NCBI GenBank assembly: GCA_029557535.1
Contig: JAKQII010000088.1
Location: 1 to 53,326, forward strand
Source of the DNA: Acidobacteriota bacterium
GTDB lineage: Bacteria > Acidobacteriota > Blastocatellia > Pyrinomonadales > Pyrinomonadaceae
Direction: 5' to 3'
Length of the DNA stretch: 53,326 nt
The notes beneath the pieces were generated by a model. It searched no databases. It saw nothing but the letters and a program-made list of their open reading frames with translations, and was not told where the DNA came from. Each line of letters starts with the position of its first letter. Position 1 is the first letter of the stretch. The translations under genes and the position numbers were made by a program. Below are positions 1-53,326 of the stretch, piece after piece.

Positions 1-159
1 CTGACCGGATCGTTCGGTTACTTCAGGTTCGACGATCTGCCGGTCGGCGAAACGTACGTGATCTCGGTCGTTTCGCCGAGACATGTGTTCGCGAACCCGA
101 CGCGGTTGATTACGCTCGACGACAACGTCATCGGTCTCGAGTTCCAGTCGCTCCAGTAA
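1..159 (+). CDS. C-terminal fragment of a carboxypeptidase-regulatory-like / Cna-B-like beta-sandwich domain protein (5' truncated by window)
   Basis: Frame 1 reads LTGSFGYFRFDDLPVGETYVISVVSPRHVFANPTRLITLDDNVIGLEFQSLQ-stop; the GYFRFDDLPVGETYVISV pattern is typical of CarboxypepD_reg-like repeats. Confidence 0.65.
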   Translation: MTGSFGYFRFDDLPVGETYVISVVSPRHVFANPTRLITLDDNVIGLEFQSLQ

Positions 160-336
160 TCCGAAGTCGGATCTCAATTCGAATGCGGCTGATCGGGCTG
201 TCAGCTAATAGCTATTGGCTGACAGCTTTTCATTTCGATCAGATGGCGGGCGGTCACATTTCCTCCGAATTCCCAGGTCTCAACCCGCGCCGCTCGCAGT
301 GCATCAACGCCGCGCCGCAATGTTATAATTCGGGCG

Positions 337-1284
337 ATGTCCGTTTACGACAACTTCAAACCCATCGATCTGGAATCGATCGTCCTTTACGAACTTGCGT
401 CGCGACCGTCGAAGGTCACGGTCGCTGATTTCGCGAAACCGGTCGCGCCTGAGTCGGTCCGCGCACTGGTCAATGGATTACCCGATATTCTCGGTGCAAA
501 ATCGCTAAAGGCCGTTGCGGCCGCGATCAGACGTGCGCGCGAACTTGGAAAACCGATCGTTTGGGGAATCGGCGGGCACGTGATCAAGACGGGGCTCGCG
601 CCGGTGATCATCGATCTGATGTCGAAGGGATTCGTGACAGCGATCGCGTCGAACGGTTCGGTGCTCGTCCATGATGCCGAGATCGCGATGGTCGGATTCA
701 CTTCCGAGGATGTCGACGCGACGCTCGGCGAGGGCGATTTCGGCGCCGCCCGGGAAACAGGCGAGATTCTGAATCAGGCTGCTGCAAGCGGGTATTCAGA
801 CGGGATTGGTTTGGGCGAAGCCCTCGGCAGGGAACTTTACGGCCGCGAATTGCATTTCGCGAATTTTTCGTTGCTTTGCGAAGCATACAAACGGAAACTG
901 CCCTTCACGGCGCATTTGACCATCGGCGCGGACATCGGACATTTTCATCCGACATGCGACGGTGCAAGTCTCGGAGCGACCTCGCATACCGATTTCAGGT
1001 TGTTCTGTTCGCTGGTAAAGGAACTCAACGGCGGCGGGGTTTATCTGAACATCGGATCGGCGGTGACGATGCCGGAGATATTTCTCAAGGCGGTGACCGT
1101 TGTCCGCAACCTCGGCAAGCCGCTACGGGACTTTACGACCGCAAATTTCGACTTTATCCAGCATTACCGTCCGCTGACGAACGTCGTCCGGCGACCGACG
1201 GCGAACGGTGCGGGTGAAGGATATTCGATCACCGGCCATCACGAAATCATGATCCCTCTGCTTGCCGGTCTGGTCGGAGACTGA
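337..1284 (+). CDS. deoxyhypusine synthase-like family protein
   Basis: 315 aa ORF; segments GIGGHVIKTGLAPVIIDLMSKGFVTAIASNGS and NGGGVYLNIGSAVTMPEIFLKA align by eye with the deoxyhypusine synthase fold. Confidence 0.55.
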   Translation: MSVYDNFKPIDLESIVLYELASRPSKVTVADFAKPVAPESVRALVNGLPDILGAKSLKAVAAAIRRARELGKPIVWGIGGHVIKTGLAPVIIDLMSKGFVTAIASNGSVLVHDAEIAMVGFTSEDVDATLGEGDFGAARETGEILNQAAASGYSDGIGLGEALGRELYGRELHFANFSLLCEAYKRKLPFTAHLTIGADIGHFHPTCDGASLGATSHTDFRLFCSLVKELNGGGVYLNIGSAVTMPEIFLKAVTVVRNLGKPLRDFTTANFDFIQHYRPLTNVVRRPTANGAGEGYSITGHHEIMIPLLAGLVGD

Positions 1285-1285
1285 C

Positions 1286-1350
1286 TCTTGGATTCAAAAT
1301 TCAAGAGTCAAAATTCAAGATTCAAGAAATTCAACCGTCAAGAAACTCAA
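1286..1350. repeat. AT-rich degenerate ATTCAAG short-period tract
   Basis: gattcaaaattcaagagtcaaaattcaagattcaagaaattcaa; inverted counterpart at 2021..2068. Confidence 0.75.
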
Positions 1351-1411
1351 GAACACTGAATCAACTGAAAACGCGCATTGAAGAGCAGGCCCCTTTTTGG
1401 ATTTTGAATTT

Positions 1412-1643
1412 GATTCTTGAAGCCTATCGGAGAAATGCGTCTGAGTTTGGTACTCGCCGCACGTCCACAATAAACAGGTATAGAGCCCCGCAGCGGCGCA
1501 GAGACGGTAACCCCAGGCGCACGGAGCAAGCCTGGTGGAGTCGGCAAAAACAATGACCAGAGCCCCGAAGGGGCGCGGCAAAACCGAACTCTTCGGATCA
1601 AGTTCCGCTCGTCAAAATCGACCTTGTTTCTGATCAGCGAACT
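1412..1643 (+). repeat. dispersed intergenic repeat, copy A (~230 bp)
   Basis: GATTCTTGAAGCCTatCGGAGAAATGCGTC...AACAGGTATaGAGCCCCGCAGcGGCGCAGA...GGAGCAAGCcTGG...CCGAACTCTTCgGATCA...CCGCTCGTCAA closely matches 52504..52733. Confidence 0.9.
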
Positions 1644-1708
1644 AAAGATTCCAGAATTCCAAGATTCCAGGATTCCTTTCGTGCTGTAACGTGGAATCTT
1701 GAATCTGG

Positions 1709-2018
1709 GAGCCTGTCGGAATAATCCACAAGCACGGATTGTGGGCCCGATTCCGCGTGCGGAGCACGCGTTGGGACGATAGCACCACGTGGAGCGAAGC
1801 GGAACGTGGTATGTCGATTCGGAACCAAACAAAGCGTGTGAAACACGCGAACTCTTCGCACGTTTCATCAGACGCCGCGTGTTTCACACGCTCCGGGTTT
1901 ACGGGTACGAACCCACACCAGGCTCGGCCAAGCCCTCGCCTGGTGCTATCGAAACGGCGCGTGCTCCGCACGCTGAATCCGGTCTGAACTCAACCGCCCG
2001 CGTTATTCCGACAGGCTC
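1709..2018. repeat. MITE/REP-like inverted-duplication element with 16-bp perfect terminal inverted repeats
   Basis: GAGCCTGTCGGAATAA (1709..1724) and TTATTCCGACAGGCTC (2003..2018); internal GCGTGCGGAGCACGC (1755..1769), GCGTGTGAAACACGC (1834..1848) and their reverse complements at 1877..1891 and 1959..1973. Confidence 0.85.
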
Positions 2019-2020
2019 TT

Positions 2021-2068
2021 TGAATCTTGAATCTCTTGAATCTTGATTCTTGAATTTTGAATTCCGAA
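2021..2068. repeat. AT-rich degenerate CTTGAAT short-period tract (inverted relative to 1286..1350)
   Basis: tgaatcttgaatctcttgaatcttgattcttgaattttgaattc. Confidence 0.75.
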
Positions 2069-2073
2069 TGCCC

Positions 2074-3576
2074 TCATTCTCCGGTCTTTCCGAGTCCGAA
2101 GAACTTCCGAATCGAATTGAAAACGCCCGCTTTCGGATCTTTGCCCGACATCGTGTCGCTTTCGGCAGACTCGCTTAGTTTCACTCGACGGGATTCGATG
2201 ATCTCGCTGAAACGCTCGACGAGTTCCGGGTTCTCCTCGAGTATCGGTTTCAAAGACCGGTGCGTGATCTCGAGCACTTCGGTCTCTTCGGTCGCGATCA
2301 CCGTCGCAGTGCGCGGCTCGCCCGTAAAGAGCGCCATCTCGCCGAAGAAATCGCCTTCCGAAAGCTTCATTATCACTTTCGCCTTGCCACGATCACGGAC
2401 CTGGACCTTGACCGAGCCGCGTTGGATCACGAACATCGAACTGCCCTCCTGGCCGCGTTTGACGATCGGTTCGTCGGGCGAGAAGAGCTTCACCATCACC
2501 TTTTGGGCGATCCGTTTCATCTCATGCTCGCTGAGCGGAGTAAAAAGCGACACCTCGGCGAGCCGCATTCCGATCTCGGTGATTGCCTCGTTTTCGTCGA
2601 TCGGCGCCTTTTCCTTCTGGATGTACAACGTTCGGGTCGGGAAAGCAAAATCGATCCCTTCTCGTCGAAACGCGTACCAGATCCTTTTTCGGATCAAGGC
2701 GTCGGTATCGTTGTACCTGGAATAGTCATCAAGCCAGACCTTGACCTCGTAATCGATACCGTTGTCGCCGAGGTTTCGCACGCGGACGTTCGGCCGGAAC
2801 TTGGTCGAGACGTTCTCGACTTTTGAGATGACGTCGCGCACGAGCTGGATGGTCTTCGTCGGAGGATTCGAATAGAGCGTATTGAAAAAGATCAGTCTGG
2901 CATTGAGGTTCTCCTTCGGCGCGACCTCGATGACCTCTTTGCCGAGTACCGCGTTGCTGATGACGACGACCTTGTTTTGAAATGTCCTGATCTTCACGCC
3001 GCGCCACGAGACCTGTTCGATCACGCCGACCCACTTGTTGCTCTGGATATTGATGACATCGCCGACTTGGAACGATTGGTCGGCCTGGAGCGCGATGCCC
3101 GCGAACAGGTTCCCGAGCGTGTCCTGCAACGCGAGACCGACGACGATACCGAGGATCGTCGATCCGGTAAACAAAGCGGTCAGCTCGACGTTCGGATATT
3201 GCGACTGGAAGATGATGAAAAACGCGACGATCGAAATGATGATCGAAACGACGGATCGTATCAGCGACGAGATCTCGGTCTGCGTTGAATTCCGGAGCAC
3301 CACGTTGAAGACAACGAAGTTGAGATAGCGCACGATGAGGATCACGAACGCCATCCAAAGGACGATCTTGATGATATGAAGGAGATTGAGGATCAGCGAC
3401 TCGATCGTCCGACCGACCTGTCCCGCCATTCCTCCCGTGCCGTCGGCGCCCTCAAAGTAGGGTGCGATGTACTGTTTGGCGGTTTGGTCGCCAGGGATCA
3501 ACAAGAGTACGATCGTGATGACCCCTGCGTAAACAAGCAAGACGAAGGTCTTGTTGCGAAGTTCAACATTGAGCAT
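2074..3576 (-). CDS. MscS-family mechanosensitive channel fused to a C-terminal cyclic-nucleotide-binding domain
   Basis: MscS core TGSTILGIVVGLALQDTLGNLFAGIALQADQSFQVGDVI followed by cNMP-binding GDFFGEMALFTGEPRTATVIA. Confidence 0.92.
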   Translation of the reverse strand: MLNVELRNKTFVLLVYAGVITIVLLLIPGDQTAKQYIAPYFEGADGTGGMAGQVGRTIESLILNLLHIIKIVLWMAFVILIVRYLNFVVFNVVLRNSTQTEISSLIRSVVSIIISIVAFFIIFQSQYPNVELTALFTGSTILGIVVGLALQDTLGNLFAGIALQADQSFQVGDVINIQSNKWVGVIEQVSWRGVKIRTFQNKVVVISNAVLGKEVIEVAPKENLNARLIFFNTLYSNPPTKTIQLVRDVISKVENVSTKFRPNVRVRNLGDNGIDYEVKVWLDDYSRYNDTDALIRKRIWYAFRREGIDFAFPTRTLYIQKEKAPIDENEAITEIGMRLAEVSLFTPLSEHEMKRIAQKVMVKLFSPDEPIVKRGQEGSSMFVIQRGSVKVQVRDRGKAKVIMKLSEGDFFGEMALFTGEPRTATVIATEETEVLEITHRSLKPILEENPELVERFSEIIESRRVKLSESAESDTMSGKDPKAGVFNSIRKFFGLGKTGE

Positions 3577-3597
3577 ATTCGTGTTGGTCCAAAACCG

Positions 3598-4905
3598 TTA
3601 CAACATATCAACAACCGTCTTTCCAATCAACATTAAAGACAGCGCGGAAACGATTATCGTGATGAGCCACGCAAGGCTTTTGAAGATCCAACCGTTGGCG
3701 TGATCGCCCATGATCTCCTCGTTTGAGGAAAGAGAAACGATCGCGACCAGCAAAAACGGAAGCAGTACGCCGTTGACGCATTGGGTGAAGAGCAGGAGTT
3801 TGATCTGCGGAATACCGGGGATCAGCGCGACGATCACGCCCAGAATTATCAGCGACGAGAAGATGCCGAGAAAGATCGGCGCCTCGCGAAACGTCCGCGA
3901 AAGTCCCTTTTCGAATCCGAGCGCTTCGCTCAGGCTGTATGCGGTCGCCAGCGGCAGAACGCCCATCGCGAGCATCGCCGCGCCGAACAGCCCGATTCCG
4001 AAAAGATACTTTGCGTAAACTCCGGCGACGGGTGTCAGTGCATCCGCTGCGGTTGCGGCCGAGTCGATTTCGGTTATTCCCTGAGAATGGAGTGTGGCCG
4101 CCGTGCAAATGACGATGAACGCCGCGATCATGCACGCGAAAACGGTTCCGACGACGACGTCGGCGCGCGCGAGCGGCAGGTCTTCCTCGTCAAGCGATTT
4201 CTCAACGACCGTCGACTGGACGAATACCTGCATGAACGGCGTGATTGTCGTTCCGATCAGCGCCATGACGGTAAAAAGATATCCCGAGTGAAATTCAAAG
4301 TTCGGTTCAATGAGCTGAACCGCGACCTCATCCCAATTCGGCTTGGCCAGAAACGCGGAGACCACGTAGCCGAGAAATACGAGCGACATCGCGAGAAAAA
4401 CCTGTTCAACGCTCTTCTGGGTTCCTTTGACGACCAGCCACCAGATGAGTCCGGCGGTGATCGGGATCGTGACGTAACGCGGGATCCCGAAAAGTTCAGA
4501 CGCCTGCGCGATACCGACGAACTCGGAAATGATCACGCCGGAGTTGGCGACGAGCAGCGCCAGCATGACGAGCGCGGTCCAGCGCACGCCGAACTGTTCG
4601 CGGATGAGATCGGCCAGGCCCTGTCCGGTGACGACGCCCATGCGGACGCACATTTCCTGAACGACGATCAGCGAGAGCATCATCGGAATAAACACCCAGA
4701 GGAGTTCGTAGCCGTAACCAGCGCCGACCGTCGAATAGGTCGCGATCCCGCTCGCGTCGTTTCCGGCGTTGGCGGCGATGATTCCCGGTCCGAGGACCGC
4801 AAGATACGCGAATAATCTGTAATTGGATAGACTACGACGTATGCGCGAGGGAACGCGCGCGAGGAACTGCACGAATTTTCTCGGAGAGAACCTTGTCAGC
4901 AGCAT
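3598..4905 (-). CDS. Nramp-family divalent metal ion transporter (non-canonical metal-site motifs)
   Basis: 435 aa multi-TM; LGPGIIAANAGNDASGIATYSTVGAGYGYELLW and MALIGTTITPFMQVFVQS. Confidence 0.88.
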   Translation of the reverse strand: MLLTRFSPRKFVQFLARVPSRIRRSLSNYRLFAYLAVLGPGIIAANAGNDASGIATYSTVGAGYGYELLWVFIPMMLSLIVVQEMCVRMGVVTGQGLADLIREQFGVRWTALVMLALLVANSGVIISEFVGIAQASELFGIPRYVTIPITAGLIWWLVVKGTQKSVEQVFLAMSLVFLGYVVSAFLAKPNWDEVAVQLIEPNFEFHSGYLFTVMALIGTTITPFMQVFVQSTVVEKSLDEEDLPLARADVVVGTVFACMIAAFIVICTAATLHSQGITEIDSAATAADALTPVAGVYAKYLFGIGLFGAAMLAMGVLPLATAYSLSEALGFEKGLSRTFREAPIFLGIFSSLIILGVIVALIPGIPQIKLLLFTQCVNGVLLPFLLVAIVSLSSNEEIMGDHANGWIFKSLAWLITIIVSALSLMLIGKTVVDML

Positions 4906-5312
4906 TGCGTCTACTACTATCGCCGTCGTTCATTGTCTTAAGTCAGCTGATTATCGGAAATTGACCGAACTTTGACTATAGCCGTTTTGAAAGGCGGAGG
5001 GAAGCGAGGAGGCAATTCGGATTCGGGATTTCGGATCTGGGATCTCGTATTCGTGATAAAGGCCGTCGAATAACGATTCCGGATTCGTCGCCTAAACTTG
5101 TCTATCAATCTAATGTTTGACGTCGACGGTGCGTTCCTCCGACCGATTCCAAACCATATTTTGCAACACAAAGCCGAATTATTAGCAGCGCCCATTTGCC
5201 CGTCCGCGCAGATGAAAAAAATTACTAAAACTAATAATGGCTTGAGTTTTGGGGTGTCCAAACCTAAAATCGAACCTTGCACCACGAGATTTGATATCGG
5301 GATTTCACGACT

Positions 5313-8165
5313 ATGACACACAATCTTTTTGATACCAGGAAAACATTCAAAACCGGGTCGGGCGGCGACGGCGTCTTCTATTCGCTTCCCGAACTCGAGC
5401 GGCAGGGAATCGGACGAATTTCGCGCCTTCCGGTCTCGATCCGGATTGTCCTCGAATCCGTTCTCAGGAACTTTGACGGCGGGAAAAAGGTCTCTGAAGG
5501 GAATGTCCGCGAATTGGCAAACTGGGGGGCGACCGCCGAACGGACGGCGGAGGTTCCATTCGTCGTCGCGCGCGTCGTCCTGCAGGATTTCACCGGCGTT
5601 CCGCTGCTCGTGGATCTCGCTGCAATGCGGTCGGCGGTTGCGTGCATGGGACGCGACGCCGGCGTCATCGAGCCGCTGGTGCCGGTCGATCTCGTGATCG
5701 ATCATTCGGTGCAGGTCGATTATGCGGGAAGCGAGTCCGCTTATGCCAGGAACATGGAGATCGAGTTCGAGCGCAACGCGCAGCGTTACAAGTTTCTGAA
5801 ATGGGGAACGAAAGCGTTCAACGGATTCCGCGTCGTGCCGCCGGGAATCGGAATCGTCCATCAGGTAAATCTGGAATATCTCGCGAAAGGCGTCTTTGAA
5901 CGTGACGGTGTTTATTATCCTGACAGTCTCGTCGGTACCGACTCTCACACAACCATGATCAACGGACTCGGGATCGTCGGCTGGGGCGTCGGCGGGATCG
6001 AAGCCGAAGCCGGGATGCTCGGCCAGCCAGTCTATTTCCTGACACCGGATGTGGTCGGCGTGAATCTGACCGGATCGCTGAAAGAAGGCGTCACGGCGAC
6101 CGATCTCGTGTTGCGGATCACCGAAATGCTTCGCGCCGCAAAAGTCGTCGGAAAGTTTGTCGAATTTCATGGCGAGGGCGCCCGGAACCTCGGCGCGACC
6201 GACCGCGCGACGATCGCGAACATGGCACCGGAATACGGAGCTACGATGGGCTTTTTCCCGACCGACGAGAAGACGCTCGATTATTTCCGCGCCACCGGAC
6301 GCAGTGACGCGCAGATCGAAACGATCCGCAATTACTACGCCGCGCAGCGGCTGTTCGGCATTCCCAAGGCAGGCGAGATCGACTATTCGGTCGTGCTCGA
6401 TCTCGACCTTTCGACCATCACTCCCGCTTTGGCGGGCCCGAAGCGTCCGCAGGACCGGATCGAGTTAACAAATCTGGCGGACCGCTTTGGTGAGCTTTTC
6501 AAGAGCACGGTCGGTGACGGCGGCTTCGGCAAACAGGCGGATCAACTCGATGAACGGTTCGCGATCTCGATCGATCACGGCGCGACGAACGCCGGTGGCG
6601 GAGAGCAATCGCCGCGCTCGGCGCCGCTTCCGGTGCTCGGACAGGTCAGCGCGCGCGACACGAACGTTGCGACCGAGGTCGAGATGATGAACAACCGTCC
6701 GACCCCGGACGTCGTTTTCGAAATCGACGGCGACGGTGCCTCGACCGTCGGTCACGGCGACGTGCTGATCGCGGCAATAACGTCATGCACGAACACATCG
6801 AATCCGTCGGTGATGCTCGCGGCGGGTATCGTCGCGAAAAAGGCCGTCGAGCGCGGCCTCAAGGTCGCGCCCCGGGTCAAGACGAGCCTCGCGCCGGGAT
6901 CGCGGGTCGTCACCGAATATCTTGAAAAGACGGGCCTTCAGCCGTATCTCGACAAGATCGGCTTCAACCTCGTCGGTTACGGTTGCACGACTTGCATCGG
7001 GAATTCGGGACCGCTTCATCCGGCGATCGAGAAAGCGGTCGTCGACAACGATCTCGTCGCGGCATCGGTTCTGTCCGGAAACCGGAACTTCGAGGCGCGG
7101 GTCCACCAGAACATCAAGGCGAACTTCCTCGCTTCGCCGCCGCTCGTAGTCGCCTACGCATTGGCTGGTTCGGTCAAAAAGAACCTGACGACCGAACCGA
7201 TCGGCAAGGGAAGTGACGGCAGCGATGTCTATCTGAAGGACATTTGGGCGTCGAGCGACGAGGTTGCGGACGCGATGAAGGCGGCGTTCGACGCCGAGAC
7301 TTACCGCCGTCTTTACAACGATTTCGCCGAGCAGAATCCGATGTGGAACGACATTCCGTCATCGGTCGGGCAGATTTACGAGTGGGATCCGGAATCGACC
7401 TACATTCAGGAACCGCCGTTCTTTGAAGGATTTACGATGGAGACCGGGTCGTTCTCGGACATCAAGGGGGCACGGGCGCTCGCGATTTTCGGTGATTCGG
7501 TGACGACGGACCATATTTCGCCGGCAGGCGCGATCAAGCCGGATTCGCCGGCCGGTAAATATCTTCAGGAGAAAGGCGTCGAGCCGAAGGATTTCAACTC
7601 GTACGGATCGCGGCGCGGCAACGACCGCGTCATGCTCCGCGGCACTTTCGCGAATGTCCGGATCAAGAATCTGATGGTTACCCCGAAGGAGGGCGGATTT
7701 ACGAAACACCAGCCCGACGGGACCGAAACGACGATCTACGACGCGGCGATGCAGTACAAAACGGACGGCGTTCCGACCGTCATTTTCGGCGGACAGGAGT
7801 ACGGGACGGGAAGTTCGCGCGACTGGGCCGCAAAGGGAACCAATCTGATGGGCGTCAGGGCGGTGATAACGCAGTCCTTCGAACGCATTCATCGCTCGAA
7901 CCTTGTCGGTATGGGAGTGCTGCCGCTTCAGTTCAAGGACGGCCAAAACGCGCCGTCGCTCGGCATCGACGGCACGGAGACCTTCGATGTCGTCGGACTC
8001 GAGGGTGACGTAACGCCGCGTCAGGATGTGACGCTGGTGATCAATCGGGCGGACGGCACGTCGGACGAGGTGGCGCTGACCTTGCGGATCGATACGCCGA
8101 TCGAGGTCGAGTACTACAAAGGCGGCGGCATTCTGCCGTTTGTTCTGCGGCAATTGCTCGGATAA
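5313..8165 (+). CDS. acnA: aconitate hydratase AcnA
   Basis: 950 aa; [80 protein letters not shown]. Confidence 0.97.
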
Positions 8166-8183
8166 GAACTGCCGGTCCACGTC

Positions 8184-8211
8184 AAGAGCCCGCCAATCTC
8201 GGCGGGCTCTT
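8184..8211 (+). terminator. hairpin terminator downstream of acnA
   Basis: aagagcccgcc-aatctc-ggcgggctctt. Confidence 0.75.
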
Positions 8212-8242
8212 CGCATTTACGCTGAGATGCGATCCCAAGACT

Positions 8243-8875
8243 CTAGGTGCCGTTTAGCTCCTTTTCCATTTTGCGGTACTGTTCCTGCCATTTGTCGAGC
8301 GCCTTTTCCATATCGCGAACCCAATTGCGCTGGCGAACGCGGTCAAACTGGCCCTCGTTCATTTGTTGTTCCATCAAACGCAGCCGATTGTTGATCTGTT
8401 CGCGGTACTCGTTCATGTGATTGAAGCGATGCTCAAACCTTGCTCGCTGCTGCTCGTTAAGGCCCAGCCGGAATCTCTCATGATCCTGTTCCATGGTGCG
8501 GACCTGGTTGCGGATTCTCTCATGATTCTGCCGTCCTTCATTCATCCCGAAGCCTGCGTTGTCATACTCCCGCGCCATCGTTCTCAACCGTTGGTGCAGT
8601 TCTTCGGTAGACTGCGTGCGGGTGCGAAGCTGATCGCGCTGAGCGTCGGTCAACGCCACGTAATCACGATCCCGAATTCGGTCCTGATCCCGGTCACGAT
8701 CCTGGTCACGGTCCGGCGTCCGGTCCTTGTCCTGGATTCGGTCACGATCCTGTTGACGGGTCGTATCTCCTTTCGGCGCCGGAGTTTTCGGCTTGCCCTG
8801 ACCTGATCCCGACACGCTGATTCCGAAAATCATTGCAAGGACCAAACCAAGAGTCGAAATTCTGAACAATTTCAT
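8243..8875 (-). CDS. secreted charged-repeat protein (D/R/Q-rich repeat then helical region)
   Basis: Signal peptide MKLFRISTLGLVLAMIFGISVSGSGQG; DRDRIQDKDRTPDRDQDRDRDQDRIRDRD repeat; good SD (aagaaggaggtt) before ATG at 8875. Confidence 0.7.
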   Translation of the reverse strand: MKLFRISTLGLVLAMIFGISVSGSGQGKPKTPAPKGDTTRQQDRDRIQDKDRTPDRDQDRDRDQDRIRDRDYVALTDAQRDQLRTRTQSTEELHQRLRTMAREYDNAGFGMNEGRQNHERIRNQVRTMEQDHERFRLGLNEQQRARFEHRFNHMNEYREQINNRLRLMEQQMNEGQFDRVRQRNWVRDMEKALDKWQEQYRKMEKELNGT

Positions 8876-9364
8876 TTCTATTAACCTCCTTCTTTCCATT
8901 CGCCGACGTTGCATTCCCGGAGGTATGGCCGAAGGCCAAGAATTGCGGATGCCGGCAGACGTGCAAGACGCAACCATTGTTCCCATCGACGGCGTGACCG
9001 CTTTGAATCTCCGGAAATCATTGCAGGTGCGACTTTTTGGACGGGGGAGGGAGCCAGATCATCGAAGATCAAGAGAGACCGTCCAAATGAGAAAATCACC
9101 CGATCTCGACCGAAATTTCGGGGGTTTTTCCCCAATGTCATGAACGGCGAATGTCCGAGTTCCCCAGTTTTTCAAAGTAGTTTGAGAGGCACATCACTTG
9201 CGCGCAATAGAAATCGGTAACAAGGGGACTCGCCGCATTGCAATACTCAGATCCCACCCGTTCGAACGCGCCGCCAGCGGGCAGCGCGGGAATACCAAAA
9301 CGGTCCGCATCCGGAGAACATCGGCCACCGATAGCTCCCGGGTATGTTGATCGAGGAGGCTAAG

Positions 9365-11092
9365 ATGAAACGAACAACAATTATTAAATCAGTTCTGCTC
9401 GCGGCGACAGGCGTTTTCCTGCTATCGATGGTTACGAACACGTCTGCCGTTCGGGGCGACAAACGGGTCCGCTACAATAGCGATCGATTCGTGTTCGCGC
9501 CAATGCAATGGCAAACGATCGTGAATAATGGATTTTCAATGCCGAACAGCGAGATCAAGTACAGCAGTTATGGCCAGCCTTCGGTGAACAGCCACGGCTT
9601 GGTCGTTTTTCGGGCGCGCAGCACGCAGGGGCAGGCAAGACAAACCGGAGTTTATGCGCGGGTTTTCCCAAAGGGCGCGATCAACAGCGTCGCCGACCTC
9701 AATACGCTAGTGCCCGAGCCCAACAATCTCGGCGCGAGGTTCAAGGAGTTCCCAGCTATTCCGAGAATCTCAGAAAACAATGATCTCATCGCGTTCAGGG
9801 GCAATCACACGCCGGTCTACAGGCATACCTTGCCTGATGGCTCTGAGACGCGGGTCGGGACGACCGGGATCTACTTCCGCGCATCGGACGACGCCCTTTA
9901 TGCAGGTGCGTCGAAGGTCGCGCTGGCTCCCGGCTATGATTATCATTCGGTTCCGGGTTTCGATCCTTTGATCGCGTTCGACGTGTTTCCGGGCGCACCG
10001 GCGGTGACCGACAGCGGCAAGATTGTCTTCAAAGGAAACTACGTTTGGAACGGCATCGGTCAGACCGGGATCTATTACCGCGACCTGTCCGAACCACGAC
10101 GGGGGAAGGAATTCCGGATTACCCGGATCGCGGACACAAACACCGAAATTCCCGGAATGCCGCCGAGCTTCAAGGCGTACACTTTCGGATCGACCTCGCC
10201 GCCAAGCGTGTCCGGAGAACAAGTGGTTTTCCTCGGACTCGACAATGAAGAGAACCCGCATGCCGGCGGTATCTACCTCGCGCCGATCGCCAACACGCCG
10301 GAGCTTCGGAAGCTCGTGGGAATCGGCGATCCGCTGCCCGATCTTGCGGGAGAAAAGATCACGCGCCTGGGCGAAGGACTTTCGTACGACGGGCGCTATG
10401 TCTCGTTTTGGGGAGCGTGGGGATCCGAGGTCAAGACGGTCCGGCTCTATTGCCCGAAGGACGGCGAAGCGAACCTGATCGCCTATTGCAACGGGGTCGA
10501 CCCGAACAGCATTTATGATCCCGCGCGCGACGAGTGGTACCAGGACAAAGAAGTTAGTGTAAATCAGGGTATCTTTATCTACGACACGATTCAGGAATAC
10601 GCATTTCTGATCTCGCGGACCCCGGCCGATTTTGACGACTTCCAGTTCTGGGTTTATTCGGGACGCCCTCCGGGAACCGGCAATCTGACCGATGAAGAAA
10701 CGGTGGAAGAACCGCCCCGCTGGCGTTCGTCGGCGTTTATCGCGGCGTCCGACGGCCTGGCGGTGTTCAAGGCACGAAAAGGCGATCAGACGAAGGTCGG
10801 AGAGTACGTCAACATAATCGACGGCCTGTACATGAAGAATGGTCCGGAACGGACCCCGATTGAAGCATTGGCGGAGACGGGAATGGCCAGCGATATTCTT
10901 GATCCGTCAATACCGACCGGCACGCTGCCGATCGTCGGACTGGGAATCGAGCGGGAAGGGTTCCGAGGCAACAAGCTGGCGATCACCGCGTTGATGGCCG
11001 ATGAGGAAAACAGTTGGGGCGGGATCTACCTCGCCGACGTTGCCCGCGGAAATCAAATTGACGATCGTCGCACCAAAAAGGTCGGCCGTTGA
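9365..11092 (+). CDS. exported protein of unknown function (repeated 'GKIVFKGNYVWNG..GIYYRDL' blades)
   Basis: Start at ATG 9365 preceded by gaggagg; signal peptide MKRTTIIKSVLLAATGVFLLSMV; recurring TGIYxR / GGIYLA motifs suggest a beta-propeller-like fold. Confidence 0.75.
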   Translation: MKRTTIIKSVLLAATGVFLLSMVTNTSAVRGDKRVRYNSDRFVFAPMQWQTIVNNGFSMPNSEIKYSSYGQPSVNSHGLVVFRARSTQGQARQTGVYARVFPKGAINSVADLNTLVPEPNNLGARFKEFPAIPRISENNDLIAFRGNHTPVYRHTLPDGSETRVGTTGIYFRASDDALYAGASKVALAPGYDYHSVPGFDPLIAFDVFPGAPAVTDSGKIVFKGNYVWNGIGQTGIYYRDLSEPRRGKEFRITRIADTNTEIPGMPPSFKAYTFGSTSPPSVSGEQVVFLGLDNEENPHAGGIYLAPIANTPELRKLVGIGDPLPDLAGEKITRLGEGLSYDGRYVSFWGAWGSEVKTVRLYCPKDGEANLIAYCNGVDPNSIYDPARDEWYQDKEVSVNQGIFIYDTIQEYAFLISRTPADFDDFQFWVYSGRPPGTGNLTDEETVEEPPRWRSSAFIAASDGLAVFKARKGDQTKVGEYVNIIDGLYMKNGPERTPIEALAETGMASDILDPSIPTGTLPIVGLGIEREGFRGNKLAITALMADEENSWGGIYLADVARGNQIDDRRTKKVGR

Positions 11093-11138
11093 TCTCTTGC
11101 CATGACCGTTGTGGCACCGATGGTGACCGAAAAGACGA

Positions 11139-11160
11139 AGGCCCCGCACGTGCGGGGCCT
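11139..11160 (+). terminator. hairpin terminator
   Basis: aggccccgca-cg-tgcggggcct. Confidence 0.65.
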
Positions 11161-11182
11161 TATCGAATACAAGCGTTGAATC

Positions 11183-11380
11183 TCAGACATTGACGGTCGG
11201 CAGTTCCGGCCGGGCATCGAGCTCGAAGAATTTGACCGGCACCGCGCCGTTCACCTTCTCCTTTTCTTTCCTCATCTCATACCATTTGTCGCAATGGGAG
11301 CAGTAATAAAACTTAAACGTCAAATCGGTCGTCTCAAAATTCAGTTCCAATTCGTGGTTGCAATGCCAGCAAGTCATCAA
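11183..11380 (-). CDS. small zinc-ribbon protein
   Basis: 65 aa with CWHC...CSHC; SD ggagggtagg immediately upstream. Confidence 0.7.
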   Translation of the reverse strand: MMTCWHCNHELELNFETTDLTFKFYYCSHCDKWYEMRKEKEKVNGAVPVKFFELDARPELPTVNV

Positions 11381-11396
11381 CCTACCCTCCTTAGTG

Positions 11397-11412
11397 TTGC
11401 GTTCGAACGCAA
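11397..11412. promoter_or_regulatory. perfect 16-bp palindrome, putative operator
   Basis: TTGCGTTCGAACGCAA, 16 bp upstream of the start codon of the zinc-ribbon ORF. Confidence 0.4.
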
Positions 11413-11549
11413 TTTTAACACAATATACAGGGGGTCAATCAACACTTTTTTTCTTTGTTCGGAACCGTTCCGCTAACCGTTGCAATTGGTACGATTAGGG
11501 CTTTCCCCATCGGGACGGCGAGCGTTTTCGACAAGCTGCACTCGGAGAA

Positions 11550-12251
11550 ATGATAACTACGATCGCGTTTGACGCCGACGACACTCTCTGGCACAACGAG
11601 CGGATTTTCATCGCCGCGAAGGAGCGTTTCAAGACGCTACTTGCCAAATATCACACGCCGGACTGGATCGAACAGCGGCTCGACGATACCGAGATCCGAA
11701 ACATCGCTCACTGGGGCTACGGGATCAAGGGCTTTTCGCTTTCGATGGTCGAGACGGCGATCGAACTGACCGAAGGCCGCGTCAGCGGTGACGAGATCGC
11801 CTGGATCGTCGAAAATGCTCGTGAAATGCTTCGTTCGCCGATCGACCTATTGCCGGGCGTGGTCGAGACCGTGACCGCGCTTTCGGGCCGGTACGATCTG
11901 ATGGTGATCACGAAAGGGGATCTCTTCGATCAGGAAACGAAGATCGCGCGGTCTGGCATTGGAGAGTACTTCACCGATGTCGAGATCGTTTCGGAAAAGA
12001 ACCGGGATGTCTATGCCGGGATCCTTTCGCGGCGCGGCATCGATCCGGCCGGGTTTGTCATGGTTGGAAACTCAATGAAATCGGACGTGCTTCCGGCGGC
12101 CGAGATCGGCGCCCACGCGGTTCATATTCCGTACGAAACGGAATGGTTCCTCGACCGCGTCGATGAGTCCGCGCTCAACGGCAAGGTATTTTCACGCCTC
12201 GATTCGATCCGCGACCTTCCCGCCTGGATCGAACGTCAGACCCGCATCTGA
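11550..12251 (+). CDS. HAD-superfamily hydrolase
   Basis: IAFDADDTLWHNE, VITKGD, VMVGNSMKSDVLPAAEIGAHAVHIPY. Confidence 0.88.
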   Translation: MITTIAFDADDTLWHNERIFIAAKERFKTLLAKYHTPDWIEQRLDDTEIRNIAHWGYGIKGFSLSMVETAIELTEGRVSGDEIAWIVENAREMLRSPIDLLPGVVETVTALSGRYDLMVITKGDLFDQETKIARSGIGEYFTDVEIVSEKNRDVYAGILSRRGIDPAGFVMVGNSMKSDVLPAAEIGAHAVHIPYETEWFLDRVDESALNGKVFSRLDSIRDLPAWIERQTRI

Positions 12252-12310
12252 CATCTTCACGAACATTTGGTCGATTCCCATCGTAACACCTGCGAACATC
12301 TGATACGACT

Positions 12311-13003
12311 ATGCTTAGTGCAGATCATCTGACAAAAGAATACTCGGAAGGCGGCGACGTTTTCCGTGCACTCGACGAGATTTCGCTTGAGATCGGCGAA
12401 CGGGATTGCCTTGCGATCGTCGGAAAATCGGGAAGCGGAAAATCGACGCTCATGCACCTTCTTGCGTGTCTCGATTCGCCGACCAGCGGCTCGGTCCGCT
12501 TCAACGGCGACGACCTGACCGGCCTTTCCGCTTCTGGCCTGAACCGGTTCCGGAACGAAACCTTCGGCTTCATCTTTCAGCAGTTTTTTCTCAACGGACG
12601 CGATTCGGTCCTCGAGAATGTTCTGCTTCCGCTCAAGATCCGCGGCGTGGGATCGGCGGAGCGGCGACGTAAAGCGCTTGAGTATATCGACGCAGTGGGT
12701 CTCGGGGACAAGGCGAAGAAGGCGGCCAAGGACCTTTCGGGCGGCGAGAAACAGCGCGTCTGCATTGCGCGCGCGCTGGCCTCCGAACCGCGGATCATCT
12801 TTGCCGACGAGCCGACCGGCAATCTCGATTCCGCGACGGGAGCGCTGGTTGAGGACATTCTCTTCGGACTGAACCGCGAAAAAGGCATCGCGCTGGTCGT
12901 GGTCACCCACGATGAGGAACTTGCGTCGCGATGCACCCGCCGGATCGAACTAAAGGACGGCCGGATGATTGCTGACACGGCAAACGCTTTGGAGGTGCGG
13001 TAA
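12311..13003 (+). CDS. ABC transporter ATP-binding protein (MacB/LolD type)
   Basis: Walker A GKSGSGKST, signature LSGGEKQR, Walker B IIFADEPTGNLD. Confidence 0.95.
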   Translation: MLSADHLTKEYSEGGDVFRALDEISLEIGERDCLAIVGKSGSGKSTLMHLLACLDSPTSGSVRFNGDDLTGLSASGLNRFRNETFGFIFQQFFLNGRDSVLENVLLPLKIRGVGSAERRRKALEYIDAVGLGDKAKKAAKDLSGGEKQRVCIARALASEPRIIFADEPTGNLDSATGALVEDILFGLNREKGIALVVVTHDEELASRCTRRIELKDGRMIADTANALEVR

Positions 13004-13008
13004 CGACA

Positions 13009-14280
13009 ATGCAGATCAAAGACCTGATCATCACCGCGAACCGCAATCTTTGGCGAAACAAGCTTCGGACGCTGCTGACCGTCATGGCGATCTTCGTCGG
13101 TTCTTTCACGCTGACGCTGACCAACGGACTCGGCGACGGTCTAAAGGACTACATCGACAAGCAGGTCAGAAATTACGAAGGAAACGCCGTCGTTTTTGTC
13201 CGGCGCAAGTTCGAGCAGCGGAATCCGCGCTCTTCCAAGGCTCCGCCGGAGTACGTGGAAGGCGCGCCCGAGGAAGAGTTCGATCCGAACACGCTGGCCG
13301 TCACGCGAGACCAGATCGATCGTCTCGCATCTAATTTTCCCGAAGTCCGTTCCATATCGCCGAACTTTCCGGTTCGTGCCGAATACGTCTCGATCGAGGG
13401 CGGTACCAAGTACCAAACTCAGATCAACGCGGTCGGCCGCGGCGTGACGCAAAAACTCGAAGCCGGACGCCAGATCGACGGTCCGGGCGAGATCATCCTT
13501 CAGTACACGATTGCGAAAGCATACTCGGAAGATTTCAACACGCTTTTGGGCCGGCGGGCGACGATCGGATTCAAGGCCGGCAATCCGGCGACGATGCAAA
13601 CGACCGAACTCGTGATCGTTGGCGTTGCGACCAAGGGCTTCATGACTTCCTTTTTCTCGTCAGTCGATTCGGAGACCGAAAAACGGATCTACGACCTGCA
13701 GCGCGAGGGATCCCCCGATTACGGCCGGATCCTGTCGTTTTCGATGGAACTTGCCAATTCCGACGAGGCGACGATCGAGACGGTCAAGAAACGCCTCGAC
13801 GAACGCGGGTTCGTCGGCGAGACTATGGCCGACCAGAGCAAGCGGACGCAGGACGCGATCGGGATATTTCAGATCGGGATGAACCTCTTCGCGATGATCG
13901 CGCTGCTCGCCGCGTCTTTCGGGATCATCAATACGCTGGTCATCGCCGTCATGGAACGGACGAAGGAGATCGGCTTACAGAAGGCGCTCGGAATGGGCCG
14001 CGGCAAGGTATTCTTTTTGTTCGCGTTCGAATCGGTCCTATTGGGCTTCTGGGGCGCGCTCGCGGGGATCGTCGGCGCGGTTCTGATCGGGACGATCGGG
14101 AATTCGTATGCTTCGAAGTACTTCCTGGAGTCGTTCGAGGGATTCAGCCTCGTCGTCTTCAGGCCATTGGCGTTGACGCTGATCGTCGTCCTGATCTCGG
14201 TCATCGCCTTTCTTGCCGGCGTCCTGCCGGCTTATCGGGCGAGCCGTCTAGATCCGATCGAGGCGCTTCGTTACGAATAG
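13009..14280 (+). CDS. ABC transporter permease (MacB-PCD/FtsX family)
   Basis: N-terminal TM + periplasmic core domain, VIAVMERTKEIGLQKALGMGRGKV, C-terminal PAYRASRLDPIEALRYE. Confidence 0.93.
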   Translation: MQIKDLIITANRNLWRNKLRTLLTVMAIFVGSFTLTLTNGLGDGLKDYIDKQVRNYEGNAVVFVRRKFEQRNPRSSKAPPEYVEGAPEEEFDPNTLAVTRDQIDRLASNFPEVRSISPNFPVRAEYVSIEGGTKYQTQINAVGRGVTQKLEAGRQIDGPGEIILQYTIAKAYSEDFNTLLGRRATIGFKAGNPATMQTTELVIVGVATKGFMTSFFSSVDSETEKRIYDLQREGSPDYGRILSFSMELANSDEATIETVKKRLDERGFVGETMADQSKRTQDAIGIFQIGMNLFAMIALLAASFGIINTLVIAVMERTKEIGLQKALGMGRGKVFFLFAFESVLLGFWGALAGIVGAVLIGTIGNSYASKYFLESFEGFSLVVFRPLALTLIVVLISVIAFLAGVLPAYRASRLDPIEALRYE

Positions 14281-14379
14281 TCTGATCACCGAAAATTTGA
14301 GTGGCAGAAATCACTTCACGGTCGTTTCCAGCGGGGCGCGTTACGAATCGCCGGGTTCTAACTGGTGGTAACACTGGAC

Positions 14380-14461
14380 TTCGTGACTTTGCGTCCTGGC
14401 GGGAAAACCCAACCGCCGGTCTCAGGGCCGCATGTTCCCGCAAAGGCGCAAAGGCGCAAAG
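14380..14461. repeat. imperfect inverted repeat of CTTTGCG-type short-period sequence
   Basis: cttcgtgactttgcgtcctggcggg versus cccgcaaaggcgcaaaggcgcaaag. Confidence 0.55.
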
Positions 14462-14647
14462 ATCGAAGGCAACCGATTCATCGCTTCAAATGCAAAATCC
14501 GGGATCAATGTTTCTTCAGCATTACGCAGCGACGCCGTTTTCGTCGCGGATAAATGCGGAAATGCACGGAGTTCTCGTTGGCCGCGCAATCCGCGCCATC
14601 TTCGACCAAACATTCTAAAGTACAATTTGAGGCAAAAGGAGTATCAA

Positions 14648-14968
14648 ATGATCATCACAACCGGAAATGAAGTTGCGGGTCACGAAATAATCGAATATCG
14701 CGGCGTCGTGCGCGGCATCGTCGTGCGGGCGACGGGCATCGGCCGCGGAATAATCGGCGGGCTCAAATCGATCGCCGGCGGAAATATCGAGGAGTTCACG
14801 CATGTTTGCGAGAACGCCCGACGCGAAGCGACGTCGCGGATGGTTCAGCACGCGCACGAGATCGGGGCGGACGCGATCGTCGGGATGCGCTTCGATTCGA
14901 CCGAATTTTCACAGGGCTGTACCGAGGTCCTCGCCTACGGGACGGCGGTGAAGATCCAAAAAGTGTGA
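14648..14968 (+). CDS. YbjQ/UPF0145 family protein
   Basis: MIITTGNEVAGHEIIEYRGVVRGIVVRATG...EIGADAIVGMRFDS. Confidence 0.92.
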   Translation: MIITTGNEVAGHEIIEYRGVVRGIVVRATGIGRGIIGGLKSIAGGNIEEFTHVCENARREATSRMVQHAHEIGADAIVGMRFDSTEFSQGCTEVLAYGTAVKIQKV

Positions 14969-14970
14969 AC

Positions 14971-15262
14971 CGGGAATTGCGACTCGGGAGTCGGGAGTCG
15001 GAGTTTGGAGTTCCGCGTTTACGCGGCCGCAATCATAAATCGCAACCCGTTGCCTTCGCTGACACGGATCGTACGGATCAGGCGGATTCTCACGGATCTG
15101 ACCTGATTGATCAGCGTGAATCAGCGTGATCCGCTTTATCCGCGTCAGGCGCGAGCCGCCGTAATCGCAAATCGGGAGTCGAGAGTCGGAGTTCGGAGTT
15201 CCGCGTTTATGCGGCCGCAATCGCGAGTCGAGAGTCTGGAGTCGGGAGTCGGAACTACGCCA
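14971..15262. repeat. compound intergenic repeat: two direct copies of ~55-60 bp flanking an imperfect ~37-bp-arm hairpin
   Basis: CGGGAGTCGrGAGTCGGAGTTyGGAGTTCCGCGTTTAyGCGGCCGCAATC at ~14985..15034 and ~15173..15222; hairpin 15061..15144. Confidence 0.8.
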
Positions 15263-15431
15263 ACTCGTTCAAGTTACGTCTTCTGGCGTGACGATTGATC
15301 GATACGCCGCAAATCCCGGCGAATCCTGAAGTTCGGCGGGCGCAGAGCGCCTCTTCCTGAACTGCGAACGGACTGGCAGATTGCCTCAAATCCGAAATCC
15401 GAAATCGAGATCGCATTCCCGAATGAACCGG

Positions 15432-16508
15432 CTATGGGATCCGGGCGCCTTTGCCGCGCCGGCCGATCCGCATGTCCACCAGCCAATCAAGCCAGCGGTA
15501 TTTCAACGTTTTCGGCGACAAGAATTCGGTGATCCCGACGGCCGTGTGCGGGGCGCAGTCCGGTTGAGTAAGTGTCATCTCCGACAAGAATCGCAGATAA
15601 AAAAAGCTTGAGTCGATGGTTTCGAGATGACTTACCTTCAGTTTCGTTCCGTTAGCAGCGTGAAACGTCATGCGTTGCGGAAAACGGATCCCGAAGATGT
15701 CGCGCTTGGTGTCGGACTCCGCGAACCCGGCGTCGCTCTCACTGAGAAGCCCGTCGCGGATCGTCAGGAGCTTGGTAACGCAGCTTTCCTCGGAACTCCC
15801 GCACTCGGTGTAACGGTAAAAGACGGCCGTCGCGTCGTTGAAATGTGCTCGTCCCCAATGCCAGTCGTGCACGGTTTGAGGCAGCCAACGGGTGTCGTAG
15901 TTATGATCGTGATAACCAGTTCCCCTGAAATGAAGCGTCCTGACCGGTTCGTCCGAGGTGCCGTTCACAACCACGCGACCGGATACGTCGGCACGCGGGA
16001 CGACCAGGTTCCAGTGATGCGCCCCGTCGACCGGGTCACGCGGCGAGAAATCTCCTTCAACAGTCAGCCATTCAAAACTTGCGTCGATCGCAAACCCGCG
16101 GTGGGTCATCGACGAGATCGAGATCATGAATCCCGATCCGTACGGCGCGGATTTGAATTCGATCGAGTTGTCTCCGATCCGGCATTCGGGTTTGACGGTC
16201 GAAGCCTCGAAGTCGTCCGGCTGGAATTCGTTGATCGCCCGGCAGAGCACCTGGCCGTCGCGATAATAGAAGAATGCGACCGCAGGGATCCGCGAGCGCA
16301 CTTCTGAAGAATCGCGACGATTGTAACGTGGTGAAAAGACGAAATTGTCGAGAAAGATGATGACGACCGCATCCCGACCGTCGTCGCTCAGCGCGTCAAA
16401 ATACCACCATTCGTACGCCCTGGGATCATCATTCGGATGCCAGACGTCGTCAGCGATGCTTGACGAGAACCGGAATTTGCTGATCGCGGGAATTTCGTCG
16501 GTCTTCAT
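15432..16508 (-). CDS. CrtC/AttH-like lipocalin-type hydratase family protein
   Basis: DDPRAYEWWYFDALSDDGRDAVVIIFLDNFVFSPRYN; YHDHNYDTRWLPQTVHDWHWGRAHF. Confidence 0.75.
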   Translation of the reverse strand: MKTDEIPAISKFRFSSSIADDVWHPNDDPRAYEWWYFDALSDDGRDAVVIIFLDNFVFSPRYNRRDSSEVRSRIPAVAFFYYRDGQVLCRAINEFQPDDFEASTVKPECRIGDNSIEFKSAPYGSGFMISISSMTHRGFAIDASFEWLTVEGDFSPRDPVDGAHHWNLVVPRADVSGRVVVNGTSDEPVRTLHFRGTGYHDHNYDTRWLPQTVHDWHWGRAHFNDATAVFYRYTECGSSEESCVTKLLTIRDGLLSESDAGFAESDTKRDIFGIRFPQRMTFHAANGTKLKVSHLETIDSSFFYLRFLSEMTLTQPDCAPHTAVGITEFLSPKTLKYRWLDWLVDMRIGRRGKGARIP

Positions 16509-16520
16509 CTTCGCCGGAAA

Positions 16521-17453
16521 TCAGTTCACGTCTTTCAACGGCGACGAAAACGCACCCGAAATGGCCTCCTGCAGACCTTTCCCGTCCTTGTGCCGGATCT
16601 TGTAGATCTGTCCCAGACGTTCCTTCCAGCCCATCGAAGCTTCATCGGTTTTGCCGTCGACGAGCTTGGCCACCCGGGCCCAGGCATCGATGATCCGGTC
16701 AAGCGTCGCGTCGATCGCCGCCTGGTCTGATTTCATTTCGGCATCCTCAGTCCGTTTGGCTCCGTGCTTGAGCTTGTAGTCTTCGACCTGTTTTTCGTAT
16801 TTCTGTTCGTAATAGGTGGCAACGACCACATACGGGTAGGTATCGTCCTTGATCTGAGAAGGCTGCGCGACCGCCTTGGCCAGATTCGACGCGGCTTCCT
16901 TCAGGTCGAAATCCACCGTGAATGCGCCGATGATGTAGTGCATCCATGCGGTCGCTTCTGCCTGGTCCTTGAACGGGTTGAACGACTTCGGGAGTTTGCC
17001 CGCGCCGAGAAGTTCAAGGGCCTTTCGGGCGTTTGTGATGGACTTGGAGGAATAACCCTTGTCCCGTTTCTGCGAGAACGCCTGGAAGCCTCCGTAGGCA
17101 AGCATCATCGGGACAAAAGAATTATCCGGCTCATCGGCCAGGATGTCGTCGCCGAATTCGAGCGCGTCGTCCATCTTGCCGGTGGAAACGGAGTCCTCGA
17201 ACGCCGCAATTCGATAATTGACCGCAAAGTCGCGGATCTTCTTCACCTTGTCGTCGGTGTCCTTTCCGTACTTGGCGAGGAACTCCTTGCTCTGAGTATA
17301 GGCCTTGACCTTGTCCTCTGCTTTCTTCGTGTTTGTAAGTTTCGCGATCTGGTTAAACCATTCGTCTTTGGACGGTTCTTTCTGAGCCGCTGCCGGGATT
17401 ACAAAGACCATCTCCAAAACCGCTGCGGCGACGAAGCCCGAGATGTATTTCAT
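16521..17453 (-). CDS. exported protein, TPR-like helical repeats
   Basis: Signal peptide MKYISGFVAAAVLEMVFVIPAAAQK; helical protein. Confidence 0.65.
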   Translation of the reverse strand: MKYISGFVAAAVLEMVFVIPAAAQKEPSKDEWFNQIAKLTNTKKAEDKVKAYTQSKEFLAKYGKDTDDKVKKIRDFAVNYRIAAFEDSVSTGKMDDALEFGDDILADEPDNSFVPMMLAYGGFQAFSQKRDKGYSSKSITNARKALELLGAGKLPKSFNPFKDQAEATAWMHYIIGAFTVDFDLKEAASNLAKAVAQPSQIKDDTYPYVVVATYYEQKYEKQVEDYKLKHGAKRTEDAEMKSDQAAIDATLDRIIDAWARVAKLVDGKTDEASMGWKERLGQIYKIRHKDGKGLQEAISGAFSSPLKDVN

Positions 17454-17653
17454 TGCTTAACTGATATCTCCTGGAAAGTTTGAATAAGTCAGAAATATAG
17501 CAGAGCGGCCGCGTTTCTCAAAACTCCTTGCGATCCGGATCGGGTGCCGTAAATTGGTGGCAAACTTTTGACCGGCGCGGGAATCATTAGTACAGTACGG
17601 GCGCAACGTCCCGGGTCAATTGAGTTTAACTGAGAGGAACAAAGAGGAATAAA

Positions 17654-18016
17654 ATGAAAAAGATCCTGATAGTCGGATTCCTGCTGGCGGTCGGTCTGAT
17701 GACGGTCGCGTGCCCCGACCGGAAGAGCATCGCCGATATCGAAGCGAATCCGTCCAAATACCAAAACAAGGAAGTCGTCGTCGCCGGCGTCGTCCGCGAC
17801 GCGTATGGCATCAACGTGCCGTTTTCAAAGGTCCGCGGCGGCATTTACAAGATCGACGACGGGACCGGTTCGATCTGGGTATTTACTGAGAAGGGAGTGC
17901 CGTCGAAGGGAACCGAGGTCGGCGTCAAAGGAAAGCTTCAGAGCGGAATGAACTGGAACGGAAAGAACTATGGTCTTGGGATCATTGAGACGGACCGGAA
18001 GTTCCGGACGAAGTAG
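17654..18016 (+). CDS. OB-fold lipoprotein (tRNA_anti-like)
   Basis: Lipobox-like LMTVAC; SIADIEANPSKYQNKEVVVAGVVRDAYG...GGIYKIDDGTGSIWVFTEKGVPSKGTEVGVKGKL. Confidence 0.75.
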   Translation: MKKILIVGFLLAVGLMTVACPDRKSIADIEANPSKYQNKEVVVAGVVRDAYGINVPFSKVRGGIYKIDDGTGSIWVFTEKGVPSKGTEVGVKGKLQSGMNWNGKNYGLGIIETDRKFRTK

Positions 18017-18041
18017 ATCGCGGCCATCGGTGGCATATCGC

Positions 18042-18077
18042 GGGACAGCGGGTTAGAATCCGACTGCCCCTTTTTTT
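18042..18077 (+). terminator. terminator-like hairpin plus T7 directly before the next start codon
   Basis: GGGaCAGCGG-gttagaat-CCGaCTGcCCC followed by TTTTTTT. Confidence 0.5.
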
Positions 18078-18554
18078 ATGCGCGATCAGATCGAGATCTT
18101 CGAAGTGCGTTTTGCCGAGCTGGATGCGGCGCAGCGCCGCTTGCTTGAAGCCGTTCCGCCGGGACGGCTGTACTGGCAGCCGCGCGATCCGGACGCCTTG
18201 TTTCCGGTAAATTCGGTCGGCGAGTATGTTCTGCGTTCGGCCGCCGCGGTCGAGTCGACGTTCGGCGGGATTACGGCCAAACTCTGGGACGATCCGTTCG
18301 AGTGGACGCTTCCGGAGGCGTTGCCGACGCCGGGAGCGGTTCTCGTCTATCTCGATGAAGTAGCGGCCGCGAGGGACAAAGGATTCGCGTTCTTCACCGA
18401 CGACCGCGATCTGGCAAAATCAATCCCCGCGCCCGAGAAACTCAAGACTCTGTCGGCGATCCTGATTGACTCGCTCCTGCGGGCGGAGCATTTTCTCGGA
18501 AGGGCATGCGGCGTATTGGGGACGATCCCCGAGGTCAAAATCCCTCGCCGGTAA
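18078..18554 (+). CDS. DinB-like protein
   Basis: 158 aa; VPPGRLYWQPRDPDALFPVNSVGEYVLRSAAAVES, helical-bundle pattern. Confidence 0.65.
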   Translation: MRDQIEIFEVRFAELDAAQRRLLEAVPPGRLYWQPRDPDALFPVNSVGEYVLRSAAAVESTFGGITAKLWDDPFEWTLPEALPTPGAVLVYLDEVAAARDKGFAFFTDDRDLAKSIPAPEKLKTLSAILIDSLLRAEHFLGRACGVLGTIPEVKIPRR

Positions 18555-18635
18555 GTCTTTGCGCTCGGAACTTTTTCGTGCAAGAATGCGTTAAGTCCGG
18601 CGGCGGAAAATTCGATCAGGACCCTGGAGAACTCA

Positions 18636-19181
18636 ATGCACTGTCCACGTTGCGGTCAGCAACAGATTTCGGAAGATACCCGTTTTTGCTCACGGTGCGG
18701 CATGCCGCTCGAAATCGTTGCGCAGGTGGTGGCGAACAACGGGTCGTTGCCGTTTTTGCAGGAGCTCTTATCGAAAGAAGGCTGGTTCACGCGCAAGAAC
18801 GGAATGAAGATTTCGGCGATCTGGTTCGTGCTGCTCGTGTTGATCCTCTTGCCGCTCGCGGGGATCAGTGACGCGCCCGACGAAGTGACCGAGTCGCTCG
18901 CGATCCTTGGATTTTTCGGCGCGGTTTTGTTTTTCCTTGTTTCCTGGCTGTTTCTTCCCGCGACGCCGAAGGTCATGAGCGGATTCACGGCGCAGCAGAA
19001 CGCACCGGTGCCGGCGCAATTTGCCGGAGCACATCGTCCCCAGGGCGCGCTGCCGCCGCAGCAGGCGATCCCGGTCGATATCTATTCGGCGCCGAGACCG
19101 GGTAGCTGGCGCGAAACCAACGATCTGCAGCCGCACAGCGTGACCGAAGGGACTACGAAGTTCTTCAACGAAAAAGAATAG
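18636..19181 (+). CDS. zinc-ribbon membrane protein (paralog 1)
   Basis: MHCPRCGQQQISEDTRFCSRCGMPL, two TM segments, C-terminal HSVTEGTTKFFNEKE. Confidence 0.85.
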   Translation: MHCPRCGQQQISEDTRFCSRCGMPLEIVAQVVANNGSLPFLQELLSKEGWFTRKNGMKISAIWFVLLVLILLPLAGISDAPDEVTESLAILGFFGAVLFFLVSWLFLPATPKVMSGFTAQQNAPVPAQFAGAHRPQGALPPQQAIPVDIYSAPRPGSWRETNDLQPHSVTEGTTKFFNEKE

Positions 19182-19195
19182 CGCACGACGAAATT

Positions 19196-19738
19196 ATGTT
19201 TTGCCCGGTTTGCGGAAAACAACAAGTTAGCAATCAAACCCGATTCTGTTCAGGATGCGGTTTTCCCCTTACCGGAGTGTCAGAGGTTATCGCGGCCGGC
19301 GGCGCTTCGCTGGTAAAGGCGTCGTCGGGCGCCAATCAGGTAGACTCGCCAAGAAAGCACGGCATCAAGCAGGGCGCGATGGTGATGCTGGTCGGGTGTT
19401 TCCTCGTCGTGCCGCTCGTTGCGGTCCTTTCGGCGGCGCTCGACATCACGCCGGTATTCGTCCCGATTTTCGCGATCCTCGGCTTCATGGGCGGGCTTAT
19501 GAGGATCATCTACGCCCTGATGTTCCAGTCCGGGCAGGCGCAGATGGTGCTTGAGCCCGGCGAACAGAACCACCAGCTCAACGCCGGATCGCAGCGCGGA
19601 CTTCCGCCCCAGACCTCATATCCGATCACGGACCTTAGCATGCCTGTCGCGGGCCGATGGCGCGATTCCGCCGATCTCTCGCCGGGCAGCGTTACCGAGA
19701 GCACCACAAAACTCCTCGAAAAAGAAGAAGGTCAATAG
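19196..19738 (+). CDS. zinc-ribbon membrane protein (paralog 2)
   Basis: MFCPVCGKQQVSNQTRFCSGCGFPL, two TM segments, C-terminal GSVTESTTKLLEKEEGQ. Confidence 0.85.
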   Translation: MFCPVCGKQQVSNQTRFCSGCGFPLTGVSEVIAAGGASLVKASSGANQVDSPRKHGIKQGAMVMLVGCFLVVPLVAVLSAALDITPVFVPIFAILGFMGGLMRIIYALMFQSGQAQMVLEPGEQNHQLNAGSQRGLPPQTSYPITDLSMPVAGRWRDSADLSPGSVTESTTKLLEKEEGQ

Positions 19739-21483
19739 CCGACGGCCTCGCCGTCGCTCCGCGAATCGATCGCTCCGAGTCGGCTTCCGTCGGTATCGAT
19801 CATGATTCCCGTCGCCGAGGCGATGTTCGACGGCCGGGCGGCCATTGAATGCCCGAGCGTTCGCAGCACCGCGAGCGTATCCGGCGACATTCCGAACGGT
19901 TCGAACAGTATTTCGTCCGGATACCACTGTTGATGGATCCGGGGCGCGTCGATCGCCGCCTGAATGTCCATTCCGTAGTCGATCACGTTCATCACGCTCT
20001 GTGTGACCGCCGAGATGATCCGCGGGCCGCCGCGCGCACCCAGCGCAAACCAGAGCGTCCCGTCCTTTTTCAAAACGATCGTCGGCGTCATCGACGAAAG
20101 CGGCCGCTTCTTCGGCTGGACCGAATTGCGCTCGCCCTGGATCAGCCCGAACATATTGGCCTTTCCGGGGCGGGCGGCGAAGTCGTCCATCTCGTCGTTC
20201 ATCAAAACGCCGGTACCCTTGATCGTGACCGCCGATCCGTAAAGATTGTTGATCGTATAGGTGTTCGTGACGACGTTGCCGGCGGCGTCGACGACGGTGA
20301 AATGCGTCGTGTCCATGCCTTCGCGGATCAGGACCTCGCCGGAGCCGACGTCCGAGCTCTTTGAGGCCTGCGTCATGTTGATCGACGCGGCGCGCTCGTT
20401 CGCGTACTTCTTTTCGATCAGTTTCGCGGTCGGAACATCGGCGAAATCCGGATCGCCCATCAGGTCGGCCCGATCGGCGAAGGCGCGGCGCATCGCCTCG
20501 GCAACAAGGTGGTATTTCTGGGCCGAGTTGTAGCCCATTTTTGCAAGGTCATATCGCTCCATCATGTTCAGGACCTGGAGCATGACGATCCCGCCCGAAC
20601 TCGGCGGCGGCATCGAGATCACTTCGTAGCCGCGATACGATCCGCGCAAAGCCGTACGTTCGACGGCGCGGTAGTTCCTGAGATCTTCGAGCGTCATCAG
20701 CCCGTTGTGAGCTTTCATATCGGCCGCGATCAGCTCGGCCGTTTTTCCCGTGTAGAACTCGTTTGCGCCGAACCTCTGCATTCGGGCCAGCGTCTGCGCG
20801 AGATCGGGCTGGCGCAGGACGTCGCCTTCCTCGAAATGCTTGCCATTGTTCAGGAAGATCTTGCGGCTGTCCTCGTAAGCGTTCAGATTGGTTTGGTAGC
20901 TTTTGAAAAGATCCGCCAGCCGCTTGCTGAGCGGAAATCCGTTCTGGGCAAGAATCCTTGCCGGCTCAACGAGTTCGCGCCAGGAGAATTTTTTCGATCC
21001 GTACTTCGAGAACGCCATGTCGAGCCCGGCCGGTGTTCCCGGGACGCCCGAGGCGCGATAACCGACCTCGGATCCGCCCTCGCCGCGGATGAGTTTGCCT
21101 TCGGAATCGACGAAAACATCGCGCCCGGCGGCGGCCGGCGCCATCTCCCGGTAATCGATCGCCCGGGTCGTGCCGTCCTTGAAGCGGATCAGCATGAATC
21201 CTCCGCCGCCCAGGTTTCCGGCCTCCGGATAAACCACCGCGAGCGCCAGGGCGACCGCGATCGCGGCATCGACGGCGTTTCCGCCCCGTTTCATGATCTG
21301 AACACCGACTTTCGAGGCCAGCTCGTGCTGCGACGCGACCATCGCGTTCCTTGCCCTGACCGGATCGCGGAAGGCGGCACTGGCATTGCGTCCGGCGACT
21401 AACAGGTTGACGGTGACGAGTACGGCGATCAGAAGTGACGCCGGCGCCTTACGGCAGAAGTTTCGAACAGGTTCGGTCCACAT
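19732..21483 (-). CDS. ggt: gamma-glutamyltransferase
   Basis: GNAVDAAIAVALALAVVYPEAGNLGGGGFMLIR; catalytic DTTHFTVVDAAGNVVTNTYTIN. Confidence 0.95.
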   Translation of the reverse strand: MWTEPVRNFCRKAPASLLIAVLVTVNLLVAGRNASAAFRDPVRARNAMVASQHELASKVGVQIMKRGGNAVDAAIAVALALAVVYPEAGNLGGGGFMLIRFKDGTTRAIDYREMAPAAAGRDVFVDSEGKLIRGEGGSEVGYRASGVPGTPAGLDMAFSKYGSKKFSWRELVEPARILAQNGFPLSKRLADLFKSYQTNLNAYEDSRKIFLNNGKHFEEGDVLRQPDLAQTLARMQRFGANEFYTGKTAELIAADMKAHNGLMTLEDLRNYRAVERTALRGSYRGYEVISMPPPSSGGIVMLQVLNMMERYDLAKMGYNSAQKYHLVAEAMRRAFADRADLMGDPDFADVPTAKLIEKKYANERAASINMTQASKSSDVGSGEVLIREGMDTTHFTVVDAAGNVVTNTYTINNLYGSAVTIKGTGVLMNDEMDDFAARPGKANMFGLIQGERNSVQPKKRPLSSMTPTIVLKKDGTLWFALGARGGPRIISAVTQSVMNVIDYGMDIQAAIDAPRIHQQWYPDEILFEPFGMSPDTLAVLRTLGHSMAARPSNIASATGIMIDTDGSRLGAIDSRSDGEAVGY

Positions 21484-21685
21484 GTTGGTAATACCTTAGG
21501 TCAATTCTTCCGGACTTTCAAAAAGTCCGGAAACTGAATTTGGAACGTTATTAGGAGTTTAATCCCGGAACAAATTTGTTGATAATCATAGGCGAAAAGG
21601 GTAAATTTTATAAGCGCTTGGACAAATTGAATTCGCGGACTCTTTCAAAATACCGCTGCGGAAGTTCGCGAAATCAGGGATCAAT

Positions 21686-24271
21686 ATGAAACGATTTTTT
21701 GCATTTCTTCTTTTGACCTCGGTCACATTTACGCTTGCCATTCCGATTTTTTCCCAGAAGATAGCGAGGTCTGCCGACCGAACGACTGCTCGGAAATCTG
21801 ATTCGGGTGTCGAGATATCTGCAATTTCCGACGGGAACGGCGTACTGATCCGGTGGTCGACAACCGCTGAACGGAACGTGCTCGGATACTATGTCCTGAG
21901 AGCCGGAAAAGGTGATCCGGAACTTCTTGTTTCCGGGCTCGTGCCGGGAGGATACCTGCGATCGCGTCTCACAGAAGCATTCAGCGGCGACTATATATAT
22001 TTTGATCCTGACGGTCGAACGTCGGATTCCTACGTCGTCCAATCACTTGAAGTCGGAGGGAGGCAGCGGAGCGTTGGCACCGCGGACGTTGTCGCGGTTC
22101 CCGACCTCCAGAGGTTTGCAGGACAATCGTCGGCTGATTTCGCCACACGGTCGAGGATTCCCGGATCTGTCGATCTATCCAAAAACAACTATCCGGGCGG
22201 TCTCGCCAAGGAGATCGAAGGGAGCAGTTTTTCGCCCAACCTGCCGTCGCAGCGCGTGGTCGCCGGACAGCCGGGAGTCAAGATTTTCGTTAAGGACAAG
22301 GGACTGTACCGTGTTACTCGAACTCAGCTGGAGAACGCCGGATTCAACCTCAACTCGCCGAGCGAGAACTGGCAGCTCTTCACTGACGGCAACGAGCAGT
22401 CGATCATCGTCGGACCGGGCGACGCTTACATCGAGTTTCTCGGCGAGGGAATGGACACGCTCGAAAGCGCCCAACGTGCCTATTTTCTGGTTGCAGGCGC
22501 GACGGGAGGAAAGCGGATCGGGACCAGCGTGATCAGGCCGCTGAGCGCGCCTGTCGTTTCAAATGGTTTCCGGCAGACCTTCGAACGGCGCGAACGTGCG
22601 ACGTACCTGAGTGGGATTCTGAACGGAAATGAAGGGAATTTTTTCAGCTCGCAGGTCATTGCGAACGGTTCGACGCTCTCTTACACATTGCCGCTGTCGG
22701 AAGTTGATTTCTCCTCGCCCTGGAGCAAGATCCGATTTTCGCTTCAGGGACTGACGGTAAATCCGCACGACGTGCAGATCACGGTCAACGGGCAGCCGAT
22801 GCCGTCAACGATCGCGTTTCAGGGACAGACGAACGGAGTCGGCGAATTTGATATCGCCACTTCGAATTTGATAGCCGGAAACAATACGATTCAGTTCCGT
22901 TCCCTTGCCGGCCCGAACGATTTCGTCCTGATCGACAAGATCTCAGTTGAGTATTCGCGTACCTATGCCGCGAGCCAAAACCGGCTTGCTTTCTTTTCGC
23001 CGATGTACAAGACCGCGCGTCTGACCGGCTTTTCGTCGGCAAATGTCCGGGTCTTCGACGTCACGGAGACCGACCGGCCGACGATGGTCGACAACGTCCA
23101 CGCGGTCGCCAACGGCCCGTCCTTCGACCTGACGATCCCTTCCAACCGGAGCCGTGCGCTTTTCGCGGTCGAAGATTCGGGGATAATGTCGCCGTTATCG
23201 GTCGTTCCGAATTATCCGTCGACGCTTTCGTCGCCTTCGAATTCTGCCGGAATGATCATCGTCACGCACCGTGACTGGTTGGCCGAGGCGCAGACGTGGG
23301 CCGATTATCGTACGTCGACCGGGGTGAATTCGGTCGTTGTGGACGTCGCGGATGTTTACGACGAGTTCAGCTACGGCGTTCAGAGCGCCGCCGGGATGAC
23401 CGACTTTTTCCAGTTCGCCAGCCAGAACTGGCAGACGCCGCCGCAGTACATTCTTCTGATGGGCGACTCCACGTACGACCCGAAGAACTACGGCAATTTC
23501 GCTTACAACACCTTTGTCCCGACCGAGCTCGTGGATACGCTTTACGAGGAGACAGGAAGCGACGAGGCGCTCTGCGATTTCAACAACGACGGACTTGCCG
23601 AGATCGCGGTCGGGAGAATTCCTGCCCGAAACGGCACCGAACTGACGCAGATGCTGGCAAAAACGATCCAGTTCGAAAGCACGATCGCGACCGCTTTGGA
23701 CCGCGGGGCGCTTTTTGTCGCCGACCAACCGATAGGATATGACTTCGACGGCGTAAATAACCGGATCGCCCAACAATTGCCGCCGACGATGCCGAAGGTG
23801 TTCATTTCGCGGAACATCCCTGATCCTAATCCGCGAACGCTGCTGCTTGCGGAACTCAACATCGGGCGCTTTCTGGTCAATTACTCTGGTCACGGCTCCA
23901 CACTGTTCTGGGCCGAATCCGGTTTCTATCACCGCAATGACATCGCGTCGATGAACAATCAGGACAATTATTCACTGTTCACTCTCCTGACCTGTCTTAA
24001 CGGATACTTCGTGTCACCGTATTTCGACACGTTTGCCGAAGTGGCGGTCAAATCGCCTAACCGCGCGGCGGTTGCCGCATGGGCCTCTTCGGGGAGAACG
24101 ACACCCGATGTTCAGGAAGTGATGGCGACGCGGTTCTATAATCAGATCAGCGTCGGGACGATCACGCGGATGGGCGATCTCGTGAAGGATGCCAAGCAGA
24201 GCCTGGTCGGCGGCCGCGACGTGCGGCTGTCGTGGACGCTTCTCGGCGACCCTGCGCTGAAGGTCCGCTGA
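21686..24271 (+). CDS. gingipain-like peptidase family C25 protein
   Basis: 861 aa, signal peptide; QYILLMGDSTYDPKNY, VNYSGHGSTLFWAE, LTCLNGYF, LLGDPALKVR. Confidence 0.88.
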   Translation: MKRFFAFLLLTSVTFTLAIPIFSQKIARSADRTTARKSDSGVEISAISDGNGVLIRWSTTAERNVLGYYVLRAGKGDPELLVSGLVPGGYLRSRLTEAFSGDYIYFDPDGRTSDSYVVQSLEVGGRQRSVGTADVVAVPDLQRFAGQSSADFATRSRIPGSVDLSKNNYPGGLAKEIEGSSFSPNLPSQRVVAGQPGVKIFVKDKGLYRVTRTQLENAGFNLNSPSENWQLFTDGNEQSIIVGPGDAYIEFLGEGMDTLESAQRAYFLVAGATGGKRIGTSVIRPLSAPVVSNGFRQTFERRERATYLSGILNGNEGNFFSSQVIANGSTLSYTLPLSEVDFSSPWSKIRFSLQGLTVNPHDVQITVNGQPMPSTIAFQGQTNGVGEFDIATSNLIAGNNTIQFRSLAGPNDFVLIDKISVEYSRTYAASQNRLAFFSPMYKTARLTGFSSANVRVFDVTETDRPTMVDNVHAVANGPSFDLTIPSNRSRALFAVEDSGIMSPLSVVPNYPSTLSSPSNSAGMIIVTHRDWLAEAQTWADYRTSTGVNSVVVDVADVYDEFSYGVQSAAGMTDFFQFASQNWQTPPQYILLMGDSTYDPKNYGNFAYNTFVPTELVDTLYEETGSDEALCDFNNDGLAEIAVGRIPARNGTELTQMLAKTIQFESTIATALDRGALFVADQPIGYDFDGVNNRIAQQLPPTMPKVFISRNIPDPNPRTLLLAELNIGRFLVNYSGHGSTLFWAESGFYHRNDIASMNNQDNYSLFTLLTCLNGYFVSPYFDTFAEVAVKSPNRAAVAAWASSGRTTPDVQEVMATRFYNQISVGTITRMGDLVKDAKQSLVGGRDVRLSWTLLGDPALKVR

Positions 24272-24293
24272 CTTGATTTTCAGTTATATTGTT

Positions 24294-24334
24294 CCGGGTG
24301 CAGATCGTCCGAAGGTTTGCACCCGGCTATTTTT
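24294..24334 (+). terminator. rho-independent terminator
   Basis: ccgggtgca...tgcacccgg then ctattttt. Confidence 0.7.
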
Positions 24335-24400
24335 GGGCGCCTGCTTGCCTAAAGACGGCACTGTTCTTATCATCGGAGTAGCTAAGCAGGAGACAAATTT

Positions 24401-25975
24401 ATGCAGACACAAAGGGTTTTGGATGAATTCAGGAACGAGCCGTTCACCGATTTTTCGGTGGCGGAGAATGCAAGCGCCTACCGGGACGCTGTTGCGGCGG
24501 TCAGGCAGGAGCTTGGGCGCGAATACCAGATTCTGATCGACGGCGAAAGGATCACGCTTTCCGAGAAATTCGAGAGTTACAATCCGTCAAACAAAACTGA
24601 AGTGGTCGGGGTATTCTCGGAAGTTGACGTCGATGCCGAAGCACTTGTCAACCGGGCGATCGAAGCGGCGTCCGAGGCCTTCAAGACCTGGCGCAACGTG
24701 CCGGCGGCCGAGCGCGCCGAATATCTTTTCAAGGCCGCGGCGATAATTCGCGAGCGCAAGCACTATTTTTCGTCGTGGATGACCTTCGAAACCGGAAAGA
24801 CCTGGGCCGAAGCCGACGGCGACACCGCCGAAGCGATCGATTTTCTGGAGTTTTACGGACGCGAGATGATCCGCTGGGCGGAACCGCAGCCGATCACGCC
24901 GTCGCCGCTCCCCGAGATCAACTCGGTTGAGTACATCCCGCTCGGAGTCGGAGCGATCATTCCGCCGTGGAATTTTCCGCTCGCGATCATGGTCGGAATG
25001 ACGAGCGCCGCGATCGTTGCCGGCAATACGGTTGTGCTCAAACCTTCGTCCGACTCGCCGACGATCGCGGCGAAGTTCATCGAGGTCCTTGAAGAGGTGG
25101 GTCTGCCGAAGGGCGTCGTGAATTTCGTAACCGGGAGCGCCGCGACCGGAAATGCGATGGTAATGCATCCGAAAACGCGGTTCATCTCGTTCACGGGGTC
25201 GAAGCAGGTCGGACTGCATATCAACGAGCAGGCCGCGAAGACCCGGCCGGGCCAGATCTGGATCAAGCGCGTCGTCGCCGAAATGGGCGGCAAGGATGCG
25301 ATCGTCGTTGCCGACGACGCCGATCTCGATGCCGCCGCCGCCGGCGTCGTGTCATCCGCGTTCGGTTATCAGGGCCAGAAGTGTTCGGCTTGCTCGCGGC
25401 TGATCGTCGACGAAAAGGTCCACCGTCCGCTCGTCGAGAAGGTCGTCGAACTAACGAAAAGACTCAAGGTCGGACAGCCGACCGAGGTCGACTCGAACGT
25501 GGCGTCGGTGATCAACAAGCGCTCCTTCGACACCACTCTGAGTTATATCGCGAAGGGCATCGAGGAAGGCGGCGTACTGCTGGCCGGCGGGACCGGAAAC
25601 GACGAAACGGGCTTCTTCATCGAACCGACGATCATCGACAACGTCGAACCGGGCGCGACCATCGAACAGGAGGAAATATTCGCTCCGGTTCTCGCGGTGA
25701 TCAAGGCGCGCGATTTCGATCATGCCCTCGAGATCGCCAATGACACTGAATTCGGGCTGACCGGAGCACTGTATTCAGCCGACGAAAACCGTCTGGAACG
25801 GGCGAAACGCGAGTTTCACGTCGGAAACCTGTACCTGAACCGAAAGTGTACCGGCGCGTTGGTCGGTGTTCATCCGTTCGGCGGGTTCAACATGTCCGGC
25901 ACGGACTCGAAAGCCGGCGGACGCGAATACCTGCTGCAGTTCATGCAGGCCAAATCGATAGCCAAGAAAATATGA
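24401..25975 (+). CDS. L-glutamate gamma-semialdehyde (1-pyrroline-5-carboxylate) dehydrogenase
   Basis: 524 aa ALDH; IIPPWNFPLAIMVGMTSAAIVAGNTVVLKPSSDSP, GYQGQKCSACSRLIV, TGALVGVHPFGGFNMSGTDSKAGGREYL. Confidence 0.93.
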   Translation: MQTQRVLDEFRNEPFTDFSVAENASAYRDAVAAVRQELGREYQILIDGERITLSEKFESYNPSNKTEVVGVFSEVDVDAEALVNRAIEAASEAFKTWRNVPAAERAEYLFKAAAIIRERKHYFSSWMTFETGKTWAEADGDTAEAIDFLEFYGREMIRWAEPQPITPSPLPEINSVEYIPLGVGAIIPPWNFPLAIMVGMTSAAIVAGNTVVLKPSSDSPTIAAKFIEVLEEVGLPKGVVNFVTGSAATGNAMVMHPKTRFISFTGSKQVGLHINEQAAKTRPGQIWIKRVVAEMGGKDAIVVADDADLDAAAAGVVSSAFGYQGQKCSACSRLIVDEKVHRPLVEKVVELTKRLKVGQPTEVDSNVASVINKRSFDTTLSYIAKGIEEGGVLLAGGTGNDETGFFIEPTIIDNVEPGATIEQEEIFAPVLAVIKARDFDHALEIANDTEFGLTGALYSADENRLERAKREFHVGNLYLNRKCTGALVGVHPFGGFNMSGTDSKAGGREYLLQFMQAKSIAKKI

Positions 25976-26859
25976 AAAAGACCCTACTCCTGGCAATTGT
26001 ACTCGGGTTGATCCCGGGCTTTGTGGCGGCACAGAAGCGAAAGCCTCTGCCGCCACCGCCAATGGCCGTATTTGCCGTTCTGAACGACGGAAAATCGGTG
26101 GAACCCATTGCGAAAATTCAGGGCGGAAAGCTCTCTGAACTTTCCGACGGCGGTGACGATCAGGTGACGCTCAAAAAGTTCATCGGAAGCTATTACAAAC
26201 CGAGCACGAAATACAAGCTTGTTTTCGGCGGCGCGAACGCCGGAACGGTGATGATCAAATCCTCGAATCCGGACAGCGAGTGCGGCCGCAACATGGCGGA
26301 AGTGACCGTCGCGTCGACAAAGGCAAAGCTCAAAGGTATGGTCATGGCGTTGGCGACGAGCGCCGCGGTCAAAGGCTCCGGAGTCCGGCGTCTTCCGACG
26401 CCGGCCGAACGATCGGCGGCCGAAGCCCTCGTCAGAGCTGAATTTTCGAGGCAGAAGGTCGGTGCCAAAAACCTGAAGTATCACAATTTGACCGCGCTCG
26501 ATCTGAATTCAGACGGCGCGGCTGAACTCGTCGGGTCGTTCTGGGTCGAACCGGGCCCGACCGAGCGAGCGTTGCTTTTCTTCATCGCCGCGAAGGGCGC
26601 CGACGGCAAGTATGCGTTCGGCTACTCCAGTTTCAAGACGTACAAGAATGATGAAGTGATGAGCGGTGACGTTAAGGATACCGACACCGGCGTCTATCAC
26701 GAATTGCTGCTCGACGTACTTGATATCGACGGCGACGGTAAGTCCGAGGTCTTCACGTACATCCAGTCTTTCGAAGGCGCCGGATTCAGCGCCTACGCGG
26801 AAAAAAACGGTAAATGGGAGTTGATCTTTGAAGGATCGAACTATCATTGCGGCTACTGA
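25972..26859 (+). CDS. exported protein of unknown function (FG-GAP-like C-terminal part)
   Basis: ATG overlaps the previous stop (ATGA); signal peptide MKKTLLLAIVLGLIPGFVAAQ; LDLNSDGAAELVGSF and LDIDGDGKSEVFTY. Confidence 0.75.
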   Translation: MKKTLLLAIVLGLIPGFVAAQKRKPLPPPPMAVFAVLNDGKSVEPIAKIQGGKLSELSDGGDDQVTLKKFIGSYYKPSTKYKLVFGGANAGTVMIKSSNPDSECGRNMAEVTVASTKAKLKGMVMALATSAAVKGSGVRRLPTPAERSAAEALVRAEFSRQKVGAKNLKYHNLTALDLNSDGAAELVGSFWVEPGPTERALLFFIAAKGADGKYAFGYSSFKTYKNDEVMSGDVKDTDTGVYHELLLDVLDIDGDGKSEVFTYIQSFEGAGFSAYAEKNGKWELIFEGSNYHCGY

Positions 26860-26879
26860 AAACGGAGCGATCCGAGTAC

Positions 26880-26913
26880 CGTCAGAAAATGTCGAGTCGA
26901 GCATTTTCTGACG
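26880..26913. terminator. strong hairpin (12-bp stem), probable terminator
   Basis: cgtcagaaaatg-tcgagtcgag-cattttctgacg. Confidence 0.6.
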
Positions 26914-26935
26914 GTTTCCTGCGTTAACTATCAGC

Positions 26936-27859
26936 ATGCGAATCGTCTTTATGGGAACGCCGCCGGCCGCAGTTCCGAGTCTCGCGCGGCTCTTGAGCGA
27001 CGGCCACGATGTCGTTGCCGTTTACACCCAGCCCGACCGGCCGTCCGGGCGCGGCAATCGCCTGACTCCGCCGCCGGTGAAGACGTTCGCGGCCGACGCG
27101 GGATTGCCCGTCCTGCAGCCGCTGAAGATCCGGACCGAAGATGCAATTGCCGAATTCAGATCGCACGGCGCGGACGTCGCGGTCGTCGTCGCTTTCGGAC
27201 GCATCCTGCCGAAATCGTTCCTCGGAGCGTTTCGGTACGGCGCGATCAACGTCCATTTTTCACTCCTTCCGAAATATCGCGGAGCGGCGCCCGTGAACTG
27301 GGCGATCGCGAACGGCGAGTCCGTTTCGGGCGTGACAACGATGCAGATGGACGAAGGACTCGATACCGGCGATATTCTCCTGCAAATAGAAGTCGCAATT
27401 GGCGACGACGAGAACGCGGCCGAATTGATGACGCGGCTTTCAAATGTCGGCGCCGAGTTGCTTTCCGAGACGCTGGACCGGATCGAAGAGATCTCGCCGC
27501 GTCATCAGGACGAGTCCGATGCGACGCACGCCCCGTTAATGAAGAGGGAAGACGGGCGCATCGACTGGTCGCGCCCGGCAACGGAAATAGCGAACCGCGT
27601 TCGGGCGTTTCAGCCGTTCCCGACGAGTTTTACATTCTTCGAGGGGAAGAAACTGACGATCTGGAAGGCCGTGGCGACCGACGAATCATCCGCCGCCGCG
27701 CCGGGTGAAGTAGTGGAGGCTTCTCGCGATCTCGTGGTCGCCTGCGGCGGCGGAACCGTGCTGCACGTCGATGAGCTGCAGCTCGAAGGCAAGCGGCGCA
27801 TGAGCGTCCACGATTTTCTGAACGGCGTCAGGCTGAGCGCCGGTGATAGATTTTCATGA
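26936..27859 (+). CDS. fmt: methionyl-tRNA formyltransferase
   Basis: MRIVFMGTPPAAVPSL, NVHFSLLPKYRGAAPVNWAI, TMQMDEGLDTGDIL. Confidence 0.97.
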   Translation: MRIVFMGTPPAAVPSLARLLSDGHDVVAVYTQPDRPSGRGNRLTPPPVKTFAADAGLPVLQPLKIRTEDAIAEFRSHGADVAVVVAFGRILPKSFLGAFRYGAINVHFSLLPKYRGAAPVNWAIANGESVSGVTTMQMDEGLDTGDILLQIEVAIGDDENAAELMTRLSNVGAELLSETLDRIEEISPRHQDESDATHAPLMKREDGRIDWSRPATEIANRVRAFQPFPTSFTFFEGKKLTIWKAVATDESSAAAPGEVVEASRDLVVACGGGTVLHVDELQLEGKRRMSVHDFLNGVRLSAGDRFS

Positions 27860-28611
27860 AACCGGAAAACGTGCGGGTCGCCGCATTTTACGAATTCAAA
27901 GAACTTTCGGACCTCCGTGAACTGAAATCCAAACTGCTCGGGGCGATGTCGTTGCGATCGATCCTCGGCACGATCATCATCGCGCCAGAGGGCTATAACG
28001 GGACAGTTTCAGGCGATCCGGAAGAACTCGGACCGTTTCTGCGGGATATCGGCGCGATTCTCGAGTCCGATGTCAAGTTCAAGGAATCGCTCAACCAAGG
28101 GGATCCGTTCCGGCGAAGATTCGTCAAGATCAAGAAAGAGATCGTCACGCTCCGACGCGATGTGCGGATGGAACTCGGGCACGGGACTCACGTGTCGGCG
28201 CAGGATTGGAACGAATTGATAAAGCGTGACGACGTTCTCCTGTTGGATACACGCAACCATTATGAATACCGCGTCGGAACATTTCCCGGCGCCGTCGATC
28301 CGCACACCGACAGATTCAGCGATCTGCCGGGATTCGTCGAGGCGAACCTCGATCCCGGCAGGATCCGGAACGTCGCGATGTTCTGTACCGGCGGGATCCG
28401 GTGCGAAAAATTCGTGCCGTATATGAAAGGGCTCGGTTTCGAGAACGTTTACCAGCTTGACGGCGGGATCCTCAAATATCTGGAGGTCGTCCCCGCCGAA
28501 GAAAGCCTTTGGGAAGGGGAGTGCTTCGTGTTTGACGAGCGGATAACTATCGGCTCCGATCTCAGGAAGGGCGAGGCCCCGGACTTCTCGGCAGAGATGA
28601 AGAGAAAATGA
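27856..28611 (+). CDS. trhO: rhodanese-related tRNA uridine hydroxylase TrhO (YceA)
   Basis: AFYEFKELSDLRELKSKLL; rhodanese LLDTRNHYEYRVGTF; MFCTGGIRCEKFVPYM. Confidence 0.94.
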   Translation: MKPENVRVAAFYEFKELSDLRELKSKLLGAMSLRSILGTIIIAPEGYNGTVSGDPEELGPFLRDIGAILESDVKFKESLNQGDPFRRRFVKIKKEIVTLRRDVRMELGHGTHVSAQDWNELIKRDDVLLLDTRNHYEYRVGTFPGAVDPHTDRFSDLPGFVEANLDPGRIRNVAMFCTGGIRCEKFVPYMKGLGFENVYQLDGGILKYLEVVPAEESLWEGECFVFDERITIGSDLRKGEAPDFSAEMKRK

Positions 28612-29870
28612 AGGTAGCTCCGGCGCGCCATGCCGCGTTCACGGTCCTGAATCGGATCGATCAGAGAAACGGCGATTCCGCATCGCTTCTGGCAAGCGTT
28701 GAGGGAGAGTTGATCGCCGCCGACCGGCGTCTCTGCCACGAACTCGTGCTCGGTGTGCTTCGTCGCCGGATGTGGATCGACCGGAACATCGATGCGCTCG
28801 CGCCGGGTCGCAAGATCGACCGCGAAATTCGCACCGTTCTTCGGATCGCTGTTTACCAATTGGCCTTTTTGGATCGCGTTCCGCCGCATGCGGTTGTCAA
28901 TGATGCCGTCAGCCAGTGCCGGATCGCCCGGAAGACGTCCGCCGGTTCTTTCGTCAACGCCATTCTCAGGAGCTTCGGGCGTGCGAGGCCGAGTCTCGAT
29001 TTTGCGGGCGATTCCGAGCGGATCGCGTGCGAACTGTCGCATCCCGAATGGCTGATCGAACGGTGGTCCCGCCAGTTTGGCCGCGAAACCGCGGAGTCGA
29101 TCGCGCTCGCGAACAATCAGCCTGTCGAACCGTCGTATCGCTGGACCCGGCGGACCACCGAATCGGTCAAAGCCTCGCTCGCGCGCGAATGCGTACCGAA
29201 TCGCGCCGAATATCTTCGGGAACTCGCGGCTAATGGAAAGATCTACTTTCAGGATCCGGGGTCGCAGATGGTCGCGAGGACGGTGCGGCTTGCCGAAGGG
29301 GAATCGTTTCTCGATGTCTGCGCGGCTCCCGGCGGCAAGACGACGCTCGCGGCCCTTGAGGCGTCGGGACGGCCGGCTCTGGTCGTCGCCGGCGATTCAA
29401 GCGCTGAGCGCGTCCGGGTGCTGGCCGACAATTGCCGTCGGCAAGGCGTTGAAGAGGCGGCGATCGTGCGTTTCGACGCGGTCGCCGGTTTGCCGTTCGC
29501 CGACGGCACGTTCGACGCGGTACTCGTTGATGCACCGTGTTCCGGAACTGGCACGATCCGCAGCAATCCCGAGATCCGCTACAACGTGACGGAAGCGTCT
29601 ATCGCCACGCATTCGAGCAAACAACTCGCAATACTTGAAAATGCATCAAAGACGGTCAAACGCCGGGGTCGGTTGATCTACTCGACGTGCTCGCTCGAGA
29701 CTGAAGAAAATGAGGAAGTTGCGCGCCGTTTCATCGAGTCGGCGGGTGAGTTCCGGGTTGCGGCCACCGGTTTTCGATTGCCGTACGAAACGGACGACGG
29801 ATTTGCTCGGACGTTCCCGCACCGCGATGGCACGGATGGATTTTTCGTGGCAGTGTTTCTGAAGAATTGA
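28608..29870 (+). CDS. rsmB: 16S rRNA (cytosine(967)-C(5))-methyltransferase
   Basis: NusB-like N-terminus, FLDVCAAPGGKTT, LVDAPCSGTGTIRSNPEIR, LIYSTCSLETEENE. Confidence 0.94.
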   Translation: MKVAPARHAAFTVLNRIDQRNGDSASLLASVEGELIAADRRLCHELVLGVLRRRMWIDRNIDALAPGRKIDREIRTVLRIAVYQLAFLDRVPPHAVVNDAVSQCRIARKTSAGSFVNAILRSFGRARPSLDFAGDSERIACELSHPEWLIERWSRQFGRETAESIALANNQPVEPSYRWTRRTTESVKASLARECVPNRAEYLRELAANGKIYFQDPGSQMVARTVRLAEGESFLDVCAAPGGKTTLAALEASGRPALVVAGDSSAERVRVLADNCRRQGVEEAAIVRFDAVAGLPFADGTFDAVLVDAPCSGTGTIRSNPEIRYNVTEASIATHSSKQLAILENASKTVKRRGRLIYSTCSLETEENEEVARRFIESAGEFRVAATGFRLPYETDDGFARTFPHRDGTDGFFVAVFLKN

Positions 29871-29951
29871 TGATCGTCCGAAAGCGAAGAGGATTCTGGT
29901 TCGTTTGACGGCGCAAAAAGTGATAGACTTTCGTTTTTTGGAGAGTTTTGA

Positions 29952-30617
29952 GTGAGTTTTATAAGAAAAAGCGCCTCCGCCATCGGTAAACTGCTGACGG
30001 TAATTTTACTCGGAACCGCGTTCACCGCGGGATTGGTCGGCGTTGTTTACATGTCGCTGCAGGGGACCGAAGTCAAGGTACCCGAGATCGTCGGCAAGAA
30101 TTTTGACGAGAGCGAACGTGAGCTCGAAGGGCTCGGTCTGCGCATCAAAAAGCGCGCCGACCGCTACTCCGAAGAGGCACCGAACACGATTCTCGAGCAG
30201 CTCCCCCATCCCGGCGACACGGTCAAGACGGGCCAGCTGATCCTTGTAGTTACGAGCAAGCCGAATCCCGAAGGTGAGGAAAAGCCGGCGACGATCCAGA
30301 AGGGCAATCAGCAGCCGGACGATTCGGAGACGATCGAGGAGCTGATCTCGGACAAGCCTAAGAAGAGCTCGAATTCGAACGCGAACTCGAACAAGAAGAA
30401 GAGTTCGTCAACGCGTGACGTGATCAAGAATTCGAACACTTCGTCGAATACATCAACTGATAGCGGCGCAACGGAACCCTCAAACTCGTCGAAGGACAAG
30501 AACGAAACCAGGCCGGAAGGCAAACAGGGCACGCCGACCGCGTCTCCGAAACCGACGGCCGCAAAGACGCCGGGAGCCGGAGACACGCGTGAACGCCGCA
30601 ACCCGGGCAACCGTTAG
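29952..30617 (+). CDS. membrane-anchored PASTA-domain protein with Ser/Asn/Lys-rich tail
   Basis: GTG start; TM LLTVILLGTAFTAGLVGVVYMSL; PASTA EVKVPEIVGKNFDESERELEGLGL...EQLPHPGDTVKTGQLILVVTS; no kinase domain. Confidence 0.88.
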   Translation: MSFIRKSASAIGKLLTVILLGTAFTAGLVGVVYMSLQGTEVKVPEIVGKNFDESERELEGLGLRIKKRADRYSEEAPNTILEQLPHPGDTVKTGQLILVVTSKPNPEGEEKPATIQKGNQQPDDSETIEELISDKPKKSSNSNANSNKKKSSSTRDVIKNSNTSSNTSTDSGATEPSNSSKDKNETRPEGKQGTPTASPKPTAAKTPGAGDTRERRNPGNR

Positions 30618-30641
30618 TTTTTCGCCCGCAACAAACAGGAG

Positions 30642-31343
30642 TTGACCATTCGCATGATCGCTGAACCGAGAATTCAACGGGCCTTTGAACTCGCTCCGTC
30701 GATCTTGTCGGCCGATTTTTCAAGGCTCGGTGAGGAGATCGCCGCGATCGAGGCGGGTGGGGCGACGGTGCTTCATGTCGATGTCATGGACGGACGTTTC
30801 GTCCCGAACATCACGATCGGCCTGCCGGTGGTCAAGTCGTTGCGCGGCGCGACCCGGATGACGATCGATTGTCATCTGATGATCGTTGAACCGAACCGTT
30901 ATGCGGTTGAGTTCGTCAAGGCCGGGGCCGACATGGTTTCGGTTCACGTCGAGGCTGACGTCCATCTTCAGCGGACGCTCGTCGCGATCCGCGAAGCCGG
31001 AGGCCAGGCGGGCATTGCGATCAATCCGGCGACTCCGTTGGGGTCGCTCGAGGAGGCGTTGCCGTACGCCGATTTTGTGCTTGTGATGTCCGTCAATCCC
31101 GGATTCGGCGGACAGAAGTTCATCCCGACATCGACCGACAAACTTCGTCGGCTGCGGCGAATGATCGACGAACGCGGGCTCGACGTCCGGATCGAGGTCG
31201 ACGGCGGGATCGACGCCGGGAATATTCACGAAATTGTTGCGGCGGGTGCCGAGTTGATCGTTGCCGGCTCGGCCGTGTTCGGCGGCGGTGATCCCGAATC
31301 GGCGGCAAGAAAATTGATTGAAAACGGAACTGATTGGATGTGA
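30642..31343 (+). CDS. rpe: ribulose-phosphate 3-epimerase
   Basis: LAPSILSADFSRLGEEI, HVDVMDGRFVPNITIGLPVV, VMSVNPGFGGQKFI, EVDGGID; start could be TTG 30642 or ATG 30654. Confidence 0.97.
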   Translation: MTIRMIAEPRIQRAFELAPSILSADFSRLGEEIAAIEAGGATVLHVDVMDGRFVPNITIGLPVVKSLRGATRMTIDCHLMIVEPNRYAVEFVKAGADMVSVHVEADVHLQRTLVAIREAGGQAGIAINPATPLGSLEEALPYADFVLVMSVNPGFGGQKFIPTSTDKLRRLRRMIDERGLDVRIEVDGGIDAGNIHEIVAAGAELIVAGSAVFGGGDPESAARKLIENGTDWM

Positions 31344-31379
31344 TCATGAGCGCGCCGGATACGACGCGCCGAAGTAAAT

Positions 31380-32897
31380 ATGGTAGTTAAATTCAGTAAA
31401 GCGGTAGTTCTGGCTTTGGTGCTTTTCTCCATCGCCGCGTTTGCGCAGGATAATTTCACTCCGACCCAGCGTCTCGAAGTGATGCGTCAGAAGCTGGAAA
31501 CGATGCGCCGCTCGCTCTCAAGCGCCGCGGCCGCGATGAAGGACGAAAACAAGGACGATAAGTCGAAGAAGGATGACAAGTCGAAGCTTGATACTCCGCT
31601 CGGACGGTTGCTTGGCCTCGAAAAGGAAGCGGCGGCGCTTCAGTCTGAGATCAACGGCTTGAGGGGAAAGGTGGATCGGTCGGAGAAATACGAGATCGGC
31701 GACATCGACCAGGCGGAAGAACGCGTCAAGGAGCTGCAGACGCGGACCGACGCCGCACTCGTCGAGACGGCCGCGCTGCGCGCTGCGCCGAAATCCACCG
31801 TCGGTCAGAGCCGCGAGGTGAAAAGAAAGACGAAGAAGTTGCTGTGGCTCATCCCGATCGGGAAAGAGCGTGATGAATACGAGGAACTGATCGGATCCGT
31901 CCAGCCGGGCCGCGACCGCGAGCTTTTCATCGTTGCGACGCGCGAGATCCGTAAGAACAACTACGAGGTCGGACGGCTTCTGTTCCAAACGATCATCACG
32001 ACCTATCCGGATTCGCCGTACTTGCCGATGTCGAAGCTCGCCGTTGCCGATTCGTTTTATCTTGAGGGCTCGACAAGCGCGCTGATCCAGGCGGCGGCCG
32101 GATATCAGGATTGGCTAACGTTCTTCCCCACGCATCCCCTTGCGGACCGCGTGCTGCTTAAGATCGCCGAATCGGAAATGCGCCGCATCGGGTTGCCTGA
32201 CCGGGAGATCCCGAACGCGAAACGCGCCGAACAGAAGCTCAAGGCTTTCATCCAGAATTATCCGAATTCGCCGCTCCGGGCGCTTGTTGATCTCCGGCTC
32301 GCCGAAGTCCAGGACAACCTCGGCCTGCACAATCTGTTTATCGGCAACTACTATTACAAAATGTCGGTAGATCAGAAGAAAGGCGGCCTCAAGGGCGCGC
32401 AGTCGCGCTTTCGGGAGATTCTTGACAAGTATCCGAACTTCAGTTTCATGGACGAAGCGTTGTTCAAACTTGCCGTGACGTATTTGGTTGAAGAGGAGAC
32501 CGACCAGGCAGCACGATATTTCCAGCGCGTCGTCAGCGAATATCCGAACAGTGAATGGGTCGAAAAATCAAAAGAGCAGCTGAACCTGATAGGCGCCACC
32601 ATACCCGAACCCAATCCGGCGCGCAAGGATGTCCTGCCTCCGGAAAAGGTGTCGTTCTTTGCGAACTTTCGGAATCAGCTTTTCGGCGTTTACCCGATGA
32701 CGATCGACAAAGACGGTGTTCTCATGACCCGTGATTTCGACAAATGCAAGTTCGAACTCATCGACAAGGTAATAGAGAATCTGGGACAGATCTCGCAAAG
32801 CGAGGTCCCGAAAACACTGACTGCAGTTGTCGTACCGTGCGAAACGCAGGCGAAAACCGACAGCAAGAAGGAAGAAGACAAGACGAAACAACCGTGA
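31380..32897 (+). CDS. exported BamD/YbgF-like TPR protein with N-terminal coiled coil
   Basis: Signal peptide ...FSIAAFAQ; VGRLLFQTIITTYPDSPYLPMSKLAVADSFY, REILDKYPNFSFMDEALFKLAVTYL repeats. Confidence 0.8.
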   Translation: MVVKFSKAVVLALVLFSIAAFAQDNFTPTQRLEVMRQKLETMRRSLSSAAAAMKDENKDDKSKKDDKSKLDTPLGRLLGLEKEAAALQSEINGLRGKVDRSEKYEIGDIDQAEERVKELQTRTDAALVETAALRAAPKSTVGQSREVKRKTKKLLWLIPIGKERDEYEELIGSVQPGRDRELFIVATREIRKNNYEVGRLLFQTIITTYPDSPYLPMSKLAVADSFYLEGSTSALIQAAAGYQDWLTFFPTHPLADRVLLKIAESEMRRIGLPDREIPNAKRAEQKLKAFIQNYPNSPLRALVDLRLAEVQDNLGLHNLFIGNYYYKMSVDQKKGGLKGAQSRFREILDKYPNFSFMDEALFKLAVTYLVEEETDQAARYFQRVVSEYPNSEWVEKSKEQLNLIGATIPEPNPARKDVLPPEKVSFFANFRNQLFGVYPMTIDKDGVLMTRDFDKCKFELIDKVIENLGQISQSEVPKTLTAVVVPCETQAKTDSKKEEDKTKQP

Positions 32898-32898
32898 G

Positions 32899-33375
32899 AT
32901 GAGCGAGATCTCGCCGGAGAATCTGGCCGAAATTGAAAAGAGGTACCGGGCGGCGGCAGTCATTGGCGTCGCCCAGATCGCGTTCACCGTTTTGCTGGCC
33001 GGCGCCGCATGGTTCGTGGTCCGGCGAACCGAGGTCGTTGAAGATAACAAGTCGGTGACGACGCTATGGATTCTGATCGCCTTCGTTGCGATCGGAAGCC
33101 TGCTTTTGCGGCGGCTCTTCAGCGGTTGGGAACGCCTCAGGAACGCGGCGCTTCTCGGCGGCATTTCCGGGGTCCTGAAGAAGCTCCAGACCAACAGCCT
33201 GATTCTGGGGATGTTTGCCGAAGTCATCTCGATCATCGGTTTCGTGATCACGATTTTCACCGGAAGCAGTTTCGACATGTTTCGCGCCGCAGCCATCGCT
33301 TTGATCGTCTTTTTTGTCGCTTTTCCCCGAAAGATCGTCTGGAAGAAAATCGTCGCCAACCTGCAGGGAATCTGA
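32899..33375 (+). CDS. small membrane protein of unknown function
   Basis: MSEISPENLAEIEKRYRAAAVIGVAQIAFTVLLAGAAWFVV; four TM-like segments. Confidence 0.65.
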   Translation: MSEISPENLAEIEKRYRAAAVIGVAQIAFTVLLAGAAWFVVRRTEVVEDNKSVTTLWILIAFVAIGSLLLRRLFSGWERLRNAALLGGISGVLKKLQTNSLILGMFAEVISIIGFVITIFTGSSFDMFRAAAIALIVFFVAFPRKIVWKKIVANLQGI

Positions 33376-33379
33376 AATT

Positions 33380-35488
33380 ATGCAATTCATCGCCAGAATC
33401 ATGATCGCGGCGGGGTGTGCCGCATCGATCGCGGGCGTCGCAGCTGCCCAGGACGGCGGACGTCCAACCGTCAAGAGCACGCCGGCGCCGGTTCGGACTC
33501 CGGTGGAAACCGTGGCTCCGAATCTATCCGACACCCTCGCGAAGAACGTCGCAAACATCGATAAGAATTCCGAGGTGCCGCGAGAAAAGCGGGTGCAGGC
33601 GTATGCGAAGTTGCTTGAAGGCCAACGCCATGTTTGGGCCGCGAAACGGTCGCGTTCGCAGGCTGCGGTCAACAGCCGGCTCGCGCGGCAGGCTTTCCAG
33701 CGCGCGGTCGAGCTCGATCCGACGCTCGCCGAAGGCTACACGGCACTTGCCGAACTCGCTTGGAATTTTCCGCCTAACGACGTTGAGGAGTCGATCCGAC
33801 TGGCGAAGATCGCGATCGCGATCGAGAAGAACAACTTCGGCGCAAATCGACTCCTGGGAAGGGCCTATACCCTGAAAAGCCGGCTGAACCGCGGTACCAC
33901 GGATCCGGAGAACGCGCAGAATGCGATCCAGTATTGGAAAGAAACCGCGCGGCTTGATTCACGTTATGCGGAGGCCTGGGCGTTTCTTAGTGCGCTTTAT
34001 CCCGAGGGATCCGAAGAACAGATCGCGGCGCTGCGCGGATGGCTTTCCTCGGCGGCGCCGATCGATACGTATTTCTATCGCGTTCTCATGGGCGGTCAGG
34101 CGGACCTCGCGCCCGAAAATGCCGCCGTCAAGCTCGGAAAGGCGCTTCTGGCGGCAGATCGGGTAAAGGAAGCCGTCGACGTCCTGAACCAGGTGATCGT
34201 CGACGATCCGGAAAGCGAGGAAGCACTCGAGTTGCTCCGGTCTGCAATCGATGTCTCGGATCCGGCGGTCGCGCAGACCTCGATCCAGGCGATCAAGCAA
34301 GCGATCTATGCAAATCCGGGCGACACCGAGTTGATCCTGTTGCTCGCGAAAGTTCAGGCACGCGTCGGGAATTCGGCGGACACGACCAAGTTTCTGAATG
34401 ACACGATCGCGCGATACGCGGAGCAGGACAAATCGGTCGCGGCCGGACTTCAGGCCGCGCTCGGTGACGTCTACCGCGAGGCTGGCCGCTTTGACGAGGC
34501 AATTCAGCAGTTCAACAAGTCCCTCGTGACTCGCGGGATCTCTCCCGACCGTCTCGCTACCGACGACGATCGTGATTTTGCGGTGGCCGTCTTTGAAAAG
34601 ATCGTCCTGACCTACAAGACCGCAAACCGGTTCGCGGAAGCGAAAGCCGCGATCATCAATTCCGAAAAGATCCTTGGCGATGAGGATTCCTTCGCTGACC
34701 GGCAGTTGATCGCGCTGTACCGCGAATCGGGGAAGCGCGCCGAGGCGCTTCAGGCCGTGAAAATGGCGCGCGTCAGGTTCCCGGACGACTACGGCTTCCT
34801 GAGGACCGAGGCGATGGTCCTCGTCGAACTCGGCCGGGCCGACGAGGGGGTTGGCCTGATCCGCTCGCTTATCGGGAAACAGGATCCGAAGGCGCCGTCG
34901 ATCATGTACGACGACTTCTCGAATTTCCTTTACATTTCGATCCTTTACAGCGAGGCCAGGCGCGGTAAGGACGCGATCGCGGCGGCGAACGAGGCGATCG
35001 CCGTTTCGCAGGATCCGGAACGCAAGCAGATCGCGCTGCTGTCGCTGGCGACGGCGCAGAATGTTTCGAAGGATTTCGCCGCGGCCGAGTCGACGCTAAG
35101 GGGTATCCTCAAGCAGACGCCGAAGAACCCGATCGCCCTTAACAATCTCGGGTACTTTCTGGCGGACCGTAACGAGAAGCTGGAAGAGGCGTTGAAGCTC
35201 ATTCAGGAGGCGCTGGAGATCGATCCGGGCAACCCGTCATTCCTCGACAGTCTCGGCTGGGCTTATTTCAAGCTCGGGAAGTACGATCTTGCTGCCGCGA
35301 GCCTGATCAAGGCGCTCAAGGCCGACCCGGCCTCCGCGACCGCTCACCACCATCTGGGCGACGTGTACGAGAAACAGGGAAAGATCGAGTCGGCGCGTCA
35401 GTCGTGGCAGCGAGCGCTGGTGCTTGCGGTTGATCCCGTTGAGATCGCCGCCCTGAAGTCGAAGCTGTCCGTGAAGAAGACCAAATAA
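33380..35488 (+). CDS. tetratricopeptide repeat protein
   Basis: Signal peptide MQFIARIMIAAGCAASIAGVAAAQ; many TPRs incl. PIALNNLGYFLADRNEKLEEALKLIQEALEIDPGNPSFLDSLGWAYFKLGKYDLA. Confidence 0.92.
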   Translation: MQFIARIMIAAGCAASIAGVAAAQDGGRPTVKSTPAPVRTPVETVAPNLSDTLAKNVANIDKNSEVPREKRVQAYAKLLEGQRHVWAAKRSRSQAAVNSRLARQAFQRAVELDPTLAEGYTALAELAWNFPPNDVEESIRLAKIAIAIEKNNFGANRLLGRAYTLKSRLNRGTTDPENAQNAIQYWKETARLDSRYAEAWAFLSALYPEGSEEQIAALRGWLSSAAPIDTYFYRVLMGGQADLAPENAAVKLGKALLAADRVKEAVDVLNQVIVDDPESEEALELLRSAIDVSDPAVAQTSIQAIKQAIYANPGDTELILLLAKVQARVGNSADTTKFLNDTIARYAEQDKSVAAGLQAALGDVYREAGRFDEAIQQFNKSLVTRGISPDRLATDDDRDFAVAVFEKIVLTYKTANRFAEAKAAIINSEKILGDEDSFADRQLIALYRESGKRAEALQAVKMARVRFPDDYGFLRTEAMVLVELGRADEGVGLIRSLIGKQDPKAPSIMYDDFSNFLYISILYSEARRGKDAIAAANEAIAVSQDPERKQIALLSLATAQNVSKDFAAAESTLRGILKQTPKNPIALNNLGYFLADRNEKLEEALKLIQEALEIDPGNPSFLDSLGWAYFKLGKYDLAAASLIKALKADPASATAHHHLGDVYEKQGKIESARQSWQRALVLAVDPVEIAALKSKLSVKKTK

Positions 35489-35712
35489 CAAAACGGCCGG
35501 AATCCCGGATGGCCGACGCGCCCTTGCGATCTGCGGGGCGCGTTCTGCATTCTCAGGCTGGAAATTCCGATCGATTGATCGTTTATTTCATCCGTGGGCG
35601 ATCCCTGCCCGCGACGGACGACAGTCCGGACCTTATCCGAAAAGGCAAGCACCGTTTGGTGCGCGCAAAGCCGTGGGACGCGAGTCCGGCCCGGCTGCCG
35701 AAGTGAGGTTGA

Positions 35713-36294
35713 ATGAAACTGAAAACATCCCTTTCTATCTTTGCGATCCTGTTGATGTGCGGCTGTCTCAGCACTCACGGACAGGGCCTCAGCCCGTCGA
35801 CGGCGACCGAACCGACGCCGGTAGATCCGCTCGAGCGCCAGCGTGTTGCCGCGAGCGTGGATTCTCAAGTCTTTCTCTTTTCCCGGGCGCAGCTTCATCA
35901 AATGGGAAGGGAAGCCGCGGAACTGATCAATCGGGAACGTCTGAAACTCGGACTGACAGCGATCGCGTGGAGTGAAGACGCGGCAAGGATCGCGCGGCTT
36001 CACTCAGAGAACATGGCCAGGCTCAACTTCTTTGGCCATTCCGGCGTTGACGGAAAGATGGTCGACGAACGCGCCGATCAGCTAGGCGTCAAAAAATGGC
36101 GGGCGATCGGCGAAAACATTGCCTTCAATCGCGGCTACCGGGATCCGATCAGGACCGCCGTCGATAAATGGATGCTATCGACCAGCCATCGCAACAATCT
36201 CCTGAATCCTCGTTGGCAGGAAACCGGTATCGGCATCGCCGTCACGCCCGAGGGATGTTTCTATTTCACTCAGGTGTTTCTCGTCCGCCGCTGA
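35713..36294 (+). CDS. CAP/SCP-domain lipoprotein
   Basis: Lipobox LLMCGC; AAELINRERLKLGLTAIAWSEDAARIARLHSENMA...STSHRNNLLNPRWQETGIGIA. Confidence 0.92.
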   Translation: MKLKTSLSIFAILLMCGCLSTHGQGLSPSTATEPTPVDPLERQRVAASVDSQVFLFSRAQLHQMGREAAELINRERLKLGLTAIAWSEDAARIARLHSENMARLNFFGHSGVDGKMVDERADQLGVKKWRAIGENIAFNRGYRDPIRTAVDKWMLSTSHRNNLLNPRWQETGIGIAVTPEGCFYFTQVFLVRR

Positions 36295-36342
36295 AAAGCC
36301 GGCCGGTTTGATTCGCACGCCGCCATTCTCTATTCTTGCGGA

Positions 36343-37263
36343 ATGAGTTCAGACGCGTTCGAATTGCCCAGTTTTGCAAAGGTCAACTGGCTGCTTCGCG
36401 TTCTTGGCAAGCGTCCCGACGGGTATCACGAACTCTGCACGATCCTTCAAACCGTTTCACTTTGCGATCGGATCCGCTTCGAGCCGTCAGATGCGCTGAC
36501 GCTCGAGTGCGCCGCCCCGGGAATTCCGACCGACAGCACAAATCTGATCCTTCGCGCCGCGGACGCCTTGCGGGACGCCTTCGGGGTCCGCATGGGCGCG
36601 CGGATCGTGCTCGAAAAGCGAATACCCGCGCCGGGAGGCCTCGGCGGCGGCTCATCGAACGCCGCGACGGCACTGCTCGGACTAAGTATCTTGTGGGACC
36701 TTAAGATCGGATTCCCGGACCTGACGAAGATCGGAGCGTCGATCGGATCCGATGTACCCTTCTTCTTTTTTGGGGGAACGGCGATCGGCCACGGCCGCGG
36801 AGAATTGATCGAGCCGCTTCCTGATATCGAGCAAAAATACATGATCATCGCGAAGCCCGCGATCGCGGTCCCGACCTCGGACGCATTCCGGAGGCTGAAT
36901 CTGCAGCCCTTGACAAAGAATGACCCGGAAAGTATCCTCAAGCTTTGCCGAAAAGCCGGTCGGGAATTGCATGACGGCCGACAGGTTCCGGCGAATGATT
37001 TTGAACGAAGCGTTTTCGCTTCGTTCCCCGAAATCGAGCGGGTCCGCGACCGGCTCGTCGAACACGGCGCCGAATCGGCGTTGCTTTCCGGAAGCGGAGC
37101 CAGCGTGTTCGCGGTTTTTGAAAAAGAAGAAACACGGCAAGCGACTTTGAAAGCCCTCGGGAACGAGAAAGATTGGCGAATGTTTGCCGTAGCAACCGTA
37201 TCGCGGGATGAGTACCGGCGGGCGCTCGTCAGAGCGTGTAGGTTGTTTCCGATTAGTTTCTGA
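36343..37263 (+). CDS. ispE: 4-diphosphocytidyl-2-C-methyl-D-erythritol kinase
   Basis: PSFAKVNWLLRVLGKRPDGYHELCTILQTV; PAPGGLGGGSSNAATALLGL; ALLSGSGASVFAVF. Confidence 0.95.
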   Translation: MSSDAFELPSFAKVNWLLRVLGKRPDGYHELCTILQTVSLCDRIRFEPSDALTLECAAPGIPTDSTNLILRAADALRDAFGVRMGARIVLEKRIPAPGGLGGGSSNAATALLGLSILWDLKIGFPDLTKIGASIGSDVPFFFFGGTAIGHGRGELIEPLPDIEQKYMIIAKPAIAVPTSDAFRRLNLQPLTKNDPESILKLCRKAGRELHDGRQVPANDFERSVFASFPEIERVRDRLVEHGAESALLSGSGASVFAVFEKEETRQATLKALGNEKDWRMFAVATVSRDEYRRALVRACRLFPISF

Positions 37264-37271
37264 ATTATTAC

Positions 37272-37346
37272 TGGGGCGTAGCCAAGTGGTAAGGCACCGG
37301 ATTTTGGTTCCGGCATTCGCAGGTTCGAATCCTTCCGCCCCAGCCA
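37272..37346 (+). tRNA. tRNA-Gln (anticodon TTG), CCA encoded
   Basis: tggggcg acceptor pairs with cgcccca; anticodon arm ccgga-ttttggt-tccgg; T arm caggttcgaatcctt; gCCA end. Confidence 0.95.
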
Positions 37347-37365
37347 AGGTTTTCTCTGATCGGAA

Positions 37366-37399
37366 CGGGCAATTTTGCGAAATTGCTCGTTTTTCTTTT
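37366..37399 (+). terminator. rho-independent terminator/attenuator between tRNA-Gln and prs
   Basis: cgggcaattt-tgcg-aaattgctcg-tttttctttt. Confidence 0.8.
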
Positions 37400-37403
37400 G
37401 AAC

Positions 37404-38360
37404 ATGAGCGTCACAGGCAGCATCAAGATATTTTCCGGGAACGCGCACCGGGCTCTCGCCGAGGAGATTTGCGGGTATCTCAGCTGCGATCTCGGACGGG
37501 CGAATACCGATCGATTCTCGGACGGCGAGTTCAACTTCCAGATCGGAGAGAACGTCCGCGGGACGGATGTCTACATCATTCAGCCGACGTGCCCGCCGAC
37601 CGACGAGCATTTGATGGAACTGCTCGTCATGATCGACACGTGCCGCCGGGCATCGGCTGCAAGCGTCACCGCCGTGATCCCGTATTTCGGTTACGCTCGT
37701 TCTGACAAGAAAGACCGTCCGCGCGTCCCGATCGCCGCCAAACTCGTCGCGAACCTGCTGACGACGGCCGGCGCGCAGCGCATCGTGACCGTCGATCTGC
37801 ACGCATCGCAGATTCAGGGGTTCTTTGATATTCCGGTCGACCACCTTTTCGCCGCGCCGGTGATCGTCGACTACTTCCAGCAGAACGAGATCGAGAATCT
37901 GATCGTCGTCTCGCCGGACACCGGCGGAGCCGAGCGGGCGCGCGCCTATGCGAAGCGGCTCAACGCGGGCCTCGCGTTGTGCGACAAGCGGCGCGAGAAA
38001 GCGAACGTCGCGGAAGTGATGAACATCGTCGGCGACGTCGGCGGCAAGAACTGTCTCATCATCGACGACATGTGCGATACGGGAGGCACGATCTGCAAGG
38101 TCGCGCAGGCGTTGTACGAAAACGAGGCGAACGAGATCTATGCGTGCTTCTCGCACGCCGTTCTTTCGGGACGCGCCGTGGATAATATTTCGGCTTCGCA
38201 CATTAAGAAGGTGATCGTGACGAATACGATCCCCCTGCGGGATGACGCCGAGCGACTTCGCGCGGAAGGACGTATCGAGCAGCTGAGCATTGCAAACCTG
38301 CTGGCAAACGGAATTAAATCGATTCACGACGAAACGAGCGTTTCGTCACTGTTTATTTGA
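37404..38360 (+). CDS. prs: ribose-phosphate pyrophosphokinase
   Basis: KIFSGNAHRALAEEICGYL, DRFSDGEFNFQIGENVRGTDVYIIQ, CLIIDDMCDTGGTI. Confidence 0.97.
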   Translation: MSVTGSIKIFSGNAHRALAEEICGYLSCDLGRANTDRFSDGEFNFQIGENVRGTDVYIIQPTCPPTDEHLMELLVMIDTCRRASAASVTAVIPYFGYARSDKKDRPRVPIAAKLVANLLTTAGAQRIVTVDLHASQIQGFFDIPVDHLFAAPVIVDYFQQNEIENLIVVSPDTGGAERARAYAKRLNAGLALCDKRREKANVAEVMNIVGDVGGKNCLIIDDMCDTGGTICKVAQALYENEANEIYACFSHAVLSGRAVDNISASHIKKVIVTNTIPLRDDAERLRAEGRIEQLSIANLLANGIKSIHDETSVSSLFI

Positions 38361-38415
38361 GAGATTCGCAACGAATCACCGGATGAAGATCGGCGAACGC
38401 CGGAACAGGAACATT

Positions 38416-39051
38416 ATGGCAGACAAAATTGTTGTAAAAGCGGAAGTTAGGGAAGGCCGGGGGAAGAACGATACCCGCCGTCTGCGCCGCGAAGGGAAGA
38501 TTCCCGTCTCGATCTACGGCGGAGGCGGAGCCGCGGTCGCGGCGGTCGCCGAACTGAGCGATCTGGCGGCGATTCTCCGTTCGGACTCGGGAGTCAATAC
38601 GGTTTTCTCGCTCGACGTCAAAGGCGACGGCGTGAGCGACGTTATCTTTCAGGATCGTCAGATCGACGCCGTCAAGGGGCGGTTGATGCATGCAGACCTG
38701 CGCCGCATCGCCAAGGGCGAGAAGATGGAATTGTCGGTTCACCTCGTGATCGCCGGCGATGCGCCGGGTCTGCTGGAAGCGGGCGCGGTGCTCAACACTC
38801 CGCTCAATGAGATCAAGGTGTTGGCCGAGCCGGCGAACGTTCCGGAATCGATTACGGTCGATGTCTCGAACCTGCACGCCGGCGAAACCATCACCGTTTC
38901 CGATCTTTCGGTTCCGAAGAACGTCGAGATCACGGAAGCCGCGGACACCGTCGTCGCGTCGATCGTCGTTGTTCACGAAGTCGTCGAGGAGACAGCTGAG
39001 GCGGGTGAGGGAACCACCGGCGGCGAGGAAGCGGGCGAGACTGCCGAATAG
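38416..39051 (+). CDS. rplY: 50S ribosomal protein L25/general stress protein Ctc
   Basis: MADKIVVKAEVREGRGKNDTRRLRREGKIPVSIYGG; acidic C-terminal tail. Confidence 0.95.
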   Translation: MADKIVVKAEVREGRGKNDTRRLRREGKIPVSIYGGGGAAVAAVAELSDLAAILRSDSGVNTVFSLDVKGDGVSDVIFQDRQIDAVKGRLMHADLRRIAKGEKMELSVHLVIAGDAPGLLEAGAVLNTPLNEIKVLAEPANVPESITVDVSNLHAGETITVSDLSVPKNVEITEAADTVVASIVVVHEVVEETAEAGEGTTGGEEAGETAE

Positions 39052-39104
39052 TAGTCAGGCGAAATGGTCGGTCGGCCGGTCGTTGCCCTGAAACGGAGAT
39101 CGGA

Positions 39105-39683
39105 ATGGACGATATTTCCGCAAAGAAATGGCTCGTCGTCGGTCTCGGAAATCCCGGCGCGCGGTACGAGAAAACGAGGCACAATCTCGGGTTCATGGTG
39201 ATCGACCGGCTCGCGGAACGCCTTCAGACGACGGTCAGGCGGGATGAATGCCGGGCACTGATCGGCCGCGGCCACGCAGGCGGCGAGATCGTTGAACTGG
39301 CGAAACCGCAGACGTTCATGAACCTCAGCGGCGAATCGGTCAGTTGCCTTCTTCGCAAGGACGACCGGTCGGTCGTGAAGCTGATCGTGATCTCGGACGA
39401 CCTCGCGCTGCCGTTCGGAACGGTCCGGATCAGGCCGAAGGGAAGCCACGGCGGGCAGAATGGATTGCGATCGATCATCGATTGTTTGAAAACGCAGGAA
39501 TTCTGCCGGCTGCGCATCGGGATCGCGCCCGACCGACCGGTGAGTGACGCGAGCAATTTCGTGCTCGAGAATTTTTCAAAGAGCGATCTAAAGGAGGTCG
39601 ACTCGATATTGGACCTGAGCGCCGATGCCGCGCTTTCGATCGTCGAAGACGGAGTCGAAAAGGCAATGGCCAAATACAATTGA
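39105..39683 (+). CDS. pth: peptidyl-tRNA hydrolase
   Basis: WLVVGLGNPGARYEKTRHNLGFMVIDRLA; PQTFMNLSGESV; KGSHGGQNGLRSI. Confidence 0.97.
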   Translation: MDDISAKKWLVVGLGNPGARYEKTRHNLGFMVIDRLAERLQTTVRRDECRALIGRGHAGGEIVELAKPQTFMNLSGESVSCLLRKDDRSVVKLIVISDDLALPFGTVRIRPKGSHGGQNGLRSIIDCLKTQEFCRLRIGIAPDRPVSDASNFVLENFSKSDLKEVDSILDLSADAALSIVEDGVEKAMAKYN

Positions 39684-39783
39684 AATTCGGATAGATCGCA
39701 AATCCGAATTCGCAAATCCCAAACGGATATGCCCTTCTTGCTTCGACGCCGCGCGCCGAAGCTGGAAAGCCACAAGGAGGAAA

Positions 39784-40167
39784 ATGGCAAACAGAACATA
39801 CGAAGTAATGTATATCGCGACGCCGGAAACGAACGATGAGACGATCGGAAAGCTGAATGAAGCGATCGTCGGTCTCGTCGAGAAGGAAGGCGGCAGCGTG
39901 GTCAAGACGGAAGATTGGGGCCGTCGCAAACTTGCTTATCCGATCAAAAAGAAGACGGAAGGCCACTATATGTTGTTCGAGATCGAAGGGTCCGGACAGG
40001 AGATCGCCGAGCTCGAACGCCGGATGCGCGTCAACGACCTGATCATGCGGTACATCACGGTGCGTGTCGACGAGGAACGCAAAGCGGCCGAAAAGAAGCA
40101 GGCGAAGCGCGACCGCCGCCGCAATCGCGGTGCGGACGAAGGATCCGGCGATGCCGAGTCTAACTAA
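39784..40167 (+). CDS. rpsF: 30S ribosomal protein S6
   Basis: MANRTYEVMYIATPETNDETIGKLNEAI...DWGRRKLAYPIKKKTEGHYMLFEIEG; SD aaggagg. Confidence 0.97.
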   Translation: MANRTYEVMYIATPETNDETIGKLNEAIVGLVEKEGGSVVKTEDWGRRKLAYPIKKKTEGHYMLFEIEGSGQEIAELERRMRVNDLIMRYITVRVDEERKAAEKKQAKRDRRRNRGADEGSGDAESN

Positions 40168-40188
40168 CCATCGAGGAGGAGTTTGAAA

Positions 40189-40482
40189 ATGGAAAAGCAA
40201 AAAGACAACAACAGCACAACCGAAAGCACCGAACTCGATGCCACCAACATGGAGCAGGATCTCGAGAAGATGCCGCGCCGCTTTCAGCGTCGCCGCCCGC
40301 GACAGTCCGTACCCGATTACGTCGATTGGAAGGACGTCGATTTTCTGAGACGTTTTGTTCCCGAGCGCGGGAAGATCATGCCGCGCCGCATCTCGGGCAT
40401 CACGGCCAAGGACCAGCGCCGCGTCTCGCGCGCGATCAAACGGGCGCGTTCGATGGCGCTCATTCCGTTCGTTGCGGACTAA
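40189..40482 (+). CDS. rpsR: 30S ribosomal protein S18
   Basis: [51 protein letters not shown]. Confidence 0.97.
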
Positions 40483-40500
40483 GCAAGGAGGATTCAAATC

Positions 40501-41061
40501 ATGGCAAATACGACAGTTTTGTTACGCGAGGACATCGAAACGCTCGGCGGACGCGGCGAGATCGTCAAGGTCAGGGCCGGGTATGCCCGAAACTTCCTGC
40601 TGCCGCAGGGATTGGCGTCGCTCGCGACAAAGGGAAACATCAAGCAGATCGAACTCGAGCGTGCCGCGCTCTTGAAAAAGGCCGCCCAGGAGAGAGCGAC
40701 CGCCGAACTGCAGGCTGATCAAATGTCCGGACTCTCGCTCGAATTCATCCGCAAGGCCGGCGAAACCGGGACGCTGTTCGGGTCGGTGACGTCGATGGAC
40801 ATTGCGGATGCTCTCGCCGCAAAGGGTTACGAGATCGACCGCCGGCGGGTGAACCTGCGTGACGCGATCAAGGAAACCGGCGATTATACGGTCGGTGTCA
40901 AGCTTCATCGCGAGGTCGTTCTCAATGTTCCGGTGATCGTCCGGGGCGAAGGTGAGCCTGAAGAGGTCGCGGTTGCGGCGCCCGCTGCACCCGCTGCCGA
41001 GGCGTCAACCGGGGCCGTTGAAGAGGTTGTTGAAGAGGCGTCGGACGAAACCGAAGACTAG
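40501..41061 (+). CDS. rplI: 50S ribosomal protein L9
   Basis: VLLREDIETLGGRGEIVKVRAGYARNFLLPQGLASLAT. Confidence 0.97.
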   Translation: MANTTVLLREDIETLGGRGEIVKVRAGYARNFLLPQGLASLATKGNIKQIELERAALLKKAAQERATAELQADQMSGLSLEFIRKAGETGTLFGSVTSMDIADALAAKGYEIDRRRVNLRDAIKETGDYTVGVKLHREVVLNVPVIVRGEGEPEEVAVAAPAAPAAEASTGAVEEVVEEASDETED

Positions 41062-41070
41062 GTCCAAAAG

Positions 41071-41095
41071 AACGTCCGAGTTTTGGACGTTTTTT
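41071..41095 (+). terminator. terminator 1 after rplI
   Basis: aacgtcc-gagtttt-ggacgtt-tttt. Confidence 0.7.
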
Positions 41096-41113
41096 AGTCG
41101 AGGTAGTATCATC

Positions 41114-41150
41114 AAAGACTGCAACCGGCATTCCGCCTGCAGTCTTTTTT
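41114..41150 (+). terminator. terminator 2 upstream of dnaB
   Basis: aaagactgca-accggcattccgcc-tgcagtcttttttt. Confidence 0.75.
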
Positions 41151-41181
41151 GTTTGGATTTTCCAAACCGATTTCGCGACAA

Positions 41182-42984
41182 ATGAATCCGACCACCGACT
41201 TCGCCCGCGATCAGTATCTGGAGAAGCCGCTGCCGAGCAGTCCCGACAGCGAGCGCGTGATCCTTGGCGCCATCCTCCTCGACAATCAACTCATCAGCCA
41301 AGCGATCGAACATCTCCGACCTGAGGATTTCTACTCACCGCTTCATCGCCGGATCTTCAAAGCGATGATCGCGCTGTTCGAGCGCAGCGAGCGGATCGAT
41401 CCGATCCTGATCGGCGAGGAACTCAAAAAGGACGGCTCGATCGAATCGATCGGCGGGATCGCGACGATCACCAATCTGACCTACGGGTTGCCGCATTTTT
41501 CGGACATCTTCGACTACGCGAAGGTGGTCAAGGACAAATCGATCATCCGCTCGTTGATCAAGGTCTGCAACCAGATCACGAGCGAGGCGCTCGCCGAAGA
41601 AGAGGAAGCGTCGGACATTCTCGATCACGCCGAACAGCAGATCTTCGCGCTTGCGGATGAACGTACCCGGCAGGGATTTGCGCATATCCGGCCGATCGCC
41701 GAGTCGGTGCTCGCGCGGGTCGAGGAATACGCGAAACGTGAAACGCACGCGTTGACCGGCCTCGCGACCGGTTTCCGCGATCTCGACGAAAAGACATCGG
41801 GACTGCAGAAGACCGACCTGATCATCATTGCGGCCAGGCCGTCAATGGGCAAGACGGCCATGTGCCTGACGATGGCGCAGAATGCCGCCGTGCAGGAAGC
41901 CGCTACCGTCGCGCTTTTTTCGCTTGAAATGTCGAAGGAGCAGCTTGTCATGCGCATGCTCTCGAGCGAGGCGAAGGTCGATGCGCACCGATTCCGGACC
42001 GGATATCTGACGCGCGACGAATGGGCGCGGCTGGCCGAGGCGATCGGGACGCTGTCCGAGGCCAAGGTCTTCATCGACGATACGCCGGGCATTTCGGTGC
42101 TCGAGATGCGCGCGAAACTGCGGCGGCTGGCAGCTGAGCAGAAACGTCTTGATCTGGTCGTCGTGGATTATCTTCAGCTGATGTCGGGGTCGAAACGGAC
42201 CGAATCGCGGCAGCAGGAGGTTTCGCAGATCTCGCGGGAACTCAAAGCGCTGGCGAAAGAGATGCAGGTTCCGGTCGTCGCTCTCTCGCAGCTGTCACGC
42301 GCTCCGGAGGCCAGAAATCCGCCGAAACCGATGATGTCCGATCTTCGGGAGTCGGGGTGCCTTGCCGGAGATTCGCTAGTAACGTTGGCGGAAACCGGCA
42401 GTCGAGTGCCGATTCGCGACCTGGAGAATCAAAAAGACTTCGACGTTTGGGCATTGAATGCGAAATCATGGAAGCTCGAACGTTCGAAGGTCACTAATGC
42501 ATTCAGAACCGGCGAGAAACCGGTATTCCGACTCACAACGCGGCTCGGGCGTGAGATTCGCGCCACAGCGAATCACAAATTCCTCCGATTCGATGGATGG
42601 GAAAGGCTCGACAAACTCAAATCGGGCGATCGAATTGCACTGCCCGGGGCACAGGAGTTCGGAGGTTCTCAAGATGGCGTTTATTGGGACGAGATTGTGT
42701 CGATAAGTCCGGATGGAGTCTCGGATGTTTACGACCTAACGGTCGAGGAACATCACAATTTTGTCGCCCAGGATTTCATCGTTCATAATTCGATCGAGCA
42801 AGACGCAGACGTCGTGGCGTTCATCTACCGCGAGGATTACTACAAACCGACCGAGGAGAACGCCGGGATCGCCGATATCCTGATCGCAAAGCAGCGCAAC
42901 GGGCCGACCGGAACCGTGCGGCTGGCGTTTTTAAAGGAATTTACGAGGTTCGAGAACTACTATGGCGAGTACAACAGCGACTGA
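41182..42984 (+). CDS. dnaB: replicative DNA helicase DnaB (contains intein)
   Basis: IIIAARPSMGKTAMCLTMAQNAA; LVVVDYLQLMSG; exteins MMSDLRESG and SIEQDADVVAFIYREDYY interrupted in frame. Confidence 0.97.
   Translation: MNPTTDFARDQYLEKPLPSSPDSERVILGAILLDNQLISQAIEHLRPEDFYSPLHRRIFKAMIALFERSERIDPILIGEELKKDGSIESIGGIATITNLTYGLPHFSDIFDYAKVVKDKSIIRSLIKVCNQITSEALAEEEEASDILDHAEQQIFALADERTRQGFAHIRPIAESVLARVEEYAKRETHALTGLATGFRDLDEKTSGLQKTDLIIIAARPSMGKTAMCLTMAQNAAVQEAATVALFSLEMSKEQLVMRMLSSEAKVDAHRFRTGYLTRDEWARLAEAIGTLSEAKVFIDDTPGISVLEMRAKLRRLAAEQKRLDLVVVDYLQLMSGSKRTESRQQEVSQISRELKALAKEMQVPVVALSQLSRAPEARNPPKPMMSDLRESGCLAGDSLVTLAETGSRVPIRDLENQKDFDVWALNAKSWKLERSKVTNAFRTGEKPVFRLTTRLGREIRATANHKFLRFDGWERLDKLKSGDRIALPGAQEFGGSQDGVYWDEIVSISPDGVSDVYDLTVEEHHNFVAQDFIVHNSIEQDADVVAFIYREDYYKPTEENAGIADILIAKQRNGPTGTVRLAFLKEFTRFENYYGEYNSD
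42358..42789 (+). other. DnaB mini-intein (144 aa, no homing endonuclease)
   Basis: CLAGDSLVTLAETGSRVPIRDL (block A), GREIRATANHKFL (block B), SDVYDLTVEEHHNFVAQDFIVHN (blocks F/G), +1 Ser. Confidence 0.96.
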
Positions 42985-43504
42985 CAACCTAAGATATCCG
43001 ATCGGCGAATTCGACAAGAGCGCGCCCATTTCAGCCGAGCAACGGTCCGCGAATATTGTGGCGATCCGTGATCTCCCGGCGGCGGTTGAAGCCGCCGTAT
43101 CAGGACTGGACGATTCGCAGATGGACACCGAGTACCGACCCGGTGGCTGGACGGTCAGGCAAACGGTCCATCATATTGCCGATTCGCATCTTAACTCGTT
43201 TTGCCGCTTCAAGCTGGCGATGACCGAAGACGTTCCGACGATCCGGCCATATGCGGAGGAGTTGTGGGCGGAACTCGCGGACAGCAAGTTGGCGATCGAT
43301 TCAAGCCTTGCAATCATGAGGGGCGTCCATCACCGGCTTCATACGCTGCTCGAAGCGATGTCGGAAAACGATTTTGCGCGGCGTCTGAAGCATCCTGAGA
43401 TGGGTGAATTCACGATTGAGGTCCTGCTCGCGTTTTACGCGTGGCACGGTGCGCATCACGTCGCGCACATCACCCGTCTGCGGGAAAGAAACGGCTGGCG
43501 TTGA
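42962..43504 (+). CDS. YfiT/BstA-like DinB-superfamily putative metal-dependent thiol transferase
   Basis: LRYPIGEFDKSAPISAEQRSANIVAIRDLPAAVEAAV; PGGWTVRQTVHHIADSHLN; YAWHGAHHVAHI. Confidence 0.9.
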   Translation: MASTTATDNLRYPIGEFDKSAPISAEQRSANIVAIRDLPAAVEAAVSGLDDSQMDTEYRPGGWTVRQTVHHIADSHLNSFCRFKLAMTEDVPTIRPYAEELWAELADSKLAIDSSLAIMRGVHHRLHTLLEAMSENDFARRLKHPEMGEFTIEVLLAFYAWHGAHHVAHITRLRERNGWR

Positions 43505-43517
43505 ACGCCGCCGCCGG

Positions 43518-44267
43518 TCAGCCGACCTCGATATTCATTCGACTGAGCGCCTCTCGGATGCGCGCGGCGAATTCGACGGCATGCGGTCCGTCGCCGTGGA
43601 TGCAAACAGTGTCTGCCCGGATCTGAACGGTCTCGCCGGTGGTCGACGTCACGGTCCCGTTCACGATCATCGAAAGAACCTGATCGATCGACTCGGATCC
43701 GTCGGCGATCAGTGCGTCAGGTTCCGAACGCGGCGTCAGGCTGCCGTCGGAACGGTATGTCCGGTCCGCAAAGACCTCCGACGCGGCGACAAGCCCCGCA
43801 GCCTCGGCTTCGGAGATCAGATGACTTCCAGACAATCCGTAGAGAACCAGGTCCGGGTCGATCCGCTCGACTGCCTTCACGATCGATCCGGCAAGCAGTC
43901 GGTCGCGGGCAGCCATGTTGTACAAAGCGCCGTGCGGTTTGACGTGATGGAGCTGCTTTCCGAGAGCTTCGCAAACTCCCTTGACGGCGGCAACCTGATA
44001 CAAAACCGTGTCGAACACCTCATCGGCGGAAAGCTTCATTTCGCGGCGGCCGAATCCCTGAAGATCGGGAAACGACGGATGCGCGCCGATCTTTACCCCG
44101 GCGAGAATGCCTTTCTCGATCGTCCGGCGGAGTACGGACGGATCGCCGGCGTGAAAGCCGCACGCGATGTTGATTGAGGAAACATAGGTCATCAGTTCGG
44201 CATCGCGGCCCATTTGCCACGCCCCGAAGCTCTCCCCCATGTCCGCGTTAAGGTCGATTCTGCGCAT
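43518..44267 (-). CDS. pxpA: 5-oxoprolinase subunit A (LamB/YcsF family)
   Basis: IDLNADMGESFGAWQMGRDAELMTYVSSINIACGFHAGDPSVLRRTI; VKPHGALYN. Confidence 0.96.
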   Translation of the reverse strand: MRRIDLNADMGESFGAWQMGRDAELMTYVSSINIACGFHAGDPSVLRRTIEKGILAGVKIGAHPSFPDLQGFGRREMKLSADEVFDTVLYQVAAVKGVCEALGKQLHHVKPHGALYNMAARDRLLAGSIVKAVERIDPDLVLYGLSGSHLISEAEAAGLVAASEVFADRTYRSDGSLTPRSEPDALIADGSESIDQVLSMIVNGTVTSTTGETVQIRADTVCIHGDGPHAVEFAARIREALSRMNIEVG

Positions 44268-45216
44268 CGAGCTTAAATTTACAGGCCGTGCGCAGCAAAT
44301 TCAAATCCCTCTCAAATTCGAAGAATAGATTTTCCGCGTCTTCAAGCGTGACTTCGTGAAATCCGATCTTGTCACCTGGAACAAGTTGGGCGACAAGCGG
44401 CAGGTCGGTCGGGATTATCGTGGCGATCCGCGGGTAGCCGCCGGTGGTTTGATGATCGGCCATGAGGATGATCAGCCGGCCGTCCGGAAGAAGTTGGATC
44501 GTCCCGAAGTTGACGCCCGAAGAGATCATCTCGAACGGCTCTATCGGCGACAATTCCGGCCCGCTGAGCCTGAAGCCCATCCGATTCGAATTGGCCGAAA
44601 CCGAAAAGGTGATCTTGCGCAGGACCTCAGCCGATCTGTCGGTCATAATCTCGTGTTCCGGTCCGCGCACGAATCGGACCGTCGGAAACGGCGTGTAAAA
44701 TGGAAAAAGCGTGTGCGACGCGATAAGACGCGGCGCCGCGGAATGGTCTTCGCCAAATTCCACTTGGTCTCCCTTCCGGACCGCCCTACCATGAAATCCG
44801 CCCATTCCCGCCGCGAGGTTCGTGCCGAGGCTGCCGAGCCAATCTTCGAGCAAGAACCCGCCGCGCACGGCAAGGTACGCGATCGCGCCTGACCGTCGAC
44901 CGGCGAACGACACAACATCGCCGACGGATGCGCTCCGTAAGCGCCCGGAAACGATCGGCGATCCGTTCAATCGCGCGTCGAGATCAGCGCCGGAAAGCAC
45001 GAAGACGCAATCGGACGTGAACTTGATCTCCGGAGCGGGAAAATTCATTTCGAGGACGGGCTCCGAATCCGAATTTCCGCAAAGCGCGTTCGCGATGCGC
45101 GCTGCCGCCGTGTCGATGACGCCTCCCGGATTGACCCCGAAACGACCGAAGCCGCGTCGCCCAAGATCCTGGAACGTCGCAAGCAGACCGGGTTTTAGGA
45201 TCAGCATTCCCATCAA
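44248..45216 (-). CDS. pxpC: 5-oxoprolinase subunit C (biotin-dependent carboxyltransferase family)
   Basis: LLATFQDLGRRGFGRFGVNPGGVIDTAAARIANAL; SNRMGFRLSGPEL; MADHQTTGGYPRIATII. Confidence 0.95.
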   Translation of the reverse strand: MMGMLILKPGLLATFQDLGRRGFGRFGVNPGGVIDTAAARIANALCGNSDSEPVLEMNFPAPEIKFTSDCVFVLSGADLDARLNGSPIVSGRLRSASVGDVVSFAGRRSGAIAYLAVRGGFLLEDWLGSLGTNLAAGMGGFHGRAVRKGDQVEFGEDHSAAPRLIASHTLFPFYTPFPTVRFVRGPEHEIMTDRSAEVLRKITFSVSANSNRMGFRLSGPELSPIEPFEMISSGVNFGTIQLLPDGRLIILMADHQTTGGYPRIATIIPTDLPLVAQLVPGDKIGFHEVTLEDAENLFFEFERDLNLLRTACKFKLDAQNRP

Positions 45217-45893
45217 GATTGAATGAAACGGACACGGTCGCCGGGCGCCAGCAGCGCCGGACGATCCGAACGCGGCAGGAACATCTCGACGTACGTGCGG
45301 CCGACGATCTGCCAGCCCCCTGGCGATGCCAGCGGGTAAATCCCGGTTTGGCGGCCCGCGATCCCGACGCTTCCTTTTTCGATACGGCTTCGCGGATCGG
45401 GCCGCCGGGGTTGCTCGAGTTCCTTGTCAACAATTCCCATGTACGCGAATCCGGGCAGGAATCCGAGCATGAATACGCGATACTCGCGGGCGGTGAAGAT
45501 CCGAATGAAATCTGCGATCGAAAGGCCGCTCCGTTTGGCGCATTCGGGAAGGTCCGGGCCGGCTGAGGGTGAAAAATCGACTTGAATCTCAAGGATTCGG
45601 CGTTCGTAAGAAGATCTTGAGGCCGCTGCGTCGACTCGCTCCGAAAGTGCCTTCGATACGGAATCAACAACGGTTTCAGTCGTCGTCGAAGTCCGACGAA
45701 CGACACGCGGATCGAAAACGACCGTGACCGACGAGTAGGCGGGAAACGCTTCAACGAACCCCGGGAACGGGTCGGCAGAGATCGCGTCGGCGAACGCGAT
45801 CACGCGCTCATTGAGATCGATCGAGATCGCGTCGCCGAACTCGACCGACACCGCGTCGAGTCCGAGCGGGACGATTTTGAAACCACTGCCCAT
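45213..45893 (-). CDS. pxpB: 5-oxoprolinase subunit B
   Basis: MGSGFKIVPLGLDAVSVEFGDAISIDLNERV; FMLGFLPGFAYMGIVDKEL; SVGIAGRQTGIYPLASPGGWQIVGRT. Confidence 0.95.
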   Translation of the reverse strand: MGSGFKIVPLGLDAVSVEFGDAISIDLNERVIAFADAISADPFPGFVEAFPAYSSVTVVFDPRVVRRTSTTTETVVDSVSKALSERVDAAASRSSYERRILEIQVDFSPSAGPDLPECAKRSGLSIADFIRIFTAREYRVFMLGFLPGFAYMGIVDKELEQPRRPDPRSRIEKGSVGIAGRQTGIYPLASPGGWQIVGRTYVEMFLPRSDRPALLAPGDRVRFIQS

Positions 45894-45903
45894 GTTTGCA
45901 AAT

Positions 45904-46716
45904 CTAACGCCGGCGTTGTTTCGGATCCAGATATTCCCGAAGGCCGTCGCCGATGAAGTTGAACGCAAGAACCGTCAGTGCGATCGCGAGTCCCGGAAAA
46001 AGCAACGTATGCGGCGCGATCGTATACGTCGTCCGCGCGTCCTCGATCATCGTCCCCCACGAAGGCGTCGGCGGCGGGATGCCGAGTCCGAGAAACGAAA
46101 GCGAGGCTTCCGAAAGAACCGCGCCGGCCATCCCCAGTGACGCCTGGACGATCAGCGGTTGGATGGCATTCGGCAGGATATGAATGAACAGGATCCGGAG
46201 ATTGCTTGCGCCAAGGGCACGCGCGGCCTGAACAAAGTCGAATTCGCGGACCTTCAGAACCTGGCCGCGCATCACCCGTGCGTACCCAACCCAACCGATG
46301 ATGCACAACGCGAGGATCATTTTTCCGAGGCCCGCGCCGAGGAACGCGACGAGCGCGATCGCCAGCAGCAGTCCCGGAAACGCGAGAAAGACGTTGAAAA
46401 GATATCCGGAGAGGAATTTGTCGATGAAACCGCCGTAAAATCCGGCGACCGCACCAATGATCATCCCGAAGATCGCGGAAATGATCGTCACCGTCACTCC
46501 GACCTGAAGCGAGATCCTCGCGCCGTAAACGACCCTCGAGAATACGTCGTATCCGAGAACGTCCGTACCGAACCAGTGCGTTCCCGAGGGCGGCGCGAGT
46601 CTCAGTGCCGTATCGGGTACGGTCGCAGCATCCCAAGAGGCGAACAGCGGGGCAAAGACCGCCGTCACGACGATGACGGCGATGATCGCAAATCCGATGT
46701 ACGCAAGTCTGTTCAT
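45904..46716 (-). CDS. ABC transporter permease, DppC/OppC type
   Basis: HWFGTDVLGYDVFSRVVYGARISLQVG; LGLGIPPPTPSWGTMIEDARTTY. Confidence 0.95.
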   Translation of the reverse strand: MNRLAYIGFAIIAVIVVTAVFAPLFASWDAATVPDTALRLAPPSGTHWFGTDVLGYDVFSRVVYGARISLQVGVTVTIISAIFGMIIGAVAGFYGGFIDKFLSGYLFNVFLAFPGLLLAIALVAFLGAGLGKMILALCIIGWVGYARVMRGQVLKVREFDFVQAARALGASNLRILFIHILPNAIQPLIVQASLGMAGAVLSEASLSFLGLGIPPPTPSWGTMIEDARTTYTIAPHTLLFPGLAIALTVLAFNFIGDGLREYLDPKQRRR

Positions 46717-47813
46717 TACGAGAGTCTGATCCGCGGATCGAGCCGGCGATAGATCCAGTCCGTCAATGCGTTCGCGAATATGTACGTAACGCTGATCGCC
46801 AGAACGCAGCCCTGTACCAGTCTGTAATCCCGTTTGGCGATGCCCTCGTCAAGGAGCAGCAGGCCGAGACCGGGCCATGCGAAGATCTTCTCGGTGATGA
46901 TCGAGCCGGCGAGCAGAACGCCGAGCTGCAACCCGAGGATCGTCACGACCGGGATCAGTCCGTTCTTCAAAACGTGCTTGTAAATGACGGTCCGCTCGCT
47001 CAGTCCCTTCGCCCGGGCGGTTCTCACGTAGTCCTCGCCGAGTTCCTCGATGACGGAACTGCGGACCATCCGGGTCAGGATCGCTGAAAGCGCCGCGCCG
47101 AGCGTTACGGCCGGCAGGACGATGTCCTCTGGATAAAGGCTCCCGGTCGCGCTGAATATCTGGATCTTTACCGCGAAAAGGTACACGAGAAACGGACCGA
47201 TCACGAAGGTCGGAAGCGAAATCCCGAGAAGAGCGAAAAAGGACGAGAAGTTATCGACGAGCGAGCCCTTCCGGGTTCCGGCCAGGACGCCGAGCGGGAT
47301 CGCGATGAGGATCGCGATGAACATCGCCGCGAGGGCCAGTTTGATCGTGTTCGGATAGCGTTCAAGGATCAGATTCAGTACCGGTGTGTCGGTCTTGAAG
47401 GAATTGCCGAGGTCGCCGTGCAGAACGCCAGTCCAGTAATTCATGTAGCGGTTGTCGGTCCCGTGCCAACGGAATTCACGGACGCGCAGATCGACGAGCA
47501 GGTCTTCGACTGCATTTGAAACGAACCATTGTTCGTTGCGCCTTTCCTTTTCCTTGGGCTGTTGTTCGAATTCCCGGATACCCCGATAAAGTTCCGGATC
47601 GCGTGAATAGGTGAAAAAGAATGCGGGCTTGTCGAGACCGTGCTTGAGCCGGAACGAATCGATCTGTTCCGGGGTTGCGTTCTCCCCAAGAATGGCGACC
47701 GCCGGGTCTCCGGGGACGAGTTCGATCAAAAGGGTCACCAGCGAGACGACGGTCCAGACCACGAGTACCAACAGTCCGAACTGTCGCAGTATATTGATGA
47801 CCTTGTATTTCAT
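46716..47813 (-). CDS. ABC transporter permease, DppB/OppB type
   Basis: VSLVTLLIELVPGDPAVAILGENATPEQIDSFRLKHGLDKP; RTARAKGLSERTVIYKHVLKNGLIPVVTILGLQLGVLLAGSIITEKIFAWPGLG. Confidence 0.95.
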   Translation of the reverse strand: MKYKVINILRQFGLLVLVVWTVVSLVTLLIELVPGDPAVAILGENATPEQIDSFRLKHGLDKPAFFFTYSRDPELYRGIREFEQQPKEKERRNEQWFVSNAVEDLLVDLRVREFRWHGTDNRYMNYWTGVLHGDLGNSFKTDTPVLNLILERYPNTIKLALAAMFIAILIAIPLGVLAGTRKGSLVDNFSSFFALLGISLPTFVIGPFLVYLFAVKIQIFSATGSLYPEDIVLPAVTLGAALSAILTRMVRSSVIEELGEDYVRTARAKGLSERTVIYKHVLKNGLIPVVTILGLQLGVLLAGSIITEKIFAWPGLGLLLLDEGIAKRDYRLVQGCVLAISVTYIFANALTDWIYRRLDPRIRLS

Positions 47814-47843
47814 CGCGAGCGGTGGAAAAGACCCCTGATTCTA

Positions 47844-48572
47844 TTACTTTCTGGTTCCCAAATGCAACGCAGCGATCCCGCCGGTGAGGTTGCGGTAGCG
47901 GACGCCGTCGAAGCCGACTTCCTCGAGCATCCGCGCAAGGTTCTTTTGATCAGGGAAGCGAGAGACCGAGTTCGGCAGGTACTCGTAAGCACCCCGCGAA
48001 CCGCTTACCGCACCGCCGATCCGCGGCAGGATATTCGAAAAGTAGAATCCGAATGCCTGTCGGAAACCGGGAACGACCGGTGCCGAGAACTCAAGGACAG
48101 CGAGCCTTCCGCCCGGTTTCAGCAATCGGCGAAACTCCCGAAGCCCGGTCTCCCAGTTGGAGAAATTCCGCAGCCCGAAGGCGATCGTGATCGCATCGAA
48201 AGTTTCGTCAGCGAACGAGAGGTTCATGCCGTCCGCCTCGAGGTAGGGAATCGAGAGCCCGTTCTTTTCATTCTTTTCGGCGGCGACCTCGAGCATCGGA
48301 CGGCAAAAATCCGTTCCGATCACACGTGCGTTGCCGGATCGGCGAAGTTCGACGGCGAGATCGCCGGTTCCGCAGGCGACGTCCAAAACGAGGGCTTCCG
48401 GATCCGCGAGAATCTCTTTGAGCTCGCGGGAAACGAGGCGGCGCCAACGCTTATCGATATTGACCGAGAGAAAATGATTGAGAAAATCGTACCGTTTGGC
48501 GATGCCCGAGAACATCTCGCGCACGGCCTTCGAATGTTCCAGTTCCCCGGCGGTTTTTTCGTTTGCCATCAC
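47844..48572 (-). CDS. menG: demethylmenaquinone/2-polyprenyl methyltransferase
   Basis: VREMFSGIAKRYDFLNHFLSVNIDKRWRR; LDVACGTGDLAVEL; AITIAFGLRNFSNWETGLREFRRLLKPGGRLAVLEFS. Confidence 0.95.
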   Translation of the reverse strand: MMANEKTAGELEHSKAVREMFSGIAKRYDFLNHFLSVNIDKRWRRLVSRELKEILADPEALVLDVACGTGDLAVELRRSGNARVIGTDFCRPMLEVAAEKNEKNGLSIPYLEADGMNLSFADETFDAITIAFGLRNFSNWETGLREFRRLLKPGGRLAVLEFSAPVVPGFRQAFGFYFSNILPRIGGAVSGSRGAYEYLPNSVSRFPDQKNLARMLEEVGFDGVRYRNLTGGIAALHLGTRK

Positions 48573-49877
48573 TTACCGTGCTCCGGCGAGCTGTTCCGCG
48601 CTGACGACGAGGACTCGGACGAATACTTCAGTTCTAAGGCGTTCGAGCGACCTCTGGACGTCGGCCAAGGTCACCGCCTGAACGGCTGTCTGATCGTCTT
48701 TGGCCGAAGTCAGCCGGTATGTCTCGGCGTCCAGCCAGAGGTCGTCGACGCCCCGTTTCGAATAGTCGCCCACGACCTCATCTCGTGCCGCGCTGAATTC
48801 CCCATCGCTGAGATCAGCCTTCAAAAAGTGATCCTGATAATTGTCGAGGTCGGCCGGGAGCGAAATGTCCGTGCCATTGCGCTTGATCCCGGAGACGTTC
48901 CACGAGGACGCCCCGAGGACCATCAATCCTGTCAGCAAATGCGACTCGTTGGCGGCAAATGCCGATTCACCATCGCGCGCCTTCACGCGCCGTGCGAGGA
49001 TTCGTTCAAGTACCGTGTTCGCGAAGTAATTCTTGTCCCTTCGGGCAACCCCGCGGGCGGCCATCCGAAATTCACTGGTCGACGGAACCGGGGTGTCGAG
49101 GATGTGGACCTTTGCGGATGCCTGTTCCGGTGCCGCAAACGTGGCCGGAATCTTCTTGTCCGCTTTGAGCCATCCGCCGAACAGGCGCTTCACCACACGG
49201 AAAGCGAAGTCGGACTTGACGTTGCCGACGATCGCGATCGTCGCGTTGTCGGCCGTGAAGAAACGCTGCTTCGCAAAGAGCACGTCTGCAAAATCGATCG
49301 CTGAAACGCTCTCCGTAGTTCCCTGAAGCGGGCGTCCATACGGATAACTTCCGAAAAGCCGCTTCGCCGCCGCGGCGTTCGCGACGTATTTCGGGTCCTT
49401 CTCCAAACCCGCGAGCAGTTGAAGCTGCGGGGATTTGACGCGGCCGGTGGTTTCCTTGTCGATCAGCGGATTCGTTAGTGCCTGAGAAAGTGTTTCGACG
49501 ATCTGCAGGAACTTGTCAGCATCGCCGGATGCGTCGATCTCGATGTAATCGTGGGTACAGGTCACCTTAAGATCGCCCCCGAGGTCGTCGCGGAAATAAT
49601 CGCGGGTCGTGCCGCCGGGGAAGATGATGTCCGAAAGGAGCTTCATCGTCCCTTCCTTCCCGAGCGGATCGAAAGCCGCGCCCGAATGGATCCGGGTCTT
49701 AACGGTTACCTTAGGCGATCTCGCGTCGCTCCAGACGAGCAATCTCAGGCCATTGAGAAGGCGGTCTTCGCGCGGCGTGCTGGACTGGGCGATCTGGCCG
49801 AATGCTGCGAGAGACGCGGCGGCGATCAATGACACCATCACGGCCGTGCGGATAAGTTCTTTCAAAAAATACGTCAT
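48573..49877 (-). CDS. M16-family peptidase-like protein lacking the HxxEH motif
   Basis: LLNGLRLLVWSDARSPKVTVKTRIHSGAAFDPLGKEGTMKLLSDIIFPGGT; AAKRLFGSYPYGRPLQGTTESVSAIDFADVLFAKQRFFTADNATIAIVG. Confidence 0.88.
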   Translation of the reverse strand: MTYFLKELIRTAVMVSLIAAASLAAFGQIAQSSTPREDRLLNGLRLLVWSDARSPKVTVKTRIHSGAAFDPLGKEGTMKLLSDIIFPGGTTRDYFRDDLGGDLKVTCTHDYIEIDASGDADKFLQIVETLSQALTNPLIDKETTGRVKSPQLQLLAGLEKDPKYVANAAAAKRLFGSYPYGRPLQGTTESVSAIDFADVLFAKQRFFTADNATIAIVGNVKSDFAFRVVKRLFGGWLKADKKIPATFAAPEQASAKVHILDTPVPSTSEFRMAARGVARRDKNYFANTVLERILARRVKARDGESAFAANESHLLTGLMVLGASSWNVSGIKRNGTDISLPADLDNYQDHFLKADLSDGEFSAARDEVVGDYSKRGVDDLWLDAETYRLTSAKDDQTAVQAVTLADVQRSLERLRTEVFVRVLVVSAEQLAGAR

Positions 49878-50140
49878 GCGGAAATTTAAGCGGATTTGAA
49901 TTTGACAACCTGAACTTAGTTGCCGCGATGCAGTCGAAGCGTTGTCGCGACCAAAGCGAAATTTTAAAACGCGTCAGGCAAAGTTTCAATTCTTCCGGGC
50001 ATCTAGATAATTGTAATTCGGCACGGTTCAAATCGAAAATTTCATCGATGAAACTTAACATCTGCCGATTTCGTGATAATATTGCGTAGTTTTGGGGTTG
50101 ATGCCGCGCGCCGCCTGCGGCAGTTTGAAGAGGCTGAAGA

Positions 50141-51493
50141 ATGGGGAAAATAGTCAAGTTTTGTAACGCCTGTGATGAAGGATTCGCCGAGAAGTTCGGG
50201 TTTTGCCCGAACTGCGGCGCTCCGCTGACTGCGTTTGAATTGAACCCGGTCGTCGCCGAGTCGAAACCGGAACCGGTCATTGAAGAGATCCCGGAACCTG
50301 AGGTCATTGTCGCGGCCACCGTGCCTGTGATCGAGGCACCAGCAATTGAACCCGAGCCTGTTTCGGAACCGGAACCTGTTTTTGAAACCGCGCCCGTGAT
50401 CGCCGACGACGCATTCGAGTTCGAGCAGGAAGTGTTTGAACCCGAACCGGAACTGATCGAGGTTGCGGCCGAAGAACCCGAACCGGTCAGCGTCGCGGCC
50501 GAACCCGCGCCGACCGCGGCATTCGAAGTTCCGACCGCGTCGCGCGAGGTTTACGCCGCAACGTACGCACCGAACCGAGCCAGGAACGACGGATTTCACG
50601 TCACGATAGTAGAAGAGAAGAACGTCAAGGAACGGAACCTCTTGCTTCTCGGTTTCTTCATACTGTTCTTCGGCGCGTTCGGTCTTGGACTCATCTATTC
50701 GTTGTTCAACAAGTTCCTCGACGTCGGCGCGATCGATACGCCGGATCTTATCGCATACGTCGGTGAGGTTGAGCCGATGCCATTCGAGGAAGAGAAAGAG
50801 ATCAAGAAGGACGACGAGAAAGGCGGCGGCGGAGGCGGCGGCGGCAAAGAAGAGAATACTCCGGCGTCGAAGGGACGCGAAGCCGCACAGGTTCCGGATC
50901 CCATAACTCCGCCTTCGTCTTCGATGGACCGTCTGACGAATCCGACCCTGACATTGCAGATGGCGACGAAGAACAAGAATCCACGGCCGGCTGAAGACTC
51001 GGATGAACCCTACGGGGTGAAGGACGGTGTTGACGGTCGTTCTGACGGACTCGGTCGCGGCGGGGGTCTTGGCAACGGCAATGGCCGCGGTCAGGGAAAC
51101 GGCAACGGTGAAGGTCTTGGGAACGGGAATGGCAGCGGCCGCGGCAATGGCGACGGTGACGGCGAAGGCAACGGTAGGGGCGGCGGAACCGGCGACTTTG
51201 ACGGCGATGTCGTCAAGAAGGGGCCGACGGTAGGTGTCAAGATCATTTCGAAGCCGCGCCCCGGATATACTGATTCGGCCCGCGTCAACAACATTCAGGG
51301 AACCGTGATCCTGAAGGTGACGTTTCTGGCGAGCGGACAAATAGGCGGCGTTTCGGTGATCAAAGGGCTTCCGAACGGGTTGACCGAGCAGGCGATCGCG
51401 GCAGCCAAGAGCATCCGGTTTGAACCGGCCAAACGGGGCGGGACACCGTATGCCGTGAACAAGAACGTGGAATACAGCTTCACGATCTTCTAG
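50141..51493 (+). CDS. zinc-ribbon / TM / Gly-Asn-repeat / TonB C-terminal domain protein
   Basis: FCNACDEGFAEKFGFCPNCGAPL; LLLLGFFILFFGAFGLGLIYSLF; GNGNGRGQGNGNGEGLGNGNGSGRGNGDGDGEGNG; SKPRPGYTDSARVNNIQGTVILKVTFLASGQIGGVSVIKGLPNGLTEQAIAAAKSIRFEPA. Confidence 0.9.
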   Translation: MGKIVKFCNACDEGFAEKFGFCPNCGAPLTAFELNPVVAESKPEPVIEEIPEPEVIVAATVPVIEAPAIEPEPVSEPEPVFETAPVIADDAFEFEQEVFEPEPELIEVAAEEPEPVSVAAEPAPTAAFEVPTASREVYAATYAPNRARNDGFHVTIVEEKNVKERNLLLLGFFILFFGAFGLGLIYSLFNKFLDVGAIDTPDLIAYVGEVEPMPFEEEKEIKKDDEKGGGGGGGGKEENTPASKGREAAQVPDPITPPSSSMDRLTNPTLTLQMATKNKNPRPAEDSDEPYGVKDGVDGRSDGLGRGGGLGNGNGRGQGNGNGEGLGNGNGSGRGNGDGDGEGNGRGGGTGDFDGDVVKKGPTVGVKIISKPRPGYTDSARVNNIQGTVILKVTFLASGQIGGVSVIKGLPNGLTEQAIAAAKSIRFEPAKRGGTPYAVNKNVEYSFTIF

Positions 51494-51518
51494 TTTTGTA
51501 TCCTGATTCCTCTGTTTC

Positions 51519-51553
51519 ATGCGGACCGAACGGTTTCGGTCCGCATCTTTTTT
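51519..51553 (+). terminator. rho-independent terminator
   Basis: atgcggaccgaa-cggt-ttcggtccgcat-ctttttt. Confidence 0.82.
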
Positions 51554-51599
51554 GCCCGCAGAGTCGAATTGTGTTACAAAGTTCAGGGCGGGTAACATT

Positions 51600-52493
51600 A
51601 TGAAAATTCTTGTATTTGCACTTATTCTCGCGATGCCGTTGGTGATTTTCGGACAGAATGAACCGGATCGATTCCGTGTTTTTGACGGAAACGGAAATCC
51701 GTCGTCGATCGACCAGATCATCGCGGCGGCCGGCGGCGTGAATGTCGTATTCCTCGGTGAAAACCACGACGACGCCACGGCGCACGCGCTCCAGCTTCGG
51801 ATATTCAAGGCGGTTGTCGAGAAGTATGCGAAGGAACGCCCAACGGCGTTATCGATGGAAATGTTCGAGCGCGACGTCCAGGTCGTCGTCAACGAATATC
51901 TCAACGGCCTGATCTCGGAAAATCACTTTCTTGCGAGCTCGCGGTCGTGGAAGAATTACGCGACCGATTACAAGCCGCTGGTCGAATTGGCGAAAAGCAA
52001 CAAACTCCCGGTGATCGCGGCAAATGCGCCGCGGCGATACATCAACATGGTTTCGCGGAACGGCCGGTCCGCGCTCGATCCGCTGACGAAAGAGGCGAAG
52101 GAGTGGCTCGCGCCGATTCCTTGGGCGCAACCGTCGGAAGCTTACTCAAACAAGTTCAAGGCGCTGATGGGGCCGTCGCCGGAAGCACAGATGGGGCTGG
52201 TAAACATCCTTGGGTCCCAATCGCTCTGGGACGCGACGATGGCGTATTCGGTTTCGCGGTTTCTGAAGAAGAAAAAGAACCCTCTGGTCGTCCATCTCAA
52301 TGGCGGATTTCACACCGAAAACCGTCTCGGAACAGCTGAACAATTGATGAATTACGCAAAGAAGGCGAAGTTCATCGTTGTCACGATGCGTTACGAGTCG
52401 GACTTCAAAACCTTCGACAAAGCCAAACACGGCGGACTCGGCGACTTTGTGATCCTCACGGACGCCAGTGTACCGAGAAGCTTCAAACAATAG
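51600..52493 (+). CDS. ChaN-family (haem-binding uptake, Tiki-like) protein
   Basis: Signal peptide MKILVFALILAMPLVIFGQ; VVFLGENHDDATAHALQLRIFKAVVEKYAKERPTALSMEMFERDVQ; HLNGGFHTENRLG. Confidence 0.9.
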   Translation: MKILVFALILAMPLVIFGQNEPDRFRVFDGNGNPSSIDQIIAAAGGVNVVFLGENHDDATAHALQLRIFKAVVEKYAKERPTALSMEMFERDVQVVVNEYLNGLISENHFLASSRSWKNYATDYKPLVELAKSNKLPVIAANAPRRYINMVSRNGRSALDPLTKEAKEWLAPIPWAQPSEAYSNKFKALMGPSPEAQMGLVNILGSQSLWDATMAYSVSRFLKKKKNPLVVHLNGGFHTENRLGTAEQLMNYAKKAKFIVVTMRYESDFKTFDKAKHGGLGDFVILTDASVPRSFKQ

Positions 52494-52503
52494 CCAGGAC
52501 CAG

Positions 52504-52733
52504 GATTCTTGAAGCCTGTCGGAGAAATGCGTCAAAGTTTGGTCTTGCCGCACCTCCACGATCAACAGGTATCGAGCCCCGCAGGGGCGCAGAAACGATA
52601 ACCCCTGGCGCGCGGAGCAAGCTTGGGGGTGACGGCGAGAACCGCATCCAAGCCCCGTAGGGGCGCAGCAAATCCGAACTCTTCAGATCAGGTACCGCTC
52701 GTCAAGGTCGAGATTGTTCCAGATCAACAAGTC
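52504..52733 (+). repeat. dispersed intergenic repeat, copy B
   Basis: Near-identical blocks to 1412..1643: GATTCTTGAAGCCTgTCGGAGAAATGCGTC, AACAGGTATcGAGCCCCGCAGgGGCGCAGA, GGAGCAAGCtTGG, CCGAACTCTTCaGATCA, CCGCTCGTCAA. Confidence 0.9.
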
Positions 52734-52867
52734 TCGAAATTCACGGGCGAGTTGATTCGCTGCCCGAGAACGCACGGTGACGCCCAACCCAGGCAAATTG
52801 CCGGTCAGAGGCTCCTTGTTCTATAAGTCGTGACAGGATGTTAAGTCGCTGCGGTGAAGGTTACAAG

Positions 52868-52970
52868 TTTGCTGCGCCCCTTCGGGATTTTGAATCCGAT
52901 TCGGATCCCGTCCCCAGGCTCCGCTTCGCTCCGCCAGGGGTTAAGTTGCGTCGCCCCTCGCGGGACTCAA
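52868..52970 (-). repeat. dispersed intergenic repeat, diverged inverted partial copy C
   Basis: tttgctgcgccccttcggg...ccaggctccgcttcgctccgccaggggttaagttgcgtcgcccctcgcgggactc matches the reverse complement of 52560..52670 in blocks. Confidence 0.7.
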
Positions 52971-53247
52971 TTCGTGTTTAGCCCAAATTGCGCAATAGAA
53001 GGAAGTTCCCGCCTGCGAATCTACGCCATTGAACGCGAATCAAGCAGAGGATGAGCGTTGCGACCGGTCATATCTTTCTGCAATTCTCTTTACGTGACCA
53101 ATTCCTGATCCACGTTTTTTCTGTCAGATCGCCGTTTATTGGCGCTGATTGCCGGAAATCCGCGGGCAAAAAGTTCTAACGCGCGATTCGTGTTTATTGT
53201 GGACACACAGCAAGTTCCGGACCTGCACGAATTTCTCCGACCGGCTC

Positions 53248-53296
53248 CCGGATTCCAGATTCCGCACTCGGGGAATGACCGGAATCTGGAATTCTC
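53248..53296. repeat. inverted GATTCCAGATTCCG repeat
   Basis: ggattccagattccg...cggaatctggaattc. Confidence 0.6.
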
Positions 53297-53326
53297 ATTT
53301 GTTCCATGACGGGGCGCGGCGAACCG

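Follow-up and report, generated by a model that had tools for sequence, protein, structure and literature searches.

A putative natural class 1 mini-intein at the motif-H4 site of a chromosomal acidobacterial DnaB helicase

Inteins come in three standard configurations, of which the natural mini-intein is one (PMC7765530), and the life history of inteins has been described as a homing cycle of spread, fixation, endonuclease loss and element loss (PMC1654191). The DnaB intein sites at motif H4 and at the P-loop are designated “a” and “b”, respectively (PMC6195587). The Ssp mini-intein is, as PMC3620165 relates of Wu et al. 1998, a laboratory product made from a cyanobacterial dnaB intein. DnaBi1 of Mycobacterium smegmatis (6bs8) is a natural mini-intein in a replicative DnaB; it occupies the P-loop site, follows class 3 chemistry with an internal Cys118, and possesses a redox toggle (PMC6195587). 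The shortest plastid DnaB intein, that of the red alga Dichotomaria marginata, comprises 123 aa (PMC5784728). A natural DnaB intein of 141 aa, which lacks an endonuclease, is found in the Planktothrix phage PaV-LD (HQ683709; L123:2001-2423), the record of which annotates the protein only as “replicative DNA helicase”.

The locus described here lies in a window of 53,326 nucleotides, the whole stretch analysed, from a contig of a draft genome of the Pyrinomonadaceae (Acidobacteriota). In this window dnaB is a single open reading frame of 600 codons, from the ATG at 41182 to the stop at 42984 on the forward strand, and the insert occupies the in-frame codons 393-536. The features are as follows.

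39625..41061, forward strand: rpsF (inside the open reading frame 39625-40167) and rplI (40501-41061), upstream of dnaB (Pfam Ribosomal_S6, Ribosomal_L9)
41182..42357, forward strand: N-extein of the replicative DNA helicase DnaB, 392 aa, ending ...MMSDLRESG (open reading frame; Pfam PF00772, DnaB N-terminal, and DnaB_C; NCBIfam TIGR00665 above its cut-off)
42358..42789, forward strand: predicted class 1 mini-intein, 144 aa (C1 ... H143 N144), no endonuclease domain (full PF14890 profile; TIGR01445/TIGR01443; AlphaFold Hint fold)
42358..42645, forward strand: N-terminal splicing half, residues 1-96 (C1; block B T70-A-N-H73; ending IALP) (gap-free alignment with ten same-site relatives)
42646..42672, forward strand: 9-aa linker GAQEFGGSQ at the endonuclease position (alignment; the relatives carry an endonuclease segment of ~292-297 aa there)
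42673..42789, forward strand: C-terminal splicing half, residues 106-144 (DGVYWDE...VYDLTV...HHNF...VHN) (alignment with relatives)
42790..42984, forward strand: C-extein of DnaB, 64 aa plus stop, its +1 Ser opening SIEQDADVV (open reading frame)

The gene is preceded by rpsF and rplI and followed by a gene of the DinB superfamily (Pfam assignments); rpsF-rplI-dnaB with ordinary ribosomal-protein neighbours is the usual chromosomal setting of dnaB. A search at E<=1e-20 of the source genome, which is 98% complete, returned this dnaB only. Removal of the 432 nt leaves a DnaB of 456 aa, which shares 397 identical positions with the 457-aa, intein-free DnaB of G030, a genome of the same genus; in the stretch compared, from DLRESG onward, the two do not differ across the junction. 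Since the insert interrupts an essential, single-copy helicase at a conserved motif, it would have to be spliced out; given the sole dnaB found and its rpsF/rplI setting, loss of splicing should therefore be lethal.

Translation of 42358-42789 gives an uninterrupted product of 144 aa, CLAGDS...FIVHN, with the junctions MMSDLRESG^CLAG and FIVHN^SIEQDAD; the insertion falls at DLRESG^S(I/T)EQDAD, which defines the motif-H4-site allele of DnaB. Residues 8-144 match the Pfam profile Intein_splicing (PF14890) over profile positions 1-155 with E 1.6e-32, and NCBIfam intein_Nterm and intein_Cterm (TIGR01445, TIGR01443) both score above their cut-offs. A chance resemblance is excluded. In the Pfam scan the insert gave no match at E<=1 to an endonuclease family, LAGLIDADG or HNH, in keeping with the definition of a mini-intein as one that has no homing-endonuclease domain. 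The splicing residues are C1, block B T70-A-N-H73, D126, H143 and N144, followed by the +1 Ser. C1, T70, N72, H73, D126, H143 and N144 do not vary among the source intein and the ten same-site relatives aligned with it, nor do Y109, W110 and D111 of the C-terminal half. By its profiles, residues and predicted fold, the insert is a class 1 intein of the Hint superfamily with predicted splicing activity. Assignment to class 3 was rejected: Cys1 is present and is the sole cysteine of the intein, whereas class 3 inteins lack the N-terminal nucleophile and carry a catalytic cysteine in block F. These results bear out the preliminary description, which had proposed from the letters of the DNA a natural, in-frame DnaB mini-intein of 144 aa at these coordinates with Cys1, TxxH, penultimate His, terminal Asn and +1 Ser; in the search with intein profiles that it had suggested, the match spans the entire splicing-domain profile.

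The AlphaFold model of the intein, obtained with the alignment of relatives as input, has a mean pLDDT of 93.2 and a pTM of 0.85, and a Hint fold is predicted with confidence. Confidence is low only at residues ~101-104, which lie within the linker, as for a flexible loop. The best Foldseek matches in the PDB are 6frg, 4o1r, 6frh and 1mi8, all Ssp or Npu DnaB mini-inteins, with 52-57% identity and a TM-score of about 0.9. The sequence search agrees that the Ssp and Npu DnaB inteins are nearest among solved structures, so that the Ssp-type kinship proposed at the outset holds for both sequence and fold.

The Npu mini-intein (4o1r), which we take to be an engineered endonuclease deletion of the full-length Npu intein, resembles the source intein in host protein, fold, TxxH motif and terminal HN, with 57-59% identity. 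Its chain comprises 142 aa, of which about 139 are intein; the source intein is about 5 aa longer, natural, and has a different 9-aa linker of its own. The Ssp intein and its mini-intein/M86 variant (1mi8, 6frg, 6frh) likewise share the host protein and class 1 chemistry, with 52-58% identity and a TM-score of about 0.9, but the Ssp mini-intein has a longer linker at the deletion point and about 154 aa in total, so that the source intein is about 10 aa shorter. The PaV-LD intein shares the identical site, DLRESG^S, and 59.7% identity; it differs in residing in a viral DnaB and in grouping with the Npu and Ssp inteins, and since it groups there its loss of the endonuclease was probably independent. 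It is the informative viral relative and came from an annotated phage collection. Relatives from the IMG/VR viral reservoir, in contrast, match mostly the C-terminal motif, and the one near-complete match (L103) lies in another protein; this reservoir was set aside. DnaBi1 is alike in being a natural mini-intein of a replicative DnaB and differs in site, chemistry and redox toggle.

The source intein is not the first example of its kind, and smaller ones exist: the same site holds the 141-aa intein of PaV-LD and a 172-aa mini-intein in an Obscuribacterales MAG, a 147-aa form (G182) lies two residues upstream, and DnaBi1 and the 123-aa plastid form are already described. The suggestion that it is as small as, or smaller than, engineered mini-inteins stands relative to the Ssp construct and fails relative to the crystallised Npu form; a claim to special compactness is not sustained, given PaV-LD, Npu at about 139 aa and the algal DnaB inteins, the shortest of which has 123 aa. 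That a very short linker replaces the endonuclease is correct, although it extends over nine residues only, the following DG belonging to the C-terminal half.

The evidence for the loss of the endonuclease comes from relatives at the same site. Nine relatives in the source family and class carry full-length inteins of 427-432 aa at the identical DLRESG^SIEQDAD site, five in the family (G041, G033, G066, G026, G025) and four in the class (G127, G429, G338, G437). Both of the two that were scanned with Pfam (G041, G127) contain LAGLIDADG_3, with E of about 1e-21 to 1e-23. The junction is shared by the source DnaB, the nine complete full-length relatives (one with DLRDSG), the Obscuribacterales MAG and PaV-LD. 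The N-terminal half (96 aa) and the C-terminal half (39 aa) align with the full-length relatives without gaps, and the ~292-297 residues in between are replaced by GAQEFGGSQ, placed between ALP96 and D106-G-V-Y-W-D. The splicing domain is 58-64% identical to that of all of them, including the five family members, G127 and G429, which share the site and differ from the source intein by the endonuclease segment and overall length. Loss of the homing endonuclease is well supported by these relatives and by the gutted and empty alleles described next, in line with the earlier proposal of a relic of lost homing, and we infer that the endonuclease was lost rather than never present.

A further allele at the same DnaB site occurs in G510 of the same class (L126:1414-1971), whose intein of 186 aa has an internal deletion in the endonuclease; both ends of this segment, the start and the C-terminal one, are retained, no LAGLIDADG match is obtained, and the allele represents an intermediate of endonuclease decay. 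Most other family members checked, including G029 and G030 of the same genus, have an empty site, which provides the intein-free allele that the preliminary description had proposed to look for. A third genome of the genus, G031 (L057, ~3210 to end), has one intein at the P-loop site and, at the motif-H4 site, the beginning of another; of the latter, ~22 residues precede the end of the contig, and its position 1 is Ser rather than Cys. On the DnaB extein tree of the sampled genomes, occupancy of the site changes at least 10 times. Such patchy alleles are what the homing cycle would lead one to expect.

Other inteins were seen in passing. A second DnaB site, two residues upstream (DLRE^SGAIEQ or SGALEQ), is occupied in L052 (G023), L053 (G001) and L097:1778-2218 (G182) by full-length, frame-broken and mini forms, the 147-aa mini form being that of G182, of the same phylum. 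The P-loop-site DnaB intein of G179 (L137:1501-2391) is, with 297 aa, shorter than usual, and its endonuclease is possibly partly eroded. Outside the window the source genome is rich in inteins (L002/L102 C158, L006 C91, L008 C31, L100 C164, L101 C52, L005 with L007 C390/C180): those checked with Pfam lie in SMC (P-loop), GyrB (with an HNH-like stretch), GyrA and a UDP-glucose/GDP-mannose dehydrogenase, and inspection by eye added SufB and a ribonucleotide reductase. Unlike the DnaB intein, every one of these appears to keep an endonuclease segment.

The insert in the chromosomal DnaB, at its motif-H4 site, is very probably a functional cis-splicing mini-intein of class 1, descended from a full-length, LAGLIDADG-bearing intein by loss of the whole endonuclease. 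It is predicted to splice, almost certainly, and would, we infer, do so efficiently. In the pathway established for class 1 inteins, Cys1 would attack the Gly-1 peptide bond in an N-S shift aided by T70 and H73, the N-extein would be taken over by the +1 Ser, N144 would cyclise with the assistance of H143, and an O-N shift would join the exteins to the 456-aa DnaB.

The base composition of the intein bears on where the loss took place. As the proposed comparison of intein and exteins brought out, GC3 is 0.54 in the intein and 0.76 in the exteins (for the drop of the splicing domain, Fisher p 5e-6), while no 144-codon segment of the DnaB N-extein or of ten other genes in the window falls below 0.63. 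This would suit a mini-intein that arrived already free of its endonuclease by horizontal transfer, for example from a phage or cyanobacterial dnaB, the loss having happened elsewhere, as would the similar mini-intein of PaV-LD and the empty site in G029 and G030. We regard such an arrival as unlikely. A tree in which the source intein is made to group with PaV-LD, Npu and Ssp is worse by 9.2 log units (AU p 0.04), and one that unites it with PaV-LD and the Obscuribacterales mini-intein by 38 log units (p 1e-4), whereas a grouping with G041, G033 and G066, which belong to its family, is not rejected (p 0.25); the 135-aa splicing-domain tree singles out no full-length intein as the immediate parent. 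The low GC3 is moreover unspecific, since in most full-length relatives, too, the intein is lower than the extein, though more weakly. It fits a mobile element and gives no date, and base composition was dropped as proof of a recent foreign origin. That the endonuclease segment was merely dropped in assembly is scarcely credible: the genome is a 404-contig draft, but the join is in frame and precisely at the endonuclease position, the linker has a sequence of its own that matches neither flank of the relatives, and the 53-kb contig is unbroken there.

The conditional splicing of DnaBi1 (PMC6195587), together with the general hypothesis that fixed, endonuclease-free inteins may be maintained by something other than homing, raises the alternative of a decayed or slow intein, whose poor or condition-dependent splicing would make the supply of DnaB conditional. 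We consider this quite improbable, as the catalytic residues and the predicted fold are all intact and no feature pointing to regulation was seen. A disulfide switch of the DnaBi1 type was rejected, the single cysteine making an internal Cys-Cys toggle impossible. It is very improbable, though conceivable, that the intein was retained after homing because conditional splicing controls the supply of DnaB, as a domesticated switch without the cysteine toggle of DnaBi1, in a class that shows a graded decay series at one site, from full length through the 186-aa remnant and the clean 144-aa mini-intein to the empty site.

The functional mini-intein favoured here leaves what is known about inteins unchanged. 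It adds a natural, compact class 1 splicing domain with a single cysteine, a candidate splicing tool, and together with its relatives it provides a comparative homing-cycle series at one site: within a single class of bacteria there are empty alleles, full-length ones, gutted ones and ones free of the endonuclease.
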